A stretch of 64,000 nucleotides of DNA from an uncultured Eubacteriales bacterium. GTDB lineage: Bacteria > Bacillota > Clostridia > Christensenellales > Aristaeellaceae. Below the pieces are notes generated by a model, which made no database searches, was not told the origin of the DNA, and saw only the letters and a list, made by a program, of their open reading frames with translations. Of this stretch, positions 1 through 64,000 are shown in pieces. The stretch covers positions 18,172-82,171 of the forward strand of contig CADBCY010000009.1 in NCBI GenBank assembly GCA_902793325.1, written 5' to 3'. Both the position numbers and the translations under genes were made by a program. Position 1 is the stretch's first letter. Every line of letters begins with the position of its first letter.

Positions 1-275
1 TCGATGCCCAGGCCCATCAGCCTGTGGATATCCTCGATTTGCCGTTGCGGGCTCTCGGCGGCGTCGGTGTAGATGACGCGCAGCTTATCGTATTGCTTCG
101 CCGCCTCGCGGAATTCCAGGTTCGTCGTGACCCTGCAGGTCTCGATCAGATTGGCCTGGCTCATGCCGATCAGGTACGACTTCTCCTCCTGCCGGGTGCG
201 CGTGAGGGCGGGAAGGAACGCCAGGGCGACGACGGCGGCCAGGACCAGCGCCGGCAGCCATTTCTTCGGCTTCAT
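1..275 (-). CDS. Sugar-binding protein, ABC or sensor type (partial, 3' end outside window)
   Basis: About 91 codons are visible and the gene runs off the left edge. The N-terminus is a basic start, a hydrophobic segment (residues 5-25) and then a periplasmic-binding-protein fold start with YLIGMSQANL near residue 34, like the binding protein at 3376-4314. Its ATG overlaps the response regulator stop (ATGA), so the two are translationally coupled. Placement after a kinase/regulator pair suggests an extracellular sugar receptor that informs the kinase, or a transporter component. The ligand cannot be told. Confidence 0.8.
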   Translation of the reverse strand, partial: MKPKKWLPALVLAAVVALAFLPALTRTRQEEKSYLIGMSQANLIETCRVTTNLEFREAAKQYDKLRVIYTDAAESPQRQIEDIHRLMGLGI

Positions 276-1473
276 TCCTGTTTCCCCTCCATTCGGTATT
301 CCGCGGGCGAAACGCCGAGCACCCGCTTGAAGGCAGCGCTGAAATTGTTCGCGCCATGATAGCCGACCTTTTCCGCGATCTGCCAGATCTTCGCATTGGG
401 ATCGGCCATGAGCTCGATGGCCCGGCCGATGCGCACATGGGTCAGATAACGGGCGAAGGGCATGCCCAGCTCCTGCTTCATCAGGCGACTGAGGTAGACC
501 GGATGGATGGAAAGCCTGTCCGCGACGCCGTTGACCTCCAGCTCGGGATCCGAATAATGCTTCGCGATGTATTCCTTGGCCGCGTCCACGATGGGCGAAT
601 AGTCTCCCTGCGCTTCAACCCGCTCCAACATCGCGTCGTAGGCTTCGGCGATGGCCGTGAGCTCCAGCTCGCCGGATACCTCCGTTCGGGCGCTGATCCC
701 CAGCTCGCCTTCCAGGGCCTCCCGCGTCCTGGCGGCCAGGTCCTCATCCCCGAAGGCGCCCTGCTCGTAGAGCAGTACGATGTTGTCGCGATCGTCCAGG
801 AACAGGCAGCGGAAGCCCTCGCCCCCAGACTTGTCCGCCTCGAGCGCATTCTGGAGCGTATACCGCCGGAGAAGCGGCGCCCATGGCTTCGCGCCGGAAT
901 TGCTGGATCGAACGACGATGAGCATCAGCTTCAGCCGGTTACCCGACGGAATGCTGAAATACACGCCGAAGTCCCGGATCTCTTCCACGTCGAGCCGGCC
1001 GGAGATGGCATCCCGCAGGAACACCTCCTGCAGGAAATCCCGCCGGCTGTTGATCTGCGCGATGGCCCACTCGAAATGCCTCCGGTGCGCCCGCTCCTGC
1101 TCAAGCTGATGGATGGCGGCCTGGATGACGCGCTTCAGCTCCTGGAGGTCGATGGGCTTGAGCATGTAGGCGTATACGTCCAGGTCCACGGCGGTGCGGG
1201 CGTATTCGAACTTTTCGTAGCCGGTGATGACGATGATCTTCACGTCCGAGCGCGTGCGCCTGAGCGCTTCGATGAATTGCAGCCCGTTCATGAAGGGCAT
1301 GTTGATGTCCACCAGCAGGATGTCCGGGCGCTCCCGTTCCGCAAGCTCCAGGGCCATCTCGCCGTCCTCCGCGACGGCGCAGACTTCCGCGTTCAGGTTC
1401 ATGCGGTCTGCCCGCTCAGCCCGGATCGGATCTTCGGTTCGTCGTCCGCAATCAGCACGCGCCAGGGCTTCAT
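272..1473 (-). CDS. Two-component response regulator, REC plus AraC DNA-binding domain (frameshifted)
   Basis: This is a YesN/AraC-type regulator of about 400 residues that would act on transcription when phosphorylated. The receiver starts MKPWRVLIADDEPKIR from the ATG at 1473, which overlaps the kinase stop (ATGA). That frame hits a stop after 24 codons. The rest of the receiver (AEVCAVAEDGEMALE, then phospho-acceptor DINMPFMNG and KPID) is in the next frame. A single missing base near 1406-1412 explains this. The C-terminus is a clear AraC double helix-turn-helix (LEVNGVADRLSIHPVYLSRL, then NFSAAFKRVLGVSPAEYR). It is either a recent pseudogene or a sequencing error. The family call is secure. 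Confidence 0.85.
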
Positions 1474-3245
1474 TCCAGCTCCCCCTTCCCGTCGTCGTCC
1501 CTGCCGGGAATCGCATCGGTCGCCGGGCAGGTCAGCGTCACCGTAATCCCGCCCAGCTCGTTGATATCGTAATGCAGGCCGTAGCCGTTGCCATAGGACA
1601 GGCGAATGCGGTTGTTGACGTTGAATATGCCGTATCCGCTTTCGGGAAGCGCGTCGTCGTCGGACAGCTCCCGGTTCAGCCGCTCGCACGTCTCGGGCGA
1701 CATGCCCGCGCCGTCGTCCTTCACGGTAAACACCAGCATATCCTCCCGCCGTCGCGCCACGACCCAGATGTGCCCGGTGCCGCGCTTCTGCTTGATGCCG
1801 TGATAGATGGCGTTCTCCACCAGCGGCTGGAGGATCAGCTTAATCACCATCATGTCGTGCAGGCTTTCGGGAATGTCGATGCTGTACTCCAGCTTGTCTT
1901 CATAGCGTACCTTCTGGATGTACAGGTAGCTCTCGACGTGCGTCGCCTCCTCGGCCAGCGGGATGATCTCCCTGCCGCGGCTCAGGCTGATCCGGAACAA
2001 CCGGGTGAGCGCGCCCACCATCTCGCCGATCTCCGGCGCATCGCGCTCCTGCGCCATCCAGCGTATGGTGTCGAGGGTGTTATAGAGAAAGTGCGGCTTG
2101 ATCTGCGCCTGCAGCGTCCGGATCTCCGCATGGCGTTTCTCCCGCTGCTGCTTCACCACCAGCGCCAGCAGTTCCCGCATTTTCCCGATCATGCTGTTGA
2201 AGCTCTGGCCGAGGGCGCTGATTTCGGTCGGCGCGTTCCGGTCCTCGAAGCGCACCTCCAGGTCCCCGGTTTCCGCGTCGCCCATCAGCCGGGCAAGCTG
2301 CTTGATGGGGCGCGTGAACGAGATGGAGAAGCTCATGGAGACAAAGATCGCCAGGACGATCGAAGCCAATGCCAGCAGCAGCGTATACCGGCGCAGCTCG
2401 CGCACGGCGCCGATTTCCTCTCCGATCCTGAAAACGCCTACGGTATCCCACCCCGTCACATCCGAATGGGCTTTGAGGATCTGATACCGTTCGCCGTGGA
2501 TCGTCTGAATCGACTGCTCGTCCTCCGCCCGGACGCGGTATACGGTCTCGTTGACCGGCGCGTACACGATCTCGCCCGCCTGGTCCTGCACGAAGACGTA
2601 TCCCGTCTTGCCCAGCTTGATGTCGCTGACCCGCGCCTCGATTTCGCCCGTCAGCATGTCCACGCAGATCACGCCGATCAGCGCCCCGTTTTCGGGGTCC
2701 TTGACCGCCCGAACCACGGAGACCACGTCGCTCAGCGCCATGGAGCGGTAGCTTCGAAGGTTTCTTCCCATGGGATGGGATATGAGTATGCGCTCGCCGT
2801 TGGCGTCCACCGCGCTTTGATACCAGGCGTCCCGGGTCAGGGGGTATCTCGTGGCGCGATACAGCTCATTGGATACGTACAGCTCATTTTCGCCCGCGAT
2901 CAGCATGCCGCCGATCAGCGAGGGATGGATCTCTTCAAACCGCCACATCTGCCTGCGCGCCATCGTCTCGGCCTCCACCCTGTCCGGCGCGTAGCTGTCC
3001 TTCAGGCGCAGGAAGCGGAGGATGTCCTCGTCCCGCGCCAGGTACTCGATGACCTGATCGACCGTGTGCACATAGGACTCGATGTTGCTGTGGACCTCCG
3101 CCAGCATCTCAACGGAAAACGCCGTCGCCTGTTCGTCCATGCCCCGCGCGTACACGACGTTTCCGACGATGGTCATGACCAGAAGAGGAACCGCAATCAG
3201 CAGCGCCATCGAGACCAGCAAACGGCTTTGTAAACTGCGCAGCAC
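1470..3245 (-). CDS. Sensor histidine kinase (YesM-like, HAMP, His_kinase, HATPase)
   Basis: This 591-residue membrane kinase starts at GTG with AGGAGAGG upstream. A first membrane segment lies at residues 8-30. An extracellular Cache-like sensor region extends to about 290, a second membrane segment covers about 295-315, and a HAMP domain follows. The phosphoacceptor motif is IKPHFLYNTLDTIRW, typical of the YesM/LytS His_kinase family. ATP-binding boxes are LVENAIYHGI, DDGAGMS and GYGIFNVNNRI. It is coupled by overlap to the regulator and then to a binding protein, a common clostridial sugar-sensing arrangement. Confidence 0.93.
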   Translation of the reverse strand: MLRSLQSRLLVSMALLIAVPLLVMTIVGNVVYARGMDEQATAFSVEMLAEVHSNIESYVHTVDQVIEYLARDEDILRFLRLKDSYAPDRVEAETMARRQMWRFEEIHPSLIGGMLIAGENELYVSNELYRATRYPLTRDAWYQSAVDANGERILISHPMGRNLRSYRSMALSDVVSVVRAVKDPENGALIGVICVDMLTGEIEARVSDIKLGKTGYVFVQDQAGEIVYAPVNETVYRVRAEDEQSIQTIHGERYQILKAHSDVTGWDTVGVFRIGEEIGAVRELRRYTLLLALASIVLAIFVSMSFSISFTRPIKQLARLMGDAETGDLEVRFEDRNAPTEISALGQSFNSMIGKMRELLALVVKQQREKRHAEIRTLQAQIKPHFLYNTLDTIRWMAQERDAPEIGEMVGALTRLFRISLSRGREIIPLAEEATHVESYLYIQKVRYEDKLEYSIDIPESLHDMMVIKLILQPLVENAIYHGIKQKRGTGHIWVVARRREDMLVFTVKDDGAGMSPETCERLNRELSDDDALPESGYGIFNVNNRIRLSYGNGYGLHYDINELGGITVTLTCPATDAIPGRDDDGKGELE

Positions 3246-3269
3246 GACGATCCTCTCCTTTCGCTATCC

Positions 3270-3298
3270 ATTATATTCGATGACGGCCGCGCTGTAAA
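3270..3298 (-). promoter_or_regulatory. Probable sigma-70 promoter of the kinase/regulator operon
   Basis: On the minus strand TTTACA (3293-3298) and TATAAT (3270-3275) are separated by 17 bases. They sit 25 bases upstream of the kinase GTG and downstream of the terminator of the preceding transporter operon. This indicates independent transcription of the sensor genes. Confidence 0.6.
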
Positions 3299-3330
3299 GG
3301 CCGACAGGGCCGCCGGCGCGCCTGACCGAA

Positions 3331-3357
3331 AAGAGAGGCGGCATTGCCGCCCCTCTT
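3331..3357 (-). terminator. Rho-independent terminator of the sugar ABC operon
   Basis: The inverted repeat has an 11-position stem (AAGAG, one mismatch, GGCGGC pairing with GCCGCC and CTCTT) and a 3-base loop. On the minus strand it is followed by TTTTC. It lies 18 bases after the binding-protein stop. Confidence 0.75.
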
Positions 3358-3375
3358 GAAGGGTTCTCCCGTGAA

Positions 3376-4314
3376 TCAGCCGCCGTACTTGGCCAGCACT
3401 TCCGCAGCGTTCTCGGGGGTGACGACCTCGGTGCCGAGGGTCACGTTCTTCTCCAGCTCTTCGCCTTCGACCAGCAGCTTGTAAGCGCTCTGGATGGCCT
3501 CTGCGCCGCCGGTGGGATACACCATGGTCAGGCTCAGGCGGCCGTCCATGACGGAGCGGATGCCGCCGTCGGGCGTGGGCAGGCCGTCGACGCCGATGAA
3601 CTTCATCTCGTTCTGGCGGCCGGCGTTGGTAGCGGCGATGTAGGCGCCTTCCGCCATGGGATCGTTCAGCGCGAAGAACAGGTCGATCTCGTCGTTGGTC
3701 TGCAGCATCTCCTCAGCCACGGTGATGGCCTTCTCACGCAGCCAGTCGGCGTTGTTGTGCGCGATGATCTCCAGCTTCGGGTTCTTGGCAATGCCCTCGC
3801 GGAAGCCCTGATCGCGCTCGATGCCGCCGGAAGTGCCGGCCAGGCCCTCGATCTCGCAGATCTTGCCGCCGTCGGGCAGCAGCACGTCCGCGACGTACTC
3901 GCCGCACACGCGGCCGATGTACACGTTGTCGGCGCCGATGAACTGGGTGTAGGTGTCGCCGTCGATCTTACGGTCCAGCAGGATGACCGGGATGCCGGAC
4001 TCATAGGCGCGCTTGATGACGTCGGTCAGGGGGGTCGCCTCGTTGGGCGAGGTAATGATCAGGTCCACGCCCATCTGCATGAAGTTCTCGATGTCGGCGA
4101 TCTGCTTGGAGTTATCCTGCGCGGCGTCGGAGTAGATGACCTCGAACATGGGATACTTGGCGGCTTCCGCGGCGATCTGGTCGTTCATGGCCACGCGCCA
4201 CGGCTCGCCCAGGTTGCACTGAGCCATGCCGATGGTGTACTTCTTCTCTTCCGCCAGCGCGAACGCGCCGAGCGCCAGGACCAGGATCAGTACGAGTGCC
4301 AAAACTTTCTTCAT
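3376..4314 (-). CDS. Sugar ABC transporter substrate-binding protein
   Basis: The protein has 312 residues, with a signal peptide at 1-21 (MKKVLALVLILVLALGAFA) and no lipobox cysteine. The mature part is a Peripla_BP_4 / ribose-galactose type fold: YTIGMAQCNLGEPWR, then DLIITSPNEATPLT and PVILLDRKI, typical of the ligand cleft. It is the last gene of the ATPase-permease-binding protein operon and is separated from the permease by a short hairpin. The likely ligand is a pentose or hexose. The exact sugar cannot be told from sequence. Confidence 0.92.
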   Translation of the reverse strand: MKKVLALVLILVLALGAFALAEEKKYTIGMAQCNLGEPWRVAMNDQIAAEAAKYPMFEVIYSDAAQDNSKQIADIENFMQMGVDLIITSPNEATPLTDVIKRAYESGIPVILLDRKIDGDTYTQFIGADNVYIGRVCGEYVADVLLPDGGKICEIEGLAGTSGGIERDQGFREGIAKNPKLEIIAHNNADWLREKAITVAEEMLQTNDEIDLFFALNDPMAEGAYIAATNAGRQNEMKFIGVDGLPTPDGGIRSVMDGRLSLTMVYPTGGAEAIQSAYKLLVEGEELEKNVTLGTEVVTPENAAEVLAKYGG

Positions 4315-4333
4315 GGTTCTTTCCTCCTTATTT

Positions 4334-4351
4334 TTAAGCCCGAAGGCTTAA
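4334..4351 (-). other. Intercistronic hairpin between permease and binding protein
   Basis: TTAAGCC and GGCTTAA pair around a CGAA loop in the 55-base gap. Similar hairpins lie beside the other binding-protein genes in this window (30508, 41230, 45553). They probably stabilise mRNA ends or uncouple binding-protein dosage. Confidence 0.5.
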
Positions 4352-4369
4352 GGTACACAGTGACGGGAC

Positions 4370-5362
4370 TCAGTCGTCCTTCTTGACGGCCTGCAGGAAC
4401 ACCGACAGTATGATCAGGAAGCCCTTGGCGACCAGCTGGACGTTGGAGTTCAGGCCCTTCAGGCCCATAATGTTGTCCAGCATGCCGAAGATGAGCGCGC
4501 CGACCAGCGTGCCGAACATCGTGCCCTTGCCGCCGGCCATGGAGGTACCGCCGATGGCCACGGCCGCGACCGCGTACATCTCGTAGCTCATGCCCTCGTT
4601 GGGGCCGCCCTGGAAGATCTGCGCCGAGTGGATCATGCCCGCGATCGAGGCCAGCAGGCCCGACAGCATGAAGGCGATCATCTTGACGTTCTTGACGTTG
4701 ATGCCGGACAGATGCGCCGCCGTGGCGTTGCCGCCGACCGCGTAGATCTGGCGGCCGAAGCGCGTCTTGGACATCACGAACCAGAAGATGGACAGCAGCA
4801 CCAGGAAGATGATCGCGGGTACCGGGACCACGCCGCCCACGCGCTTGGAGAGCACCTCGAAGGCCGGCGGGGCCAGGCCGGGGGCGTCGCCATAGGACAG
4901 CGGGATTCCGGCGCCGCCCGACCACAGGCGCGCCAGGCCGCGCGCGATGTTCATGGAGGCCAGCGTGACGACGAACGCCTGAATCTTCATCCGCGTCACG
5001 ACGAAGCCGTTGAACAGGCCGTAAGCGGCGCCCATGCACAGGCAGATCAGCACCGTCGGCACGAATTCCAGGTCGTTGTGCATCATCAGCGCCGCGCATC
5101 CGGTGGACACCAGGCCCACGACCGAGCCGACGGACAGGTCGATATCGCCCAGCAGGACGATCATCGTCATTCCGATGGCAATGATGCCCGTCTCCGAAAC
5201 CGCGCGCAGCAGGTTCATGATGTTGGTGATGCTCAGGAACGTGTTACGGCCGTTCTTGACGCATATGATGCTTCCGATGATAAAGATCACGACCAACGCA
5301 ATATAGCTTTGAAACTTCTGAATGGTCTCCCGCACATTCAGGGCATTGTTCCCCTGCTTCAT
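4370..5362 (-). CDS. Sugar ABC transporter permease (RbsC/MglC family)
   Basis: This is a 330-residue integral membrane protein of the BPD_transp_2 family with 8-10 hydrophobic segments. Family signatures include GMTMIVLLGDIDLSVGSV near residue 65 and AVAAVAIGGTSMAGGKGT near residue 240. The start at MKQGNNALN was chosen because this ATG overlaps the ATPase stop (ATGA) and the family begins here; the longer open frame upstream is inside the ATPase gene. It forms the channel with the ATPase at 5359-6882. Confidence 0.93.
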   Translation of the reverse strand: MKQGNNALNVRETIQKFQSYIALVVIFIIGSIICVKNGRNTFLSITNIMNLLRAVSETGIIAIGMTMIVLLGDIDLSVGSVVGLVSTGCAALMMHNDLEFVPTVLICLCMGAAYGLFNGFVVTRMKIQAFVVTLASMNIARGLARLWSGGAGIPLSYGDAPGLAPPAFEVLSKRVGGVVPVPAIIFLVLLSIFWFVMSKTRFGRQIYAVGGNATAAHLSGINVKNVKMIAFMLSGLLASIAGMIHSAQIFQGGPNEGMSYEMYAVAAVAIGGTSMAGGKGTMFGTLVGALIFGMLDNIMGLKGLNSNVQLVAKGFLIILSVFLQAVKKDD

Positions 5363-6882
5363 GCGCTTGCCTCCTCTCGCAATGTCGCCGCCGACAGCAG
5401 CTTTTCCTGCGTCGCATCTCCCCGCATGAACTCTCCGGTGATCTTGCCCTCGCACAGGGTCAGTATGCGGTCGGATATGCCTATGATCTCCGGCAGCTCC
5501 GAGGAAACGACGATAATGCCGATCCCCTGCGCCGCGAGGTTATTGATGAGCTGGTAAATCTCGGCCTTCGCGCCGACGTCGATGCCGCGCGTCGGTTCGT
5601 CCAGCAGGAGGATCTTGGGGCGCGTGATCAGCCATCTCCCCAGGACCACCTTCTGCTGGTTTCCGCCCGAGAGCGTCCCCGCCAGCGTGCCGGTTCCGGG
5701 CGCCTTGATCCGCATGGCCTCCATCTGGCGGTCCCATTCGACCTTCTCGGCCCCGGTATTCATCACCACGCCCTTCGTGAACTTCTTCAGGAGCGGCAGC
5801 GACATGTTCTCCCCGATTGAGCGCAACAGCACGAGCCCTTTTCCCTTTCGATCCTCGGTCGCGAACGACAGGCCGTGATCGATGGCGTCGCGGGGCGATT
5901 TGATGGTCACCTTCTGCCCTTCGATGTAGATATCGCCGCTCGTCAGCGCCGGGTGGACGCCGAACAGGCACTCGAAGACCTCGGAGCGCCCCGCGCCCAG
6001 CAGGCCGGCCAGCCCCCGCACCTCTCCCTTGCGAAGGGTGAAGGAGATGTCATGCAGGGGGCGGCTGGAAGAGCCCTGGGGCGTGTTCAGGTACAGGTGT
6101 TCGACCCGAAGCACCTCGTCGCCGATGGGCACCGCTTCCTTGGGATACATGTCTTTAATCTCCCGGCCGACCATCATGGAGATGATGTGATCCCGGTCGG
6201 TCTGCTTTGCGTTGACGGTTCCGATGTATTCGCCGTCGCGCAGCACCTCGAGCCGGTCGGCGATCTCAAAGACCTCCTCCATGCGATGGGTGATGTAAAT
6301 AATGCCCACGCCCTCGGACGCCAGACGCCGGATCACGCGGAACAGCTGCTCCGTCTCCTGCTTCGAGATTGCGGAGGTCGGCTCGTCGAGGATCAGTATG
6401 CGGGCTTTGAGCGAAATCGCCTTGGCGATTTCGACCATCTGCTGCTCGCCGACGCGCAGGGACTTCAACGGCCGGTGCGGATTCAGATCCAACTCCAGCA
6501 TCGAAAGCCACTTCTTCGCTTCCTCTTCCTGCGCCTTCTTGTCGACCAGTCCCAGCCAGTTGCACTTCTCGCGGCCCATGAACATGTTCTCCGCGATGGA
6601 CATCTCCTTGGCCATCTGCAATTCCTGATGGATCTTCGCGATGCCCAGGGAACGCGCGACGACGGGGTTGCCGATCTGGACCGGCTTGTCGTCGATGTAC
6701 ACCTGCCCCTCGTAGCGCACCAGGGCTCCGCACAATATGTTCATCAGCGTTGACTTTCCGGCGCCGTTTTCTCCCATCAGCGCCAGCACTTCACCGCCGT
6801 CCAGTTCCAGGCTGACATTGTTCAGGGCGCGCACCTGCCCGAAGCTCTTCCCAATGCCTTCCATTCTCAGGAGCCTGCTCAT
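5359..6882 (-). CDS. Sugar ABC transporter ATP-binding protein (RbsA/MglA family)
   Basis: The protein has 507 residues with two nucleotide-binding domains in tandem. NBD1 has GENGAGKST (Walker A), LRVGEQQMVEIAKA and LILDEPTSA. NBD2 has the degenerate P-loop GLLGAGRSE, then LSGGNQQKVVLGRWL and LLLDEPTRGIDVGAK. This is the usual asymmetry of the ribose/galactose class. It is the first gene of the operon and ends in the overlap with the permease. Confidence 0.95.
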   Translation of the reverse strand: MSRLLRMEGIGKSFGQVRALNNVSLELDGGEVLALMGENGAGKSTLMNILCGALVRYEGQVYIDDKPVQIGNPVVARSLGIAKIHQELQMAKEMSIAENMFMGREKCNWLGLVDKKAQEEEAKKWLSMLELDLNPHRPLKSLRVGEQQMVEIAKAISLKARILILDEPTSAISKQETEQLFRVIRRLASEGVGIIYITHRMEEVFEIADRLEVLRDGEYIGTVNAKQTDRDHIISMMVGREIKDMYPKEAVPIGDEVLRVEHLYLNTPQGSSSRPLHDISFTLRKGEVRGLAGLLGAGRSEVFECLFGVHPALTSGDIYIEGQKVTIKSPRDAIDHGLSFATEDRKGKGLVLLRSIGENMSLPLLKKFTKGVVMNTGAEKVEWDRQMEAMRIKAPGTGTLAGTLSGGNQQKVVLGRWLITRPKILLLDEPTRGIDVGAKAEIYQLINNLAAQGIGIIVVSSELPEIIGISDRILTLCEGKITGEFMRGDATQEKLLSAATLREEASA

Positions 6883-6920
6883 GCTGTGCCTCCTTCCGTC
6901 CGGGTTTTCGATCCATTTTC

Positions 6921-6948
6921 GTTATAGTTATATCCGTCGGAATGTCCA
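6921..6948 (-). promoter_or_regulatory. Possible promoter of the sugar ABC operon
   Basis: On the minus strand TGGACA (6943-6948) and TATAAC (6921-6926) are 16 bases apart, 39 bases before the ATPase ATG. The match is moderate. The gene at 7052 is divergent from here, with its own TATAAT at 7023-7028. Confidence 0.4.
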
Positions 6949-7051
6949 CGCAGATTTTCAACTTCGATCCTCGAATTTTAAACTTTTATCCCGGAAGAAG
7001 TGCATTCTCCCCCGCGTTCTGTTATAATGGAAAAAAAGCAAGGAGGTCGCC

Positions 7052-7660
7052 ATGAATACGAAACAGATGTTCTGGACGCATGCGCCCGCGGTATACTCCG
7101 TGCGGCCGGACGCCATCGAGATCACCACGGAACCGGGGACCGATCTCTGGCAGAGGACGTATTACCACTTCCGCAACGACAACGCCCCCATCCTCCAGAT
7201 GGAAACGGAGGAGCAGTTCTTCAGCTTCATCGTCAAGACCAGCTTTGAATCCAGCAGCCACCGCTTCGACCAGTGCGGGATCGCCATGTACCTCGACAGT
7301 GAAAACTGGCTGAAAGCTTCCATCGAATACGAGAACGACGTCTTTCAGCACCTCGGCTCGGTCGTGACCAATCACGGCTATTCCGACTGGGCGACGACGG
7401 AAGTGCCCGCAGACGTGAAGGCGATGTGGTATCGCCTGAGCCGCCGGAACGACGACTTCTGCATCGAGTGCTCCGAAGACGGCGAGCTGTGGCGGCAGAT
7501 GCGCGTCTGCCACATGCACGAAGCGAAGGGCGCCGTCCACTTCGGCGTCTACGCCTGTTCACCGGAGGACTCCTCCTTCACCGCGGTATTCACCGATATG
7601 CGCGTGACGGCGTGCGCGTGGAAGGCGCACGACGGCCAGCAGCCAGACGCCGATCTATAG
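7052..7660 (+). CDS. DUF1349 domain-containing protein
   Basis: This is a 202-residue soluble protein without a signal peptide. The AGGAGG at 7041 and TATAAT at 7023-7028 support the start. The sequence fits the DUF1349 beta-sandwich (concanavalin-like) family: an early TDLWQRTYYHF motif, FSFIVKTSFESSSHRFDQCG, then a glycan-binding-like GIAMYLDSENWLKASIEYE and VHFGVYACSP near the end. Members often sit with carbohydrate genes and may bind or process sugars, but the activity is unknown. It uses TAG as its stop codon. Confidence 0.85.
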   Translation: MNTKQMFWTHAPAVYSVRPDAIEITTEPGTDLWQRTYYHFRNDNAPILQMETEEQFFSFIVKTSFESSSHRFDQCGIAMYLDSENWLKASIEYENDVFQHLGSVVTNHGYSDWATTEVPADVKAMWYRLSRRNDDFCIECSEDGELWRQMRVCHMHEAKGAVHFGVYACSPEDSSFTAVFTDMRVTACAWKAHDGQQPDADL

Positions 7661-7698
7661 CGGCATAGCCTGTTTCATCGATCCGGGGGGGATGCGCG

Positions 7699-8222
7699 TC
7701 ACCCGAAAGCAGGGGATCGGAAGGCGGCGTAGGTATAGGTCGCCGTGCCGAAGGTCGCAGTCGGAGCATTGCTTGCTCGCCTTTTGCCCAGCCCTTGATG
7801 TCCACGGTCACAGTATTGGCCGTGGACATCGTGATCTGGAATTGCAGCGTCTTTGCCGCATCCGTGCTGTCGCCCCACTTATATTTGTCAGCGTCTGTCT
7901 GGGTCAGCACGACACTGTAGTAGCCGACATCGGTGCCGCCTGCGTTCGTGGTAACGTTGTATCGGTCACTTGCCGCCACATCCGCCGTCTGCTTCTGGCC
8001 AGTGTATGCCTTGCTTTCGATGGTCGGCACGGCTGCTTCGGCCTTGGTTATGGTGATTGAAAGCTTCTGCGCACCCGTGTCATTGTGGTTTCCATCACCC
8101 TCGACTTTGTACCAGACGTGATAGCTTCCGGCGTTTGTTATTGTCGGAATCGATGTGGTATAAGATTGAACAGCACCGGTTTCTGTCCCAAGGGCATACT
8201 GCATTGTACCTCCCGTTTGCAT
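7699..8222 (-). pseudogene. Remnant of a repeat-rich surface protein (MBG/YDG-like domain)
   Basis: The open reading begins in mid-domain with QTGGTMQYALGTET and has a stop just upstream, so the 5' part is lost. It contains a typical bacterial surface repeat (NAGSYHVWYKVEGDGNHNDT, then AYTGQKQTADV and TDVGYYSVVLT). After GWAKGEQA the natural continuation (NAPTATFGTATYTYAAF) is in the next frame, so one base is missing near 7768-7772. That frame stops at 7699. Intact relatives are large wall or adhesin-like proteins. This copy cannot be functional. Confidence 0.75.
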
Positions 8223-8355
8223 GTGGATAATTCATTTGTTAAGAACTGTCACCCGGGAAAGTAACGCTTGTATTTCACGCTACAAGTGTTAAGTTTTTAT
8301 GTCTATATGCTAACAATGGCCGTAACAGACGCTTTTGTGACGCAAAATGTGTTAG

Positions 8356-8744
8356 TATATAGAGAGATCGTTTGAAAGGGGTCCCATCGTCGCGGCCCAG
8401 ACGCGGCAGACGCCCTGGCGCATCGCGCAGTTCCTTGAGGGCGCCGCCGAGACCTCCGGCCTGACCGTGGAGCAGCTTCAAGCCGTCAACGCGGTAGAGC
8501 GCATCGGCGGGTTCCCCCTACCTGTTCGGTGGTCATGGCCTGGGGCGACTACGCCTCCGACGCGCTGGTCGTGGGCCGGAACTACGATGATTCCGACGCC
8601 TTCGCGCTGCTGAAGGACGATGTCGCCGTGACGGTCTGCCAGATGGTGGTCGTGCCGAGGGATTTGACGCTGTGGCTGAGGGTTGTCGGGGGCACGGGCT
8701 GGGTCCGGGTCGATATGGCGCGCTTCCTGACAGAAGCCGCTTGA
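8356..8744 (+). pseudogene. Remnant of a C45/linear-amide C-N hydrolase
   Basis: Three blocks of one family appear in collapsed order. The first (8404-8517) is a helical pre-nucleophile segment, FLEGAAETSGLTVEQLQAVN. The second follows a frameshift near 8520: the nucleophile block CSVVMAWGDYASDALVVGRN, with Cys at 8523. The third is the family C-terminus (VAVTVCQMVVVPRDLTLWL). About 200 residues that should separate blocks two and three are absent, and there is no start or signal peptide. The family identity (acyl-CoA:6-APA acyltransferase-like Ntn hydrolase) rests on the nucleophile block. Confidence 0.6.
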
Positions 8745-8785
8745 TGTGTATACAATAGAACGTTCAACAAAAGGAGATGGTGCAA

Positions 8786-10159
8786 GTGAACATACTGAAG
8801 CTGTTGTCGGTCATCCTGCTGGACTCCAGTCTCGACTATACGCTGCCCTTTGCCGTATTGTACGTCGCGGGCCTGTGGGGACTGTTCAAAAAGTCCGGGC
8901 TCAAGCCCTGGTGGGCGCTGGTACCCGTGGCGCGCCAATACCAGTTGGCGCGCTGTGCCGGGCGCGAGTCGGAGGGGCGCGTGTACAGCATGGTTACGCT
9001 GGGCTCGATAGTCCTCAGCGTGCTCACGATCCTGATGAATTACACGCCCGCGGAGGCGGAGACGGTCACCGTCAGGGACCTGCTGCTCGCGGTCCTTGCC
9101 CTGAGCCTGACGATGGTGCGTCTCGTCTACCACATCCGCGTGGTGCTGGGCCTGATCGAGGTCTACGGCGTGAAGAGGCGCTGGTGCTGGCTGTGGCTGA
9201 CCAGCGTGACCAGCTGGATCCCGGCGATGCTCTGGGGCTTCGGCAAAAAGTACCAGCCCCAGTGGAAGGTGGAGGACATCAAGGCCGAGCTGGCCCGGCT
9301 GGCCAGCCACGGCAGCGCGGCGGTCATGGACGAGGGGCTCACCGTCAACCTCGAGGAGCGCAGCGCGACGGATTTCTTCCACAAGAAGGTGCTCCTGCGC
9401 GACATCCACATGGCCATTCCCCAGGGCCACATGGTGCTGCTGCTGGGCGGCTCCGGCGCGGGCAAGACCACGTATTTGAACGCCATCAACGGCTACGAGC
9501 CCGCGAAGGCCGAGGTGCTTTTGAACGGCATCAACATGTACAAGCACTACAAGAAGATGCAATATGAGGTGGGCTTTGTGCCGCAGTCCGAGATGATGCG
9601 CGGCAAGGACACCGTGCTGAACACGCTTCTGGATGCGGCGAAGCTGCGCCTCCCGCAGGATGTCTCCGCCGCGCAGCGCAGGGAGCGCGTGAACGAGGTC
9701 ATGGAGATCTTTGGCCTGACGCCGGTGAAGAACAACCTGGTCGAAAAGCTGTCCGGCGGCCAGAAGAAGCGGCTGTCGATCTCGATGGAGTTCATCTCCA
9801 ACCCCTCCCTGTTCATACTGGATGAGCCCGATTCCGGCCTCGACGGCGTCATGGCGAGGGAGCTGTTCGTGCAGCTTCGCAAGATCGCCGACACCGGCAA
9901 GATCGTCATCGTCATCACCCATACGCCGGACCGCGTGATCGACCTGTTCGACGACGTGATCGTGCTGGCGAAGGACTCCGCCCGCACGGGTCGCCTGGCC
10001 TGGTACGGCAGCATCGAGGACGCGCGGGCGTTCTTCGGGCGCGATAAGATGGAGCAGATCGTCAAGTCCGTCAACCGCAAGGAAGAGGGCGGCGACGGCC
10101 TGGCGGACGAGTTTGTCATGAAGTACGCGGACAGGCAGAAGGTCGGAGGTGCGGCATGA
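8786..10159 (+). CDS. Membrane-anchored ABC transporter ATP-binding protein (ABCG-like)
   Basis: The start is GTG at 8786, nine bases after AGGAG; the ATG at 8777 abuts the ribosome site. The protein has 457 residues. Residues 1-150 are a four-helix membrane region resembling DUF5684 (LFKKSGLKPWWALVPVARQY). From about 200 comes one NBD: LLGGSGAGKTTYLNAING (Walker A), LSGGQKKRLSISMEF (signature), LFILDEPDSGLDG (Walker B) and the H-loop VITHTPD. The arrangement resembles an eukaryotic-style ABCG half-transporter split over two genes. It overlaps the permease gene by ATGA. The substrate is unknown. Confidence 0.88.
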   Translation: MNILKLLSVILLDSSLDYTLPFAVLYVAGLWGLFKKSGLKPWWALVPVARQYQLARCAGRESEGRVYSMVTLGSIVLSVLTILMNYTPAEAETVTVRDLLLAVLALSLTMVRLVYHIRVVLGLIEVYGVKRRWCWLWLTSVTSWIPAMLWGFGKKYQPQWKVEDIKAELARLASHGSAAVMDEGLTVNLEERSATDFFHKKVLLRDIHMAIPQGHMVLLLGGSGAGKTTYLNAINGYEPAKAEVLLNGINMYKHYKKMQYEVGFVPQSEMMRGKDTVLNTLLDAAKLRLPQDVSAAQRRERVNEVMEIFGLTPVKNNLVEKLSGGQKKRLSISMEFISNPSLFILDEPDSGLDGVMARELFVQLRKIADTGKIVIVITHTPDRVIDLFDDVIVLAKDSARTGRLAWYGSIEDARAFFGRDKMEQIVKSVNRKEEGGDGLADEFVMKYADRQKVGGAA

Positions 10160-11448
10160 GCGATATGAATAGCCGGCAATTCAAGGCGCTCCATCGCGGG
10201 CGCGGCGCACAGGTGTGGATCTATCTGGGCAAGCTGCTGCGCATGTTCGTCTACCAGAGCGACTGGAAGGTGCTGCCCATGGCGGCGCTGATCGCCGGCC
10301 TCGTGGGCATGGTGATCCGCAAGAAGATGTTCCTGAACATGGAAGGCACGATCATGGGGTCGTTCGCGCTGGTGTGCGTGTGCATCTGGAACGGCTGCTT
10401 CAACTCGATCCAGGTCATCTGCCGCGAGCGGGATGTGGTCAAGCGGGAGCATCGCTCCGGCATGCACATCAGCTCCTACATATTCTCCCATATGCTGTAT
10501 CAGGCGCTGCTGTGCCTGATGCAGACGGGCGTGACGCTGTATGTGACCAAGCTGACCGGCGTGCGGTACGATCTGGCCACGCCGCTGTTCACCCAGTGGT
10601 TCATCGTGGATCTGGGCATTTCGATGTTTTTGATCGTCTACGCCTCGGACATGCTGTCGCTGTGGGTGTCCTCGCTGGCGCGGACGACCACCACGGCCAT
10701 GACGATCATGCCCTTCGTGCTGATCTTTCAATTGGTGTTCTCCGGCGGCATGCTGACGCTGCCGGGGTGGACGAAGCCGCTGACGCATTTCACCATCTCC
10801 AACCCCGGGCTCAAGGTCATCGCCGCGCAGGCGGACACGAACAACCGCCCGTTCGTCACGATTTCCGACATGATCGGGAAGATGAAGGACAGCGAGATCG
10901 GCGGTACGGTCACGCTGGGCCAGGCGCTGGATCTGTTGCAGGATAAGGACAATCCCACCGTCGCCGAGCTTCGGGCCGTGAAAATCGGCAGCGCATTCAC
11001 CGTCGGCGAGGCGTGGGACGCTCTGGAACAATCCGAAACCTTCGTAAAGCTGAAGGAGGAACCCGTGCTGACGGACTTGACCGTCGGCGATCTGGCGGCA
11101 GCCGTCGCTTCCTCGGGCTTGATTGAGGAGAACCGGGATCAGCTCATCAACGCCGAGACCACCGTCGGCGAAGCGGTGGACTGGCTGGCGACCAATCCGG
11201 ATATACAGGCCGGTCGGGCGGCCAGCTACACCTTCTCGACAAAGCTCGGGAACATCATCGACATGATCGGCGAGAGCGATGTCAAAGCCTTCCTCGAGGA
11301 AAAGGCCGCCGCGGCCAGCTACAAGCCCGACTATGAAGCCACGGAGGGAAACGTCGTCGATTACTGGCTGCACCTGGTTGCGTTCATACTCGCCTTTGCG
11401 CTGCTTTCGACGATTACGCTGGAGTTTATCGACAAGGATAAGCGATAA
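10156..11448 (+). CDS. ABC-2 type permease with a large repeat-bearing extracellular loop
   Basis: The protein has 430 residues. It has four or five membrane helices in residues 30-220 (ABC2_membrane family; CRERDVVKREHRSGM is the family's coupling segment), then a long hydrophilic stretch at about 225-395 before the last helix (LVAFILAFALLSTITLEF). The loop repeats TVGEA-like units: TVTLGQALDLL, TVAELRAVKI, TVGEAWDAL, TVGDLAAAV and TVGEAVDWL. It pairs with the ATPase at 8786-10159 and presumably exports an unknown compound. The loop is far longer than in typical ABCG permeases. Confidence 0.85.
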   Translation: MSDMNSRQFKALHRGRGAQVWIYLGKLLRMFVYQSDWKVLPMAALIAGLVGMVIRKKMFLNMEGTIMGSFALVCVCIWNGCFNSIQVICRERDVVKREHRSGMHISSYIFSHMLYQALLCLMQTGVTLYVTKLTGVRYDLATPLFTQWFIVDLGISMFLIVYASDMLSLWVSSLARTTTTAMTIMPFVLIFQLVFSGGMLTLPGWTKPLTHFTISNPGLKVIAAQADTNNRPFVTISDMIGKMKDSEIGGTVTLGQALDLLQDKDNPTVAELRAVKIGSAFTVGEAWDALEQSETFVKLKEEPVLTDLTVGDLAAAVASSGLIEENRDQLINAETTVGEAVDWLATNPDIQAGRAASYTFSTKLGNIIDMIGESDVKAFLEEKAAAASYKPDYEATEGNVVDYWLHLVAFILAFALLSTITLEFIDKDKR

Positions 11449-11484
11449 ACCGGCGAATCCGCGAGGAAGGCAGGAGAGCCTGTC

Positions 11485-12234
11485 ATGAAAACAAGAATCC
11501 TCTCCTTCCTGCTGGCACTTTTGCTGGCATTGACAGGACTGAGCTGCATGGCTGAGCCTGCCACGGGCGACCCCTATGAGACTGACACCCCGGAATATGA
11601 TTATTCCGTCCTTCCCCTCGAGCGCAATGGAGTCGCGCTGCACCTCGACTGTGTGAGCCTGAGGGGCAGCGCGACGCGGCGGAACATACTGCTGACTCAC
11701 GGCGTGACCTATTCCTCCCACGAGTTTGACATCGACTACGGGGATTACAGCCTCGTGCGGTTCCTGGCCAGGAACGGCTACGCCGTTTGGCGGCTGGACA
11801 TCGCGGGCTTTGGCCAGTCCGGCGATGTGGAGGACGGCTTCATGCCGGATTCCGATTACGCGGCCGAGGACATCGCCGCGGCAGTCGAGGCCATAGGCCG
11901 TCAAACCGGGCGCGAGCGTCTGGATCTGCTTGGCTGGAGCTTGGGCACCATGACCGCCAGCCGGTTTGCGATCAGGCACCCGGAAGTCGTGGACCGCCCG
12001 GTGCTCTACGCGCCGATCCTGTCCGGCATCGGGGCTTATGAAGTGACGGAGCCATTCCACCACAATACCTGGGAACACGCCGTTGACGATTTCCAGCGCG
12101 ACGCGGAGGGACACACCGACCCGGAGATCACCGACCCGCTGGTGGTCGAACTGCTCCGCTCCAGCAGTTGGCATTACGAAGCTATGCTGCCATCAACACA
12201 GCACAGATTGGTGACTTCAGCAAATTCAGTATGA
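11485..12234 (+). pseudogene. Secreted alpha/beta hydrolase, 3'-truncated
   Basis: A signal peptide (MKTRILSFLLALLLALTGLS) is followed by an alpha/beta hydrolase core: LLTHGVTYSSHEFD (oxyanion region), VWRLDIAGFGQSGD and the nucleophile elbow LLGWSLGTM. The homologous sequence stops near SSSWHYE (about 12175). The last 20 or so codons are unrelated, so the Asp/His half of the triad is missing. It lies 36 bases after the permease gene in the same direction, so it was probably part of that exporter operon. The next sequence (12180-12285) matches nothing I recognise. Confidence 0.7.
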
Positions 12235-12265
12235 ACGCATTCAGCAAGAATGCAAAGAAAGCGCA

Positions 12266-13858
12266 TCATGATGCGCAGTTATGGCTTTCCGTCTCAAAGA
12301 TCCGGAAACGGTATAATGGGGCATTGAGAAGCTTGAAGGGCCGGATCAGCGTTTCCTTTATCGATTCCAGTTCCCGCTCCGTGACGCGCTCCACTTCCAG
12401 CGTCGGCATATAGTCCGGATCGATATACTGGACATACATGAAGTCTTCATCCGGCCGGATAAAAGACTGGAGGGCCGGATGGCTTCGGATCAGCACCTCA
12501 AAGGCATGAAGGAGTTTATCCGTGTCCACGTCTTCCTTCGGCATCCGCCGGAAGGCCGGCATATTGCAAAAAGTGGAATACGGCGTATACAATTGATTGT
12601 CCAATAAATGGTACTGCATGGGAACCAGAGGCTGCGCATGCTCCCGGGCGTTTCCGTCCCGATGCTCGATGCTCTTCCCCTGATTGATCGTATCCGCCTG
12701 CATAGCCCTTGCCAGAGTGCGTACGGTTCGGTTTTTATAAAGGAGCGGCACGTTCAGGACCGGATCCCCGAGGTCTGTGATCAGGCAGATCGCCCTCAGG
12801 GAATCGCCGCCCAACTCATAGAAATCATCATTCACGCCGAGATGATCCATTTCAAGAACCTTCTCAAAACCCGCCAGCAGACGCTTTTCCAGTTCCGTCT
12901 CAGGCGCCGCGTATTCCGCCCGATAGAGGTTCAGATCCGGAACGGGCAGGGCCTTTTTATCCAGCTTTCCGTTTGGAAGCAGCGGTATCCTGTCCAGCTT
13001 GGCACAATACGAAGGCAGCATATAGCTGGCCAGAACCTTGGCCAATGCCGCTCTGCTCTCTTCCGGGTCCAGGTCCACATCGTCTGTATGGTACAGCACT
13101 ATGAAGGAGCGCTCCGGGGTGACAAAGCCTTTGGCTGCTGCCCAGCCGAGGCCCAGAACCCTTTTGGCGGCGCCTGCAATCTCCTCCGGCTCGATGCGGT
13201 TGCCGGCGATCTTGATCATATCGTCATTGCGTCCCATTAGAATGACATTGCCGTCCGGAAGGCGTTTGCCGAGATCACCGGTATGGAACAACCCGTCATG
13301 CCAGGCTTCAGCCGTTTTCTCCGGAAGTCCGATATAGCCTCTGACATACTCATTTTTGAAGCAGATCTCTCCGATCCCTCCGTCTGGAACTGGTTTCCCC
13401 TCTTCATCCAGGAGAAAGATTTCTTCTCCTCCCTGGTTTTTCCCGATAGGAGTCAGTGCCATAGCCTCTTCGATCAGGAACAAGGCAATGTCCTTCCCAG
13501 CTTCACTCATGTTATAGCCATTATACAGGGTGATCTGATCATGAAAGATCTTAACGCAGGGTTCTCCGCCGATCCCGATCCAGCGCATCTGAGGATTGAA
13601 CTGCATAATGGAGCGAAACAGTGACGGAGTCATGAAGGTGGCTGTAACTTTCCGGGAAGCATAGAAAGCGGTCAGTTTCTCCGGGTTTTTTACCGTATCC
13701 GTATCAACCACGATATAAGTGGATCCGGCAGCCAGGACATTGAAAAAGAATTCTATTGCTGCCACAAAGTTCAGCGGTGCATTCACTGCAAAAACATCCG
13801 ATTCCCGGCAGAGAGGTTTCCCGTCATACTGCTTATCTCCAGCGATAAGGACGCGCAT
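12266..13858 (-). pseudogene. Non-ribosomal peptide synthetase fragment (A-PCP-partial C)
   Basis: The open frame gives 530 residues. Residues 15-330 are the second half of an adenylation domain: ATFMTPSLFR, GGEPCVKIF, YNGYNMSEAG, the HTGDLGKRLPDGNVILMGRNDDM region and the LPNGKLDKKALP end lysine motif. The first half, with the TSGTTG loop, is missing. A carrier protein follows with an intact phosphopantetheine serine (YELGGDSLRAI). A condensation domain starts (PLVPMQYHLLDNQ) but breaks at FRIFETESH (12285), before the HHxxxDG motif. Both ends are truncations next to other truncated genes, so it cannot make a peptide alone. The base composition is lower in GC than its neighbours. Confidence 0.8.
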
Positions 13859-15285
13859 TCTTTCTCTTCCGTAATGACCCGGTACAGGCAGTCCTGCGGC
13901 GGGACATGAAAATCATCCGGCAGAAACAGCGCAATTTCGACAAAGCTCTTATCTTTCTTTCCGCATCGAATCCCGACCGCGATTGCAGTCCCGATCAGGA
14001 GAAGAATCTGGGCGATCAAAATAGCCCAGCAGACCCCTTCCACACCCAGAATAGCAGCCAACGCAAACGAGCCTGCCACAGCCAGAAGGAAGTCCCTCAG
14101 AATCGTCAGGCCAATGGAAGGCGCCCGCCTGCCCGCGCCACGGAAGAAGCATTCATATGCGACATTTGCAGTCAGGAACGGGAGCGCGGCAGAGATGATG
14201 CGGACAGCCGCCGCCGCCTTCGGTATCGCATCTGTATTCCCTCCGACAAACAGGGAAGACAGCGGGGGTGCCAAAAATGATCCCGGCGATTGCACTGCCC
14301 CCTGCCAGAAAGATGATGTATTTCGCCGCGACGCGGAAGAGCTCCGCCATATCATCCCGGTTCTTTTCGCCGTAAAAGAAGCCGGCAAACGTCATGACGA
14401 CTCTTCCGACGGACTTGACGACACACGACAGGATATTGAATACATTTCTCTGTACCGTAAACACCAGCAACGCCACGCCTTCGCCAGCCCGGCCGATGAT
14501 GATCCGGTTCATGATGATGAACATGAGCGCATTCCCCAGCAGTGTCCCCAATGCCACGGCGCCATTCGACAGCATGGTTCCCGTAAGTCTCCATGGAAGC
14601 TTTCGAAGTGTGGGTTTGAACAGGCTGCTCTTTCGCGCGAAATGAAGCAACAGCACGATCAACGCCAGATAGTTGGCGGCGGAAGTCGCAAGTCCCATTC
14701 CCAGCATACCGCCTTTGAGCACCAGAACCACCAGAAGGTCTCCGGCGATATCCGAAACCGTAAGGACGATCGTGGATGCCAGCGCCCTGCCACGGTCATT
14801 GTCCACCTGCATAAACGAGGTCAGGTACAACATCAGGTTGATGGCCGGAAAGCTGGCGGTGATCCCAAGATAATAGTTACGGGCCTCTATGAATATTTCT
14901 CCGGTATCCGGCGAGGCGCCCAGCAGCCGCGTCATTGGATCCGCCAGAGCAAGAAGGGCTGCCGTGATCACGACCGACAGCCCAAGGATCCAGAAAAAAG
15001 CGACCGAGAAAGCCCCTCTCGCCTCTTTTGTTTGACCCTTTCCGACGAGCCTGGTGCACAGGGTCACAGTGTCCACGGCAAATACTGAACCCAGCGCGTT
15101 ATAGGCAATCAACAGCGGATTGATGATGCCGAATTCCTTGACCCCGGATTCTCCCAAAAAGTGGAGATAATGATCCCGTCAACCAAGGGGCCCATCAGCG
15201 AAGTCAATTCCGAAAGGAGCAGAACGATCAACGATGCCCTGAAAGAAGATTCAATCGCAGATTTTCGTTTGAAAAATCCCGTCAA
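13859..15285 (-). pseudogene. MATE-family transporter, frameshifted and 3'-truncated
   Basis: The true start is probably TTG at 15285, overlapping the dehydrogenase stop (TTGA). From there the frame gives SLMGPLVDGIIISTF. It then needs one extra base in an A5 run (15156-15160, T5 on the coding strand) to continue GESGVKEFGIINPLLIAYN. A second break (one extra C, 14264-14268) separates IAGIIFGTP from LSSLFVGGNTDAIPKAAAAV. Both halves are ordinary MATE sequence with 10-12 helices. The tail FLPDDFHVPPQDCLYRVITEEKE resembles the linker to a C-terminal ATPase-like domain seen in some clostridial MATE fusions. It is cut at about 13862, where the NRPS fragment begins. Confidence 0.8.
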
Positions 15286-16265
15286 TTCTTGCCACCCCTG
15301 ATCATGTTCACGCAGGACCCTTTCTCAAAGAATTCCTTGATGTTCTTCATGGTGGTATCACAGATATTGTTCAAGGATTCACTGGTAAAGTAAGCCTGGT
15401 GCGCCGTGATTACCACATTGGGGAATCCCAGCAATACCTGGAGCTGCTCGTCCGCCAGAATATCCTCTGTGTAATCCACGGTAAAGGTTCCCGCCTCATT
15501 CTCGTAAACGTCCAGACCTGCTCCCCTGATTTTCCTGGACAGCAGGCCGCGTATCAAGGCCTGGGTATCGATCAGCCCGCCTCTTGCCGTATTGACGATC
15601 ACTACGCCGGGCTTCATTTTCGCGATGGCATCATCGTTGATCATATGCCTGTTGTCCTTCGTCAACGGACAATGGAGCTGTATGACATCACTTCTGGCGT
15701 AAAGCTCGTCAAGTCCCACATATTCCACGTCAGGGAGCCCCTGGGGATGCGGGGTATTGACCAGAATCTTCATGCCCAGACCTCTGCATATATCGATGGT
15801 ACATTTGCCGATTCTTCCTTCTCCGATGATGCCTGCCGTTTTTCCGTGAATCTCAAATCCCGCCAGATGGTTGATGGAAAAATCATGGGCTCTGGTGCGG
15901 ATGTAGGCTTTATGTGGATTGCGTATCACCGTCATCATCAGTGTAACGGCGAATTCCGCTACCGAGTACGGCGAGTAATCCGGCACCCGGACGATGGGGA
16001 GTTTCCCTCTGGCATATTCAACATCCACATTGTTGTATCCTGCCGAACGCATCGCCAGAAGCTTCACTCCGGCTTCTACCAGTTCGTCAAGCACCGCCGC
16101 ATTGATCACATCAAACGGACAGGCAACGACGACATCACAGCCAAAGGCAAACACAGCCGTGCTTTCATCCAGTCTGGATTCCAGAAAAATCATCCTATAG
16201 TCTTTTTGGTAACGCTTATAACACTCTCTGTCATAATCCTGTATGCTGTAAAAAATCACCTTCAT
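15282..16265 (-). CDS. D-2-hydroxyacid dehydrogenase, D-lactate dehydrogenase type
   Basis: The cytoplasmic enzyme of 327 residues would reduce pyruvate or a related 2-oxoacid with NADH. The Rossmann motif is GIIGEGRIGKC (148-153; the second residue is usually Thr). Catalytic residues are visible: Arg228 in NTARGG, Glu257 in YENEAG and His289 in ITAHQAYFT. AMRSAGYNNVD and YSPYSVAEF are D-LDH signatures. It is full length and its stop overlaps the TTG of the MATE gene, so the two form one operon. A half-site identical to the TetR operator lies in its promoter region. Confidence 0.9.
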   Translation of the reverse strand: MKVIFYSIQDYDRECYKRYQKDYRMIFLESRLDESTAVFAFGCDVVVACPFDVINAAVLDELVEAGVKLLAMRSAGYNNVDVEYARGKLPIVRVPDYSPYSVAEFAVTLMMTVIRNPHKAYIRTRAHDFSINHLAGFEIHGKTAGIIGEGRIGKCTIDICRGLGMKILVNTPHPQGLPDVEYVGLDELYARSDVIQLHCPLTKDNRHMINDDAIAKMKPGVVIVNTARGGLIDTQALIRGLLSRKIRGAGLDVYENEAGTFTVDYTEDILADEQLQVLLGFPNVVITAHQAYFTSESLNNICDTTMKNIKEFFEKGSCVNMIRGGKN

Positions 16266-16292
16266 GTCTTTTGCGCCCTCCCATCCATTGTC

Positions 16293-16304
16293 ATTCTACA
16301 ACAG
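16293..16304 (-). promoter_or_regulatory. Half-site of the TetR operator ahead of the D-LDH/MATE operon
   Basis: On the minus strand CTGTTGTAGAAT occurs 28 bases upstream of the dehydrogenase ATG. The same 12 bases form the left arm and -10 element of the TetR operator at 16639-16665. TAGAAT here is a plausible -10 box for the operon. Regulation of both by the same TetR protein is inferred. Confidence 0.45.
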
Positions 16305-16623
16305 GTTCGGTTTGCGGGTTTGTGAATCCCTTCTTATTATGGTTGGCTGTCTGTTCACTTCCGACTTTTCCGTTCGTCCCGGGAGCTTATGTTACGTCCA
16401 TTATAACGGATTTGGCCCGGTGTGTCCACAAAAATAACGCGCACGATTCTTTGATCTCGCTCCTGAGCATGCAAACGCTTTGGCGCTAAAACCAGATTCC
16501 CAGACAATCCCCTGCTTACTTTCATACCAAAATCGCAGCTTGCCGCCACCCCAAAGCGAAAAAGCTCCCCATACCGTGTATGATTACAACACATACCACC
16601 TCCCGCATACTCGCGGAAGGGGA
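16305..16623. other. Intergenic region, no gene seen
   Basis: Apart from the promoter elements at both ends, I see no credible coding sequence. Open frames here have no ribosome site and no recognisable content. Confidence 0.5.
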
Positions 16624-16665
16624 TTGACTTTTCGGGCTTACTGTTGTAGAATATCTACAACAGTA
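16624..16665 (+). promoter_or_regulatory. TetR promoter with overlapping perfect palindromic operator
   Basis: TTGACT (16624-16629) and TAGAAT (16647-16652) are spaced by 17 bases. A perfect inverted repeat, TACTGTTGTAGA and TCTACAACAGTA around the centre ATA (16639-16665), covers the -10 box and the start point. A repressor bound here would block polymerase, so autorepression by the TetR protein encoded 35 bases downstream is very likely. Confidence 0.85.
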
Positions 16666-16699
16666 CAGTGCATACTGTTTTCATGCCGGAGGGTGCGCC

Positions 16700-17341
16700 A
16701 TGGGCAGGAACCTTGAGAAGGACGCCATCGAGATGGCGGCGAAGAACCAGCGAATCCTTGAGAACGGGTTCCGCATCTTCGCGGAGAACACCATCGAAAG
16801 GGTCACGATGGTCGACGTGGCGAAGGCCGCCGGCATCGCGGTCTCCTCGCTGTACCGCTACTACAGCACGAAGCCCAGGCTGGTGCTGGCCATCAGCACA
16901 TGGGCCTGGGAAAACTATGCCCGGGAGGACGAGCGCAAGGAAGCGGCAAAGCCGGACAGGACGGCGGCGGGCATCTTTGAAGCCTACCTGGATTCCTTCC
17001 TCGACCTGTACCGCAACCACAAGAACCTGCTCCGCTTCAACCAGTTCTTCAATATCTACCTGGTGAGCGAAGCCATCTCCGAGGAAGAGATGGAGCCGTA
17101 CCTGGATATGGTCAAGGGCCTGGAGCGCAGGTTCGGAAAGATCTATCAGAAGGCCCTGCAGGACGGCACGCTTCGCACGGACATCCCTCAAAAGAAGATG
17201 TTCTCCGCGACGCTTCACCTGATGCTGGCCGTCGTCACGCGCTACGCGGTCGGACTTGTCTACAACGATGAAACGGACGCGGAGGAAGAGCTGCTTCTCC
17301 AGAAGGAAATGCTGATGCGCCGGTTTGTCAATGCGCAATAG
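16700..17341 (+). CDS. TetR/AcrR family transcriptional regulator
   Basis: The protein has 213 residues. The N-terminal helix-turn-helix is clear: ILENGFRIFAENTIERVTM, then VAKAAGIAVSSLYRYYSTK (recognition helix residues 45-60). The C-terminal ligand domain is helical and not assignable. GGAGG lies at 16688-16692. It is divergent from the D-LDH/MATE operon and probably controls itself and that operon through the palindrome at 16639 and the half-site at 16293. Confidence 0.93.
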   Translation: MGRNLEKDAIEMAAKNQRILENGFRIFAENTIERVTMVDVAKAAGIAVSSLYRYYSTKPRLVLAISTWAWENYAREDERKEAAKPDRTAAGIFEAYLDSFLDLYRNHKNLLRFNQFFNIYLVSEAISEEEMEPYLDMVKGLERRFGKIYQKALQDGTLRTDIPQKKMFSATLHLMLAVVTRYAVGLVYNDETDAEEELLLQKEMLMRRFVNAQ

Positions 17342-17513
17342 CGCGACCGACCCACGGGCCCGGTTTGCCCGATTGCCGCAGGCCGGCTACGGCGGCAGAT
17401 CATGATGAATCCGGCTCTTTTCCGACATGCGCGGAAGCAATGAGCGAGAGGAACAGCGTTCGCGGACGGACCTGTTTCAGTATAGAGATCATGAAGAACG
17501 GAGGCAAGAACCC

Positions 17514-20500
17514 ATGAAGAGAGCAATTCTGTTGATCCTGATCGTCTGCATGATCGCGCTGAGCAGCAGCGGCGTCGCCGAGGTCGCGGCGGCCGGGGAC
17601 GCGGCGATGACGGGCGAGGAACTCTGCCAGGCCGGCGAGGACGCATGGAAGGCAAAGGACTACGAGAAGGCCATGGAATACTGGCAGCAGGCCGCGGATC
17701 AGGGCAACGCGGAGGGCTGGCGGAACATCGGCGGCCTGTATTACCACGGCGAGGGCGTGAAACAGGACTACGCCAGGGCGCTGGAATACTTGCAGATGGC
17801 CGTGGATCATGGCGACGCGCGGGCGCTGACCAACATCGGGCTTCTGTACCATAGAGGCGCGGGCGTGGAGCAGTCGGCCGAGAAGGCGATGGAGTACTAT
17901 CAGATGGCCGCGGATCAGGGCGACACGAAGGGCCTGGTCGAGCTGGGCACCATGTACTACGGCGGCGACGGCGTGGAACAGTCCTACGACAAGGCCATGG
18001 AATACTGGCAGCAGGCCGCGGACCTGGACGATACGGAGGCCATGGTGTACATCGCCTATCTGTACGGACACGGCGAAGGCGTGGAGCTGGACTTCGATAA
18101 GACCATGGAGCTCTACCAGCGCGCCGCGGCAATGGGCGACATGGACGCGACGGCGTACATCGGCAACATGTACCTGTTCGGCGACGGCGTGGAGCAGGAC
18201 TACGAAAAGGCAGCCGAGTACTATCAGCCAGCCGCGGAAGCGGGCAACGCCTACGCGCTGACCAACCTCGGCTGGCTGTATACCATGGGCTACGGTATGG
18301 AGCAGGACTATGCGAAGGCGGCGGAGTACTATCAGCAGGCGGCGGATCAGGGCTATGTCTACGCGCAGGGGAACCTGGCGTCGATGTATGCCGAGGGCAA
18401 CGGCGTGGAGCAGGATTTCGCAAAGGCGCTGGAATACTACCAGCTGGCCGCGGACCAGGGCTACGGCTATGCCTTCGCCGGCCTCGGCGACCTGTACGCG
18501 CAGGGCAACGGCGTGGAGCAGGATTATGCAAAGGCCGCGGAATACTTCCGGCAGGCCGTCGATCTGGGAAATGCCTACGCGCTGCCCAAAATCGGCGCCC
18601 TCTACATGGAGGGCAACGGCGTGGAGCAGGACTACGCCAAGGCGCTGGAGTACTTCCAGCAGGCGGCGGAGCAGGACGTCGCGGACGGCTATGCAGGCCT
18701 TGCCTGTCTGTACGAGGAGGGCAACGGCGTGGAGCAGGATTACAAAAAGGCCATAGCGTATTACCGCCAGTGGGCGGCGCAGGGACAGGAGGCGGAAGAA
18801 GCGTCGAGCGCAACCGACGCGGCCGCGGAGGCGCCGACGTTTGCGGAAAAGACGGTGAAGGTGTTCTCCTCCGGGGAGGAAGCCGGCGAGCTGCCCCTGC
18901 GCTTCTACGATTCGACGCCCAACATTCCCTATCTGGGGATGATCGAGTATGCGCAATACATGTTCCAGCAGCCGCTGACCCTGCGGGAGAGCCGGGAAGG
19001 CGTCTGCATCCTGGCCAACGAAGCCGGCGTTGAAATCCTCTGCGACGCAGGCGTCGGCGTGATCGCGGCGCGGGATTGGAACAGCTTCTGCGATTTGCCC
19101 TATCCGCTGGAAAACCGGGGCAGGCGCTGGAAGGATACCAGCGTGCCCTTTATCCGCGTCATGGGCGTGGAATACGAAGGGGAGCCTATGCCCGTCGTAT
19201 TTGACTTCGCGAAGTACGGCATCCGCATCTATTCGGACGAAAACGACATCTACCTGCCTGTCTCCACGCTGACCAACATGATGGCGGACGTCGCCACCAA
19301 TCACCTGCTCTACAACGGCGAAAACCTATATGCGGAGGTCATGAGTCTCGAAGGAGATTCCCCCGAGGGCTTCTTCGATTCCGAACGATTTGCCGCCGAG
19401 CTCAAAGGGGCGGAAAGGCCGGCGGACATCGTAAAGCAAAGCTACGCCGATCTCTGCTTCGCTTTCGATTATTTCTTCGGACACCCCGGGAAGGCTGTGC
19501 TGGACGGCGCGATCGCCGAGGTCGGCCTGGACCGGGCGCTGACCGATCTGGGCGAAGCGGGAGAAGCCATCAAGGCGCGCCTGTTATCGGCGGATCTCCC
19601 GGAATACCTGTCCGCCATGAACGAGCTGTTTATGGAATACCTGAGCGACGGCCACACCGTTTTCATGGGCAACAGCGCGATCGATCACGCAAGCGCCGTA
19701 GACGCATGCACCATGACGATCAAAATCATCGGGGACTTGCTCGACAGCCCGACCAACATGAGGCAGCTTGCCAACATGTACATACCGATGCAGCGGGACG
19801 GTGTCTGGGGCGAGGAGACTTACATCGAATCCGGCCATACCGCGATCCTCCGCCTGGATTCCTTCATGCCGGACGAGGCCGCGTGGAACCGCTATTACAG
19901 CGGCGAAGGCGAACTCCCCCAGGACGGCTTCGGGACCGTCATCGCGGGGCTTAAAAGGGCTTCGGAAAACCCGGAGATCAAAAACGTGATATTTGACCTG
20001 AGCGCCAACGGAGGCGGCAGCTCGGACGTGTTGATGGCGATATTGGCCGTGACCACGGGCCAGGATCGGCTGTACGGCGTGAACAGGCTGACGGGGCAGA
20101 AGATGACGCTGATCTATGAGGCGGACGCGAATTTTGACGGCGTGTTTGACGAGAAGGACCGGGAAATCAGGTACGATTTCAACTACGGCGTGTTGACCAC
20201 CCGCTACGCCTTCTCCTGCGGCAACCTGTTCCCGATCATCGTGCAGGAGGCCGGTGCGGTGCTCATCGGCGAAAAGACGAGCGGCGGCTCCTGCTGCGTT
20301 CAGCTCGCCAGCGACGCGGAGGGCCTGACGTATATGATGTCCAGCGCCCTGTGGTGCCTGATGGATTCAAAGGGGAACGGCGTGGAGGACGGCTGCAGCA
20401 TCGATCTGCCGATCCCGGTGACGTCGAACGCCGTGCTGGACGGCTTCGCGGGCAAGCTGAACATCCGCGGCGGGCTGCCTTCCTATGAAGCGTACTTCGA

Positions 20501-20570
20501 CGGCGCGATGCTGGACGCCATGATGAACGACTGGTTCGCAGATCAGTCGGAAACGACGCCCGCAGCCTGA
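17514..20570 (+). CDS. Secreted Sel1-repeat protein with C-terminal S41 peptidase domain
   Basis: The protein has 1018 residues. The start at 17514 follows GGAGG and gives a signal peptide (MKRAILLILIVCMIALSSS). Residues 40-430 hold about eleven Sel1 repeats, most reading G(D/N)GVEQDYxKAxEYYQxAAxQG, typical of interaction scaffolds. A linker and beta-rich region follow. From about 780 to 1000 comes an S41 (CtpA/tricorn-like) peptidase fold: AILRLDSFMPDEAAW, NVIFDLSANGGGSSDVL, the likely nucleophile in YAFSCGNLFP, and GEKTSGGSCC. It probably acts outside the membrane, with the repeats presenting a substrate or partner. There is no PDZ domain. Confidence 0.88.
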   Translation: MKRAILLILIVCMIALSSSGVAEVAAAGDAAMTGEELCQAGEDAWKAKDYEKAMEYWQQAADQGNAEGWRNIGGLYYHGEGVKQDYARALEYLQMAVDHGDARALTNIGLLYHRGAGVEQSAEKAMEYYQMAADQGDTKGLVELGTMYYGGDGVEQSYDKAMEYWQQAADLDDTEAMVYIAYLYGHGEGVELDFDKTMELYQRAAAMGDMDATAYIGNMYLFGDGVEQDYEKAAEYYQPAAEAGNAYALTNLGWLYTMGYGMEQDYAKAAEYYQQAADQGYVYAQGNLASMYAEGNGVEQDFAKALEYYQLAADQGYGYAFAGLGDLYAQGNGVEQDYAKAAEYFRQAVDLGNAYALPKIGALYMEGNGVEQDYAKALEYFQQAAEQDVADGYAGLACLYEEGNGVEQDYKKAIAYYRQWAAQGQEAEEASSATDAAAEAPTFAEKTVKVFSSGEEAGELPLRFYDSTPNIPYLGMIEYAQYMFQQPLTLRESREGVCILANEAGVEILCDAGVGVIAARDWNSFCDLPYPLENRGRRWKDTSVPFIRVMGVEYEGEPMPVVFDFAKYGIRIYSDENDIYLPVSTLTNMMADVATNHLLYNGENLYAEVMSLEGDSPEGFFDSERFAAELKGAERPADIVKQSYADLCFAFDYFFGHPGKAVLDGAIAEVGLDRALTDLGEAGEAIKARLLSADLPEYLSAMNELFMEYLSDGHTVFMGNSAIDHASAVDACTMTIKIIGDLLDSPTNMRQLANMYIPMQRDGVWGEETYIESGHTAILRLDSFMPDEAAWNRYYSGEGELPQDGFGTVIAGLKRASENPEIKNVIFDLSANGGGSSDVLMAILAVTTGQDRLYGVNRLTGQKMTLIYEADANFDGVFDEKDREIRYDFNYGVLTTRYAFSCGNLFPIIVQEAGAVLIGEKTSGGSCCVQLASDAEGLTYMMSSALWCLMDSKGNGVEDGCSIDLPIPVTSNAVLDGFAGKLNIRGGLPSYEAYFDGAMLDAMMNDWFADQSETTPAA

Positions 20571-20578
20571 TACGACAA

Positions 20579-20624
20579 GCGGAGATTCCCCTCCTGCGCT
20601 TCGGCGGTTTCGGGGAATCTCCGC
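20579..20624. other. Hairpin after the Sel1/S41 gene
   Basis: GCGGAGATTCCCC and GGGGAATCTCCGC pair over a 20-base loop just after the stop codon. There is no T-run, so it may protect the 3' end rather than terminate. Confidence 0.45.
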
Positions 20625-20648
20625 GGTTGCAGCCCTGATCGGTGTTTA

Positions 20649-20684
20649 AGGGTACTCCATGATGTCATGGAGTACCCTCTTTCT
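20649..20684 (+). terminator. Rho-independent terminator
   Basis: A perfect 14-bp stem (AGGGTACTCCATGA / TCATGGAGTACCCT) with a 2-base centre is followed by CTTTCTTC on the plus strand. It lies between the convergent Sel1/S41 and hydrogenase genes. Confidence 0.75.
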
Positions 20685-20722
20685 TCAATGCATCTGCGAC
20701 GCCGGAGCGCCGCGCGGGGCGG

Positions 20723-22210
20723 TTATTCTTCGGTATCGTGCATGCGCCCGTCCCGGTACATGGAGAATTTGTCCATCGGATAGTTCTTCAGGTTGTCCAG
20801 GATCTTGCGGCCGTCCGCGTGGCGCAGCAGTTCCCCTCGGGCCTTGATGACGACGGTCTCCGCCTGGTGTTTGGAGGGGCCTCCGACGCAGCCGCCGGGA
20901 CAGATCATGCCCTCGACGAAGTCCGCGTCGAGCTTCCCGTTCTTGAGGAGCATCATGGCCTTCTTGCATTCGTCGCCGCCGGCGCAGGTCATCAGGCGGA
21001 TGCCGGAGACATCCTCCCCCATCTCCTGCATGGCTTCCATGACGGCGTTGGCGACGCCGCCGCTGCCGGCGAAGCGCTTGCCAAACACGGACGCCTCCTG
21101 ATAGTCCTCCTCCACCGGCTCAATGGCGATCCCCCTGGAATCCAGCAGCGCGACGATCTCGCCGTAGGTCAGCGCGTAGTCGGCCGAGTCCACGACGAAC
21201 GTATTCAGCGTCTCGCCCTTCTTGGCGATGCAGGGGCCGACGAACACGGTCACGCAATCGGGGTCCAGCGATTTCAGGTACCGGGACACCGCCACCATGG
21301 GCGACACCGTGGAGGACTTGTTTTCTTCGTAGATCTTCGGGAAATGGTGCCGGAGCATGGAGATGAACGCGGGGCAGCAGGAGGTGGTCATGATCCTGCC
21401 CTCCTTCCGCGCCTCGATCCATTCCATCGCCTCATAGGCCGCGGTCATGTCGCCGCCCAGCCCGACCTCCACCATGTCCGCGAAGCCCGCCTTTTTGAGC
21501 GCCGCCTTCATGGACGCCATGCCGATCTCCTTGCCGAACTGGCCCTCCGTCGCCGGCGCGCACATGGCGACGACGCGCTTTCCCGCCAGTATGGCGCGGA
21601 TGACGTCCACCGCGAAGGTCTTTGAGCCGATGGCGCCGAAGGGACAGCTGTGGATGCAGTGGCCGCAGTGGATGCACTTCGATTCGTCGATCCTGCACAG
21701 GCCGGCTTCGTCATAGGAGATGGCGCCCACGGGGCAGGCCTTCTTGCAGGGGCGTTCCCGATGGATGATGGCCCCGAACGGGCAGGCCTTGGCGCACTGG
21801 CCGCAGGATTTGCACTTGTTGACGTCGATGTGCATCTTCTTGTCGCCCGGGGAGATCGCCCCGAAGCGACAGGAATTCAGGCACGCCTTGCCCAGGCAGA
21901 AGCGGCAGATATCCGATACGGAGTAGTCCTGGATCGGGCAATCGTCGCAGGCCGCCGGGATCACGGCGACCACGTTGTCCGTCGGGTTCAGCACGTCCGG
22001 GCTCTGCCCCATGGCGAGGCGTATCCTGCCCCGCACGATCTCCCGCTCCTTGTAGACGCAGCAACGGTACTCGGGCTTCGGCCCGGGGCTGACCTCGGCG
22101 ACGATCCTGTCGGTGTTCTCCTGCGTCAGCGCGTTATCCCACGCCAGGCGGCAGACCTCGCGAAGAATGAAATGCTTCAGCTCAACGATGTTCATGTCAT
22201 TCGTGATCAT
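20723..22210 (-). CDS. Monomeric [FeFe] hydrogenase, group B-like
   Basis: The protein has 495 residues. The ATG at 22210 was chosen for its GGAGG. An N-terminal Cys-rich region (CDDCP, CRFC, CLNSC) is followed by several 4Fe-4S motifs (CKSCGQCAKACP, CKKACP, CIHCGHCIHSCP, residues 133-190). The H-cluster domain has L1 TSCCPAF (276-), L2 VGPCIAKK (324-) and L3 MICPGGCVGG near 445. The architecture and the L2 form match the group B hydrogenases of fermentative Clostridia, which are thought to exchange electrons between ferredoxin and protons. No maturase genes are in the window. It follows the MBL/rubredoxin gene by 32 bases. Confidence 0.88.
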   Translation of the reverse strand: MITNDMNIVELKHFILREVCRLAWDNALTQENTDRIVAEVSPGPKPEYRCCVYKEREIVRGRIRLAMGQSPDVLNPTDNVVAVIPAACDDCPIQDYSVSDICRFCLGKACLNSCRFGAISPGDKKMHIDVNKCKSCGQCAKACPFGAIIHRERPCKKACPVGAISYDEAGLCRIDESKCIHCGHCIHSCPFGAIGSKTFAVDVIRAILAGKRVVAMCAPATEGQFGKEIGMASMKAALKKAGFADMVEVGLGGDMTAAYEAMEWIEARKEGRIMTTSCCPAFISMLRHHFPKIYEENKSSTVSPMVAVSRYLKSLDPDCVTVFVGPCIAKKGETLNTFVVDSADYALTYGEIVALLDSRGIAIEPVEEDYQEASVFGKRFAGSGGVANAVMEAMQEMGEDVSGIRLMTCAGGDECKKAMMLLKNGKLDADFVEGMICPGGCVGGPSKHQAETVVIKARGELLRHADGRKILDNLKNYPMDKFSMYRDGRMHDTEE

Positions 22211-22242
22211 TCTTCTTCCCTCCGTCATCGGATTGTGGTGGC

Positions 22243-23178
22243 TTACGCCGGGTTGAACCTGTCCTTCCCCTGCTTGCACCGCGGGCACTTCCAGTCCCCG
22301 GGCAGGTCGTCGAAGGCCACGCCGTCGTGCTCGGCGGGGTCGTAGACGTAGCCGCACACGGAGCAGATGTACTTGCCGGTGGCCTGCGCCGCGGCGACCT
22401 CCGTCGGCGGGATGCTCTCAGGCGGGTTGTCCAGGTCGACCACGGCCCTGTTCTCCAGGTTCTCGACGCCCAGCGGCGTGTGAGTGGAGAGGTACACCGT
22501 CGGATGCGCGGCGATGAACGCGCGGACCTTATCCAGCGTCGCGCGCGCCGCGGTCACGTCCTCGAACACCACGGACAGCTTGTTCGCGTACAGCGCCTCG
22601 TCGGTGTAGGTCACGTCGCCGTGGATCATGTAAAACAGCCCGCCGTCCTCGACGATCACGATGCTGTTGCCCTTGGTGTGGCCCTTCGCCGGGAGGTAGT
22701 AAATGCCGTCGGCGATCTTCTCGCTGGCCTCGAAATTGTAGTAGGGGCCGTCCTTGAAGGTCACCGCCCGCACGTTGGGCAGGGTTTTCAGCTCGTCGCT
22801 GGCGGCCTCCTCGGGGGAGGCGCAGATCACGGCGTTCGGGAACGCCTTCAAAAGTCCCGTGTGGTCGGCGTGCTTGTGGGTGACCAGGATCTTCGACACG
22901 TTCTCCGGCCCGTAGCCCAGCGCCGCCAGCGCGGGCAGGTAGTCCTGAATCCGCGCGCCCATGTAGATGGGGGTCTTGGCGTCCGGCACCTGGTTCGGCA
23001 CGCCGTCGGGCATGCCGGTGTCCACCAGGATCACCTCGCTGCCGGTGTCGATCACGTAGTTTTGCAGGCTGGAGCGGTAGCGGACGGACGGGTCGAGTCC
23101 CTCCATGCCCTCGCCGCCCATGGCGAAGGGCTGGAGCATGTAGCCGTTTTCATAGAGTCTGACCGCCTGGATCTTCAT
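22243..23178 (-). CDS. Metallo-beta-lactamase-fold hydrolase fused to rubredoxin
   Basis: The protein has 311 residues. The start at [12 protein letters not shown] fits the family; the open frame upstream does not. Residues 1-255 are a lactonase-like MBL domain with the metal motif THKHADHTG (HxHxDH), [10 protein letters not shown] and STHTPLG. Residues 268-311 are a rubredoxin: [12 protein letters not shown], then [15 protein letters not shown] with both CxxC knuckles intact. There is no flavodoxin domain, so it is not a flavorubredoxin. Adjacent and co-directional with the [FeFe] hydrogenase, it may couple a hydrolase or redox reaction to that electron system. The substrate is unknown. Confidence 0.88.
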
Positions 23179-23325
23179 GGAAATGACCTCCTCGCAACGA
23201 TTGTCGAAAGCGCATTGCGCCGCGGAACACGCACCTGTAAAAATTGTAACGTATCCTTTGCGATCTGTCAATGTCTCAGATCGGCCAAAATCGGCGCCAT
23301 GCCCCGCAAAGGCACACATGTCCGC

Positions 23326-24621
23326 TCAATAGTACACCTTCGCCGTCCCCTTGCCCCGGGACAGCAGGTCCTTCTGCAGGCGCTTCGCCACGCGCGCGAT
23401 TTCGGCGAAGTCCGGCTTCAGGGCCCCGTCGTACTTCAGGAATTCGCCCTCCACCATGGTATAGCGCACGTTTGCGCTGTTGGCGGCGTACAGGATCGCC
23501 GAAACCGGGTGGTAATACGCCATCGTGTCCGGGGTCTGCAGGTCCCAGACGACCAGGTCGGCGACGGCGTTCTCCTCCACCCTGCCGGTCCCCGCGCCGA
23601 ATACGGCATGGCCCGCCATCAGCCGCCGCCACACCTCCAGCGCCGGGTACAGCGTCGCGTCTCCGCGGTTGAACTTCTCCAGCATGGCAAACAGCCGCGC
23701 CTGCTCCAGCGGGCTCACGTTTCCCGAGCTGGCCGCGCCGTCCGTGCCAAAGCCGTATTGCAGCCGGTCCGCCAGGTCGAAGAAGCCGCCCCGCCCGGAC
23801 GCAAGCCGCATGTAGGTCTTGGGGCAGAACGCGAACCATGTGTCGGCGTTGATGCAGGCGAGATCGTCCTCCGTCACCCACAGGCCGTGCGCGACGAGCA
23901 CCGGCAGGTCAAAGCCCCCGGCGTCGTACAGGCGGCGGAAGGGCGTCCTCCCGGTGCGCCGCAGCGACTGCTCAACCTGCAATTCTGTCTCGCTGAGGTG
24001 CAGGTGGATCGGCAGCCGCATCTTCTTCGCCTCGTCGACGATCTCCCCGAGCGTATCCTCCGGGCAGGTGTAATCCGCATGCGGGCCGAAGCGCAGGCGG
24101 ATCCTCGGCGAATCGCCCTGGTGATCCCGTATGAACCGGCTGACCTGCGCAAGCCTGTCCCGGAAGTCGGGGGCCATGCCGAATACCGTCGGGGCGATGT
24201 CCATGCGGATCCCGGTATCCTTCGCCGCCCGCAGCACCTGCTCCTCTCCGAAATAGTGGTCCGCCGCCGCGGTCACGCCGTTGTTGAGCATCTCCGCGAT
24301 GCCCAGCAGCGTGCCCGTATAGATGTCCTCCTCCGTCATCCTGCTCTCATAGGGCCAGATCATCTCGTTGAACCAAGTCTCCGCCGCGACGTCCTCGGCG
24401 ATCCCCTTGAAGATGTTCATTGCGGTATGGGCGTGCAGGTTCACGAGCCCGGGGCTCACGAAATACGCCGAACAGTCGATTGTGTCCGACGGCGCCATCT
24501 CCGGCTGGGGCGTTCCCGAGTCGCAGATCCTCGCGATGCGCCCGTCCCGGATGTAGATGTCCTTGTGGAACAGGCACTCCCCCGTATGCGCGATAATCGT
24601 CGCGTTATGCAGTTGAATCAT
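23326..24621 (-). CDS. Amidohydrolase (SsnA / TrzN / MTA-SAH deaminase family)
   Basis: The cytoplasmic metal-dependent hydrolase has 431 residues. Key motifs are PGLVNLHAHTAMN (HxH), LRFGPHADYTCPEDTL, LPIHLHLSETELQVE (His and Glu), LVAHGLWVTEDDL and FGTDGAASSGN (Asp). This is the standard set for aminohydrolases acting on ring amines. GGAGG precedes the ATG. It is the last gene of the minus-strand sugar operon, 45 bases after rhaD. The substrate is uncertain, and its place in a ketose operon is unexplained. Confidence 0.88.
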   Translation of the reverse strand: MIQLHNATIIAHTGECLFHKDIYIRDGRIARICDSGTPQPEMAPSDTIDCSAYFVSPGLVNLHAHTAMNIFKGIAEDVAAETWFNEMIWPYESRMTEEDIYTGTLLGIAEMLNNGVTAAADHYFGEEQVLRAAKDTGIRMDIAPTVFGMAPDFRDRLAQVSRFIRDHQGDSPRIRLRFGPHADYTCPEDTLGEIVDEAKKMRLPIHLHLSETELQVEQSLRRTGRTPFRRLYDAGGFDLPVLVAHGLWVTEDDLACINADTWFAFCPKTYMRLASGRGGFFDLADRLQYGFGTDGAASSGNVSPLEQARLFAMLEKFNRGDATLYPALEVWRRLMAGHAVFGAGTGRVEENAVADLVVWDLQTPDTMAYYHPVSAILYAANSANVRYTMVEGEFLKYDGALKPDFAEIARVAKRLQKDLLSRGKGTAKVYY

Positions 24622-24666
24622 AGGCGATGCCTCCGTCCTGTGAAGAATGTGAGCCTCGGGAGGGAC

Positions 24667-25500
24667 TCAATCCCGGCGGGATTGCAGGAAGCGTTCCTTC
24701 AGCGGAAGGCGAAACACCTCCGCCATGTCCCGAAGGTCCTGCGCGCCGGGCGCCTGCCTTTTCGCGGGGACGCAGGACAGCACCCGGATCAGTATGGAAG
24801 CGGCCTTCTCCGCGGTTTCCACCAGCCCGAAGCAGGCATCCGGGCCCTCCCCGACGGCAAATACGCCGTGCTGCGCCCAGAGTACGATGTCGAATTCCTC
24901 TATCTTTTCCATGGTCGCCGCGGCGATTTGCGGGGTTCCGGGAACCATCCACGGCACGATCCCGATGCCGGCCGGAAAGATCATGGCGCACTCGGGCATC
25001 ATTTCCCACAGCTCGCGGGTAAAGACGACCTCGTCCAGGGGCAGTATGAACGAAAGCGCGATCAGGTTGTCCGGATGCGCGTGATAGACCATGCGCAGGC
25101 GTCCCCCGGAGCGGCGCTTGATGACCTCGTGGTTTGCGAGGTGCGCCGGCAGCTCGCTCGTCGGCCTGCCGCCGCCGCCAAAACCCCAGAGGACGCGGTA
25201 CCGGGCGCCGTCCTCCGAAACCTCGATGATGCCCAGGGATTTCGCGGGATCGCGGGCCGTGTTGCGAAAGACCTGGCCGGCGGCGGTGATCAGCAGCACG
25301 TCCCCCGCCAGGCCGGGCACGCGGACGCCGATGGGATTCCAGTCGCCGGTCCGCGAAAGATCCTCCGATACGGCGGTGATCTCCGTCGCGCCGAGACGGC
25401 AGCTCAGGTTGCCGCCATGGCATTCGTGCCAGCCCTCCCGCCGCGCATCGTCGCACATGCGAACCAGCGCGGTGAAAAACGGCGCTTCCGTAACTCTCAT
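24667..25500 (-). CDS. rhaD: Rhamnulose-1-phosphate aldolase
   Basis: The protein has 277 residues, close to the 274 of Escherichia coli RhaD. It shares that protein's diagnostic blocks: GWHECHGGNLSCRL (compare the GWDERNGGNLT block), PTSELPAHLANHEVIK, VYHAHPDNLIALSF (zinc His pair), VFTRELWEMMPEC, FPAGIGIVPWMVPGT and WAQHGVFAVG (third His). It splits L-rhamnulose 1-phosphate, or a stereochemically related ketose phosphate, into dihydroxyacetone phosphate and L-lactaldehyde. The ATG at 25500 has GAGGAG upstream. It is co-operonic with a kinase and a second aldolase. Confidence 0.9.
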   Translation of the reverse strand: MRVTEAPFFTALVRMCDDARREGWHECHGGNLSCRLGATEITAVSEDLSRTGDWNPIGVRVPGLAGDVLLITAAGQVFRNTARDPAKSLGIIEVSEDGARYRVLWGFGGGGRPTSELPAHLANHEVIKRRSGGRLRMVYHAHPDNLIALSFILPLDEVVFTRELWEMMPECAMIFPAGIGIVPWMVPGTPQIAAATMEKIEEFDIVLWAQHGVFAVGEGPDACFGLVETAEKAASILIRVLSCVPAKRQAPGAQDLRDMAEVFRLPLKERFLQSRRD

Positions 25501-25578
25501 GACAGTGCTCCTCACTCGCAGCGGATGCGCGCGTTTGGCATCGGGACCGGGAACGATCCCGCCTTTCCGCGCGGGGTT

Positions 25579-26319
25579 TTACTTCTTTTCCATGAGCTGC
25601 CGCATGAATTCGCTGAAGGGAATCGCCGGCTCCAGATCGGCGGTGGAGTCCACGCGGCAGACCGTGCCCTCCGGCGTCATGTCGATCCCGTGGAAGGCCA
25701 GCGCCTCGGTGATCTGGTCGCTGTTGATCGGGCGGAGCCTGCCCAGGCTGGCCAGCCCAAGGGCGAGGCGCGCGGAGGCTTCGGCGTTTTGCAGGCGGTA
25801 CCAGGCCTCGCGGGGGGACTTCCCCCAGGCGATCGGCCCGTGATTTGCCAGGTTTACCACGTGATACTTTTTGACATAGGGGATGATGCATTCCGCCAGT
25901 TCCCTGGACCCCGAGCAGCAGTATGGGATCACCGGGATCCTGCCGCAGATGCACACCGCCGAGAGGGTGGTGGGCAGGTCCAGCTCGATGCCCGCGCAGG
26001 CGAGGATGGAGCAGTTCAGCGGGTGGGCGTGCGCCGTGGACACGATCTCGTCGTCGGTTCTGTAGGCATTGAGGTGCATCTCGGTTTCGCTGGTCGGCTT
26101 CCAGGTGCCCTCCAGGATCGCGCTGTCGCTGATGCGCACCTTGATGAGCATCTCGTCCTTCAATTCGCCCTTGTTCACGCCGGTCGGCGTGATCCACACC
26201 TCGTCTTTGCCGCAGCGCACGGAGAGATTGCCGTCGTTCGCCGCGACAAAGCCCGCGCTGCTCATGTTTCGGCCGATCTCAAGGATCAGGTCCTTGGCCT
26301 CCCTGTCTGAAAGATACAT
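25579..26319 (-). CDS. Class II aldolase, L-fuculose-phosphate aldolase type
   Basis: The protein has 246 residues. Features of the aldolase II/adducin fold include AANDGNLSVRCG (phosphate loop), WITPTGVNKGEL, PTSETEMHLNAY (catalytic Glu), STAHAHPLNCS (zinc His pair) and VNLANHGPIAWG (third His). It resembles FucA and related sugar-phosphate aldolases rather than RhaD. Having both aldolase types in one operon suggests two diastereomeric ketose 1-phosphates are handled, or that one enzyme has a new substrate. Confidence 0.88.
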   Translation of the reverse strand: MYLSDREAKDLILEIGRNMSSAGFVAANDGNLSVRCGKDEVWITPTGVNKGELKDEMLIKVRISDSAILEGTWKPTSETEMHLNAYRTDDEIVSTAHAHPLNCSILACAGIELDLPTTLSAVCICGRIPVIPYCCSGSRELAECIIPYVKKYHVVNLANHGPIAWGKSPREAWYRLQNAEASARLALGLASLGRLRPINSDQITEALAFHGIDMTPEGTVCRVDSTADLEPAIPFSEFMRQLMEKK

Positions 26320-26367
26320 TTCGTTCCGCCCCTTTTCTTATTTTTACTTGTTTACTTGAATGCGCCG

Positions 26368-27852
26368 TTACCAGAGATTTGTGCGGATCACGCGCTCCGC
26401 AAAGACCGCATAGCGCCGGTTCCACGCTTCGACATCCTTCGGTTCATAGACGCTCTGCGGGAAGGTGTTCGCGGAAACCCGGCGCATGGACTCCTTGTCC
26501 TTCAGCTCGCCGCAGGCATAGCATTGCAGCAGCAGGTTGCCCACGCCGCTCCCCTCGTACAGCCCGGTATACACCGGATAGCCGCAGGCGTTGGCTGCGT
26601 ACTGCGCAAGCAGGCGGTTGCGGCTGCCCCCGCCCATCATGTAGATCCGGTCGATCCTGCGGTCGGCGGCCTTCAGCAGGGCGTCCAGGTAGCGCCGGTA
26701 TTCCAGCACCATGCTCCGGTAGACGATGCCGGCGATCGCGGGCACGTCGTTGCGGTCCACGTCCACGCCGAAGTCGCGCCGGATGGCGGCGGTGATCGCG
26801 CCCAGCATGTCCTCCGGGCCGTAGAAGTCCCGCCCGTTGATGTCGATGGAGAGGTCGTTCTCCCCCGCGCCCTCCGCCAGGTTGACGATCTCCTCGTAGG
26901 AATACCTGCCCCACTGGCTCTTGCACTGTTCGATGATCCACGTGCCGGTCATGTTGCGCTTGAACATGTTCTTGCCGAAGGGGGCGCTGGAATTGTTGAA
27001 GTTGTTCTCGTAGGCGATGTCGTTGATTACGGGCGCGTCCGTCTCAATGCCCATCAGCGCCCAGGTGCCGCAACTGATGAAGCCCCAGTTGCGTCCGTTG
27101 TCCGGCACCGCGGTCAGGGCGCAGACGGTGTCATGGGTACAGCTCGTGACGATGCGGACGGGCCCTTCCAGTCCCGCCGCCCTGACGATCGCGGGGTCCA
27201 CCTGGCCGATGCAGGTGCCGGGGCCGACGACCCTGGTGCACAGGCCGGCGGGAAGGCCGAAGCGCTCGAACACCTCCGCGTCCCAGGCGTCCCGGCGGAA
27301 ATCGTACAGCCGCCCGAAGGTGGGCATGGATCGCTCGCAGCAGGCCTCCGCGCCCAGCATATAGTGCATGGCGTCCGCCACGAACAACATGCCCCTGGGG
27401 TCGTCCAGCGAGGGATCGTCGTCCAGCTTCATGCTCAGCAGCATGCGCAGCGGATCGGAGGGCATGCGCTGGTTGCCGTTGCGCTCATACAGCGCCCGCT
27501 CTCCGAACGCCGCCTCGATCAGCGGCTGCGTGCGCTCGACCGTGTTGACGGTACGGTAGGAGACCGGCAGGTGGTTCAGGTTGCCGTCGCGGTTCAACAC
27601 CGAGAAATCCCCGCCCCAGGAGCACACGCTGAGGCTGTCCAGGCGTGGGCCGTACTTTTCCGCGTAAAGGGACAGCGCGTGCTGGATATCATCGTTGAAG
27701 CGGTAGAGATTGCGGTAATCCCTGCCGTGGACGCGCGTGAATTGGGTCCGGAAGCGATAGATCGGGTCCGTCCTCAGGACGCCGCCGTCCAGATAGCCGA
27801 CGATCGCGCGGCCGCTCTCGGAGCCCATGTCGATCGCAAGATGCATGCCCAT
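26368..27852 (-). CDS. rhaB: Rhamnulokinase-type FGGY carbohydrate kinase
   Basis: The protein has 494 residues. The ATG at 27852 was chosen because GGAGG lies 8 bases upstream and the family begins LAIDMGSESGRAIVG here. The RhaB-type features are CSWGGDFSVLNRDG (catalytic Asp region), TSCTHDTVCALTAVP (HDT), FISCGTWALMGIE and IYMMGGGSRNRLLAQ. It phosphorylates a ketose, probably L-rhamnulose, at O1 with ATP. L-fuculose or another 6-deoxyketose remains possible. Nothing is broken. Confidence 0.87.
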   Translation of the reverse strand: MGMHLAIDMGSESGRAIVGYLDGGVLRTDPIYRFRTQFTRVHGRDYRNLYRFNDDIQHALSLYAEKYGPRLDSLSVCSWGGDFSVLNRDGNLNHLPVSYRTVNTVERTQPLIEAAFGERALYERNGNQRMPSDPLRMLLSMKLDDDPSLDDPRGMLFVADAMHYMLGAEACCERSMPTFGRLYDFRRDAWDAEVFERFGLPAGLCTRVVGPGTCIGQVDPAIVRAAGLEGPVRIVTSCTHDTVCALTAVPDNGRNWGFISCGTWALMGIETDAPVINDIAYENNFNNSSAPFGKNMFKRNMTGTWIIEQCKSQWGRYSYEEIVNLAEGAGENDLSIDINGRDFYGPEDMLGAITAAIRRDFGVDVDRNDVPAIAGIVYRSMVLEYRRYLDALLKAADRRIDRIYMMGGGSRNRLLAQYAANACGYPVYTGLYEGSGVGNLLLQCYACGELKDKESMRRVSANTFPQSVYEPKDVEAWNRRYAVFAERVIRTNLW

Positions 27853-27897
27853 TGGATCAGCCTCCTTCACTCGGTGAAAAGGATCGTTCAAGACCGG

Positions 27898-28893
27898 TCA
27901 GACCGTGGCCCGCTCGATGAGCTCGACGTCGAGGATGAGGTCCTCCACCGTTTCCCCCTTCAGCATGCGGATGATGGAATCCGCGGCCAGCGCGCCGAAG
28001 CGGCGGTACTGCTGGCGCACCGTGGTGAGCGGCGGCGTGATGCGCCGGCTCAGGGGAATATCGTCCATGCCCATCAGCGCGATTCCTTCGGGAACGGCCA
28101 CGTGAGCCTCGTTCAGATACTGCGCGCCTCCGATCGCCAGGATGTCGGAGGTGTAGAACACCGAATCACAGTGGAGCCCGGAGCGCAGGATCCGCTCCGT
28201 AACCTGCCTGCCGCCCTCGTAGGTCACGTGTTCGACGTGGAAGATGCATCGCGGGTCGAGCGGCCTGCCGTGATCCGCCAGCGCCTTCCGGAAGCCCCGC
28301 AGGCGCTGGCGCTGTGTCTCCAGCTCGTCCTCGAAGAGCACGATCGCCGGGTTGTGCCTGCCGGCGGCCATCAGCCGCTCTCCGGCGAGGCAGCCTCCGC
28401 GGTAGTTGTCGCTTCCAATAAAGCAACTGCCCTTTTCCATGGATGCCGGCGGCGGCTTGCGGTCCACATAGATGATCGGCAGATCGCTCATCAGCGTCTT
28501 CGAGCGCTTTCCGCCCACGAAGATGATGCCCGAGAAGCGGAGATTGCCGAGCATCTCCATGAAGCGCTTTTCCGCCTCCTCGTTTTCAAAGGTGTCGCAG
28601 ATCACCGCCGTATAGCCATGGCGGAACAGCTCGCTCTCGATCTCCTGCACGATGCCCGCGAAATAATCGCTGGTGATATCGCTCACGATCACGCCGATCG
28701 CCTTCATGCGATCCTCGCGCAGGCTCTTCGCCAGCATGTTCGGCTGGTAATTGTATCGATCGATCACTTCCCGCACGCGCTGCTCCGTCTCCTTGGAGAA
28801 GCGCCCGTTTCCGTTGATGACGCGGGACACGGTGGCCACGGAGGTATTCGCCAGGCGCGCGATCTCCTTGATCGAAAGCTTCCCGTTGTTCAT
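27898..28893 (-). CDS. LacI family transcriptional repressor
   Basis: The protein has 331 residues. The start at MNNGKLSIKEI follows GGAGG. The DNA-binding domain is typical (SIKEIARLANTSVATVSRVI, hinge YQPNMLAKSLR), followed by a Peripla_BP_3 effector domain (IGVIVSDITSDYF, IIFVGGKRSK, MGMDDIPLSRRITPPLTTV). It heads the catabolic operon and probably represses the divergent transporter operon through a CG-centred operator at 29289. The inducer is likely the imported sugar or its phosphate. Confidence 0.92.
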   Translation of the reverse strand: MNNGKLSIKEIARLANTSVATVSRVINGNGRFSKETEQRVREVIDRYNYQPNMLAKSLREDRMKAIGVIVSDITSDYFAGIVQEIESELFRHGYTAVICDTFENEEAEKRFMEMLGNLRFSGIIFVGGKRSKTLMSDLPIIYVDRKPPPASMEKGSCFIGSDNYRGGCLAGERLMAAGRHNPAIVLFEDELETQRQRLRGFRKALADHGRPLDPRCIFHVEHVTYEGGRQVTERILRSGLHCDSVFYTSDILAIGGAQYLNEAHVAVPEGIALMGMDDIPLSRRITPPLTTVRQQYRRFGALAADSIIRMLKGETVEDLILDVELIERATV

Positions 28894-28942
28894 GGCGATT
28901 CCTTCCTCCGTAAGCGTGATATTGCAGGAGCATTCCATAGAT

Positions 28943-28972
28943 ACTATATCACAGCCGGAGGAAGTCCGTCAA
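28943..28972 (-). promoter_or_regulatory. Promoter of the LacI-kinase-aldolase operon
   Basis: On the minus strand TTGACG (28967-28972) and TATAGT (28943-28948) are 18 bases apart, 50 bases before the LacI ATG. The rest of the gap to the divergent promoter (28973-29244) shows no gene and no clear structure; it is GC-rich on the left and AT-rich on the right. Confidence 0.65.
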
Positions 28973-29244
28973 TCACCTGTGCGCGCGAACCCGGACGGTT
29001 TTCTCCGGGAAAGCCGCCGCCGGAAGGCGCGGGCGGGCTGCGCCACGAACGCATGCCGTCCATGGGCGCGCGGGCGCGTTTTTCGGCGTTCGCGCGGGGA
29101 TTTCTTCCGTTCGCCCTGTAACGTCAAGATTAAGTTTTGTTCGCTAACCGTTGTCTTTCCCATGGAATTTCCCGGCCTAAGCCGCGAAAAATGCCGGAAA
29201 CTGCAATATAGCAAAAATTTCTTCGCAAAAATCTAGAGATACTG

Positions 29245-29273
29245 TTGACATTGTGTCTAAGATCGGTTAAAAT
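29245..29273 (+). promoter_or_regulatory. Promoter of the ketose transporter operon
   Basis: TTGACA (29245-29250) and TAAAAT (29268-29273) have a 17-base spacer. A TATAAT at 29273-29278 is closer to consensus but lies 22 bases away, so I prefer the first pair. Confidence 0.65.
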
Positions 29274-29288
29274 ATAATCGTATTCAGA

Positions 29289-29300
29289 GTAATCGTTTAC
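29289..29300 (+). promoter_or_regulatory. Putative LacI-family operator
   Basis: GTAATCGTTTAC is an imperfect palindrome centred on CG with GTAA/TTAC ends, the usual form of LacI-family sites. It lies about 10 bases after the expected transcription start of the transporter operon, a blocking position. The repressor gene at 27898-28893 is the obvious candidate. Confidence 0.55.
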
Positions 29301-29403
29301 CCTGTTTTCTCCACGCGCCGGAGAAATGGCGCCTCACCCCGATCTGTCGGCAGAGTGGTTGACTGCTGTCGAAAGATAATTATTAAATGGAGGAGCGAAC
29401 AAC

Positions 29404-30471
29404 ATGAAGAAACTGCTTACCCTGATCCTGGTTGTTGCCATGATCGCCACCATCGCCGGCACGGCGCTTGCCGAGGGCTATCAGGTCCTGAACGGCTTCG
29501 ATCCCGCGAACTTCAAGAGCGACAAGGATCCCTCTGAGTTCAAGATGGCCGTCGTCGTGAAGGGCGTTGCCGACTGGTTCTCCCGCCTGGAGGAAGGCGT
29601 GACCGAGTTCGCTGAGAAGTATGGCGTGGACGCGCACGTTGAGTTCCCCGCCACCACCGACGCCGCCTCCCAGCTGGAGATCATCGACCAGCTCAAGACC
29701 CAGGGTTATGACGCCATCATCGTGGTGCCGAACGACTCCGCCGCCCTGGAGAACACCTTCAAGGACGCCATGGAGAAGGGCATCGTCGTCATCGGCCACG
29801 AGGCTTCCAACCTGACCAACTGCCTGTATGACACCGAGGCCTTCAACGCGCAGACGAACGCCGAAGCCAAGGCAGACGCGCTGATCGAGGCCACCGGCGG
29901 CGAGGGCAAGTACGCCATCATGGTCGGCTACACCACTGCCATCACCCACATGGACTACGCCACCCGCGAGGTTGATTACCTGAAGGAGAAGGCCCCGGGC
30001 CTGGAGCTGATCAACGACGGCGCCATCCCCACCTGCGAGTCCAAGGAATCCACCACCACCGCCTATGAGCAGGCCAAGCAGGTCCTGAAGGCCAACCCCG
30101 ACCTGAAGGGCTTTGTGTGCCACTGCTCCACCGACGCGGCGGGCGTCTCCCAGGCTGTTGAAGAGATGGGCCTCGACGGCCAGGTCATGATCATCGGCGC
30201 CGGCGTTCCCTCCGTGTACGCCGAGCAGCTGAAGGACGGCCTGATCTACTGCGTCACCACCTGGGATCCCAAGCTGTCCGGCTACGTTGCCTGCCTGACC
30301 GCCTACAAGGTGCTGACCGGCGAGCCCGTGGGCGACGGCTCCGACCTGTCTGACGGCGGCGCGGCTCCCGGCTACGAGGCTGTCAAGCTGGTCCTGGACG
30401 ACGGCAACAACTGCCTGCTCGGCAGCGCGCCCTGCGTTGCGACCGCTGAGAACGTCGACGATCTGTTCTAA
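29404..30471 (+). CDS. Sugar ABC transporter substrate-binding protein
   Basis: The protein has 355 residues with a signal peptide at 1-23 (MKKLLTLILVVAMIATIAGT, then ALA cleavage). The fold is Peripla_BP_4 (FKMAVVVKGVADWFSRLEEG, AIIVVPNDSAALENTF, VVIGHEAS). It is the first gene of a complete importer and faces the kinase/aldolase operon, so the ligand is probably a 6-deoxy or rare hexose. GGAGG lies upstream of the ATG. Confidence 0.92.
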   Translation: MKKLLTLILVVAMIATIAGTALAEGYQVLNGFDPANFKSDKDPSEFKMAVVVKGVADWFSRLEEGVTEFAEKYGVDAHVEFPATTDAASQLEIIDQLKTQGYDAIIVVPNDSAALENTFKDAMEKGIVVIGHEASNLTNCLYDTEAFNAQTNAEAKADALIEATGGEGKYAIMVGYTTAITHMDYATREVDYLKEKAPGLELINDGAIPTCESKESTTTAYEQAKQVLKANPDLKGFVCHCSTDAAGVSQAVEEMGLDGQVMIIGAGVPSVYAEQLKDGLIYCVTTWDPKLSGYVACLTAYKVLTGEPVGDGSDLSDGGAAPGYEAVKLVLDDGNNCLLGSAPCVATAENVDDLF

Positions 30472-30507
30472 CCACTGATACATCGGTTTAATACGCATTA
30501 AACCTGA

Positions 30508-30540
30508 GGCGCTGCCGGGCGGTTTACACTTGGCAGCGCC
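30508..30540 (+). other. Intercistronic hairpin after the binding-protein gene
   Basis: GGCGCTGCC and GGCAGCGCC form a perfect 9-bp stem with a 15-base loop in the 115-base gap. Only a short TT follows. It is best read as an attenuator or mRNA-stabilising stem that keeps the binding protein more abundant than the membrane parts. Confidence 0.55.
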
Positions 30541-30586
30541 TTGTCGATGCAAGGCGAACACAACGAAGGGAAGGGAGGAATAACCG

Positions 30587-32077
30587 TTGTCTGAGTACAT
30601 CTTGGACTGCAAGGGCGTATGCAAGTCCTTCGGCGGCGTGCACGCCCTGCAGAATGTCGACCTGAGAGTAAAGCGCGGCGAGGTGCACTGCCTGGCCGGC
30701 GAGAACGGCTGCGGAAAATCCACCATCATCAAGGCGATCTCCGGGTTCCAGCCGCAGGATTCCGGCACAATCGAATTCGACGGGACGGTCTATCAGCAGC
30801 TCTCGCCGTCGATCTCCATCGACCAGGGCATCCAGGTCATCTATCAGGATATGTCGGTCTTCCCGAACCTGACGGTGCAGGAAAACCTGGCCATCAACAC
30901 CGTGATCTCCAACAAGCAGAAGATCTACAATCACAGGCAGCAGCGGGAGATCGCGAAGAAGGTCATGGCGACGCTGGACCTGGACCTGGATCTGGACGAC
31001 TTGGTCGAAACGCTGCCCGTCGCGGCCAAGCAGCTGATCGCCATTGCGCGAGCGCTGTACGCCAAGGCGAAATTCCTGATCCTGGACGAGCCCACGACGG
31101 CGCTGACCCGCAAGGAGGTCGACCGCCTGTTTGAGATCATCCGCGACCTGAAGGCCAAGGGGCTCTCCATACTGTTCGTGTCCCACAAGCTGGATGAAAT
31201 GTACGAGATCTCCGACAGCATTACCATCATGCGCTCTGGCCAGGCCGTGTACACCGGTCCCATGGCGACGCTGAGCGAGGAGGATTTCACCCACTACATG
31301 ACCGGCCGCGACTTCAACGACGTGGACAACAAGCACGCCGAGGAGCGCATCCAGTACGACGCAAAGCCGGCCATCGAGCTGAAAGACCTGTCCGGCCCCG
31401 GCTTCGCGGGCGTTTCCTTCAAGGTGCAGCCCGGCGAGATCGTCGGCATCACCGGCCAGTTGGGTTCCGGCCGCTCCGAGCTGTGCAACACGCTGTTCGG
31501 CATCGAGCAGGCGACCGGCGGCACCATCACCTGCGCGGGCAAGCAGGTGACCATCTCCTCCGTGAAGGACGCGACGAAGAACGGCATCGCGCTGGTTCCC
31601 GAGGACCGACTGACCGAGGGCCTGTTCCTGCCGGTGTCCATCATGGAGAACATCACCGTCGTCAACTTCGACAAGTTCACCAAGGGTGTGACGCTGGACG
31701 CCCCGAACCAGATCGCCGAATCCGCGCAATGGGTCAAGGATATCCACGTCAAGACCGACGACCATATGCTCCCGGTGCAGACGCTCTCCGGCGGCAACCA
31801 GCAGAAGGTGGTTCTGGCGAAGTGGCTGTCCACAGACCCGAAGATCCTGATCCTCAACGGCCCCACCGTCGGCGTGGACATCGGCGCGAAGTACGACATC
31901 TACGCGCTCCTGCGCGAGCTGGCAAAGAAGGGCCTGGCGGTCCTCGTCGCCAGCGATGACCTGACCGAGGTTTCCAGGCTGTGCGACCGCACCGTGGTCA
32001 TGCGGGGCGGCATCATGACCGGGGAGATCGCCGGCAAGGACCTGACCGTCGAAAACCTGACCAAGGCGATCATGTGA
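30587..32077 (+). CDS. Sugar ABC transporter ATP-binding protein, atypical second site
   Basis: The protein has 496 residues. The start is TTG, 8 bases after GGGAGGA. NBD1 has GENGCGKSTIIKA (Walker A) and LILDEPTTAL (Walker B), but a poor signature (LPVAAKQLIAIARAL). NBD2 has TGQLGSGRSEL, a good LSGGNQQKVVLAKWL signature, and LILNGPTVGVDIGAK, where Walker B has Asn-Gly in place of Asp-Glu. Hydrolysis is therefore expected at one composite site only. It works with the two permeases that follow. Confidence 0.92.
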   Translation: MSEYILDCKGVCKSFGGVHALQNVDLRVKRGEVHCLAGENGCGKSTIIKAISGFQPQDSGTIEFDGTVYQQLSPSISIDQGIQVIYQDMSVFPNLTVQENLAINTVISNKQKIYNHRQQREIAKKVMATLDLDLDLDDLVETLPVAAKQLIAIARALYAKAKFLILDEPTTALTRKEVDRLFEIIRDLKAKGLSILFVSHKLDEMYEISDSITIMRSGQAVYTGPMATLSEEDFTHYMTGRDFNDVDNKHAEERIQYDAKPAIELKDLSGPGFAGVSFKVQPGEIVGITGQLGSGRSELCNTLFGIEQATGGTITCAGKQVTISSVKDATKNGIALVPEDRLTEGLFLPVSIMENITVVNFDKFTKGVTLDAPNQIAESAQWVKDIHVKTDDHMLPVQTLSGGNQQKVVLAKWLSTDPKILILNGPTVGVDIGAKYDIYALLRELAKKGLAVLVASDDLTEVSRLCDRTVVMRGGIMTGEIAGKDLTVENLTKAIM

Positions 32078-32090
32078 GGAGGCGAATAAG

Positions 32091-33104
32091 ATGAATAAGA
32101 AAACGAAACGGCTCCTCGGCAGAAACGAGTTTTACGTTGCCGCTATCATCATCGTCCTCGCGCTGATCATCCAGGTGATCTCCGGGCAGTTTATCGCGGT
32201 CAACAACCTGGTCGACCTGGCCCGCGCGATCATCGTCAACGCGATCTACGCGCTGTGCGGCCTGCTGGCCTTCGTATCCACCGGCGCGGATGTCTCCTTC
32301 CCGATGATCGCCGGCATGACGACCTACATCATCTTCAAGGTGGCCGAGGTGACCAGCCTTCCGGCGATCGTGCTGGTGCTCATCGCGCTGGCCATCGGCG
32401 CGCTGTGCGGCTGCATCAACGGCTTCTTCATCGTCAAGTATCACTTCAACTCCCTGATCGTCACGCTGTCCACCTCCGCCATCTGCTACGGCATCGCCTT
32501 CGGCGCGCTGAAGGGCGTGCGCATCGACGTGCCGGAAGCGTTCAAGGGCTTCTCCAAGTGGAACCTGTTCACCGTGCGGAGCAACATCACGGGCCTGGGC
32601 GCGAAGATGCACGGCGCCATACTGATCATGATACTGCTGTACGTGATCGCCTATCTGGTGCTCCGGCACACGATGGTCGGGCGCTCGATCTACGCCATCG
32701 GCGGCGACGAGATCTCCGCGCGCCGCGCCGGTATCCAGGTCGACAGGGTTCGCTTCGGCGTCTTCGTCGTCAACGGCATGATCGCCGTGATCGGCGGCCT
32801 GTGCTACGCCTGCATGTGCAAGAACTGCTCCCCCATGGAGTACTACGGCGGTGAGAACATCGTCATCGCCGCGATCGTGTTGGGCGGCGTTCGCCTGACC
32901 GGCGGCCACGGCACGCTGCTGGGCTGCCTGCTGGGCACGTTCCTGCTGTCGATGGTCTCCAACTCGCTGACGCTGATCGGCGTGTCCGTTTACTGGCAGA
33001 ACGTGTTTATCGGCCTGATCATCGTCGGTGGCGCGTCCATTTCCGCAATCCAGGCGAAGCGCTCCCTGAAGGCCAGTAAGGAGCTCGGAAAGGAGGCGGC
33101 TTGA
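32091..33104 (+). CDS. Sugar ABC transporter permease 1
   Basis: This is a 337-residue BPD_transp_2 family membrane protein. AGGAGG precedes the ATG, 13 bases after the ATPase stop. It has 8-10 helices, with FVSTGADVSFPMIAGMT near 65 and IVIAAIVLGGVRLTGGHGT near 265 (family permease loop). It probably forms a heterodimeric channel with the next gene. Confidence 0.92.
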   Translation: MNKKTKRLLGRNEFYVAAIIIVLALIIQVISGQFIAVNNLVDLARAIIVNAIYALCGLLAFVSTGADVSFPMIAGMTTYIIFKVAEVTSLPAIVLVLIALAIGALCGCINGFFIVKYHFNSLIVTLSTSAICYGIAFGALKGVRIDVPEAFKGFSKWNLFTVRSNITGLGAKMHGAILIMILLYVIAYLVLRHTMVGRSIYAIGGDEISARRAGIQVDRVRFGVFVVNGMIAVIGGLCYACMCKNCSPMEYYGGENIVIAAIVLGGVRLTGGHGTLLGCLLGTFLLSMVSNSLTLIGVSVYWQNVFIGLIIVGGASISAIQAKRSLKASKELGKEAA

Positions 33105-33105
33105 T

Positions 33106-34080
33106 ATGACGACGGTGAAAAAGCTCAAGATCAACAGTGACTTCCTAAGAATGCTGGTCATATTGGTCGTGTTCATCGTTGCCGCGACCATCACCTCCGG
33201 TTCGAACTTCTTCAGCGTGGTCAGCTTCCAGACCATGGCGAAGCAGTTGACGGAATACGGCCTGATGTCCATCGCGCTGTCCATGGCCATGATCACCGGC
33301 GGCATCGACCTGTCCACCGTGTACATCGCCAACATGTGCGGCGCCATCGCGTCCCTGACCATCAGCGCCATCGCGCCGGAAGGCCAGTTCATCGGCATAC
33401 TGTTCGCCTGCATCCTCGCCATCGCGATCGGCCTGTGCTGCGGCGCGCTGAACGGCTTCCTGGTCTCCGTGGTGGGCGTACCCCCCATGCTGGCGACGCT
33501 GGGCACGTATGAGCTGTTCTCCGGCATCACCATCGTGCTCTCCAACGGCCAGTCGATCCAGGTCATCCCGCAGTTTACCGTATTTGCGACATTGGAGGTC
33601 CTGGGCATCCCACTTCCGTTCATCGTGTTCGTGATCATGGCGGTCATATTCTCGATCCTGCTGGGCAAGACCGCCTTCGGCCGCAGGGTGCACCTGGTTG
33701 GCGTCAACCCGAAGGCCGCGCGCTTTGCGGGCATTAACAACGAAAAGACCATCATCATGGCCTATACGCTGGGCGGCTTCCTGTGCGCGGTCGCGGGCCT
33801 GATCTCGCTGTCGCGCGTGTCCTCTGTTAAGGCGGACTTCGGCTCCTCCTACGTCATGATGACGATCCTGATCGCCGTTCTGGGCGGCTGCAACCCCGCC
33901 GGCGGCTGGGGCGAGATCCCCGGCGTGGCCACGGCGGTGCTCGTGCTGCAGGTCATTTCCCAGTGGCTGACCGCCGTCCCGTGGATCAACGGCTACTATC
34001 GCCAGGCCCTGTACGGCATCCTGCTGCTCGGCTTCATGACCTACAAGTTCTACCGCGACAAGGGCACCCAGCGGCGCTGA
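33106..34080 (+). CDS. Sugar ABC transporter permease 2
   Basis: The protein has 324 residues, in the same family as the preceding permease but clearly diverged. It shows SMAMITGGIDLSTVYIANMCG and VMMTILIAVLGGCNPAGGWGE. The ATG is 1 base after the previous stop, with AGGAGG inside that gene. Two different permeases with one fused ATPase is the arrangement seen in rhamnose and autoinducer-2 importers. Confidence 0.92.
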   Translation: MTTVKKLKINSDFLRMLVILVVFIVAATITSGSNFFSVVSFQTMAKQLTEYGLMSIALSMAMITGGIDLSTVYIANMCGAIASLTISAIAPEGQFIGILFACILAIAIGLCCGALNGFLVSVVGVPPMLATLGTYELFSGITIVLSNGQSIQVIPQFTVFATLEVLGIPLPFIVFVIMAVIFSILLGKTAFGRRVHLVGVNPKAARFAGINNEKTIIMAYTLGGFLCAVAGLISLSRVSSVKADFGSSYVMMTILIAVLGGCNPAGGWGEIPGVATAVLVLQVISQWLTAVPWINGYYRQALYGILLLGFMTYKFYRDKGTQRR

Positions 34081-34152
34081 TCCGCACGGTAACCGACAAC
34101 GGGCCGCCGTGTGCGGCGGCCCCTGGACCACAACCAAGAAAGGACGATTTGC

Positions 34153-35022
34153 ATGAAGTACGGCATTTACTATTCCTATTGGGAGAAGGCCTGGCGCGCG
34201 GATTACATCCCGTACGTGAAGAAGGTCAAGGACCTGGGCTTTGACATCCTCGAGGTCGGCTGCCATCACTTCCTGGATATGGACGACGAATTCCTGACCT
34301 CCCTGAGGAAGGAAGCCGAGTCGCAGGGCATCGTCATCACCGGCGGCTACGGCCCCGACAAGGCCCACGACATCGCCAACGCGGACCCGGCCATCGTGAA
34401 GGCGGCCTTTGACAAGTACGAGGCGACCTTCAAGAAGATGAAGACCGCGGGCGTCAAGTGGCTCGGCGGCGGGCTCTACTCCTACTGGCCGGTTGATTAC
34501 AGCCTGCCGATCGACAAGCCCGGCGACCGCGCGCGCTCCATCGCCAACATCCGTACCCTGGCCGACATGGCCGCCGAGTACGACATCTCCCTCGGCATGG
34601 AGGTCCTCAACCGCTTCGAGGGCTACATCCTCAATACCTGCGAGGAGGCCGTGGACTTCGTCGATAAGGTGGGCAAGAAGAACGTCTACATCATGCTGGA
34701 CACCTTCCACATGAACATCGAGGAGGATTCCTTCGTCGAGGCCGTGAAGCTCGCGGGCGACCGGCTGGGCCACCTGCACGTGGGCGAGGCGAACCGCCAC
34801 TGCCCCTTCCCCGGCGGGCGCATCCCGTGGAAGGAGATCGGCGACGCGCTGCACGAGGTCGGCTACAACGGCAACATCGTCATGGAGCCGTTCGTCCTCG
34901 AGGGCGGCGAGGTCGGCCGCGATATCCGCGTCTGGCGCGACCTGTCCAACGGCGCGACCATAGAGAAGCTGGATCAGGACGCCGCGGACTCCGTGAAGTT
35001 CCTGCGCGGCCTGTGGGGCTGA
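34153..35022 (+). CDS. D-tagatose/D-psicose 3-epimerase family sugar epimerase
   Basis: The protein has 289 residues; MKYGIYYSYWEKAW follows AAAGGA. The TIM-barrel metal ligands of the family are all visible: Glu in LGMEVLNRFEGY, Asp in IMLDTFHMNIEED, His in LGHLHVGEANRH and Glu in NIVMEPFVLEGG. FDILEVGCHHF and RIPWKEIGDAL also match. The close pattern to known psicose 3-epimerases predicts C3 epimerisation of free ketohexoses. It closes the transporter operon, so it probably converts the imported ketose into the kinase substrate. Confidence 0.9.
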   Translation: MKYGIYYSYWEKAWRADYIPYVKKVKDLGFDILEVGCHHFLDMDDEFLTSLRKEAESQGIVITGGYGPDKAHDIANADPAIVKAAFDKYEATFKKMKTAGVKWLGGGLYSYWPVDYSLPIDKPGDRARSIANIRTLADMAAEYDISLGMEVLNRFEGYILNTCEEAVDFVDKVGKKNVYIMLDTFHMNIEEDSFVEAVKLAGDRLGHLHVGEANRHCPFPGGRIPWKEIGDALHEVGYNGNIVMEPFVLEGGEVGRDIRVWRDLSNGATIEKLDQDAADSVKFLRGLWG

Positions 35023-35044
35023 TCGCTTCAATCCGCACCCAAAT

Positions 35045-35089
35045 AAGCGGCTGTCTCGAAACCGAGGTTTCGAGACAGCCGCTTTCTCT
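35045..35089 (+). terminator. Rho-independent terminator of the transporter/epimerase operon
   Basis: A perfect stem of about 18 bp (AAGCGGCTGTCTCGAAAC with its complement ending in CAGCCGCTT) and a tiny loop are followed by TTCTCT. It is 22 bases after the epimerase stop. Confidence 0.85.
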
Positions 35090-35144
35090 GCCGCAGCGCC
35101 CATAAAGCCCCTAAACGCGCAACATCATCGCCCGGTTACGGCCC

Positions 35145-36671
35145 TCAGAGCGCCTTCATCTCACGCTTTCTCCGGTACATCGCCTTGTCCGCCCTGCTGA
35201 AGACGTCCTCCGCGCAACCGCCCTTCGATTCGTCGTACAGCGCGTAGCCTATGGCCGCCGACACGCGCCTCCACGGTTCCTTCCTTTCCTTTTCCTGCTC
35301 GCGGTTGAAGCGCACCGCCAATTCCTCCGTGCGGTCATAATCCTCGCCCTCCAGGATCACAACGAACTCGTCCCCGCCGATGCGGAACACCGGCGAATGG
35401 GAAAAGACCCGGCAGAGCAGGTCGCAACACTCCTTGATCGTGATGTTCCCGCACTCATGGCCGTAGGTATCGTTGATCTCCTTCAGGATGTTCACGTCCA
35501 CCACGGCAAAGCCAAACTTCGTCTCTCCCTCCGCCCGGCGGCGCTCCAATTGCCTGAGCGCTTCCTCATAGGCGTTTCGGTTCCGGATTCCCGTCAGGGC
35601 GTCCTTCCTGGCGATCTCCGCTTCGACGTCCACCTGGGCCCGGGTGTGGGACAACTCCTCCGTGGTCTTCACCAGGCTCTTCATGTAGTTGTCCATCTCC
35701 AGGATCATGTCCGAGGTCTGGCCCATCAGCGAGCTCAGCTCGTCCGTGCCCTTTTGTTCAGGCGCCGAGGCGACGGACGCATTCTTGTTCTGCGCATACG
35801 CGCTGACGATGCGGGAGAGCCAGCCGATCTTCGCGATATAGCGCCGGTCAATGAACCACAGCGTTACGGCGGCCGTCAGAATCAGGATCAGCGCGATGGT
35901 CGCCAGCTGCCTCAGCGTATTCGCGGCGATCACCCGGTTGTAGTCCGTGATCTCGACCTCCGTGCCGATCACGCCCAGCTTCTCCCCTTCCAGATACAGC
36001 GGCACGTACCAGGCGTAGGTTTTGCCGTATTCGTTGTCGTAGGTGTCAAATCCGTGCGGCATCCCGCCGGTGTTCCATGCCTACCACATCTTCTCATGTT
36101 CTTCCAGCGGCTCGAATACGTCTATGCAGAGCTCCACGCATCCGTCTCCCCTGCTTTCCCGGACGCCGTCCAGCATATAGGTCATATGCAGTTCCTTGCC
36201 CGCGGGCACCACATAGTAGGTATAGGCGATCCCAAACTTTTCCGCCGCCTGTTCGAACAACAGCAGGTAGTGCTCATGGCAGGCGAGCGCATAGGCCTTG
36301 CGCATGTCCTCCGGCATGTCCTCCGGCTGCACGTCTTCCCCCAGGAGCTTTCCCGGATACGCCTCCGCAAACCGCCGGTCGAAGCGCCGCTTCGCCTCCA
36401 CGGCATCTTCCGGCGTGAATTCCACCGGAATATCCGGCTCCGCCTTATGCGAGAGCAGATACTTCTGGTACATCGGGAAATCATTTCCCTCCTGCTGCAG
36501 CACCACGGCCAGATAATCCGCGATGGCCCGGAGGTTCTTCTCTTCCTCTTCCTGAAAGATCCTGTTCTGATTTGCATAGGTCGCGACGCCGCTGATCGTC
36601 AGGGTAACGACAATAAGAATCAGAAAAATGGCCCCGAATCGGAGCAGCAGGCCTGTCCTTTTCTTTTGCAT
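35145..36671 (-). CDS. Membrane diguanylate cyclase (GGDEF), interrupted by in-frame TAG
   Basis: Read through the TAG at 36081-36083 (codon 197), the protein has 508 residues. A first helix (residues 8-30, LLRFGAIFLILIVVTLTISG) leads to an extracytoplasmic sensor of about 220 residues. DTYDNEYGKTYAWYVPLY is a Cache-like motif. A second helix (IALILILTAAVTLWFI) and a coiled linker follow. The GGDEF domain is KDALTGIRNRNAYEEAL, DVNILKEINDTYGH and FRIGGDEFVVIL, with the active site intact. The start was chosen at MQKKRTGLLL. Both halves lie in the same frame and family similarity continues across the TAG, so it is a nonsense mutation, an error or readthrough. Confidence 0.85.
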
Positions 36672-36819
36672 CGCATTCACCCTGTTTCCCTTTACCTTAT
36701 GCCCGGCGCGGCCTTCGCTACGGCTGCCGAACGCCGGCCTCATTGCCATTTTAGCCCGTATATAGTATACCAATAAAGCTGCGCCTCTGAAAGCTTTTTT
36801 CATCCCGTCGTTTTTCACG

Positions 36820-36848
36820 TAGACACGCAGGCATTTCTCCGATATAAT
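36820..36848 (+). promoter_or_regulatory. Promoter of the uracil/xanthine permease gene
   Basis: TAGACA (36820-36825) and TATAAT (36843-36848) are spaced by 17 bases, 43 bases before the GTG start. No purine or PyrR-type RNA structure is evident in the short leader. Confidence 0.7.
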
Positions 36849-36891
36849 TGTAATGGATTTATTGATACATCAACAGAGTGAGGTGGTATTT

Positions 36892-38378
36892 GTGCGGGAT
36901 ACTCATAAGGGGCGCTACACGTCGCCGTATTCGCTGGACGGGCGGATTCCGCTTCGCGAGGCGATTCCGCTTGGCCTGCAGCACGTGCTGGCAATGTTTG
37001 TCGGCAACCTTTCGCCGCTGCTGGTCATCATGGCCACGTGCGGCATCACCGACGGCGGCGGATTCAGCGCGCTGCACATCGCCCTGTTGCAGAACGCCAT
37101 GCTGATCGCGGGCCTCATTACTTTTATCCAGTTGTACCCATCGGGCCGATCGGAAGCAGGCTGCCCATCGTCATGGGCACGTCCTCCGGCTTTATCGGGA
37201 TCAACAACGCGATTGCGGCCAGCATAATCGGAAGCATCGCCGCGGGAACGATCACCACCGACGCTGCCGCGGGCCTGTACGCCTACGGGACGATCATGGG
37301 CGCGTGCATCATCGGCGGCGCGTTTGAAATGGGCCTCGGCTTCATCATCAAGCCGCTGCGCCGGTTCTTCCCGGCGGTCGTCACGGGCACCGTCGTCATG
37401 GCCATCGGCCTCAGCCTGATCCCGGTGGGCATCAACTTCTTCGGCGGCGGCGGTACGAATGTGCCGGATTTCGGAAGCATCCCGAACCTGCTCCTGGGCT
37501 TCATCACCCTGTCCGCGATCCTGGTCTTCAAGCATGCGTTCAAGGGCTTCCCCTCCGTCGCCTCCGTGCTGCTCGGCATCGTCGTCGGCTACACCGTTTC
37601 CTTCATCATGGGCCTTGTGCTGCCGCAGGTATTCGAGTACACCGCCGTCGTCGACGGCGTGGAGCAGACGCTCGCCGCCACACCCGCCTACATCACCCAG
37701 TGGTCCAGGGTGGCGGAGGCCTCGTGGTTCGCCATACCCAGGCTCCTGCCCGTCAAGCCGGTGTTCCGCCTCGATGCGATCATTCCCATGTGCATCATGT
37801 TCATCGTCACCGCGGTCGAAACCGTGGGCGATACCTCCGGCGTCACGGTGGGCGGCCTGAATCGGGAACCCACCGACAAGGAGCTTTCCGGCTCCGTCGT
37901 CTGCGATGGCCTCGGCTCGACCGTCGCCGCCTGCTTTGGCGTCCTGCCCAACACCTCGTTCAGCCAGAACGTCGGGCTGGTGGGGATGACAAAGGTCGTC
38001 AACCGCTTCACGATCGCCATGGGCGCGAGCATCCTCGTGATCGCGGGCCTGTTCCCGAAGATCGGCGCGATCATCAACGTCATGCCGCAGCCGGTTCTGG
38101 GCGGCGCCGCGGTCGTGATGTTCGCCAATATCGTCATTTCCGGCGTCAACCTGATCACGAAGGAGCCGCTGACCGGGCGGAACGCGACGATCGTCTCCAT
38201 CGCGCTGGGCCTCGGGTTCGGCATCGGTTCCGCGACCGCGGTTCAGGCGTTCATGCCGCAGTGGATGAAGTACATCTTCGGCGGTTCCGGAATCGTTCCG
38301 GCTGCCCTGCTCGCCATCATACTCAACATCGTTATTCCCAAGGACGTAGATCACCTCGAGGACGTCGGGAAGCCGTAG
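36892..38378 (+). CDS. Uracil/xanthine permease family transporter (frameshifted)
   Basis: The start is GTG, with GAGGTG upstream. The NCS2 family protein of about 495 residues begins IPLREAIPLGLQHVLAMF and LIAGLITFIQLYP. It then continues one frame over as IGPIGSRLPIVMGTSSGF. A single C missing from the CCC at 37137-37139 accounts for the break. The rest is intact with about 12 helices: SAILVFKHAFKGF, IVTAVETVGDTSGVTVGG (family signature), LPNTSFSQNVGLV. It imports a nucleobase with protons. The stop is TAG. Confidence 0.88.
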
Positions 38379-38396
38379 GCAACCCCCGGCGATATA

Positions 38397-38445
38397 AACG
38401 AGCGCTCTTTCCGGGAGAAACCCTCGAAAGGAGCGCTCGTTTTCG
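38397..38445 (+). terminator. Rho-independent terminator of the permease gene
   Basis: AACGAGCGCTC and GAGCGCTCGTT form an 11-bp stem, extended by TTTC/GAAA pairing inside, and are followed by TTTC. It lies 18 bases after the TAG. Confidence 0.75.
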
Positions 38446-38920
38446 GTTCTTCACGTTTTCTTGCGGAATTTGGGTATGACACGCTCGGCGAGGCGAGAAA
38501 CCCTAAAGCTTGTCGGTCGGCTTCGCCGACTGCCGACGTTCGAATCGAAGGCTCGATCGCGGCGCCGGGGCGCCCATAGATGGGAACGATATATTCTTCC
38601 CGGGCGTCAAGATTGGCCAACCAGGACGAACCAACATAGCGACCTGTCTCGCCATGCCCGCAGCGCACGACGCCGCAGCCGCCGCGCTCCAGGCATTTCC
38701 AGACGAAGCTGCCCTACCCGATGGAGGCTGCTTTATGTCGAGGAACATCGTCCTCATGGGGAAGATGGGCTTCATGATCGCGGGCGGGATCCCCTCCCGC
38801 CCGGACAGGCACCGCATCGCGTTGATGATGCTGGCAGGGCCGCAGTCGTAGTTGGTCGTCCGGCTGATCGGCTTGTTCTTTACGTTTGGCGGGCCTTCCT
38901 TTGTGCTTCAGCTCAATCGT
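38446..38920. other. Gap without a recognisable gene
   Basis: Open frames on both strands here have no ribosome sites and no family resemblance. It contains small GC-rich inverted repeats (GTCGG...CCGAC near 38513, GGGCGGG...CCCGCCC near 38782) and may be decayed sequence. It separates the convergent permease and amino acid ABC operons. Confidence 0.45.
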
Positions 38921-39691
38921 TCACAGCTTTTCCGGCGCGCGTATGGATTGCAGGAAATCCGCGGCGCGCTGGCTTTTGGGATGCGCAAAGAACGCCTCCG
39001 GCGCGTCCTGCTCCACGATGCTGCCTCCGTCCATGAAGACCACGCGGTCGGAGACGCGCCGGGCGAAGTTCATTTCGTGCGTGACGATGACCATGGTCAT
39101 GCCGTCCTGCGCCAGCCCGGTCATCACATTCAGCACCTCGCCGATCATCTCGGGGTCGAGGGCGCTGGTGGGCTCGTCGAACAGCATGGCCTTGGGGTGC
39201 ATCGCCAGGGCGCGGGCGATGGCGGCGCGCTGCTGCTGTCCCCCGGAGAGCTGCGCAGGCAACTTGTGGGCCTGGTCGGCCACGCCGACGCGCTCCAGTA
39301 GCTGCATGGCCTCCTCCCGGGCCTGCTTTTTGGGCAGCTTCAGCACGCCCGTGGGCGCGAGCGTCATGTTGTCCAGCACCGTCATGTGGGAGAACAGGTT
39401 GAAGGACTGGAACACCATGCCGATCTGCGCGCGAAGCTGAGCAAGCTCGCGGCCCTCCTGCGGCAGCGGCACGCCGTCGATCAGGATCTCGCCGGAGTCG
39501 ATCGTCTCCAGGCGGTTGATGGTGCGGCACAGTGTGGATTTCCCGGAGCCGGAGGGGCCGATCACCACCACGACCTCGCCCTTGCCGACGGACAGCGAGA
39601 TGTCCCGCAGCACGTGCAGCGATCCGTAGTGCTTGTTTACGTTTTTCAGTTCGATGACCGGCTTATCGCCGGGGGTCTGGATCTGGGTCAT
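38921..39691 (-). CDS. Polar amino acid ABC transporter ATP-binding protein (GlnQ-like)
   Basis: The protein has 256 residues. [17 protein letters not shown] (Walker A), [15 protein letters not shown] (signature), [15 protein letters not shown] (Walker B) and [11 protein letters not shown] (H-loop) are all canonical. Its ATG overlaps the stop of the upstream permease. It is the last gene of a four-gene importer operon. Confidence 0.95.
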
Positions 39692-40530
39692 GCGGGCCTC
39701 CTTTTCGCCTGCCCGGCTTCGGCGGGCTTCTTTGTCCCCCGCGCCATGCGGTCGGACAGCTTGTTCAGGCCGTAGTTGATCAGGATATAGATGACGGCCA
39801 CGACCAGATACACCGAAACCAGCGAGTCGTGGCTGGTAATCAGCACCTTCGCGTTCTGCATCAGGTCGGCGTAGGAGACGACGTAGGCGAAGGTCGTGTC
39901 CTTGAGCACGATCACGAGCTCGGAGATCAGCGACGGGATCACGAAGCGGATGGCCTGGGGAAAGACGATCTGATAGAACACCCGCAGGTTGGACAGCCCC
40001 AGCGAGAGCCCCGCCTCCGTCTGCCCCACCGGCACCGCGTTCACGCCGGCGCGGAAGGCCTCGGCGATGATGCCGCTGGCGGAGATCGCGCAGGGCAGCG
40101 TGATGCGCCAGAACGCCCCGATCGTAATGCCCATCCGGGGAATCACCAGGAAGAAGAAATAGATGAGCAGCAGCGTGGGCACGCCGCGGGTGAATTCGAC
40201 CAGCGCCGCGCACAGCCAGCGGACGGGGCGGAAGCGGCGGAGCTTGCCGCGCATCATCAAAAAGCCCAGCGCGATGGCGATGACCGCCGCGGTCAGCGCC
40301 GCCTTCAGCGTGCTGAGCAGGCCCGCGCCGAGGTATCGCCAGGTGCTTCCCTTCAGGAAGAAATCCCAGTACCGGGGCTGAAGCTGCCCCTGCAGCGCAA
40401 ACTGCCGGACGATCAAAAAGAGCAATAGCCCCAGCAGGATCAGCGCGACGCCGGTGAACGCCGCGATGCGCCGCCGGGTCTTCGGCCCCGGTGATTCATA
40501 GAGCCGCTCGCGTATGGAAGGCGCGCTCAT
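39688..40530 (-). CDS. Amino acid ABC transporter permease 2
   Basis: This is a 280-residue HisM/GlnP-family membrane protein. The N-terminal extension before the first helix is longer than usual. The cytoplasmic EAA loop is [31 protein letters not shown]. It overlaps both neighbours by ATGA. Confidence 0.93.
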
Positions 40531-41192
40531 CGCAGTATCCTCACTTTCCGGTCGATCCTGCCGCCGACCCAGCCGATCACCAGCGCCGTGGCGACGTACA
40601 GCGCCGCCGAGACGGCAAAGGCCAGTATGCCGCCGACGGCCCGGCTGTTGATGTAGTTCACGACGCCCGTCAGCTCCAACTGGTGGGGCCTCAGAGGCGC
40701 CTGGGAGCCCAGCGCCGTGGTCAGCATCGTGCCCACCGCCAGGCTCGTCATGGGCAGCACCGTCGAGCGCAGGGCCTGGGGAATGATGATTTTGACGATC
40801 AGTTGAAAGAAGGTGAGCCCCAGGGCACGGGCGGCTTCGATCTCGCCGGGGCGGATGGTGTTCATGCCGCTCATCAGGTGTTCCGAGCAAAAGGCCGAGG
40901 GGATCAGCACCGAAGCGACGATCACGCACATTTCGTAGCTGAGCAGTACCCGCAGCCTCGGCAGCGCGTAGACCAGTATGATGAGCATGGCCGCGCCGGG
41001 GATGTTGCGGAATACCTGCACGAAGAAATCCCCGAAAACCCGCAGGGGTTTCACGGGGCACACGCGCAGCACCGTGACGATCACACCGATCGCGAACGCG
41101 CCCGCGAAGGAGATGGCCGTCAGCCGCCAGGTGTTCAGCAGCGCGCGGAGGTAGAGATCGCCGTATTGCGTAAGCAGGGTGGAGAGGTTCAT
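40527..41192 (-). CDS. Amino acid ABC transporter permease 1
   Basis: The protein has 221 residues of the same family (FVQVFRNIPGAAMLIILVYALP, HLMSGMNTIRPGEIEAARALG). The ATG at 41192 was chosen because the family begins MNLSTLLTQYGDLYLRAL. It forms the channel with the next permease. Confidence 0.93.
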   Translation of the reverse strand: MNLSTLLTQYGDLYLRALLNTWRLTAISFAGAFAIGVIVTVLRVCPVKPLRVFGDFFVQVFRNIPGAAMLIILVYALPRLRVLLSYEMCVIVASVLIPSAFCSEHLMSGMNTIRPGEIEAARALGLTFFQLIVKIIIPQALRSTVLPMTSLAVGTMLTTALGSQAPLRPHQLELTGVVNYINSRAVGGILAFAVSAALYVATALVIGWVGGRIDRKVRILR

Positions 41193-41229
41193 GATACTCC
41201 TTTCAGGATGCGGGTCGGATTTATACCGA

Positions 41230-41262
41230 GACAGGGCCTCGCGCGACGGCGGAGGCCCTGTC
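41230..41262 (-). other. Intercistronic hairpin after the amino acid binding-protein gene
   Basis: GACAGGGCCTC and GAGGCCCTGTC pair perfectly over an 11-base loop, between the binding protein and the first permease. The role is probably the same as the other hairpins beside binding-protein genes. Confidence 0.55.
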
Positions 41263-41275
41263 GTTGCCCAATCGG

Positions 41276-42199
41276 TCATTCAAGGCCGATGGCCGGGGGC
41301 TCGGGCGCGGTCTCGGCGCCGCCGGTACGATCGCCGAGGCTGATCTGCCACAGCTGCGTCCACAGGCCCTCGTCCTCGATCTGCTTAAGGAAGCCATTGA
41401 CGAACGCCACGCCGTCGGAATCCTTCGGCAGCCCGATGCCGTAGTTGTCGTCGTTGCCGAAGATGCCGGCCACGGCGTACTTGCCGGGGTTGCGCACGAT
41501 GGAGCCGAGGATCAGCGTGTAGTCGGTCACGTAGGCGTCGGCGCGGCCGGTCTCCACATCCTGGCGGGCGGTCTCGTCGTCGAGCTCCTCCTGCACGATG
41601 GCCTCCGGCGCGTATTCCGCCAGGATCGCCGGGCCGCTGGAACCCTGCTGGGTGGCGACCACCTTGCCGGCCAGGTCCTCAAGGCCCTTGATCTCCTCGT
41701 TTCCGGCGGCAACCAGTATGCCCTGCTTGGAGGTGAAGTACGGGCCCGCGAAGGAGATGACCTCCTGCCGCGCGGGGAGGATGGAGTAAGTGGCGAACAC
41801 CGCGTCCACCTGGTCGCTGATCAGCACGTCCTCGCGGGTGCTGGAGGTGACCTGCGTGAACGCCCACTTGGTCGGATCGCCGAAGATGTAGTTTGCCAGC
41901 AGCTGGTACAGGCCCGCGTCGAAGCCGCGATAGTGGCCGTCTTCCTCGTTCAGCAGGCTGAACAGGAAGGACTGGGCGGTGGTACCCACGCGCAGCACGC
42001 CCGCTTCCTTGACCTTGCTCGCCCACTCGCTCGACGCGATCACATCGTCGCCTGCAACGGGGCCGCTGGAGATCAGGGCGTCAAACGCTTCCTTGTCGAT
42101 GGCGCTCGATTGCGCCTCCTCGGCGAAAGCGGCGGCAAAGGCCGCGAGAATCAGGATCGCCGCCACCAGCGCGGCGAGAATCTTATTATACTTCTTCAT
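41276..42199 (-). CDS. Amino acid ABC transporter substrate-binding protein
   Basis: The protein has 307 residues with a signal peptide at 1-26. SBP_bac_3 features are GVLRVGTTAQSFLFS, YRGFDAGLYQLLANY, DQVDAVFATYSILPARQEVISFAGPY and GLEDLAGKVVATQQGSSGP. This pattern resembles glutamate/aspartate or glutamine binders, but proximity to sulfur genes makes cystine possible. It is the first gene of the operon and has a leader with a short reading frame. Confidence 0.92.
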   Translation of the reverse strand: MKKYNKILAALVAAILILAAFAAAFAEEAQSSAIDKEAFDALISSGPVAGDDVIASSEWASKVKEAGVLRVGTTAQSFLFSLLNEEDGHYRGFDAGLYQLLANYIFGDPTKWAFTQVTSSTREDVLISDQVDAVFATYSILPARQEVISFAGPYFTSKQGILVAAGNEEIKGLEDLAGKVVATQQGSSGPAILAEYAPEAIVQEELDDETARQDVETGRADAYVTDYTLILGSIVRNPGKYAVAGIFGNDDNYGIGLPKDSDGVAFVNGFLKQIEDEGLWTQLWQISLGDRTGGAETAPEPPAIGLE

Positions 42200-42255
42200 A
42201 TTTGTTTCCTCCTTGAAGCTGTTGGAATAATCGGTGATTCAATCGGCGCGTTGCG

Positions 42256-42309
42256 TCACATTCGATCCAGCGTCCGCTTCCAACATCGCCGCTGTTTGGT
42301 AATGCTCAT
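42256..42309 (-). CDS. Possible 17-residue leader peptide of the amino acid ABC operon
   Basis: An ATG preceded by GGGAGG at good spacing encodes MSITKQRRCWKRTLDRM and then TGA, inside the transcript leader between the promoter (42341-42370) and the binding-protein gene. It has four Arg, one Cys and one Trp. It could be an attenuation peptide or a chance frame. No terminator/antiterminator pair is obvious. Confidence 0.35.
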   Translation of the reverse strand: MSITKQRRCWKRTLDRM

Positions 42310-42340
42310 CCAATCAGCTCCTCCCTGAAGAATTACACAT

Positions 42341-42370
42341 ATTCTATCATTTAGATAGGTTTTTGTCCAA
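42341..42370 (-). promoter_or_regulatory. Promoter of the amino acid ABC operon
   Basis: On the minus strand TTGGAC (42365-42370) and TAGAAT (42341-42346) are 18 bases apart. They give a leader of about 135 bases before the binding-protein ATG. Confidence 0.6.
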
Positions 42371-42418
42371 TACAAAGTATAAATGCAGAGTAATAGTCTG
42401 AATCTATAATTTTGCCTG

Positions 42419-42637
42419 CTATCCCCTCACAAACGGCGCGCGGTATTCGGCGTTGATCTCGCTGATTTCCTTCTCGCCGTCGATGTACGGCTGGTAGATG
42501 CCCTCGATGCGCCCGCCGCCGCGGTTGTCGCAGCCGGAGCAGAATTCGCAGTCGATGCCGCACGCGCCCCAAAGCGCCTGATGGACGATGCGCTCCCGCT
42601 CCTCGCGGGTGGTATTCTTGATCAATATGGATTTCAT
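42419..42637 (-). CDS. Small cysteine-containing protein downstream of larE
   Basis: The protein has 72 residues; its ATG overlaps the larE stop (ATGA) with AGGAG upstream. The sequence has CGIDCEFCSGCDN (four Cys in 12 residues) and then GIYQPYIDGEKEISEINAEYR. I know of similar short clostridial proteins but no function. The clustered Cys suggest metal, FeS or sulfur handling. Tight coupling to larE suggests a partner role. Confidence 0.75.
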   Translation of the reverse strand: MKSILIKNTTREERERIVHQALWGACGIDCEFCSGCDNRGGGRIEGIYQPYIDGEKEISEINAEYRAPFVRG

Positions 42638-43497
42638 GTGCCATTGACTCCTTTCATTCTGTCATCCTCAGACAGGGTTTCGTTCATGCTGCCGGTGCGA
42701 TAACCCAGTATATCCAGCGTCACATAATCAAACCCCATCGCCTTGAACGATTCGTACACCTTCAGGCGCACTTCATCGCGCAGGAACGCCTGAAAGTCGG
42801 CGGGCTCCAGTTCGACGCGGGCGATTTTCCCGTGGATGCGCACGCGCAGCTGCCGAAATCCCAGGTCGATCAATAGCTGCTCCGCGCGATCCACCATCCC
42901 CAGCTTCTCCCGGCTGATTTCGTCGCCGTAGGGGAACCGGCTGGACAGGCAGGCGAAGGACTGCTTATCCCAGGTAGGCAGCCCGAGGAATTTGGACAGT
43001 GCGCGGATGTCCGCCTTTGAAAAGCCGCAGGCGCGCAGCGGGCTTTTGACGCCCAGTTCCGCGACCGCTTGCAATCCGGGGCGATAATCGCCGTTGTCGT
43101 CCAGGTTCGAGCCTTCGGCAACGGCGGCGATGCCCTGCGCCCGGGCTATCGCGCCGATCTTTTCAAACAATTCCCGCTTGCACAGGTAGCAGCGGTTCTT
43201 CGGGTTATGGGAGAATCCCTCGATGTCCAGCTCCTCGGATTCCACCACAAAGTGGCGAATGCCCCGCGATGCGCAGAATTCCCGCGCCTCATTCAGCTCG
43301 CGCACAGGGAACGAACAGGATGCCGCAGTCACGGCAATGGCGCAATCTCCCAGCGCTTCATGCGCTGCGTACAGCAGAAAAGTCGAGTCCACGCCGCTTG
43401 AAAAAGCCACCGCTGCGCTGCCCAGGGATTCCAGATAGCGTTTGAGCGCTTCATACTTCGCAAGCTGTTCCCGGGTTGGATTCTTGACCGTCTCCAT
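42634..43497 (-). CDS. larE: ATP-dependent sacrificial sulfur transferase LarE
   Basis: The protein has 287 residues. The PP-loop is AVAFSSGVDSTFLLYAA. NRCYLCKRELF and the conserved Cys in SFACLSSRFPYGDEIS match the residue that LarE sacrifices as sulfur donor for the lactate racemase nickel-pincer cofactor in Lactobacillus plantarum. No larB, larC or larA is nearby, so it may serve a different thiolation. It sits between a MOSC protein and a Cys-rich small protein in one operon. Confidence 0.9.
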   Translation of the reverse strand: METVKNPTREQLAKYEALKRYLESLGSAAVAFSSGVDSTFLLYAAHEALGDCAIAVTAASCSFPVRELNEAREFCASRGIRHFVVESEELDIEGFSHNPKNRCYLCKRELFEKIGAIARAQGIAAVAEGSNLDDNGDYRPGLQAVAELGVKSPLRACGFSKADIRALSKFLGLPTWDKQSFACLSSRFPYGDEISREKLGMVDRAEQLLIDLGFRQLRVRIHGKIARVELEPADFQAFLRDEVRLKVYESFKAMGFDYVTLDILGYRTGSMNETLSEDDRMKGVNGT

Positions 43498-43500
43498 GTA

Positions 43501-43950
43501 TTATCCCCCGTTGATGGTCATGATCTCATCATTCTCACATATCAGGCCGCCGCGAAGGACCCTTGCGAAGATTCCTTCTTTTGGCATGATACAATGTCCG
43601 ACTCTGTCTCGAATCGCACAGTTGTGGTGACACTCTTTTCCGATTTGAGTGACCTCAAGCAGCGCTTCACCACACTTCAGGCGCGTTCCCACGGGCAGGT
43701 GCGCGCAATCAATGCCATCGACCAAAAGGTTTTCTCCGAAACTGCCGTCCTTGACTTCAAAGCCCTGCAGGTTGAATTCCTGGACCTTTTGCCAGCTCAA
43801 CAAGCTGATCTGCCTGTGCCAGGACCCTGCGTGCGCATCTCCGTCAAGCCCCCAATCCTTCTTTGCCAGCGCCTGATGAACATTCGTTTTCTCTGTCCCC
43901 TTCCCGGCGCTTATACAAACCGCTTTGATCACTCCGCAGGCCACGTCCAT
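43501..43950 (-). CDS. MOSC domain-containing protein
   Basis: The protein has about 149 residues. AISAGKGTEK-like KAVCISAGKGTEK, DWGLDGDAHAG, RQISLLSWQKVQEF and FGENLLVDGI are the MOSC pattern, and the sulfur-carrying Cys candidate lies in IGKECHHNCAIRDRVG. Such proteins move sulfur to metal centres, as in molybdenum cofactor sulfurases. The start at ATG 43950 follows GGAGGA closely; a GTG two codons later is possible. It leads the operon with larE and lies next to the Rrf2 operator. Confidence 0.87.
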   Translation of the reverse strand: MDVACGVIKAVCISAGKGTEKTNVHQALAKKDWGLDGDAHAGSWHRQISLLSWQKVQEFNLQGFEVKDGSFGENLLVDGIDCAHLPVGTRLKCGEALLEVTQIGKECHHNCAIRDRVGHCIMPKEGIFARVLRGGLICENDEIMTINGG

Positions 43951-43997
43951 TCTCCTCCATTCATAATCATCGCCCGTCCCGTGCGCATACACAGGTT

Positions 43998-44031
43998 ATA
44001 ATAACACCTATCTGCCTATTGGGTCAATAGG
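43998..44031. promoter_or_regulatory. MOSC/larE promoter with palindromic operator
   Basis: On the minus strand TTGACC (44022-44027) and TATTAT (43998-44003) have an 18-base spacer. A perfect inverted repeat, CCTATTG and CAATAGG around GGT (44015-44031), covers the -35 element. It is also 32 bases upstream of the -35 of the divergent rrf2 gene. It is a good candidate for the Rrf2 site. Confidence 0.6.
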
Positions 44032-44062
44032 ATTATTGGGCTTTCAATTCTGTTCGGTTGAC

Positions 44063-44091
44063 TTGAATTCCCTGTTCCCTTGCGTTATAAT
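44063..44091 (+). promoter_or_regulatory. Promoter of the Rrf2 regulator gene
   Basis: TTGAAT (44063-44068) and TATAAT (44086-44091) are 17 bases apart, 28 bases before the ATG. The TTGACT at 44058 would be 22 bases from the -10 box and was not preferred. Confidence 0.65.
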
Positions 44092-44119
44092 AGGAATATA
44101 AGGAGAGGGAGGATGTGTC

Positions 44120-44551
44120 ATGATCTCAACGAGAGGGCGCTATGCGCTGCGCGTCATGCTGGATCTGGCCGAGCAGAATTCCGGCGGCTTTGTGCCGCTG
44201 AGCGAAATCGCCCAGCGGCAGGAAATTTCCATAAAGTATCTGGAGCTCATCCTCAAAACACTGGTGCAGCATGGATTGTTGAAGGGGCATCGCGGCAAGG
44301 GCGGCGGCTATAAGCTCACGCGCGCGCCGGAGGATTACACCGTGGGCGAGATCCTTGAGCTCACGGAGGGCACGCTTGCGAGCATCGCCTGCCTCGCGCC
44401 CGGCGCGGAAGAATGCCCAAGGCAGGCGCATTGCCGAACGCTTCCCATGTGGCGCCGATTTGACGCGATGGTTCACGACTTTTTCTTTGGAATGACCTTA
44501 AGGGATTTGATGGATGAGGAACGGCAGGCCAAAGACAGCGCTTCGGACTGA
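44120..44551 (+). CDS. Rrf2 family transcriptional regulator with three conserved cysteines
   Basis: The protein has 143 residues. The winged helix begins MISTRGRYALRVMLDLAEQ, with recognition region EIAQRQEISIKYLELIL and wing GHRGKGGGYKL. Cys91, Cys99 and Cys105 are spaced like those that bind an FeS cluster in IscR and NsrR, unlike typical CymR. Neighbours are MOSC/larE (divergent) and a cysteine synthase (convergent), so it may sense FeS or cysteine status. GGGAGG lies at 44107. Confidence 0.92.
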   Translation: MISTRGRYALRVMLDLAEQNSGGFVPLSEIAQRQEISIKYLELILKTLVQHGLLKGHRGKGGGYKLTRAPEDYTVGEILELTEGTLASIACLAPGAEECPRQAHCRTLPMWRRFDAMVHDFFFGMTLRDLMDEERQAKDSASD

Positions 44552-44565
44552 GGCGCTGTCTTTTC
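44531..44565 (+). terminator. Rho-independent terminator overlapping the rrf2 3' end
   Basis: AAAGACAGCGC and GCGCTGTCTTT form an 11-bp stem that includes the last codons and stop, followed by TTTTC. It may also act on the convergent cysteine synthase gene. Confidence 0.75.
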
Positions 44566-44584
44566 ATGCGATGCATTCACCCTG

Positions 44585-45524
44585 TCATCTGTACAGTCCC
44601 TTGCTGAAATAGCGATCGCCCCTGTCGGGAAACACGACCACAATGTTTCCCCGGGCGCCACCCAAGATCAGCTTCTTCGCGGCCGCCAGCGCCCCACCCG
44701 AGGAAGACCCGGCGAAAATGCCTTCTGTGCGCGCCAGCGTGCGCGCTGCCCGGAAAGCCTCGTTATCCGTGACCTTGACGACCTGATCCACCAGCGACAT
44801 ATCCATCGTATCCGGGATGAAGTCGTTGCCGATTCCCTCGATATCGTAGTCGGCGTGTTCGCCGCCGCCCATCGTGGAACCGACGGGGTCCGCCAGCACG
44901 CCCTGAATGGCGGGGTTCTGTTCCTTCAGATAGCGCATGATGCCCGAATAGGTGCCGCCGCTGCCGGCTCCGGCGACGAAATAGTCAATCCTGCCCTCCA
45001 GATCGCGCCAGATCTCCGGCCCCGTCGTCTCATAGTGCGCCAGCGGATTCGCAGGATTGTGGAACTGCTCTAGGGAGATCGCGCCGGGGATGGTCGCCCG
45101 AAGCTCGTTCGCCCTCGCCTCCGCGCCGAGCATGCCGCCCTCACGGGGCGTGTTGACCACATCTGCGCCCAGGGCCCACAGCAGCGTCTGCTTCTCCTGG
45201 GAGAACTTGGTGGGCACGACCAGAACGACGCGGTATCCCCGCTTCAGCGCGGCGAAGGCGATGCCCAGACCCGTGTTGCCGGCGGTGGCTTCCACGATGG
45301 CTCCGCCGGGCTTCAGGATTCCCCTGCGTTCCGCGTCCTCGATCATGATTTTCCCGATCCTGTCTTTCACGCTGCCCGCAGGATTGAACAGCTCCAGCTT
45401 GGCGTACAGGTTCACGCCATCCGGCAGATCCTGGTGGTTCAGCCTGACCAACGGCGTATTGCCGATCAACGCTTGCATGGAGTCATACGATGCGAACCTC
45501 TCTGGATTCCAGCAGCGCGGTCAT
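44585..45524 (-). CDS. PLP-dependent cysteine synthase / cystathionine beta-synthase type enzyme (5' frameshift)
   Basis: The open frame from 45478 gives 297 residues starting MQALIGNTPLVRL. The natural start is probably ATG 45524, with AGGAG upstream (MTALLESREVRI); one extra base near 45488 breaks the frame before YDSMQALIGNTP. PLP lysine lies in NPAGSVKDRIG and the loop is EATAGNTGLGIA, which is closer to MccA/CBS-type enzymes than to CysK. GAGSGGTYSGIM binds the PLP phosphate. It makes cysteine or cystathionine from an activated serine. It belongs functionally with the Rrf2 and LarE genes. Confidence 0.88.
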
Positions 45525-45552
45525 AGTCATCACTCCTGCATGAACCTGCGAA

Positions 45553-45575
45553 GGGACTGCCGGGCAGGCAGTCCC
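45553..45575 (-). other. Intercistronic hairpin between binding protein and cysteine synthase genes
   Basis: GGGACTGCC and GGCAGTCCC pair over a 5-base loop. On the minus strand TTC follows. It is a weak terminator or attenuator. Confidence 0.5.
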
Positions 45576-45596
45576 ATTGAATCGTCGGGCGTGGGT

Positions 45597-46352
45597 TTAC
45601 TTCTGGGACACGTCGATGCTGAAATACTTCTGGGAGATCTCCGCGATGGTGCCGTCGGCCAGCAGCTCGTCGATCGCGCCGCTGATGGCGTCCCGCAGCT
45701 CGTCGCGACCCTTCTGGATCACCACGGCGCTGCTGGTGGCGTCTTCGGACTTGGCGGCGATCTTCGTGGAATCGAAGTCGCCGGTGGTCACCTGCCAGTA
45801 GGCGTAGGTCAGCTCGTCGTTGACCACCGCGTCGGCCTCGCCGCCCTTCACCAGCTCCACCGCCAGCGCGAACACGTCCTGGCCGACGATCTCCGCGCCA
45901 TAGCTCTGGGCGATCTGGTTGTAGTTGGAGGTCAAGCCCTCGGCGGCCTTCTTGCCGGCCAAATCTTCAAAGGCTTTGATCTCCTCGTTGTCCGCGGCGA
46001 CGATCAGCACCGGGCGGGTGTACACATACGGGGTGGAGAAGTCGTAAGTCTCCAACCGCGCGTCGGTGATCGTCACCTGGTTCATGATCACGTCGATGGT
46101 GCCCGCATCCAGCGCCGGGAACAGCGAATCCCACGCGCCCTCCACAAATTCCACCTCATAGCCGGTCTTCTCGCCGATGGCGTTGGCTACGTCCACCTCA
46201 AAGCCGGTCAGCGCGCCGCTGTTATCGTGATAGGTATAGGGCGCGTAGGTGCCCTCCATGCCGACCTTCAACACCTTTTCCTCGGCGACGGCCGAAACGC
46301 CCAGAGCCAGGACAAGGGCAAGCGACAAAATCACGGCAATAATCCTCTTCAT
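45597..46352 (-). CDS. Amino acid (possibly cystine) ABC transporter substrate-binding protein
   Basis: The protein has 251 residues with signal peptide MKRIIAVILSLALVLALGVS. SBP_bac_3 pattern: LKVGMEGTYAPYTYHDNSGALTGFEVD, SLFPALDAGTIDVIMNQVTITDAR and YDFSTPYVYTRPVLI. It resembles TcyA/FliY-type cystine binders. No permease follows; the next gene is a cysteine synthase, so it may use a permease elsewhere or supply the importer at 38.9-41.2 kb. Confidence 0.88.
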   Translation of the reverse strand: MKRIIAVILSLALVLALGVSAVAEEKVLKVGMEGTYAPYTYHDNSGALTGFEVDVANAIGEKTGYEVEFVEGAWDSLFPALDAGTIDVIMNQVTITDARLETYDFSTPYVYTRPVLIVAADNEEIKAFEDLAGKKAAEGLTSNYNQIAQSYGAEIVGQDVFALAVELVKGGEADAVVNDELTYAYWQVTTGDFDSTKIAAKSEDATSSAVVIQKGRDELRDAISGAIDELLADGTIAEISQKYFSIDVSQK

Positions 46353-46419
46353 GGTAATTCCCTCCGTTTTTATTTTCCTACCATGTTAATGGGTTGTTGC
46401 CATTATTGGCGATCGCCCG

Positions 46420-48111
46420 TTAAGTTTCAAGCATATTGGCCCGTGGATCGTTATTGCATTTGTCTTTTACGGAGTATAGAAACAAGCTATAGGGGCCTTC
46501 TTCCATGGCGGTCAGGAACTCCGCGGGCTTGGACAGGTATTCGTCCTCGCCCTTCTCGCAGGAGGCATTGTACATTTCAAACGTGGCTTTCAGGTGGTCG
46601 GCGTTGATGCTGGTCTTTCCGGCCAGCTCCTCCAGCGTGTCCGCCTTCATGACGCCGCCGGAGGCCATGTACTTGTCCAGCGCTTCGGTGAGACCCGTCC
46701 AGGGCTCGTCCACGGGCAACGGCCCGAAGCCGGTGTTGGCGGTCACGCGCCCCGCGGCGGCCTGGCCCTCGTTCTCCCAGATGTCCACGATCTTCTGGTT
46801 GATGACGGCATAGTACTGGTCGCCCTGGCGGGAAGCCGTATTGCCCAGATACGCGGTATCGTAGCAGATGTTTTCATTGGTGAAGCGATAGCCGTCGGCG
46901 TTGACCCACACGGCGGAGGGATCCTGCACCAGCAGGCCCACGAGATCGGGCGCGCCGAAGGCAAGGTCGGCGGGCTTCAGCTCGTCGGGAATCGCCACGC
47001 CGTGGAACTCCACGTTCTCCAGACCCTCGGTGGCCGCGCCGGCTTCCACGCCCATGTTGATGCCGTCGCCGGTCTGGGTGCCGGAGTTGATGCCGTTGGT
47101 TTTGAAGCCGAGCAGCTCTTCCATCATCTCGGCGGAAGCGCCGTAGCCGCCGGTGGCGATCACGACCGCCTTCGCGTGTATGTTCAGCGTGGTGCCGTCG
47201 GCCTGTTCAGCCACGATGCCGGCGGCGACGCCGTTCTCCATGATGATGGACTTGCCGGCGGTCTCGGTAAAGATCTGGCCACCGTTCTCGATGATGCGTT
47301 CCAGGTTCTTCTGCAGGTCCGCCGCCAGGCCCTCGCCGCTCCACACGTGGTAGGTGGCGATGGGGTTGCCCTACAGCGCGTCCTGCTCGTGCCCGGTGTA
47401 GTTCAGCTCCACCCCGTTCTCCAGCAGCCAGTCCACGGTCTTGCCGGACTCGATCATGTACTTGTAGATCATCGGCGCGGAGACCATGTAGTTCTGCTGC
47501 GCCATCCAGTCGCTCATCCACTGGGCGATGGTGAACTGGCCCATCTCGCTTTCCGCCTGCATGGAGGAGCCGACGGCGCCCATGCCCATGGACATGATAG
47601 AGGAACCGCCGATGCCCGCACTCTTTTCCACGATGATGACCTTGGCGCCGGCCTGGTTTGCCGCCATCGCGGCGGACATGCCGGAGCCGCCCGCGCCCAC
47701 GATCACGACGTCGCAGTCCAGATCGACCACATCGGTGCTCTTCTCTGCGGTAACCTCGGCCCGGAAATCCGCTTCGCTGCCGCCGGCCTGCGCGATGCAG
47801 TCGGCCACGGCGTCGATGATCGCCTGGGAGGTCAGGGTCGCGCCCGTAACCACGTCCACCGCGATGGACTGATTTTCGACGATGGCCGCGGGAATGCGCT
47901 CAATGGCCGGTTCGCAGATCCCGGGGGTCTCGTTGTGCTCGCCGACTTCGACAGAAGCGATCCTGCCGCCCTCGAAGGTCACGGAAACCTGTACGTCGCC
48001 GTCCTTGCCCGTGCCGACGCCCGTATAGGTGCCGTCTGACACTTCCGCCATCGCAACGCCGCACATCGCCAGCATCGCAAGGCAGACCAACAGCGAGAGA
48101 ATCTTTTTCAT
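46420..48111 (-). pseudogene. Secreted fumarate-reductase-like flavoprotein (FMN_bind plus FAD_binding_2), broken
   Basis: The start at MKKILSLLVCLAML (signal peptide) follows GGAGG. Residues 25-105 are an FMN-binding domain with the covalent site VDVVTGATLTSQAI. From about 125 comes a flavoprotein: DVVIVGAGGSGMSAAMAA and AVVIATGGYGASAEMM. An in-frame TAG at 47371-47373 splits it between HEQDAL and GNPIATYHVW. The C-terminus ends at EEGPYSLFLYS plus unrelated residues, before the usual GGVKxNxxxxVLD and GLYAAGE blocks. Two independent lesions suggest a true pseudogene of an extracellular electron-acceptor reductase. Confidence 0.8.
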
Positions 48112-48186
48112 GGGAAACAACCTCCTTCATGATTATCATGATACGCGCCGAAAGAGCAGTTCTTCCGGCGCATATTGTTGGATGGA

Positions 48187-50046
48187 TCAGCCGACTTCCA
48201 CTTCGGCGCTCAGGATCAGGTCGTCGGAGGCCGCGCCGACGTAGATCGTGCGGGCGCCCGTGGCGACGGTCCACTTGCCCTTCGTGCCGTCCTCGCGCTC
48301 GGTCAGCTCCTCCTGGTTGGCGTTCCAGTAGGACAGCGCGCGCTCGGACACGTGGAGGGTCACCTCGCGGCTCTCGCAAGGCACGAGGTCGCGGACCTTC
48401 TCGTAGCCGGCCAGCTGGACCTTGGCGGACTGCAGGCCTTCCGGGAGCTGCGCCTCGCCCAGGTAGAGCTGCGCCACTTCGCTGCCGGTCACGTCGCCGG
48501 TGTTGGTTACGGTGAAGGTCACGTCGAAGCCCGCGGTTTCGTTCGCGGCGGGCGCGAAGGTCACGGCAAGGTCGGAATACTCAAAGGTCGTGTAGGACAG
48601 GCCGTAGCCGAAGTCAAACTGCGGCTCGATGCCGTTGGCGTCGTACCAGCGGTAGCCGGTCATGATGCCCTCGCGGAAGTTGGTCGTGTTGCCGCCCTCA
48701 TCCTCGGTCAGCCAGTCGGCCCAGGCTTCGTCGGAGATGGTCAGTATGGTTTCCTCGTCCTTCTTCGGGATCGTGAAGGCCAGCTTGCCGCAGGGGTTGA
48801 CCGCGCCGGTCAGCAGGTTCGCCGTGGCGACGCCGCCGCGCTGGCCGGGATAGTACATTTCGAGGATGGCGTCGACGGCGTCGATCCAGTCTTCCATCAC
48901 GACCGCGGAATCGTTGTTCAGCACGACGACCACCTTGTTGCCCGCGGCGTGGGCGGCCTCGGCCACCTTCAGGATCATCTCCTGCTGCGCGGCGTCCAGC
49001 TTCAGCGACGTGCTCTGGCGGTCCATGCCGGGATCGGAGACCTTCGCGTAGGCGAACACCACCACGGTGTCGTTCCCGGCGGCGGCCTTCAGGGCGCGGG
49101 CCTCGTTATCGGCCTTCATGGAAGGCGTGATCCAGGCGAGCTGCACCTGCATGTCCTTGTTGGCGACCTCCTGGGCGCAGGTGATGACGACGTGGTAACG
49201 CTTCCCGGCCGTCAGCTCCACGTCCAGCGAAGCCACGTTCATGCCGGTCTCGGTGGGCACGATGCTGGAGTAATACTGGGTGCCCTGGTTGGCGTTGGGG
49301 CCGGAGACATTGCCCATTTCTTCCTCGCCGTCGTAGACGGTCATGCTGCCGGAGCCGCCCATGCTCTCGTAAATCAGGCTGTAGGCGCCGTCCTCGGGAG
49401 CCTCCACCCAGGTGTCCCAGGTATAGGCGCTGTTTTCCGCGGCGGGGAAGGCGTTGCCTCGCTTGCCGTTCCTGTAATTCTTCGTGCCGGTCGTGAAGGC
49501 GATCGTCGCGTCGGTGGCGGCGTATTCGCCCATCTCATGGCCCTCCATTTCGCGGGGATCGACCGCGCCGAAGTAGAAGGTCTGGCCCTGCATCACGATG
49601 GGCGTGCCTTCGGAGCCGGCCGTGCCGTAGCTTCGCACCGCGCCGTGCGCATCGCCGTCGGCCGCGGTAAAGAGGTAATCCTCGGGGATGGCCTCGTCGA
49701 TGATGTCGTTGTAGACCTCGCCGGTCACCCTGTCCTCGCCCAGCAGGTCGACGAGCGCCTCGTAGGGGCTGGTCATGCTGGCGATGGTGCCATAGGAGCG
49801 CTCGCCGCCGATGCCGGAGGCCAGGGACATGCCCGTCACGCCGATCACGGCCACGGTGTCGTTGCCTTCCGCGCTCAGGGGCAGGGCGTTGTTCTCGTTC
49901 TTGAGCAGTACGCCGCCCTCCTCGGCAATCTTCTGAACCGCCGCGTCGCTCTCGGCGCGCTGTGCGGACAGCGCCTCCAGGTCGGCGACCACCGGAATGA
50001 TCTCGGTGCGGCCGGCCTCTTCCTTCGCCATGCCTTGATCGTCCAC
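48187..50046 (-). pseudogene. Glycoside hydrolase family 3 C-terminal half (5'-truncated)
   Basis: The frame has 619 residues. GGVLLKNENNALPL starts the GH3 C domain, interrupted at about 180-320 by a PA14/CBM-like insert (TWDTWVEAPEDGAYSLIYES). GMDRQSTSLKLDAAQ, VVVVLNNDSAVVMEDW and PGQRGGVATANLL follow. An Fn3-like domain (TGSEVAQLYLGE) ends it. The N-terminal TIM barrel with the nucleophile Asp is missing. Coding similarity begins abruptly near 50070, where a fragment of another gene starts. It cannot cleave glycosides alone. Confidence 0.82.
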
Positions 50047-50090
50047 TTCGACCAGCGTCAGGTAAAAATCAAGTCTTTAGCACAGGCGGA

Positions 50091-50415
50091 ATGGTGGGTT
50101 CCCTTGTTCGTTTTGCCGTTCCCGTCCTCACCGCGCTTTTCCTACAGGCGATGTATGGCGCGGTCGATCTTCTTGTGGTTGAGCAGTTTGCGAACAAAGC
50201 CGATACTTCCGCTGTGGCCACGGATGTGCATATCACGATGACGCTCACCAACCTGGTGGCCTGCCTGGCGATGGGCGCGACCATTCTCCTCGGCCAGCAG
50301 ATTGGCGAGGGCAAGGCAAAAGAAGGCCGCGATACCATCGGAGCCTGTATCGCACTGTTCGGAACGATTGGCGTGGCATTAACCGTATTCGTCTTTTGCG
50401 CGGGCTTCGGACAGC
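50091..50415 (+). pseudogene. MATE transporter N-terminal fragment
   Basis: About 108 residues of MATE sequence (FAVPVLTALFLQAMYGAVDL, TMTLTNLVACLAMGATILLG, VALTVFVFCAGF) then change to unrelated sequence. It differs in sequence from the MATE gene at 13.9-15.3 kb. There is no start context, and both ends are broken. Confidence 0.75.
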
Positions 50416-50466
50416 CCCCGAGGCCGCGTGCCCGTTCATCGCCGAATCATCCTGCAAACACGGTCT

Positions 50467-51413
50467 TTATTCTGAATAACCGCAGATCGCATGGTTTTTC
50501 ACAGAGTCAAGCCAGTAGCATAAGCCCGAGCGCTCCGTGACGGTGATCATATCCTGAAAATCGTCCTGATCGGGGCAGATCTCCGGGTACAGATTCGGCA
50601 GATTCTCCAGGAGCGTCGGATCATAGGCCAGCGTCTTTGGATCGTCCCAGATGGCGCTGTAGCTCATCTCGGCTTCGACCATGTCCTGGAACATGTGGCT
50701 GCCGTAGCTCAATTCCGGCATGAAGCCGGCGTTTTTGTCCGAAACCTCGCAGATCACCGAGAAGCAGGAGATGTCCGAGAAGCGCGTCGGGATGCCCAGC
50801 TCCGGCGAGGACGTGCCCACACGGCCCGGCGCGAGCAGCAGCAGGTTCTTCCCGCTGTCGGCGTAGAAGCGGTTGATCTTCCCGATGGCGTTCGCCACCT
50901 CCGGCTTTCGGGCGTACGGGAGCGCGTTGTACATCGCGGGATCGACCCGCACGACCACGTCCACGGCCTTCTTTTTCGACGTCCCCATGGAGGCGTCGCG
51001 GACCTCGAACAGCACCTTTTTGAGCGACAGGTCCTCTGTGGAAACCTTCTCGCTCTCGCCGCCGACGTACAGCGGCCGGCACTGGAGCAGGTTCACCACG
51101 AAGTCGCCCTCCCTGTCCAGGTTGATGGCGTATTCGATGTCCACCGGTGTGCCGTACACCCGTTCCAGCGTCTTGAGGATGCGCTGCATGAGCCCCGTAA
51201 ACGCCGCGTTTTCCTCTGTCCCATTTCCCGCAGATAGGATTCCGCCTCGTAGTCGTGCTCTATGACCGCGCGCTTGTACCACAGCGGCAGGTCGGGGAGC
51301 AGCTTTTCCAGCGCGACCTCGCAGTAGCGGTTCTCCTTGCAGTCCAGCGCGTCGATGAACCGCCGGGAGAATCGGTGCTTCTGCGCGACGGTGGTGTATA
51401 ACGTGATTGTCAC
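50467..51413 (-). pseudogene. PEP/pyruvate-binding (PPDK_N-like) protein fragment
   Basis: The coding sequence reads AQKHRFSRRFIDALDCKENRY, then LWYKRAVIEHDYEAESYLREM. It shifts frame near 51222 to ENAAFTGLMQRILKTLERVYG, then VDIEYAINLDREGDF and VVNLLQCRPLY, the end of the PEP-synthase ATP-grasp domain. A C-terminal region follows (DMVEAEMSYSAIWDDP) to the stop. The first part, including the start and ATP-grasp lysines, is absent. It is a relic of a PEP-synthase-like protein of the rifampicin-phosphotransferase/PPDK group. Confidence 0.7.
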
Positions 51414-51582
51414 GTCCCATCAGGCCTTCCTGACTGAGGAGGCGCTGAACAATATCGCCGATACGACAGTGAACAACATCCGCTCCTGTTTTGACAACGA
51501 TGGCGTCTGCGACAATGAGCTTTGCTATCGCTGCGGCAATATCGAGCGGTGCAAAAAGGAACGAAAGGAAAAGTGTTTTTAG
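51396..51582 (+). pseudogene. D-lactate dehydrogenase C-terminal fragment
   Basis: YNVIVTSHQAFLTEEALNNI matches the C-terminal catalytic-His region of D-LDH and is similar but not identical to VVITAHQAYFTSESLNNI of the gene at 15.3 kb. An unusual Cys-rich tail follows (NELCYRCGNIERCKKER) up to a TAG stop. It is all that remains of a second dehydrogenase, on the strand of the flavodiiron gene. Confidence 0.75.
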
Positions 51583-51594
51583 GAGGATGGCAGC

Positions 51595-52383
51595 ATGAGA
51601 AAGCACGTCAAGGGAAATGTCAGCTGGGTCGGCTATATCGACTGGGAGCTGGAGAGCTTCCATGGGGACGATTATTCCATCATGAACGGCTCCAGCCAGA
51701 ACGCCTACCTGATCGAGGAGGGAAAGACCGTCCTGATCGACACGGTGTGGACGCCCCATCGCTTTGATTTCGTGGAGAACCTGAAAAGGGAGATCGACCT
51801 CAAGAAGATCGACTTCATCGTGGCCAATCATGGCGAATGCGACCACTCCGGCTCTCTGACCGCGCTGATGGACGAGATTCCGGACACGCCCATCTACTGC
51901 ACAGCCCAGGCGGTCAAGAGCATTGAAGGACAGTATGGCAAGCGAGGCTGGAACTTCCAAGTGGTCAAGACCGGCGACAGCGTGGACATCGGCAATGGCA
52001 AGCAGCTGGTGTTCGTGGAGATGAAGATGCTGCACTGGCCGGATTCCATGGCGACGTACATGACCGGCGATAACATCCTGTTCTCCAACGATGCCTTCGG
52101 CCAACACTACGCCGTCGAGGAACTGTTCAACGACAAGGCCAATCCCTGCCTGCTGAACAAGGAGGCCATGAAGTATTTTGCGAACATACTGAACCCCTTC
52201 GCCGCGATCCTGACAAAGAAACTGGATGAGATCGGCAAGCTGAACCTGCCCATCGAGATGATCGCCCCCTCTCACGGCGCGATCTGGCGCGACAACCCCT
52301 TGCAGATCGTGGAAAAGTACGCGGCGTGGGCGGCGTCTTACCAGGAGGATCAGGTCACCATCGCCTATGATATACCTGCATGA
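51595..52383 (+). CDS. Flavodiiron-protein diiron domain (flavodoxin domain missing)
   Basis: The protein has 262 residues; AGGAGG lies upstream of ATG. The N-terminal MBL/diiron domain of A-type flavoproteins is complete: [29 protein letters not shown] (HxExDH), [13 protein letters not shown] and [13 protein letters not shown]. Family proteins continue with a flavodoxin domain after a VTIxYD motif. Here [10 protein letters not shown] ends in TGA, and the next codons belong to something else. Without FMN it would lack its electron donor for O2 or NO reduction, so function is doubtful unless a separate flavodoxin serves. Confidence 0.82.
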
Positions 52384-52534
52384 CCGCTCCGCCATCGCCG
52401 CGCTGGATGATCGCGTCAACGGACGCGAGAAGCAGCGCACATCCGTCCGGGAAAAGCTGGAGGAAAAGAAGAACCTGCTGAAATCACAGCGGGATGGGGC
52501 TGTGAATCGGCAGGCACAGCGGGCGGCAATATGA
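52373..52534 (+). pseudogene. Unassigned 53-codon C-terminal fragment
   Basis: An open frame without a start reads [20 protein letters not shown] and then a charged coiled stretch (REKLEEKKNLLKSQRDGAV) to TGA. It joins the flavodiiron sequence directly. It may be the tail of a helicase or other mobile-element protein. I cannot assign it. Confidence 0.35.
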
Positions 52535-52579
52535 GAGTGATCGCACACAGGCTTTGCTTCACGGGAGGGAGGCGATAGA

Positions 52580-53600
52580 TTGAGCCTGATTGTCTATGAC
52601 CTGTTTGGAGAGAAGCGGGACAAGATACAGCGCGCCATTGAACTGGTGCGCAACTTTGAACCGCCCGATAAATACTACCTGGCCTACAGCGGCGGCAAGG
52701 ATTCCGTCGTGGCGGAATCCATCCTGCGCATGGCTGGTGTAGGCTACGAAACGCACTACAACGTGACAACCGTTGACCCGCCGGAGTTGGTTCGCTTCGT
52801 GATCCGCCAATTCGAGGCGGTGATCTACGACCTGCCCGACGGGTCTTTCAAATACTTTGCCGTCAACAGTGGCGGCAAGCTGCTTTCCCCGGCGACTGCC
52901 AAGAGCGTAGCCGGAAAGCGGTGCATCCACTTCACCATCCCGAAGCTGTCCATGCGGCAGCTGCCTCCGCGCGCAGCGCCTCGTCCACAAGCAATTTCCG
53001 CCGACCCGACTGGCGCGGTATTGCTGCGAGGCGCTGAAGGAATCCCACGGGGAGGGCCGCGTGGTGGTGACAGGCGTTCGCTGGGACGAAAGCGTGGGTA
53101 GAAAACGCAACCAGGGGACGGTGACGATCTTCAACGGCAAGGCGGCGCAGATCGCCGAGCAGCAGGGGGCGCGGTACAACAACAACCGCGCCCGCGGTAT
53201 CATAATGAACTACGATGACGTGGCCACCCGGCGTGTCGTGGAGATGTGCTACCGAACGCACAAGACGATGCTCAACCCGATCATCGACTGGACAGACGAG
53301 GATGTGTGGGAGTTCATTCACACCCACAACATCCCGTATTGCGAGTTATACGACACCGGCTGTACCCGCCTGGGCTGCGTTGGTTGCCCGATGGGTGGAT
53401 ACGCCGCCCAACGACGGGAATTGACGCGCTGGCCGCAGTATCGAAAGCTGTATGTCAGCGCTTTTGACGATATGCTGGCTGCCCGGCGGCGCGACGGCAA
53501 GCTGAACCACAGCAGCCTGTGGCAGAGTGGCGAGGGCGTTATGCAATGGTGGACGGGATATGAGCGAAAAATAGACTGCGCCCAAATCAGAATAGTTTAA
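52580..53600 (+). CDS. Phosphoadenosine-phosphosulfate-reductase-family protein (frameshifted)
   Basis: The start is TTG, with GGGAGG upstream. The PP-loop is KYYLAYSGGKDSVVAESIL. The first frame runs to IPKLSMRQL, and one extra base near 52958-52962 shifts it to CLRAQRLVHKQFPPTRLARY. RYCCEALKESHGEGRVVV, GVRWDESVGRKR and the Cys cluster GCTRLGCVGCPMGG complete the protein at about 340 residues. Members are carried on phages and integrative elements (DndC/IbrA-like), not only in sulfate assimilation. It is 28 bases from the integrase gene. Confidence 0.8.
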
Positions 53601-53628
53601 TAATAGTCCCATATGACACCTTGGAGGA

Positions 53629-54921
53629 ATGATTGTGGAAAAGATTAAGAAGAACGGTCTTGACTCAACGTCCGAATTTACATATAATCAAAGTGACGTT
53701 GACCGGATTGTCGCTAATGCTGTTAGCCAAGCAATAAAGCAGTATGAAGGTCAACGCTCGCACCTTGATAACTGCATACGGGGCAATGAGATATCTATGC
53801 CATTATCGGAAGGAGATAATGACATGTACCATCGACAAAAACTCACGATTAACGGTGTTTCACAATGGAGAAGCTTTGGCAGTATGCAAGAATTGGTTGA
53901 TATGGTAGCAGCTGCTGTCAGAGCAGATTGTGAACAGAAGTCAAGCACAGTTCTGTTTGGTGATTATATGCTTGATTGGTACCATAAGTATAAAGAACGT
54001 ACTCTTAGTCCAGATACGCGTGAAGGGTATGTCTCCATAATGAAAAAGCGTATCCTACCTGCGATAGGGAAAACTCCTGTATCGGACATCACCGTTGCCG
54101 ACGTACAGCTGATTATGGATGGGCTAAAATCTGCTTCATATGCAAAGCAGACAAAGTCCATCATTAATCTTGTCATGGATGCCGCAATATCCGATGAGCT
54201 GTATTTTCACCCTAATCCCACGAAGGATAGGCGGATTGTGATGCCTACTACTCGTAAAGCGCGTCAACCTGTCGTAGGGGACGATCTCTCAACAATCCTT
54301 GAGTTTCTACCCAGAATGCCCATTGAATACTCCAGGATACTGGTAATGCTAATTATGACTGGATGTCGGCGTGGCGAGGCGCTTGGCGCACGATGGGAGG
54401 ATATAGATTGGGAAAGCAAAACCATTCACCTACAACGTGTTGTAAGGTTTAGACACAATCGTCCCGAAGTCAGCGAGAAAATGAAGTCGAGGGCAGCTAA
54501 TCGTACCGTATCACTTTGGGATAATTTCATTCCATTTCTTGGCCAGCCAATGGACACAGGTTATATCATTCACAGCAACGGAGAGCCTCTCACCGAAACT
54601 CAATACCGCCATCGCTGGAATGCAATCATCCGCCTGTTGAAAGAGGTCGGGCTTGAGGAACGGTTTACAGCACATCAACTTCGGCACACCTACGCAACCA
54701 TAGCTGCCAACAGTGGCAATGTGCCTCCAAAGGTACTACAGGGTATGCTCGGCCATGCCAATTTCCAGACTACCATGAATATTTATGCAGGGTTGGACAA
54801 TGATCGTGTACGAGAAAGCAGTCAACGACTCAGCAATGAGTACGCGAAGTTATCCAAAGAAAGTTGCAGCGAAATTGCAGTCAACAAAAGCTCTAAAAGT
54901 GCTGCGCCATCGGGGATTTGA
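53629..54921 (+). CDS. Tyrosine-type site-specific integrase
   Basis: The protein has 430 residues. An AP2/SAM-like N-terminal domain (VLFGDYMLDWYHKYKERTLS) is followed by the catalytic domain: Arg in MLIMTGCRRGEALGARW, HQLRHTYAT (HxxR), LGHANFQTTMNIYAGL (His and Tyr nucleophile). The start is GTG or ATG with TTGGAGGA upstream. GC content is visibly lower than its neighbours, a sign of recent transfer. Its 3' end is 66 bases from the rpsI terminator, a plausible attachment region. Confidence 0.93.
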   Translation: MIVEKIKKNGLDSTSEFTYNQSDVDRIVANAVSQAIKQYEGQRSHLDNCIRGNEISMPLSEGDNDMYHRQKLTINGVSQWRSFGSMQELVDMVAAAVRADCEQKSSTVLFGDYMLDWYHKYKERTLSPDTREGYVSIMKKRILPAIGKTPVSDITVADVQLIMDGLKSASYAKQTKSIINLVMDAAISDELYFHPNPTKDRRIVMPTTRKARQPVVGDDLSTILEFLPRMPIEYSRILVMLIMTGCRRGEALGARWEDIDWESKTIHLQRVVRFRHNRPEVSEKMKSRAANRTVSLWDNFIPFLGQPMDTGYIIHSNGEPLTETQYRHRWNAIIRLLKEVGLEERFTAHQLRHTYATIAANSGNVPPKVLQGMLGHANFQTTMNIYAGLDNDRVRESSQRLSNEYAKLSKESCSEIAVNKSSKSAAPSGI

Positions 54922-54987
54922 GACCATTTAGGACGAAAAAGAATCCCAAAAAGTTGCAGTTTTTCATTCTTCGCGGATGAAAAAAAG

Positions 54988-55022
54988 TGGGCTTTTCACT
55001 GACGACACCAGTGAAAAGCCCA
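54988..55022 (-). terminator. Rho-independent terminator of rplM-rpsI
   Basis: TGGGCTTTTCACTG and CAGTGAAAAGCCCA form a perfect 14-bp stem, followed on the minus strand by CTTTTTTTC. It is 15 bases after the rpsI stop and also faces the integrase gene. Confidence 0.88.
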
Positions 55023-55036
55023 TATTCCCAAGGCTT

Positions 55037-55429
55037 TTAGCGCTTCGAGAACTGCGGAGCCCTACGAGCTGCTTTCAGCCCGTACTTCTTGCGCTCCTTC
55101 ATGCGCGGGTCGCGGGTCAGGTAGCCGGCCTTCTTGATGGCGGGCTTCAGCTCCTCGTCGGCCTTGACCAGCGCGCGGGCGATGCCGTGGCGGATGGCGC
55201 CGGCCTGGCCGGTGAACCCGCCGCCCTTGCAGTTGACGATGACGTCCCACTTGCCCAGGGTCTCGGTGAGCACCAGGGGCTGGCGAACGACGGTCTTCAG
55301 GGTCTCATAGCCGAAGTAATCGTCCAGGGTGCGCTTGTTGATGATGATGTTGCCCTCGCCGGGGATCAGACGAACGCGGGCGATCGCCTTTTTCCTTCTG
55401 CCGACGGCATGGAAGTTCACATTACTCAT
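55037..55429 (-). CDS. rpsI: 30S ribosomal protein S9
   Basis: The protein has 130 residues. [19 protein letters not shown] at the start and the [19 protein letters not shown] / RRAPQFSKR end are diagnostic. It is full length, 18 bases after rplM. Confidence 0.98.
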
Positions 55430-55447
55430 TTTTCGTCCTCCTCCCTG

Positions 55448-55876
55448 TTACAGCTTCAGTTCTTCGGGCTTCTGCGCCTGCTGGTTGTGCTCGGGGCCGG
55501 CGTACACGAACAGCTTCTTCGCCATCTTGTAGCCCAGGGGGCCCTTCGGCAGCATGCGGCGGACCGCCTCGCGGAACGCGAATTCGCTCTTGTTGGCCAT
55601 CAGCTTGCGATAGGGAATCTCCTTCAGGCCGCCCGGATAGCCGGTGTGATAGCGGTACATTTTGTCATCCAGCTTCTTGCCGGTGAGGACGAGCTTGTCG
55701 GCGTTGACGACGATGATATAGTCGCCGCAGTCGCAGTGGGGCGTGAAGGTGGGCTTGTGCTTGCCGCGCAGCATGGAAGCGACCTGGGAAGCCAGGCGGC
55801 CGAAGACCATGCCCTCCGCGTCGATGACGTACCACTTACGCTCGACGTTCTGGGGATTCGCCATATAAGTACTCAC
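55448..55876 (-). CDS. rplM: 50S ribosomal protein L13
   Basis: The protein has 142 residues. The start is GTG at 55876, chosen for GGAGG 9 bases upstream and the normal family length. [37 protein letters not shown] and [10 protein letters not shown] are canonical. Confidence 0.97.
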
Positions 55877-55980
55877 GAGTATTTCCCTCCAAATATCGAT
55901 CAATGCTTTTGCAAAAGTGTGGTCAGTACCCTTGCAGCCATGTCTCGCCCGGGGCTAGTGAGCGGATTGACACAAGTTGT

Positions 55981-56009
55981 ATTATACCGCCATTCTCACC
56001 CCGCGTCAA
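55981..56009 (-). promoter_or_regulatory. Promoter of rplM-rpsI
   Basis: On the minus strand TTGACG (56004-56009) and TATAAT (55981-55986) are 17 bases apart. The leader to the GTG is about 98 bases and contains a TTTTGCAAAA dyad near 55908. It could hold an L13 autoregulatory structure, which I cannot fold by eye. Confidence 0.75.
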
Positions 56010-56051
56010 CAGGATTTTCGATGGATTCGCAGAATTTAACAGGAGCTTTCC

Positions 56052-57080
56052 CTATTGCCGTTCGAGCCGCGCGGCGACGGCCGCCACGCCCAGCGCGGTG
56101 AGCCATCCCACGGCGGGATACGCGCGCTCCATCGCGCCGTCCATGCCGCGCGTCAGCGCGAGCGCCGCCGCCAGCGCCAGCAGCATGACGCCCGCCGCGC
56201 GCTCCGGGCCGCCGGCCTCCAGCTTGCGCAGCAGCGCGCCCAGTGTGGCCGCCAGTGTGCCGACGGCGCACAGGAACGAAAACAGCGCGCACAGCCAGAA
56301 GCCGGCGATTCCCCAGCGCGACGCCAGGATCACCGCGGGCAGCGCCTGCCCCAGCAGTTGCCGACCGCCGCGCAGTATGGCCCCGTTCGCGCAGGCCAGC
56401 AGCAGCGCCATCAACCCGCCGCCCCAGAGCCCGACGCGCGCAGGGTCCACGCGGCTCCCGGAAAAGCGCAGCAGGCAGTCGCCGCCCACCGAAGCGTTGA
56501 GCGCCGCGTACATCGCCGCCAGCAGCACGGCCGCGCCCGCCGAGTTCTCCAGCGCCAGCTCCGTCTCCGCCCGTGTGTAGACGCGCACCGGCCGGGGATC
56601 GAGCGCCAGCCCCGCGTACAGCCCCACTCCGACGACGGCCGTGACCAGCCCCAGCGCGGGCATCGCCTCCGGGTAGGCCAGGCACAGCCCCAGCGCCGCC
56701 GCGAGTCCCAGCGCCATGCCCCACGCGCCGCCGTGCTGTACCGGCAGCGTCAGCGCGCCGGTCTCTCCCGCGCTCACCAGCATCACCGCCGCGGTCAGGC
56801 TCATCAGCACGCCGTGCAGCGCGCTCGCCGCCGCGCCGGTCCCGCGGCCCAGGAGCCTGCGCAGGAACGCGCCCGGCGTCCGCCCGCCCGTGCGCATCGC
56901 GCAGCGGCACAGCGCCGAGGCCAGCAGGCCGTAGCACACCGCGGCAAAGACAATCCCCAGCCAGGACATCGCGCCCAACTGCGCGAAGAACAGCACCAGC
57001 TCCCGCCCCGAGGCATAGCCCGCGCCCGCCGTCGCCGCCACCGCCGCCAGCGCGGCGCGGCGCTCCCCGCCATGGTCCAT
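56052..57080 (-). CDS. YkvI-like integral membrane protein
   Basis: The protein has 342 residues; the ATG at 57080 follows GGAGG. It has ten or so hydrophobic segments, beginning AAVAATAGAGYASGRELVLFF, which resembles the unwound first helix of LeuT-fold carriers (YkvI and spore-germination permease relatives). It is very rich in Ala, Gly and Leu. The substrate is unknown. Confidence 0.75.
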   Translation of the reverse strand: MDHGGERRAALAAVAATAGAGYASGRELVLFFAQLGAMSWLGIVFAAVCYGLLASALCRCAMRTGGRTPGAFLRRLLGRGTGAAASALHGVLMSLTAAVMLVSAGETGALTLPVQHGGAWGMALGLAAALGLCLAYPEAMPALGLVTAVVGVGLYAGLALDPRPVRVYTRAETELALENSAGAAVLLAAMYAALNASVGGDCLLRFSGSRVDPARVGLWGGGLMALLLACANGAILRGGRQLLGQALPAVILASRWGIAGFWLCALFSFLCAVGTLAATLGALLRKLEAGGPERAAGVMLLALAAALALTRGMDGAMERAYPAVGWLTALGVAAVAARLERQ

Positions 57081-57194
57081 GAAAGCCCTCCTTCGCCCGC
57101 GGTCTTCCTTCATTATATGTGCGCTTTCGCCGCGCCATGTGCCCGCCGCGCCGCATTCTCCGCCGGGAAATAGCCTAAAATTAACTTGCGCCTG

Positions 57195-57338
57195 TTGCCA
57201 AGGCCGGGGCGATTGTGTTATAATTCTTCGGTAAAACGCACTTTTGCCGATTTGTCCGGCGGTTGACCGTAGGGCGCAAGCTCATGGTGCCGGCCAAAGT
57301 TGAAGCAAAAGGTGGAAAAAACAAGGAGGTAGACCCCA
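57195..57338 (+). promoter_or_regulatory. rpsB promoter and leader
   Basis: TTGCCA (57195-57200) and TATAAT (57219-57224) are 18 bases apart. The untranslated leader of about 105 bases ends in AAGGAGG at 57324 and contains short complementary GCCG/CGGC segments. It is a candidate S2 autoregulatory leader. Confidence 0.6.
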
Positions 57339-58061
57339 ATGGCAGTTATTTCCATGAAGCAGCTGCTGGAGGCTGGCGTCCACTTCGGCCACCAGACCCG
57401 CCGCTGGAACCCCAAGATGGCTCCGTACATCTTCACCGAGCGCAACGGCATCTACATCATCGATCTGCAGAAGACCGTCCGCAAGATCGACGAGGCGTAC
57501 ATGTTCGTGCGCGACCTGGCGCTGGAGGGCAAGTCCCTGCTGTTCGTCGGCACCAAGAAGCAGGCCCAGGAGTCCATCGAGACCGAGGCGAAGCGCTGCG
57601 GCATGTTCTACGTCAACAACCGCTGGCTGGGCGGCACGCTGACCAACTTCCGCACCATGCAGACCCGCATCAAGCGCCTGAACGACATCGACGCGATGGA
57701 GAAGAACGGCCAGTTCGACGTCCTGCCCAAGAAGGAAGTCATCAAGCTGTGCGCCGAGCGCGAAAAGCTGCTGAAGAACCTGGGCGGCATCCGCGAGATG
57801 AAGAAGCTCCCCGGCGCGCTGTTCATCGTCGATCCCCGCAAGGAGCGCATCGCCGTGGCCGAGGCCCGCACGCTGGGCATCCCGATCGTGGCGATCGTCG
57901 ACACCAACTGCGACCCCGATGAGATCGATTACGTCATCCCCGGCAACGACGACGCCATCCGCGCCGTGAAGCTGATCGCCGGCAAGCTGGCCGACGCCGT
58001 GCTGGAAGGCAAGCAGGGCGAGCAGACCGAGGACGAGGCCGCCGCGCCCGTCGAGGCGTAA
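57339..58061 (+). CDS. rpsB: 30S ribosomal protein S2
   Basis: The protein has 240 residues. [30 protein letters not shown] and [28 protein letters not shown] are diagnostic. It is the first gene of rpsB-tsf-pyrH. The acidic C-terminus is normal. Confidence 0.98.
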
Positions 58062-58171
58062 GCAAATCTCCCGATTCATGCGGCATCTGACAGCGGGTGC
58101 CGCGTGATTCACGTCATGGACCCATCGCGGAGCGCACCGCTCCCCCACAATATGTTTAGGAGGAATTTCCA

Positions 58172-59095
58172 ATGCCCAACTTTTCCGCCAAGGACGTTAT
58201 GGATCTGCGCGGCCGCACCGGCTGCGGTATGATGGATTGCAAGAAGGCCCTGACCGAGTGCGACGGCGACATTGAGAAGGCCATTGACTACCTGCGCGAG
58301 AAGGGCCTGGCCAAGGCCGCCAAGAAGCAGAGCCGCATCGCGGCCGAGGGTCTGGTGAGCAGCTACATCTGCACCAAGTGCGGCACCGGCGCGCTGGTGG
58401 AAGTGAACTGCGAGACCGACTTCGTGGCCAACACCCCCGAGTTCAAGCAGATGGTCAACGACATCGCCCAGCAGATCGTGCTCGGCAATCCCGCCGACGT
58501 CGAGGCCCTGCTGGCCCAGAAGTACCTGGACACCGACCAGACCGTGGCCGACGTCGTCACCGAGAAGACCGCCAAGATCGGCGAGAAGATCTCCGTGCGT
58601 CGCTTCGCCCGCTATGAGTGCGGCGAGAACGGCTTCGTGGACAGCTACATCCACATGGGCGGCAAGGTCGGCGTACTGGTCAAGGCCCAGGTGCCCGCGG
58701 TCGACGACACCGTGAAGGAAGTGCTGCACGACGTGGCGCTGCAGATCGCGGCGGCCTCCCCCGTGGCCCCCGAGTACGTGACCCGCGACCAGGTCAACCC
58801 CGACCACCTGAACCACGAGACCGAGATCCTGGCGGCGCAGGCCCGCAACGAGGGCAAGCCCGAGCAGATCATCGAGAAGATGGTCCAGGGCCGCATCCAG
58901 AAGTTCTACAAGGAAGTCTGCCTGGTGGAGCAGGTGTTCGTCAAGGACGGCGAGACCCCTGTGGGCAAGATGATCGAGAAGAAGGTCCCCGGCATGAAGA
59001 TCCTGGAGTTCACCCGCTACAAGATGGGCGACGGCCTGGAGAAGAAGGTCAGCGACCTGGCGGCCGAGGTCGCCGAGCAGATCGCCAGGAAGTAA
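58172..59095 (+). CDS. tsf: Elongation factor Ts
   Basis: The protein has 307 residues. KDVMDLRGRTGCGMMDCKKAL and TDFVANTPEFKQMVNDIAQQI are canonical. The usual Asp-Phe-Val exchange motif is present. TAGGAGGAA precedes the ATG. Confidence 0.98.
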   Translation: MPNFSAKDVMDLRGRTGCGMMDCKKALTECDGDIEKAIDYLREKGLAKAAKKQSRIAAEGLVSSYICTKCGTGALVEVNCETDFVANTPEFKQMVNDIAQQIVLGNPADVEALLAQKYLDTDQTVADVVTEKTAKIGEKISVRRFARYECGENGFVDSYIHMGGKVGVLVKAQVPAVDDTVKEVLHDVALQIAAASPVAPEYVTRDQVNPDHLNHETEILAAQARNEGKPEQIIEKMVQGRIQKFYKEVCLVEQVFVKDGETPVGKMIEKKVPGMKILEFTRYKMGDGLEKKVSDLAAEVAEQIARK

Positions 59096-59105
59096 ACGAT
59101 TGATC

Positions 59106-59138
59106 AAAAGGGAACGTGTTCGCGCGTTCCCTTTTTTT
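59106..59138 (+). terminator. Rho-independent terminator after tsf
   Basis: GGGAACG and CGTTCCC with an 8-base loop are flanked by A4 and a T7 run, 10 bases after the tsf stop. pyrH may therefore be partly uncoupled. Confidence 0.9.
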
Positions 59139-59191
59139 GCAGGCCATGCCTGCGCCCATTCCATGAAATCCCCATCGAAAGGACGATTCAC

Positions 59192-59911
59192 ATGTACAAG
59201 CGCATCATCCTCAAGCTGAGCGGCGAAACGCTGGCCCCGGTCAGGGTCTCCGCCGACAATCCCTCCCACAGCTTCGACGCCGCCCGCGTGGACCGCGCGG
59301 CAAAGGCCATCGTCGACCTGGCAAACCTGGGCGTTCAGGTGGGCGTGATCATGGGCGGCGGCAACATCTGGCGCGGCCGCTTCACCGACGCCATGAACCC
59401 CGTCATCGCCGACCAGATGGGCATGCTGGCCACCATCGTCAACGCCCTGGCGGTGCAGGACGCCATCCAGCGGCTGGGCCGCGGCGCGGTGGTGTTCACC
59501 GCCCAGGAGATGACCCGCTTTGCCGACCTCTACCGCGCCGACCGCGCCGTCGCCGCCATGGAGCGCGGCGACATCGCGCTGCTGGCGGGCGGCAGCGGCA
59601 ACCCCTTCTGCACCACCGACTTCGCCGCCGCGCTGCGCGGCGCCGAGCTGAAGGCCGACGCGGTGTTCAAGGGCACCACGGTGGACGGCGTGTACGACTC
59701 CGACCCCCGCAAGAACCCCGACGCAAAGCTGATCCGCGACATCACCTATCAGGAGGCCATCGACCGCGACCTGCGCGTGATGGACCCCTCCGCCTTCCAG
59801 CTTTGCAAGGAGCAGCGCGTTCCGGTCATCCGCGTGTTCAACATGGACGACCTGGACAACATCCTCCGCGCCGCCCGCGGCGAGGACATCGGCACGGTGG
59901 CGCACCTCTGA
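59192..59911 (+). CDS. pyrH: Uridylate kinase (UMP kinase)
   Basis: The protein has 239 residues. YKRIILKLSGETLAP, GVIMGGGNIWRGR, GSGNPFCTTDFAAALR and KGTTVDGVYDSDPRKNP are diagnostic. It makes UDP from UMP and ATP. The normal next gene, frr, is absent; a convergent capA-like gene lies downstream. Confidence 0.97.
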   Translation: MYKRIILKLSGETLAPVRVSADNPSHSFDAARVDRAAKAIVDLANLGVQVGVIMGGGNIWRGRFTDAMNPVIADQMGMLATIVNALAVQDAIQRLGRGAVVFTAQEMTRFADLYRADRAVAAMERGDIALLAGGSGNPFCTTDFAAALRGAELKADAVFKGTTVDGVYDSDPRKNPDAKLIRDITYQEAIDRDLRVMDPSAFQLCKEQRVPVIRVFNMDDLDNILRAARGEDIGTVAHL

Positions 59912-59926
59912 CGCGCGCCCGCAGCA

Positions 59927-59986
59927 GATCCCCCGCGGCGCGCGGGACGGCCTTCAACGCCGTCCCGCCGCCGCGGGGGATCTTTG
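59927..59986 (+). terminator. Terminator after pyrH
   Basis: GATCCCCCGCGGCG and CGCCGCGGGGGATC flank a second internal stem (GGGACGGC / GCCGTCCC), giving a long GC-rich hairpin followed by TTTGC. It separates the convergent pyrH and capA-like genes. Confidence 0.75.
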
Positions 59987-60012
59987 CTTGCCCGCTTCCG
60001 CCCGGAAACGCA

Positions 60013-61248
60013 CTATTCCTTTAGCTCGGCGATCTCCGCGCCAATCAGCTTTCTCAGCTCCTTGGCGCTGACGTACATGTCGTTGGCGACGTAGAGCGGC
60101 ATACCCGCGGGCGGGTCGTCGGCGTGCTTCAGCGAGGGCAATACCTGTATGCCGTCGTCGCCGCCGTGACGCCAGCAGAAGGTGGGCACGTAGGCGGCGT
60201 CCCGCACCTGGATGCCGCCCTGCTGATCCTCCAGCAGCGTGAATTGCAGGATGATGCCCGCATTGGTGTAGGGCTTGACCTGGTTGCTGCAAAAGTTGCC
60301 CAGGCTGTAGGCGACCAACCCCGTCCGCGCGCCGCCGTCGGCCTCCACGGTGAGGTATTCCACCGGCTGCACCACGTGCGGATGGCTGCCCAGGATCACG
60401 TCCACCCCGGCGGCGATCATATCCTTCGCCGTGGCGACGGTGCCCGCCGAGGGCGTGCGCTGGTACTCGTAGTCCCAGTGGACGACGGCGATCACGACCT
60501 CCGCGCCCGCCGCCCGCAGCTTCGCCGCCTCGGCGATCCAGTCCATGTCGCGGAGGTAGTTCACGCCGTAGCTTCGCGCCTCGGGGCTGCCGCCCTCCAT
60601 GCCGTTGGTGCCCGCGGTGCAGCATATAAAGCCGATGGCGATGCCGTTCACCTCGACGACCACCGGCACCTCCCGCTCCTCGGGCGTGCGGTTCGATCCG
60701 CCGTGGGCGAAGCCCCACGCCTCCACCCTGTCCGCCGTCTGGCACATGCCCGCAAAGCGGCGGTCCAGCATGTGGTTGTTCGCCAGCGTCAGGAAGTCCA
60801 CGCCCGCATCCTTCAGCGCGTCCAGCATGGCCTCCGGCGCGTTGAACAGCGGAAAGCCGGAATACGCCTGCCCGCCGACCTGCCCTATGCTCGTCTCTAG
60901 GTTGGCGATGGTGTAGTCCGCCGCCGCCAGCGAATCCGCCGCCAGCGCGTACTGGGGGTGGTAGTCGTAGCTGCCGTCGCTCCTGCGCGCGTAGCGGAGC
61001 TGGCGGTCGTGGCTCATCACGTCCCCCACCGCCCGGATCACCGCCCGCCGCAGGGGCACGTCCAGGATCTCCTCGTCCGGCGGCGCGGTGGGCATGTCGG
61101 CGTTGGTCAACAGCTCGTCCGGCGGCACCGTGGCCATGCCGGCGCCGAACATCGGCTCGTCCGGCGGCACCGTGGCCATCGGCTCCGCCTGCGCCGACAG
61201 CAGCAGAAACAGCATCAGCAGCGCGACGACCCGCGTAAGCCTCCTCAT
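60013..61248 (-). CDS. CapA-family (PGA_cap) metallophosphatase-like protein
   Basis: The protein has 411 residues with a signal peptide at 1-20. Residues 21-60 hold three near-identical units around TVPPDE (ATVPPDEPMFGAG, ATVPPDELLTNAD, PTAPPDEEILD). The PGA_cap domain follows: AVIRAVGDVMSHD, YTIANLETSIG, LTLANNHMLDR, VIAVVHWDYEYQ and DVILGSHPHVVQPVEY. It acts outside the cell. The family includes poly-gamma-glutamate synthesis proteins, but most members have unknown substrates. Its ATG overlaps the Crp-like gene stop. Confidence 0.88.
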   Translation of the reverse strand: MRRLTRVVALLMLFLLLSAQAEPMATVPPDEPMFGAGMATVPPDELLTNADMPTAPPDEEILDVPLRRAVIRAVGDVMSHDRQLRYARRSDGSYDYHPQYALAADSLAAADYTIANLETSIGQVGGQAYSGFPLFNAPEAMLDALKDAGVDFLTLANNHMLDRRFAGMCQTADRVEAWGFAHGGSNRTPEEREVPVVVEVNGIAIGFICCTAGTNGMEGGSPEARSYGVNYLRDMDWIAEAAKLRAAGAEVVIAVVHWDYEYQRTPSAGTVATAKDMIAAGVDVILGSHPHVVQPVEYLTVEADGGARTGLVAYSLGNFCSNQVKPYTNAGIILQFTLLEDQQGGIQVRDAAYVPTFCWRHGGDDGIQVLPSLKHADDPPAGMPLYVANDMYVSAKELRKLIGAEIAELKE

Positions 61249-61925
61249 CGTCGCTCCGCCTCCCCCTTCAGCAGCCGGAAGCTGCTGCGCTCGCTCTCCA
61301 GCACGCCCTCGCGGCGCAGCCGTCCGATCTCCGCGGACAGCGCGCTACGCTCCACGCCCAGGTAGTCCGCCAATCCCTGCCGGTCCAGCGGAATGGTGAA
61401 GCGCGACGACCCCGCCTGCCCGGCCTGGGCCGTCAGGTACGCCAGCAGCTTCTCCCGGGTCGTGCGCCGCCCGGTGATCTCCAGCTTCCGGTTGAGCTGC
61501 AGATTCTTCGCGGCGATGGCCTTCAGCAGGTTCATCACCATGCGGTTGTGGAATTCGCAGGCGTTGGAGCACGTCTCGGTGATGCGCCGCAGCCGGATCA
61601 GCAGCACCTCGGCGTCCTTCGTCGCCTCCACCGTCACCGGCATGCGCTCCACGCCCGCGCAGGCGAAGGTCTCGCCGAACAGCTCGCCGGGCGACAGCAC
61701 CGCCCGGATGGTCCGGTTGCCGTAGAAGTCGTCCCGCACCACCTGCGCCTCGCCGCTGAGCAGTATGCCCACGCGGTCGGCGGGACCGCCCTCCGGGAAG
61801 ATCGCCTCGCCCCGCGCCGCGCGCCGCACCCGCGCGTCCAGGCAACCCAGCATGGCGCGGATGTCGCCCGCGTCGATCCCCGCGAACAGCGGGCAGGACC
61901 GCAGGATATCGTATTGTTCCGCCAT
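61245..61925 (-). CDS. Crp/Fnr family transcriptional regulator
   Basis: The protein has 226 residues; the start at MAEQYDIL follows GGGAGG. The cyclic-nucleotide-like beta roll is residues 10-130 (IFPEGGPADRVGILLSGEAQV, GELFGETFACAG). The C-terminal winged helix is IPLDRQGLADYLGVERSALSAEIGRL. It has Cys11 and Cys27 near the N-terminus and a Cys-rich ETCSNACEFHNR in the dimer helix; some redox or NO sensors have similar features. It probably binds the palindrome at 61937 and controls itself and the divergent zinc-ribbon/ferredoxin genes. Confidence 0.92.
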   Translation of the reverse strand: MAEQYDILRSCPLFAGIDAGDIRAMLGCLDARVRRAARGEAIFPEGGPADRVGILLSGEAQVVRDDFYGNRTIRAVLSPGELFGETFACAGVERMPVTVEATKDAEVLLIRLRRITETCSNACEFHNRMVMNLLKAIAAKNLQLNRKLEITGRRTTREKLLAYLTAQAGQAGSSRFTIPLDRQGLADYLGVERSALSAEIGRLRREGVLESERSSFRLLKGEAERR

Positions 61926-61936
61926 TTTTCCTCCCG

Positions 61937-61996
61937 ATGTTGGAAATCCAACATACCTTTCGCTCCCAGTATAGTAGAATATGCGCGTAAAGTCAA
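61937..61996 (-). promoter_or_regulatory. Promoter of the Crp-like gene with perfect 18-bp palindrome
   Basis: On the minus strand TTGACT (61991-61996) and TATACT (61968-61973) are 17 bases apart. ATGTTGGA and TCCAACAT around AA (61937-61954) form a perfect palindrome just after the expected start point, 12 bases before the ATG. The position suits autorepression. The arms differ from the TGTGA (Crp) and TTGAT (Fnr) consensus. Confidence 0.75.
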
Positions 61997-62043
61997 GGCG
62001 TTGAACGCGCTTCCCATACGGGACGGAAAAAGGAGTCGTGAAC

Positions 62044-62343
62044 ATGGTATTGGACGGCTGTCAGGGCAAGCCACGCACCCCCACGCTGGAAGAAAAGCGC
62101 TGTCCGCGCTGCGGCGCGATCGTGGAGGTCTTCTCCACCGACACCGAGGTCGCCTGCGACAGGTGCGGCCAGGTGGTGTACAACGACGCGCTGAGCTGCG
62201 TGCAGTGGTGCGAATACGCCCGCAAGTGCGTGGGCGACGAGATGTACGAGCACATGATGGAGGTCGCGCGCCGCCAGAAGGAGCGCGCCCAGGCCGAGCG
62301 CGCCGCCCGGCGCGAGGCAAAGCTCCGGTCGGGAAGGCCATAG
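62044..62343 (+). CDS. Small zinc-ribbon protein
   Basis: The protein has 99 residues; AAGGAG lies 9 bases upstream of ATG 62044. RCPRCGAIVEVFSTDTEVAC and DRCGQVV form a CxxC/CxxC knuckle, followed by SCVQWCEYARKCVGDEMYE and a basic coiled tail. It is divergent from the Crp-like gene and leads the ferredoxin gene by 16 bases. No function is known to me. Confidence 0.82.
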   Translation: MVLDGCQGKPRTPTLEEKRCPRCGAIVEVFSTDTEVACDRCGQVVYNDALSCVQWCEYARKCVGDEMYEHMMEVARRQKERAQAERAARREAKLRSGRP

Positions 62344-62359
62344 AATGGGAGGAAGGAAC

Positions 62360-63049
62360 ATGAAACGCAGGATCATTCACATCGACGAGGAGAAGTGCAT
62401 CGGCTGCGGCGCCTGCGCCGACGCCTGCCACGAGGGCGCCATTGCCATGGTGAACGGCAAGGCGAAGCTGATGCGCGAGGACTACTGCGACGGCCTGGGC
62501 GACTGCCTGCCCGCCTGCCCCGCCGACGCCATCGCCTTCGAGGAGCGGGAAGCGCCCGCCTACGACGCGGCCGCCGTGCAGGCCGCGAAGCGCGCCGCCG
62601 CCCAGCCCCACGCCGGCTGTCCCGGCACGCAGGCGCGGACCATCGCGGAGCCTCCCGCGGAAGGGCCCGCCGCGCCTGTCGCCAGCCGGCTCCGCCAGTG
62701 GCCGGTCCAACTGAAGCTGGTGAATGCCGCCGCGCCCTGTTTCGACGGCGCGCACCTGCTGGTGGCGGCGGATTGCACCGCCTACGCCTACGGCAGCTTC
62801 CACGAGGATTTCATCCGGGGCAAGGTCTGCGTGATCGGCTGCCCGAAGCTGGACGGCGTCGACTACACGGAGAAGCTGGAGGCGATCCTCACCGATCACG
62901 ACGTCAAATCGCTGACCATCGTGCGCATGGAAGTGCCCTGCTGCGGCGGCCTGGAGCACGCCGCGAAGCAAGCCCTGCGCAACAGCGGCCGGTTCATCCC
63001 CTGGCGGGTCGTGACGCTCTCCGTGGACGGCCGGATCCTGGAGGACTGA
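62360..63049 (+). CDS. 4Fe-4S ferredoxin-domain protein
   Basis: The protein has 229 residues; the start at MKRRIIHIDEEK follows GGAGGAA. Residues 12-55 hold two clusters: CIGCGACADACHEGAI and CDGLGDCLPACPADAI. An Ala/Pro-rich linker leads to a second domain (LLVAADCTAYAYGSFHEDF, KVCVIGCPKLD, VRMEVPCCGGL) with further Cys. This type is common in anaerobes beside Crp-like regulators and may be an electron carrier or sensor partner in nitrosative or redox response. Confidence 0.87.
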   Translation: MKRRIIHIDEEKCIGCGACADACHEGAIAMVNGKAKLMREDYCDGLGDCLPACPADAIAFEEREAPAYDAAAVQAAKRAAAQPHAGCPGTQARTIAEPPAEGPAAPVASRLRQWPVQLKLVNAAAPCFDGAHLLVAADCTAYAYGSFHEDFIRGKVCVIGCPKLDGVDYTEKLEAILTDHDVKSLTIVRMEVPCCGGLEHAAKQALRNSGRFIPWRVVTLSVDGRILED

Positions 63050-63136
63050 GCGCTCGCGCAAATTTGCCCCGCATATTGAATAAAACCGCCCCGCCCCGGC
63101 CATACTGGAAACAGTTACCATCCGGGAGGGGCGATT

Positions 63137-63853
63137 ATGGGGCGGATCATCGACGGCGTTGCGCTGCGGGTCGGGCTGGCCATCGGCGCGTACCTGCTGT
63201 TTCTCACCGCGTGGCGCAGCGTGCCGCTGGCCTGCGCGCTCACGCTGGCCTGCGCGGGCTGCGCCGCCGCGCTGCCGCGGCGGCGTTCGCGGGAGCGCCG
63301 GCAGACGGCCCGGGAAAAACTGTTGCGGCTGGCCTGCCTGGACGACGCCGAAGCGACGCAAATCCTCGAACCGCTGCTGCGGGAGCGCTTTCCGGAAGCG
63401 CCGTTCGAGCTGTGCCCGATCCTCAGGCACCCCATGGCTGCGCTGACCGCCGGGGACGTGCTCGCGCTGTGGAAGGCGCGGCGGGGCGCGGAACGGCTGG
63501 CCATCGCGGCCACGTGCCGCGCGGACGCCGGGGCGAGGGCCTTTGCGCGAAGGCTGTCCCACCCCGCCGTGGCGATCCTGGACGGCGACGCGCTGCGGCC
63601 CGTGCTGGCAGGATGGCGCCCTGCGCCGGAGCCGCCCGCGGCAAAGCCCGCCCCGCCCGCTCGCCTGCGACGGCTGGCCTCGGACGCCCTGCGACGGCCG
63701 CTGCCCGTCAAGCTTGCGCTGCTCGGCCCGGGGATGCTCTGCCTGTACCTGCTTCAGGGCAGCCCGCTCTACCTCTTCGGCGGGGTCTGGATCTGTTTCC
63801 GCTGGGCCGCGCCGAAGCTCTGCGGCAACGCGCCGGGGCGGCTGTTTGAATAA
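63137..63853 (+). CDS. Hypothetical membrane-anchored protein
   Basis: The protein has 238 residues; GGGAGG precedes ATG. There are two hydrophobic segments near residues 12-48 and one or two near the C-terminus (LALLGPGMLCLYLLQGSPLY). The central soluble part (LLRLACLDDAEATQILEPLL, LWKARRGAERLAIAATCRAD, VAILDGDALRPVL) vaguely resembles restriction-endonuclease-like folds. I do not recognise the family. Confidence 0.7.
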   Translation: MGRIIDGVALRVGLAIGAYLLFLTAWRSVPLACALTLACAGCAAALPRRRSRERRQTAREKLLRLACLDDAEATQILEPLLRERFPEAPFELCPILRHPMAALTAGDVLALWKARRGAERLAIAATCRADAGARAFARRLSHPAVAILDGDALRPVLAGWRPAPEPPAAKPAPPARLRRLASDALRRPLPVKLALLGPGMLCLYLLQGSPLYLFGGVWICFRWAAPKLCGNAPGRLFE

Positions 63854-63858
63854 ATCAC

Positions 63859-63885
63859 GGGGCTGTCTCAAAACGAGGCAGCCTC
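63859..63885 (+). repeat. Terminal inverted repeat of an insertion sequence (one end)
   Basis: GGGGCTGTCTCAAAA is the form of terminal repeat seen in several IS families. It lies 5 bases after the preceding gene and 40 bases outside the stop of the transposase remnant. It also forms a small hairpin with GAGGCAGCC. Confidence 0.5.
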
Positions 63886-63913
63886 TTTATAATGGGACAC
63901 GAAAAAAAGCTCT

Positions 63914-64000
63914 TCACGGAAAGTTGTGGGATTCCAGCCAGGCAACCGGCAGAGCGAGGTAACGAATGAGGGTGAAGAAGTACTCGTCATCCCTGTAGCC
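63914..64000 (-). mobile_element. Transposase C-terminus (partial, runs off the window)
   Basis: The last 28 codons on the minus strand read GYRDDEYFFTLIRYLALPVA and more, to TGA. GYRDxEYF endings are typical of DDE transposases. The family cannot be set from this much sequence. Confidence 0.5.

Follow-up and report, generated by a model that had tools for sequence, protein, structure and literature searches.

What sugar could be consumed by a locus that pairs a kinase and aldolases resembling those of L-rhamnose and L-fucose breakdown with a ketose 3-epimerase, and carries no aldose isomerase of its own? The locus occupies positions 23326-35022 of the 64,000-nucleotide stretch that we analysed (the window), from an uncultured Eubacteriales bacterium, and consists of ten genes in two divergent blocks. 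All ten reading frames placed on the two strands by an initial annotation were confirmed at their positions. A codon-usage scorer trained on the window served to pick out real genes. Gaps between successive genes measure 45, 63, 48 and 6 bases on the left and 115, 13, 1 and 30 on the right, and the two blocks stand 465 bases apart. Profile searches detected neither a RhaA nor a FucI isomerase in the island. From sequence, we give an even chance to the island being an isomerase-independent system for ketose utilisation.

The last gene of the right block (34111..35022, plus strand) had been called a psicose/tagatose 3-epimerase, and this identification holds at the level of the family. Its product scores 438 bits against the D-allulose (psicose) 3-epimerase model NF051856 (cut-off 300), can be aligned over its whole length with D-psicose 3-epimerases of known structure and conserves E164, D197, H223 and E259, which we take to be the metal ligands; by alignment, translation probably starts at Met15 (34153). 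What distinguishes the island from other members of this D-allulose/D-tagatose 3-epimerase family is the RhaD-type neighbour. Among 39 other loci, in each of which tblastn located the epimerase (39/39, including L110 and L131), a RhaB-like kinase was found nearby in one and a RhaD-type gene in none, with some of these loci ending at contig ends.

The kinase gene (26368..27891, minus strand, probably starting slightly inside the listed start) encodes an FGGY kinase of a clade that is related to rhamnulokinase and sister to RhaA-linked kinases. The label RhaB-type overstates this relationship, as the protein reaches 253 of the 528 bits required by the rhamnulokinase model TIGR02627 and its clade has lost specificity residues. 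Compared with 33 related kinases (BLAST matches above 120 bits in chosen loci, not a designed sample), the clade replaces V (32/33) by G, M or S at one specificity position and F, I or L (33/33) by S or N at another, and an adjoining Asn, present in 32 of the 33, is Asp. Two of five published RhaB specificity positions differ in the island kinase, as does the adjacent Asn. RhaA lies near four of the comparison kinases and FucI near five, the others being RhaB/FucK-type by similarity only. The island kinase, lacking residues common to RhaA-linked kinases, may have been re-specialised from rhamnulokinase.

Two class II aldolase genes precede the kinase gene on the map. The RhaD-type (rhamnulose-1-phosphate aldolase-type) enzyme (24667..25515, minus strand) scores 282 bits against NF002963 (cut-off 170) and 267 bits against TIGR02624, under the cut-off of 401; it conserves E121, H145, H147 and H216. 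The second gene (25579..26319, minus strand) is too divergent for the FucA-type label that it had received, scoring 75 of 400 bits against TIGR01086 (fucA). It retains the catalytic Glu and metal histidines. Its Ser120 stands at the position of Tyr113 in FucA, a site occupied by Glu in 15 of 15 aligned relatives of the subfamily. Because this subfamily Glu is missing, the protein may be something other than a FucA-kind aldolase; it is a divergent relative of aldolases that often adjoin MtnA-like or microcompartment-type genes.

The remaining plus-strand genes encode a sugar-binding protein (29404..30471; PF13407, 170 bits), an ATPase with two ABC domains (30587..32077; PF00005, two stretches) and two permeases (32091..33104 and 33106..34080; PF02653, 92 and 113 bits). 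A Peripla_BP_4 binding protein, a double ABC ATPase and BPD_transp_2 permeases together identify a CUT2-type sugar ABC importer. The best NCBIfam model for the binding protein is the rhamnose-binding RhaS, which we count against a ketose route; as the score is 106 of 342 bits, far below the cut-off, we assign no ligand. The nearest importer found elsewhere (G371/L102; binding protein 46-51% identical, ATPase 58%, permeases 55 and 49%) also neighbours a D-allulose 3-epimerase, together with a 6-phospho-3-hexuloisomerase that passes its cut-off and a PfkB kinase whose best match, to fructokinase, falls short of the cut-off. These neighbours indicate a ketohexose setting, which we count in favour of a ketose route. 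Binding-protein relatives at 44% identity or less have mixed neighbours that point to no single sugar.

Control of the importer genes may involve the divergent LacI-family repressor (27898..28938, minus strand; PF00356 and PF13377 over cut-off), which is likely to start at about 28893, slightly inside its listed start. Before the importer genes lies a sigma-70-type promoter, TTGACA-17-TAAAAT (29245..29273, plus strand), with 11 of 12 consensus matches; the region holds three promoter-like sites against 0.4 in shuffles. Just downstream, a candidate LacI operator, GTAATCGTTTAC (29289..29300, no strand), was chosen by eye. It is the genome's only exact match to GTAANCGNTTAC, a pattern set after reading the site itself; since a control with the pattern reversed gave two matches on each strand, a single match is no more than chance, and the evidence for the operator is its place.

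The gene grouping recurs in a relative from sheep gut (L056), the one locus returned by a contig scan that finds close relatives only. Eight of the ten island genes lie together there at 81-97% identity, with the epimerase, two permeases, ATPase and binding protein on one side and the kinase, class II aldolase and RhaD on the other, so that their grouping reflects more than chance. On this 17.5 kb contig piece, which ends inside the epimerase gene, the search for RhaA and FucI gave nothing but a chance hit of 14 residues, and no LacI gene, operator site or amidohydrolase was found on it. On the question, raised earlier, whether the gene set is conserved without an isomerase, the full core was found in only two species among those searched, which we count against the ketose route. 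The amidohydrolase (23326..24621, minus strand; PF01979, 135 bits), of the MTA/SAH/5'-deoxyadenosine deaminase group with all NCBIfam models listed below cut-off, belongs to the left-block operon judging by spacing. The initial annotation had included it in the set; we dropped it from the pathway core because the L056 piece gave no match at E up to 1. It has no role in the ketose scheme below, a further point against that scheme.

The earlier statement that no isomerase is present holds for the island only; in the genome, the search for rhaA and fucI that had been suggested found both, plus a separate standard RhaB. RhaA (G000:C27) scores 615 bits against NF002203 (cut-off 572) and 574 against TIGR01748 (cut-off 585), FucI (G000:C7) scores 1019 against NF008220 (cut-off 775), and RhaB scores 496 against TIGR02627, under the cut-off of 528. 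The three lie on three other contigs, none adjoining the island and none with its usual partners alongside: RhaA is alone on C27, and FucI, on C7, is accompanied by genes for an SDR and an AraC-like protein. Both isomerases could feed the island in trans, and a scattered L-rhamnose/L-fucose pathway would then use the island as importer, kinase and aldolase while the epimerase widened its range. This arrangement, which we regard as unlikely, would account for the isolation of the three genes, for the RhaS resemblance of the binding protein and for the fact that the genome encodes six class II aldolase domains and the island RhaD alone among them passes NF002963. Against it, the island kinase lacks residues common to RhaB/FucK-type kinases, and a separate standard RhaB, together with RhaA and FucI elsewhere, leaves the island free for another sugar. 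A second rhamnulose-1-phosphate aldolase may also exist in the genome, since the aldolase domain encoded on C6 shares 39% identity, across 346 residues, with its counterpart in an RhaA-kinase cluster (L060). Nor is co-regulation of rhaA or fucI with the island indicated: no exact copy of the operator pattern lies upstream of rhaA, fucI or rhaB (best 3, 3 and 2 mismatches), and the 190 bases upstream of the RhaA gene hold no operator-like site closer than 3 mismatches.

We find it plausible that the island instead imports, epimerises, phosphorylates and cleaves a rare ketose with reshaped enzymes of the rhamnose and fucose pathways. The gene content and divergent arrangement, the core in a second species, the intact epimerase and RhaD residues and the changed kinase specificity positions lead to this reading, and the proposal that ketose use here departs from the standard rhamnose pathway gains from the conserved core, the kinase changes and the operator-like site. 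Against it count the missing subfamily Glu of the FucA-like protein, the presence of RhaA and FucI in the genome, the scarcity of RhaB-like and RhaD-type neighbours among the 39 other epimerase loci, and an operator pattern that is no rarer than chance and, like LacI, was not found on the L056 piece. The importer would admit a ketose under LacI control, and the epimerase, taking the place of the aldose isomerase, would equilibrate it at C3 from 3S to 3R. The 3S ketoses handled would be D-fructose and D-tagatose, and also L-ribulose, D-xylulose and L-sorbose, giving D-allulose, D-sorbose, L-xylulose, D-ribulose and L-tagatose. The kinase would phosphorylate the 3R ketose at C1, and the two aldolases, of (3R,4R) and (3R,4S) types, would cut the ketose-1-phosphates to dihydroxyacetone phosphate and an aldehyde, which in the case of a D-hexulose would be D-glyceraldehyde. 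We infer D-allulose/D-fructose and D-sorbose/D-tagatose as leading substrate pairs; the 6-deoxy sugar suggested initially is a possible substrate that nothing found favours. Aldol reactions of the RhaD kind are reversible. According to passages of PMC5434028 and PMC9048046, E. coli RhaD joins dihydroxyacetone phosphate and D-glyceraldehyde to D-psicose-1-phosphate and D-sorbose-1-phosphate. More tentatively, and less likely than not, the C3 epimerase might act as an isomerase-free stereochemical funnel from 3S to 3R ketoses, feeding a re-specialised kinase and paired (3R,4R) and (3R,4S) aldolases.

The same stereochemical logic would serve pentuloses, with L-ribulose/L-xylulose or D-xylulose/D-ribulose epimerised at C3 and the 1-phosphate cleaved to dihydroxyacetone phosphate and glycolaldehyde, and an E. 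coli rhamnulokinase is reported to accept L-xylulose (PMC3245297). We consider a pentulose substrate improbable, as pentuloses are already served in this genome by AraD and by XylB-type kinases, one of which passes the TIGR01312 cut-off, and the nearest importer relative sits in a hexulose-like setting. A quite different function, in which the FucA-like aldolase and the amidohydrolase dispose of 5'-deoxynucleosides in a DHAP shunt, would complete a cluster on C18 that holds PNP, a deaminase-group amidohydrolase (the group of the island enzyme) and MtnA with no aldolase alongside. Of 29 neighbourhoods retrieved for the closest FucA-like relatives, 7 have an adjacent MtnA-like gene, judged by eye. 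This function strikes us as very improbable: it leaves the kinase, RhaD, importer and epimerase without a role, the amidohydrolase was not found on the L056 piece, and six aligned MtnA-linked aldolases retain the Glu that is missing from the island's clade. The island itself holds no MtnA-type isomerase, the genome's only IF-2B family match being on C18.

The rare-ketose route can be set beside several known systems. The E. coli D-allose/D-allulose-6-phosphate pathway also combines a CUT2 importer with a 3-epimerase (AlsE) for a rare hexose; there a sugar kinase comes first, the epimerase takes the 6-phosphate and no aldolase is involved, whereas the island epimerase is of a free-sugar family. 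RhaABD (as described in part of PMC3870299) and FucIKA likewise have an importer close by and use an FGGY kinase followed by a class II aldolase to reach dihydroxyacetone phosphate and an aldehyde; the island differs in having a C3 epimerase, no linked aldose isomerase, changed kinase specificity residues and two different aldolases in one operon. The aldolases DrdA and Ald2 of 5-deoxyribose salvage and the DHAP shunt, in the passages seen of PMC6079011 and PMC10986504, are class II enzymes whose ketose-1-phosphate is inferred to be (3R,4R), and relatives of the island FucA-like gene adjoin MtnA-like genes as well, but the island has neither MtnA nor MtnK and Ser replaces the subfamily Glu. 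In the parts of PMC9048046 seen, RhaD makes D-allulose-1-phosphate and D-sorbose-1-phosphate from the same two precursors in engineered cells, a synthesis to which the funnel, if real, would be the natural breakdown counterpart, with kinase and epimerase. Such bacteria would then degrade rare ketoses by way of ketose-1-phosphates, among them D-allulose and D-tagatose, which are low-calorie sweeteners, and their kinase and aldolase would be a natural enzyme pair with which to make rare sugars; the rule of an epimerase in place of an isomerase would be searchable in other genomes. Among the matches listed from open-licence PMC papers, no title or abstract beginning described this gene set.

Close kinase relatives are few. 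Among 200 genomes of the family, 4 had a match at E ≤ 1e-90 (that of the window itself, then 81%, 53% and 35% identity), as did 4 of 391 class genomes (its own, then 37-39%), so we rejected a widespread Clostridial cassette. At E ≤ 1e-60, 44 of 200 order genomes had a match, the best other one at 39%, and none was seen in the 10 same-genus genomes listed. The contig piece with the 53% kinase (L157), on which the island's other enzymes gave no match, carries an ABC importer.

The ten genes of the island (window 23326..35022) were found where the initial annotation had placed them. They form two divergently oriented blocks whose gene spacing resembles that of operons, and profile searches backed the general family labels. 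The minus strand encodes an amidohydrolase, a RhaD-like aldolase, another class II aldolase, an FGGY kinase and LacI; a binding protein, an ATPase, two permeases and a D-psicose 3-epimerase are encoded on the plus strand. The epimerase scored clearly above the cut-off of the narrow curated model NF051856 (438 versus 300 bits) and RhaD exceeded that of one of two RhaD models. The kinase (26368-27891, minus strand) and second aldolase (25579-26319, minus strand) stayed below the cut-off of every NCBIfam model listed. Directly after the island, window 20723-23319 encodes an iron-only hydrogenase-like protein and a metallo-beta-lactamase-fold protein with a rubredoxin domain at its end.

D-tagatose 3-epimerases and RhaD/FucA-type aldolases are stereochemically compatible. 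FucA and RhaD make and cut 3R ketose-1-phosphates, with C4 as R for FucA and S for RhaD, and 3-epimerases of this kind yield D-allulose (3R,4R) from D-fructose (3S,4R) and D-sorbose (3R,4S) from D-tagatose (3S,4S). Excerpts of PMC5434028 and PMC9048046 describe formation of D-psicose-1-phosphate and D-sorbose-1-phosphate by RhaD. From this fit and these products we infer a route in which a sugar would be imported, epimerised at C3 with the epimerase standing in for an isomerase, phosphorylated by the kinase, probably at C1, and cleaved as the ketose-1-phosphate. The island is plausibly a variant of ketose-1-phosphate catabolism, no description of which was found among the titles and abstract openings listed for open-licence PMC papers. 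The initial observation stands, and its interpretation as an isomerase-free ketose route distinct from standard rhamnose use was partly correct.

The stated lack of an isomerase holds for the island and not for the genome, where a search of 3.23 Mb in 67 contigs revealed one RhaA (contig C27), flanked by a DegV-like gene and a membrane protein (neighbours named by eye), and one FucI (C7), neighboured by an SDR and a divergent AraC-like gene. A RhaB on C18, separate from the island, scored 496 bits on the rhamnulokinase model TIGR02627 versus 253 for the island kinase (cut-off 528). Of the genome's six class II aldolase domains, two belong to the island; the one on C6 shares 39% identity over 346 residues with an aldolase adjoining RhaA and a kinase at locus L060. 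With RhaA, FucI, RhaB and the C6 aldolase outside the island, pieces for ordinary rhamnose or fucose use therefore exist elsewhere in the cell. Also on C6, TrmB (a tRNA methyltransferase) and a class II aldolase domain share one uninterrupted 646 aa frame (L024:8521-10461), either a true fusion or a stop-less neighbour. A 448 aa protein on C54 (L023:6067-7413) carries two tandem class II aldolase domains, the second lacking some metal-binding histidines in the alignment.

The importer genes are preceded by a promoter, TTGACA-17-TAAAAT, immediately followed by the candidate operator GTAATCGTTTAC, a palindrome whose central CG is typical of LacI operators. The pattern GTAANCGNTTAC has its sole exact match in the genome at this site. 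A single match is no more than chance, since the same pattern reversed, as a control, gives two matches per strand; when one mismatch is allowed, one site was found within the window (0.63 expected). The weight of the candidate rests on its position at the importer promoter. No close copy precedes rhaA (190 bases; best three mismatches), fucI (117 bases; best three) or rhaB (300 bases; best two).

A tree built from 38 kinases places the island enzyme and those of L056, L157, L159 and L160 in one clade (support 1.0), sister (0.93; joint group 1.0) to L057-L060, which have RhaA nearby, and L156. The island kinase retains D254, which we take to be the catalytic aspartate. Five specificity positions in GlpK numbering (Arg83, Glu84, Tyr135, Asp245, Phe270), given in excerpts of PMC3245297, were transferred via the genome's own GlpK and compared with 33 kinases outside the clade. 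These carry G (33/33), V (32/33), F/I/L (33/33), D (33/33) and L/M/I (33/33), with N after the third position in 32; the island kinase has G, G, S, D and L, with D after the third. A nearby motif reads YRDxR in 28 of the 33 and YRDxQ in three, and YRTVN, YRSMN and YREAR in the island, L056 and L157 kinases, respectively. According to PMC3245297, the signatures of RhaB and FucK closely resemble each other, so departure from both is notable.

The full core is known so far from two species. In L056 (sheep duodenum MAG RGIG5678), epimerase (81.8% identity to the island over 220 residues, at the contig end), permease 2 (92.8%), permease 1 (96.7%), ATPase (94.0%) and binding protein (94.1%) face kinase (81.2%), class II aldolase (91.9%) and RhaD (80.7%). 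This contig part gave no match to the amidohydrolase or LacI (E up to 1), no candidate operator, no FucI match and only a 14-residue chance match to RhaA. At E <= 1e-90, the island kinase has matches in 4/200 family and 4/391 class genomes, the own genome counted in each. A 53% kinase relative in G641 is accompanied by a different ABC importer. In G699 (L160), relatives of the second aldolase (65%) and kinase (36%, same clade) lie ~5 kb apart on opposite strands, with no epimerase or RhaD match in the contig piece examined; that stretch (L160:5314-12882) also encodes two VOC-like proteins, a second FGGY kinase and ROK-, DeoR- and AraC-like regulators (named by eye).

Island RhaD retains E121, H145, H147 and H216, which we take, by E. 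coli positions, to be the base and zinc ligands. Glu117 of E. coli RhaD is also given in an excerpt of PMC5434028. The second aldolase retains E78, H97, H99 and H160. It carries Ser120 versus Glu in all 15 aligned subfamily relatives and Tyr (presumably Tyr113) in FucA; the L160 aldolase has Ala (by eye). This subfamily is common (84/391 class genomes at E <= 1e-30, own included). Among 29 neighbourhoods of its nearest relatives (~1.5 kb either side, names by eye), a PduP-like gene is near in 11, which suggests a microcompartment, an MtnA-like gene adjoins in seven and a RhaB-like kinase is near in one. For the salvage aldolase DrdA, an excerpt of PMC6079011 infers a (3R,4R) ketose-1-phosphate as substrate. 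On C18, genes for purine nucleoside phosphorylase, a deaminase-group amidohydrolase (below every cut-off) and MtnA follow one another (L193:7137-10349), and no aldolase lies close by. They may represent 5'-deoxynucleoside salvage of a deaminase type whose last step is encoded elsewhere.

D-psicose 3-epimerase occurs in 33/391 class genomes (E <= 1e-85, own included). We surveyed 39 epimerase neighbourhoods, all 40 listed minus the window's own, and detected the epimerase in every one; XylB-type kinases are near four (L100, L108, L116, L129), a RhaB-like kinase near one (L135) and a RhaD-type gene near none. The best hint that the island importer may carry a ketohexose comes from L102 (G371), where an importer 46-58% identical to the island's adjoins a D-psicose 3-epimerase; the locus also has a PfkB kinase whose closest model is fructokinase (195 bits versus a cut-off of 450) and a 6-phospho-3-hexuloisomerase above cut-off. 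In G054, one run (L135:9524-19330) combines an epimerase-like gene and an ABC importer with a RhaB-like kinase, a weak FucA-like gene and several microcompartment shell genes (the latter named by eye), and the genome has five D-psicose 3-epimerase model matches, one below cut-off.
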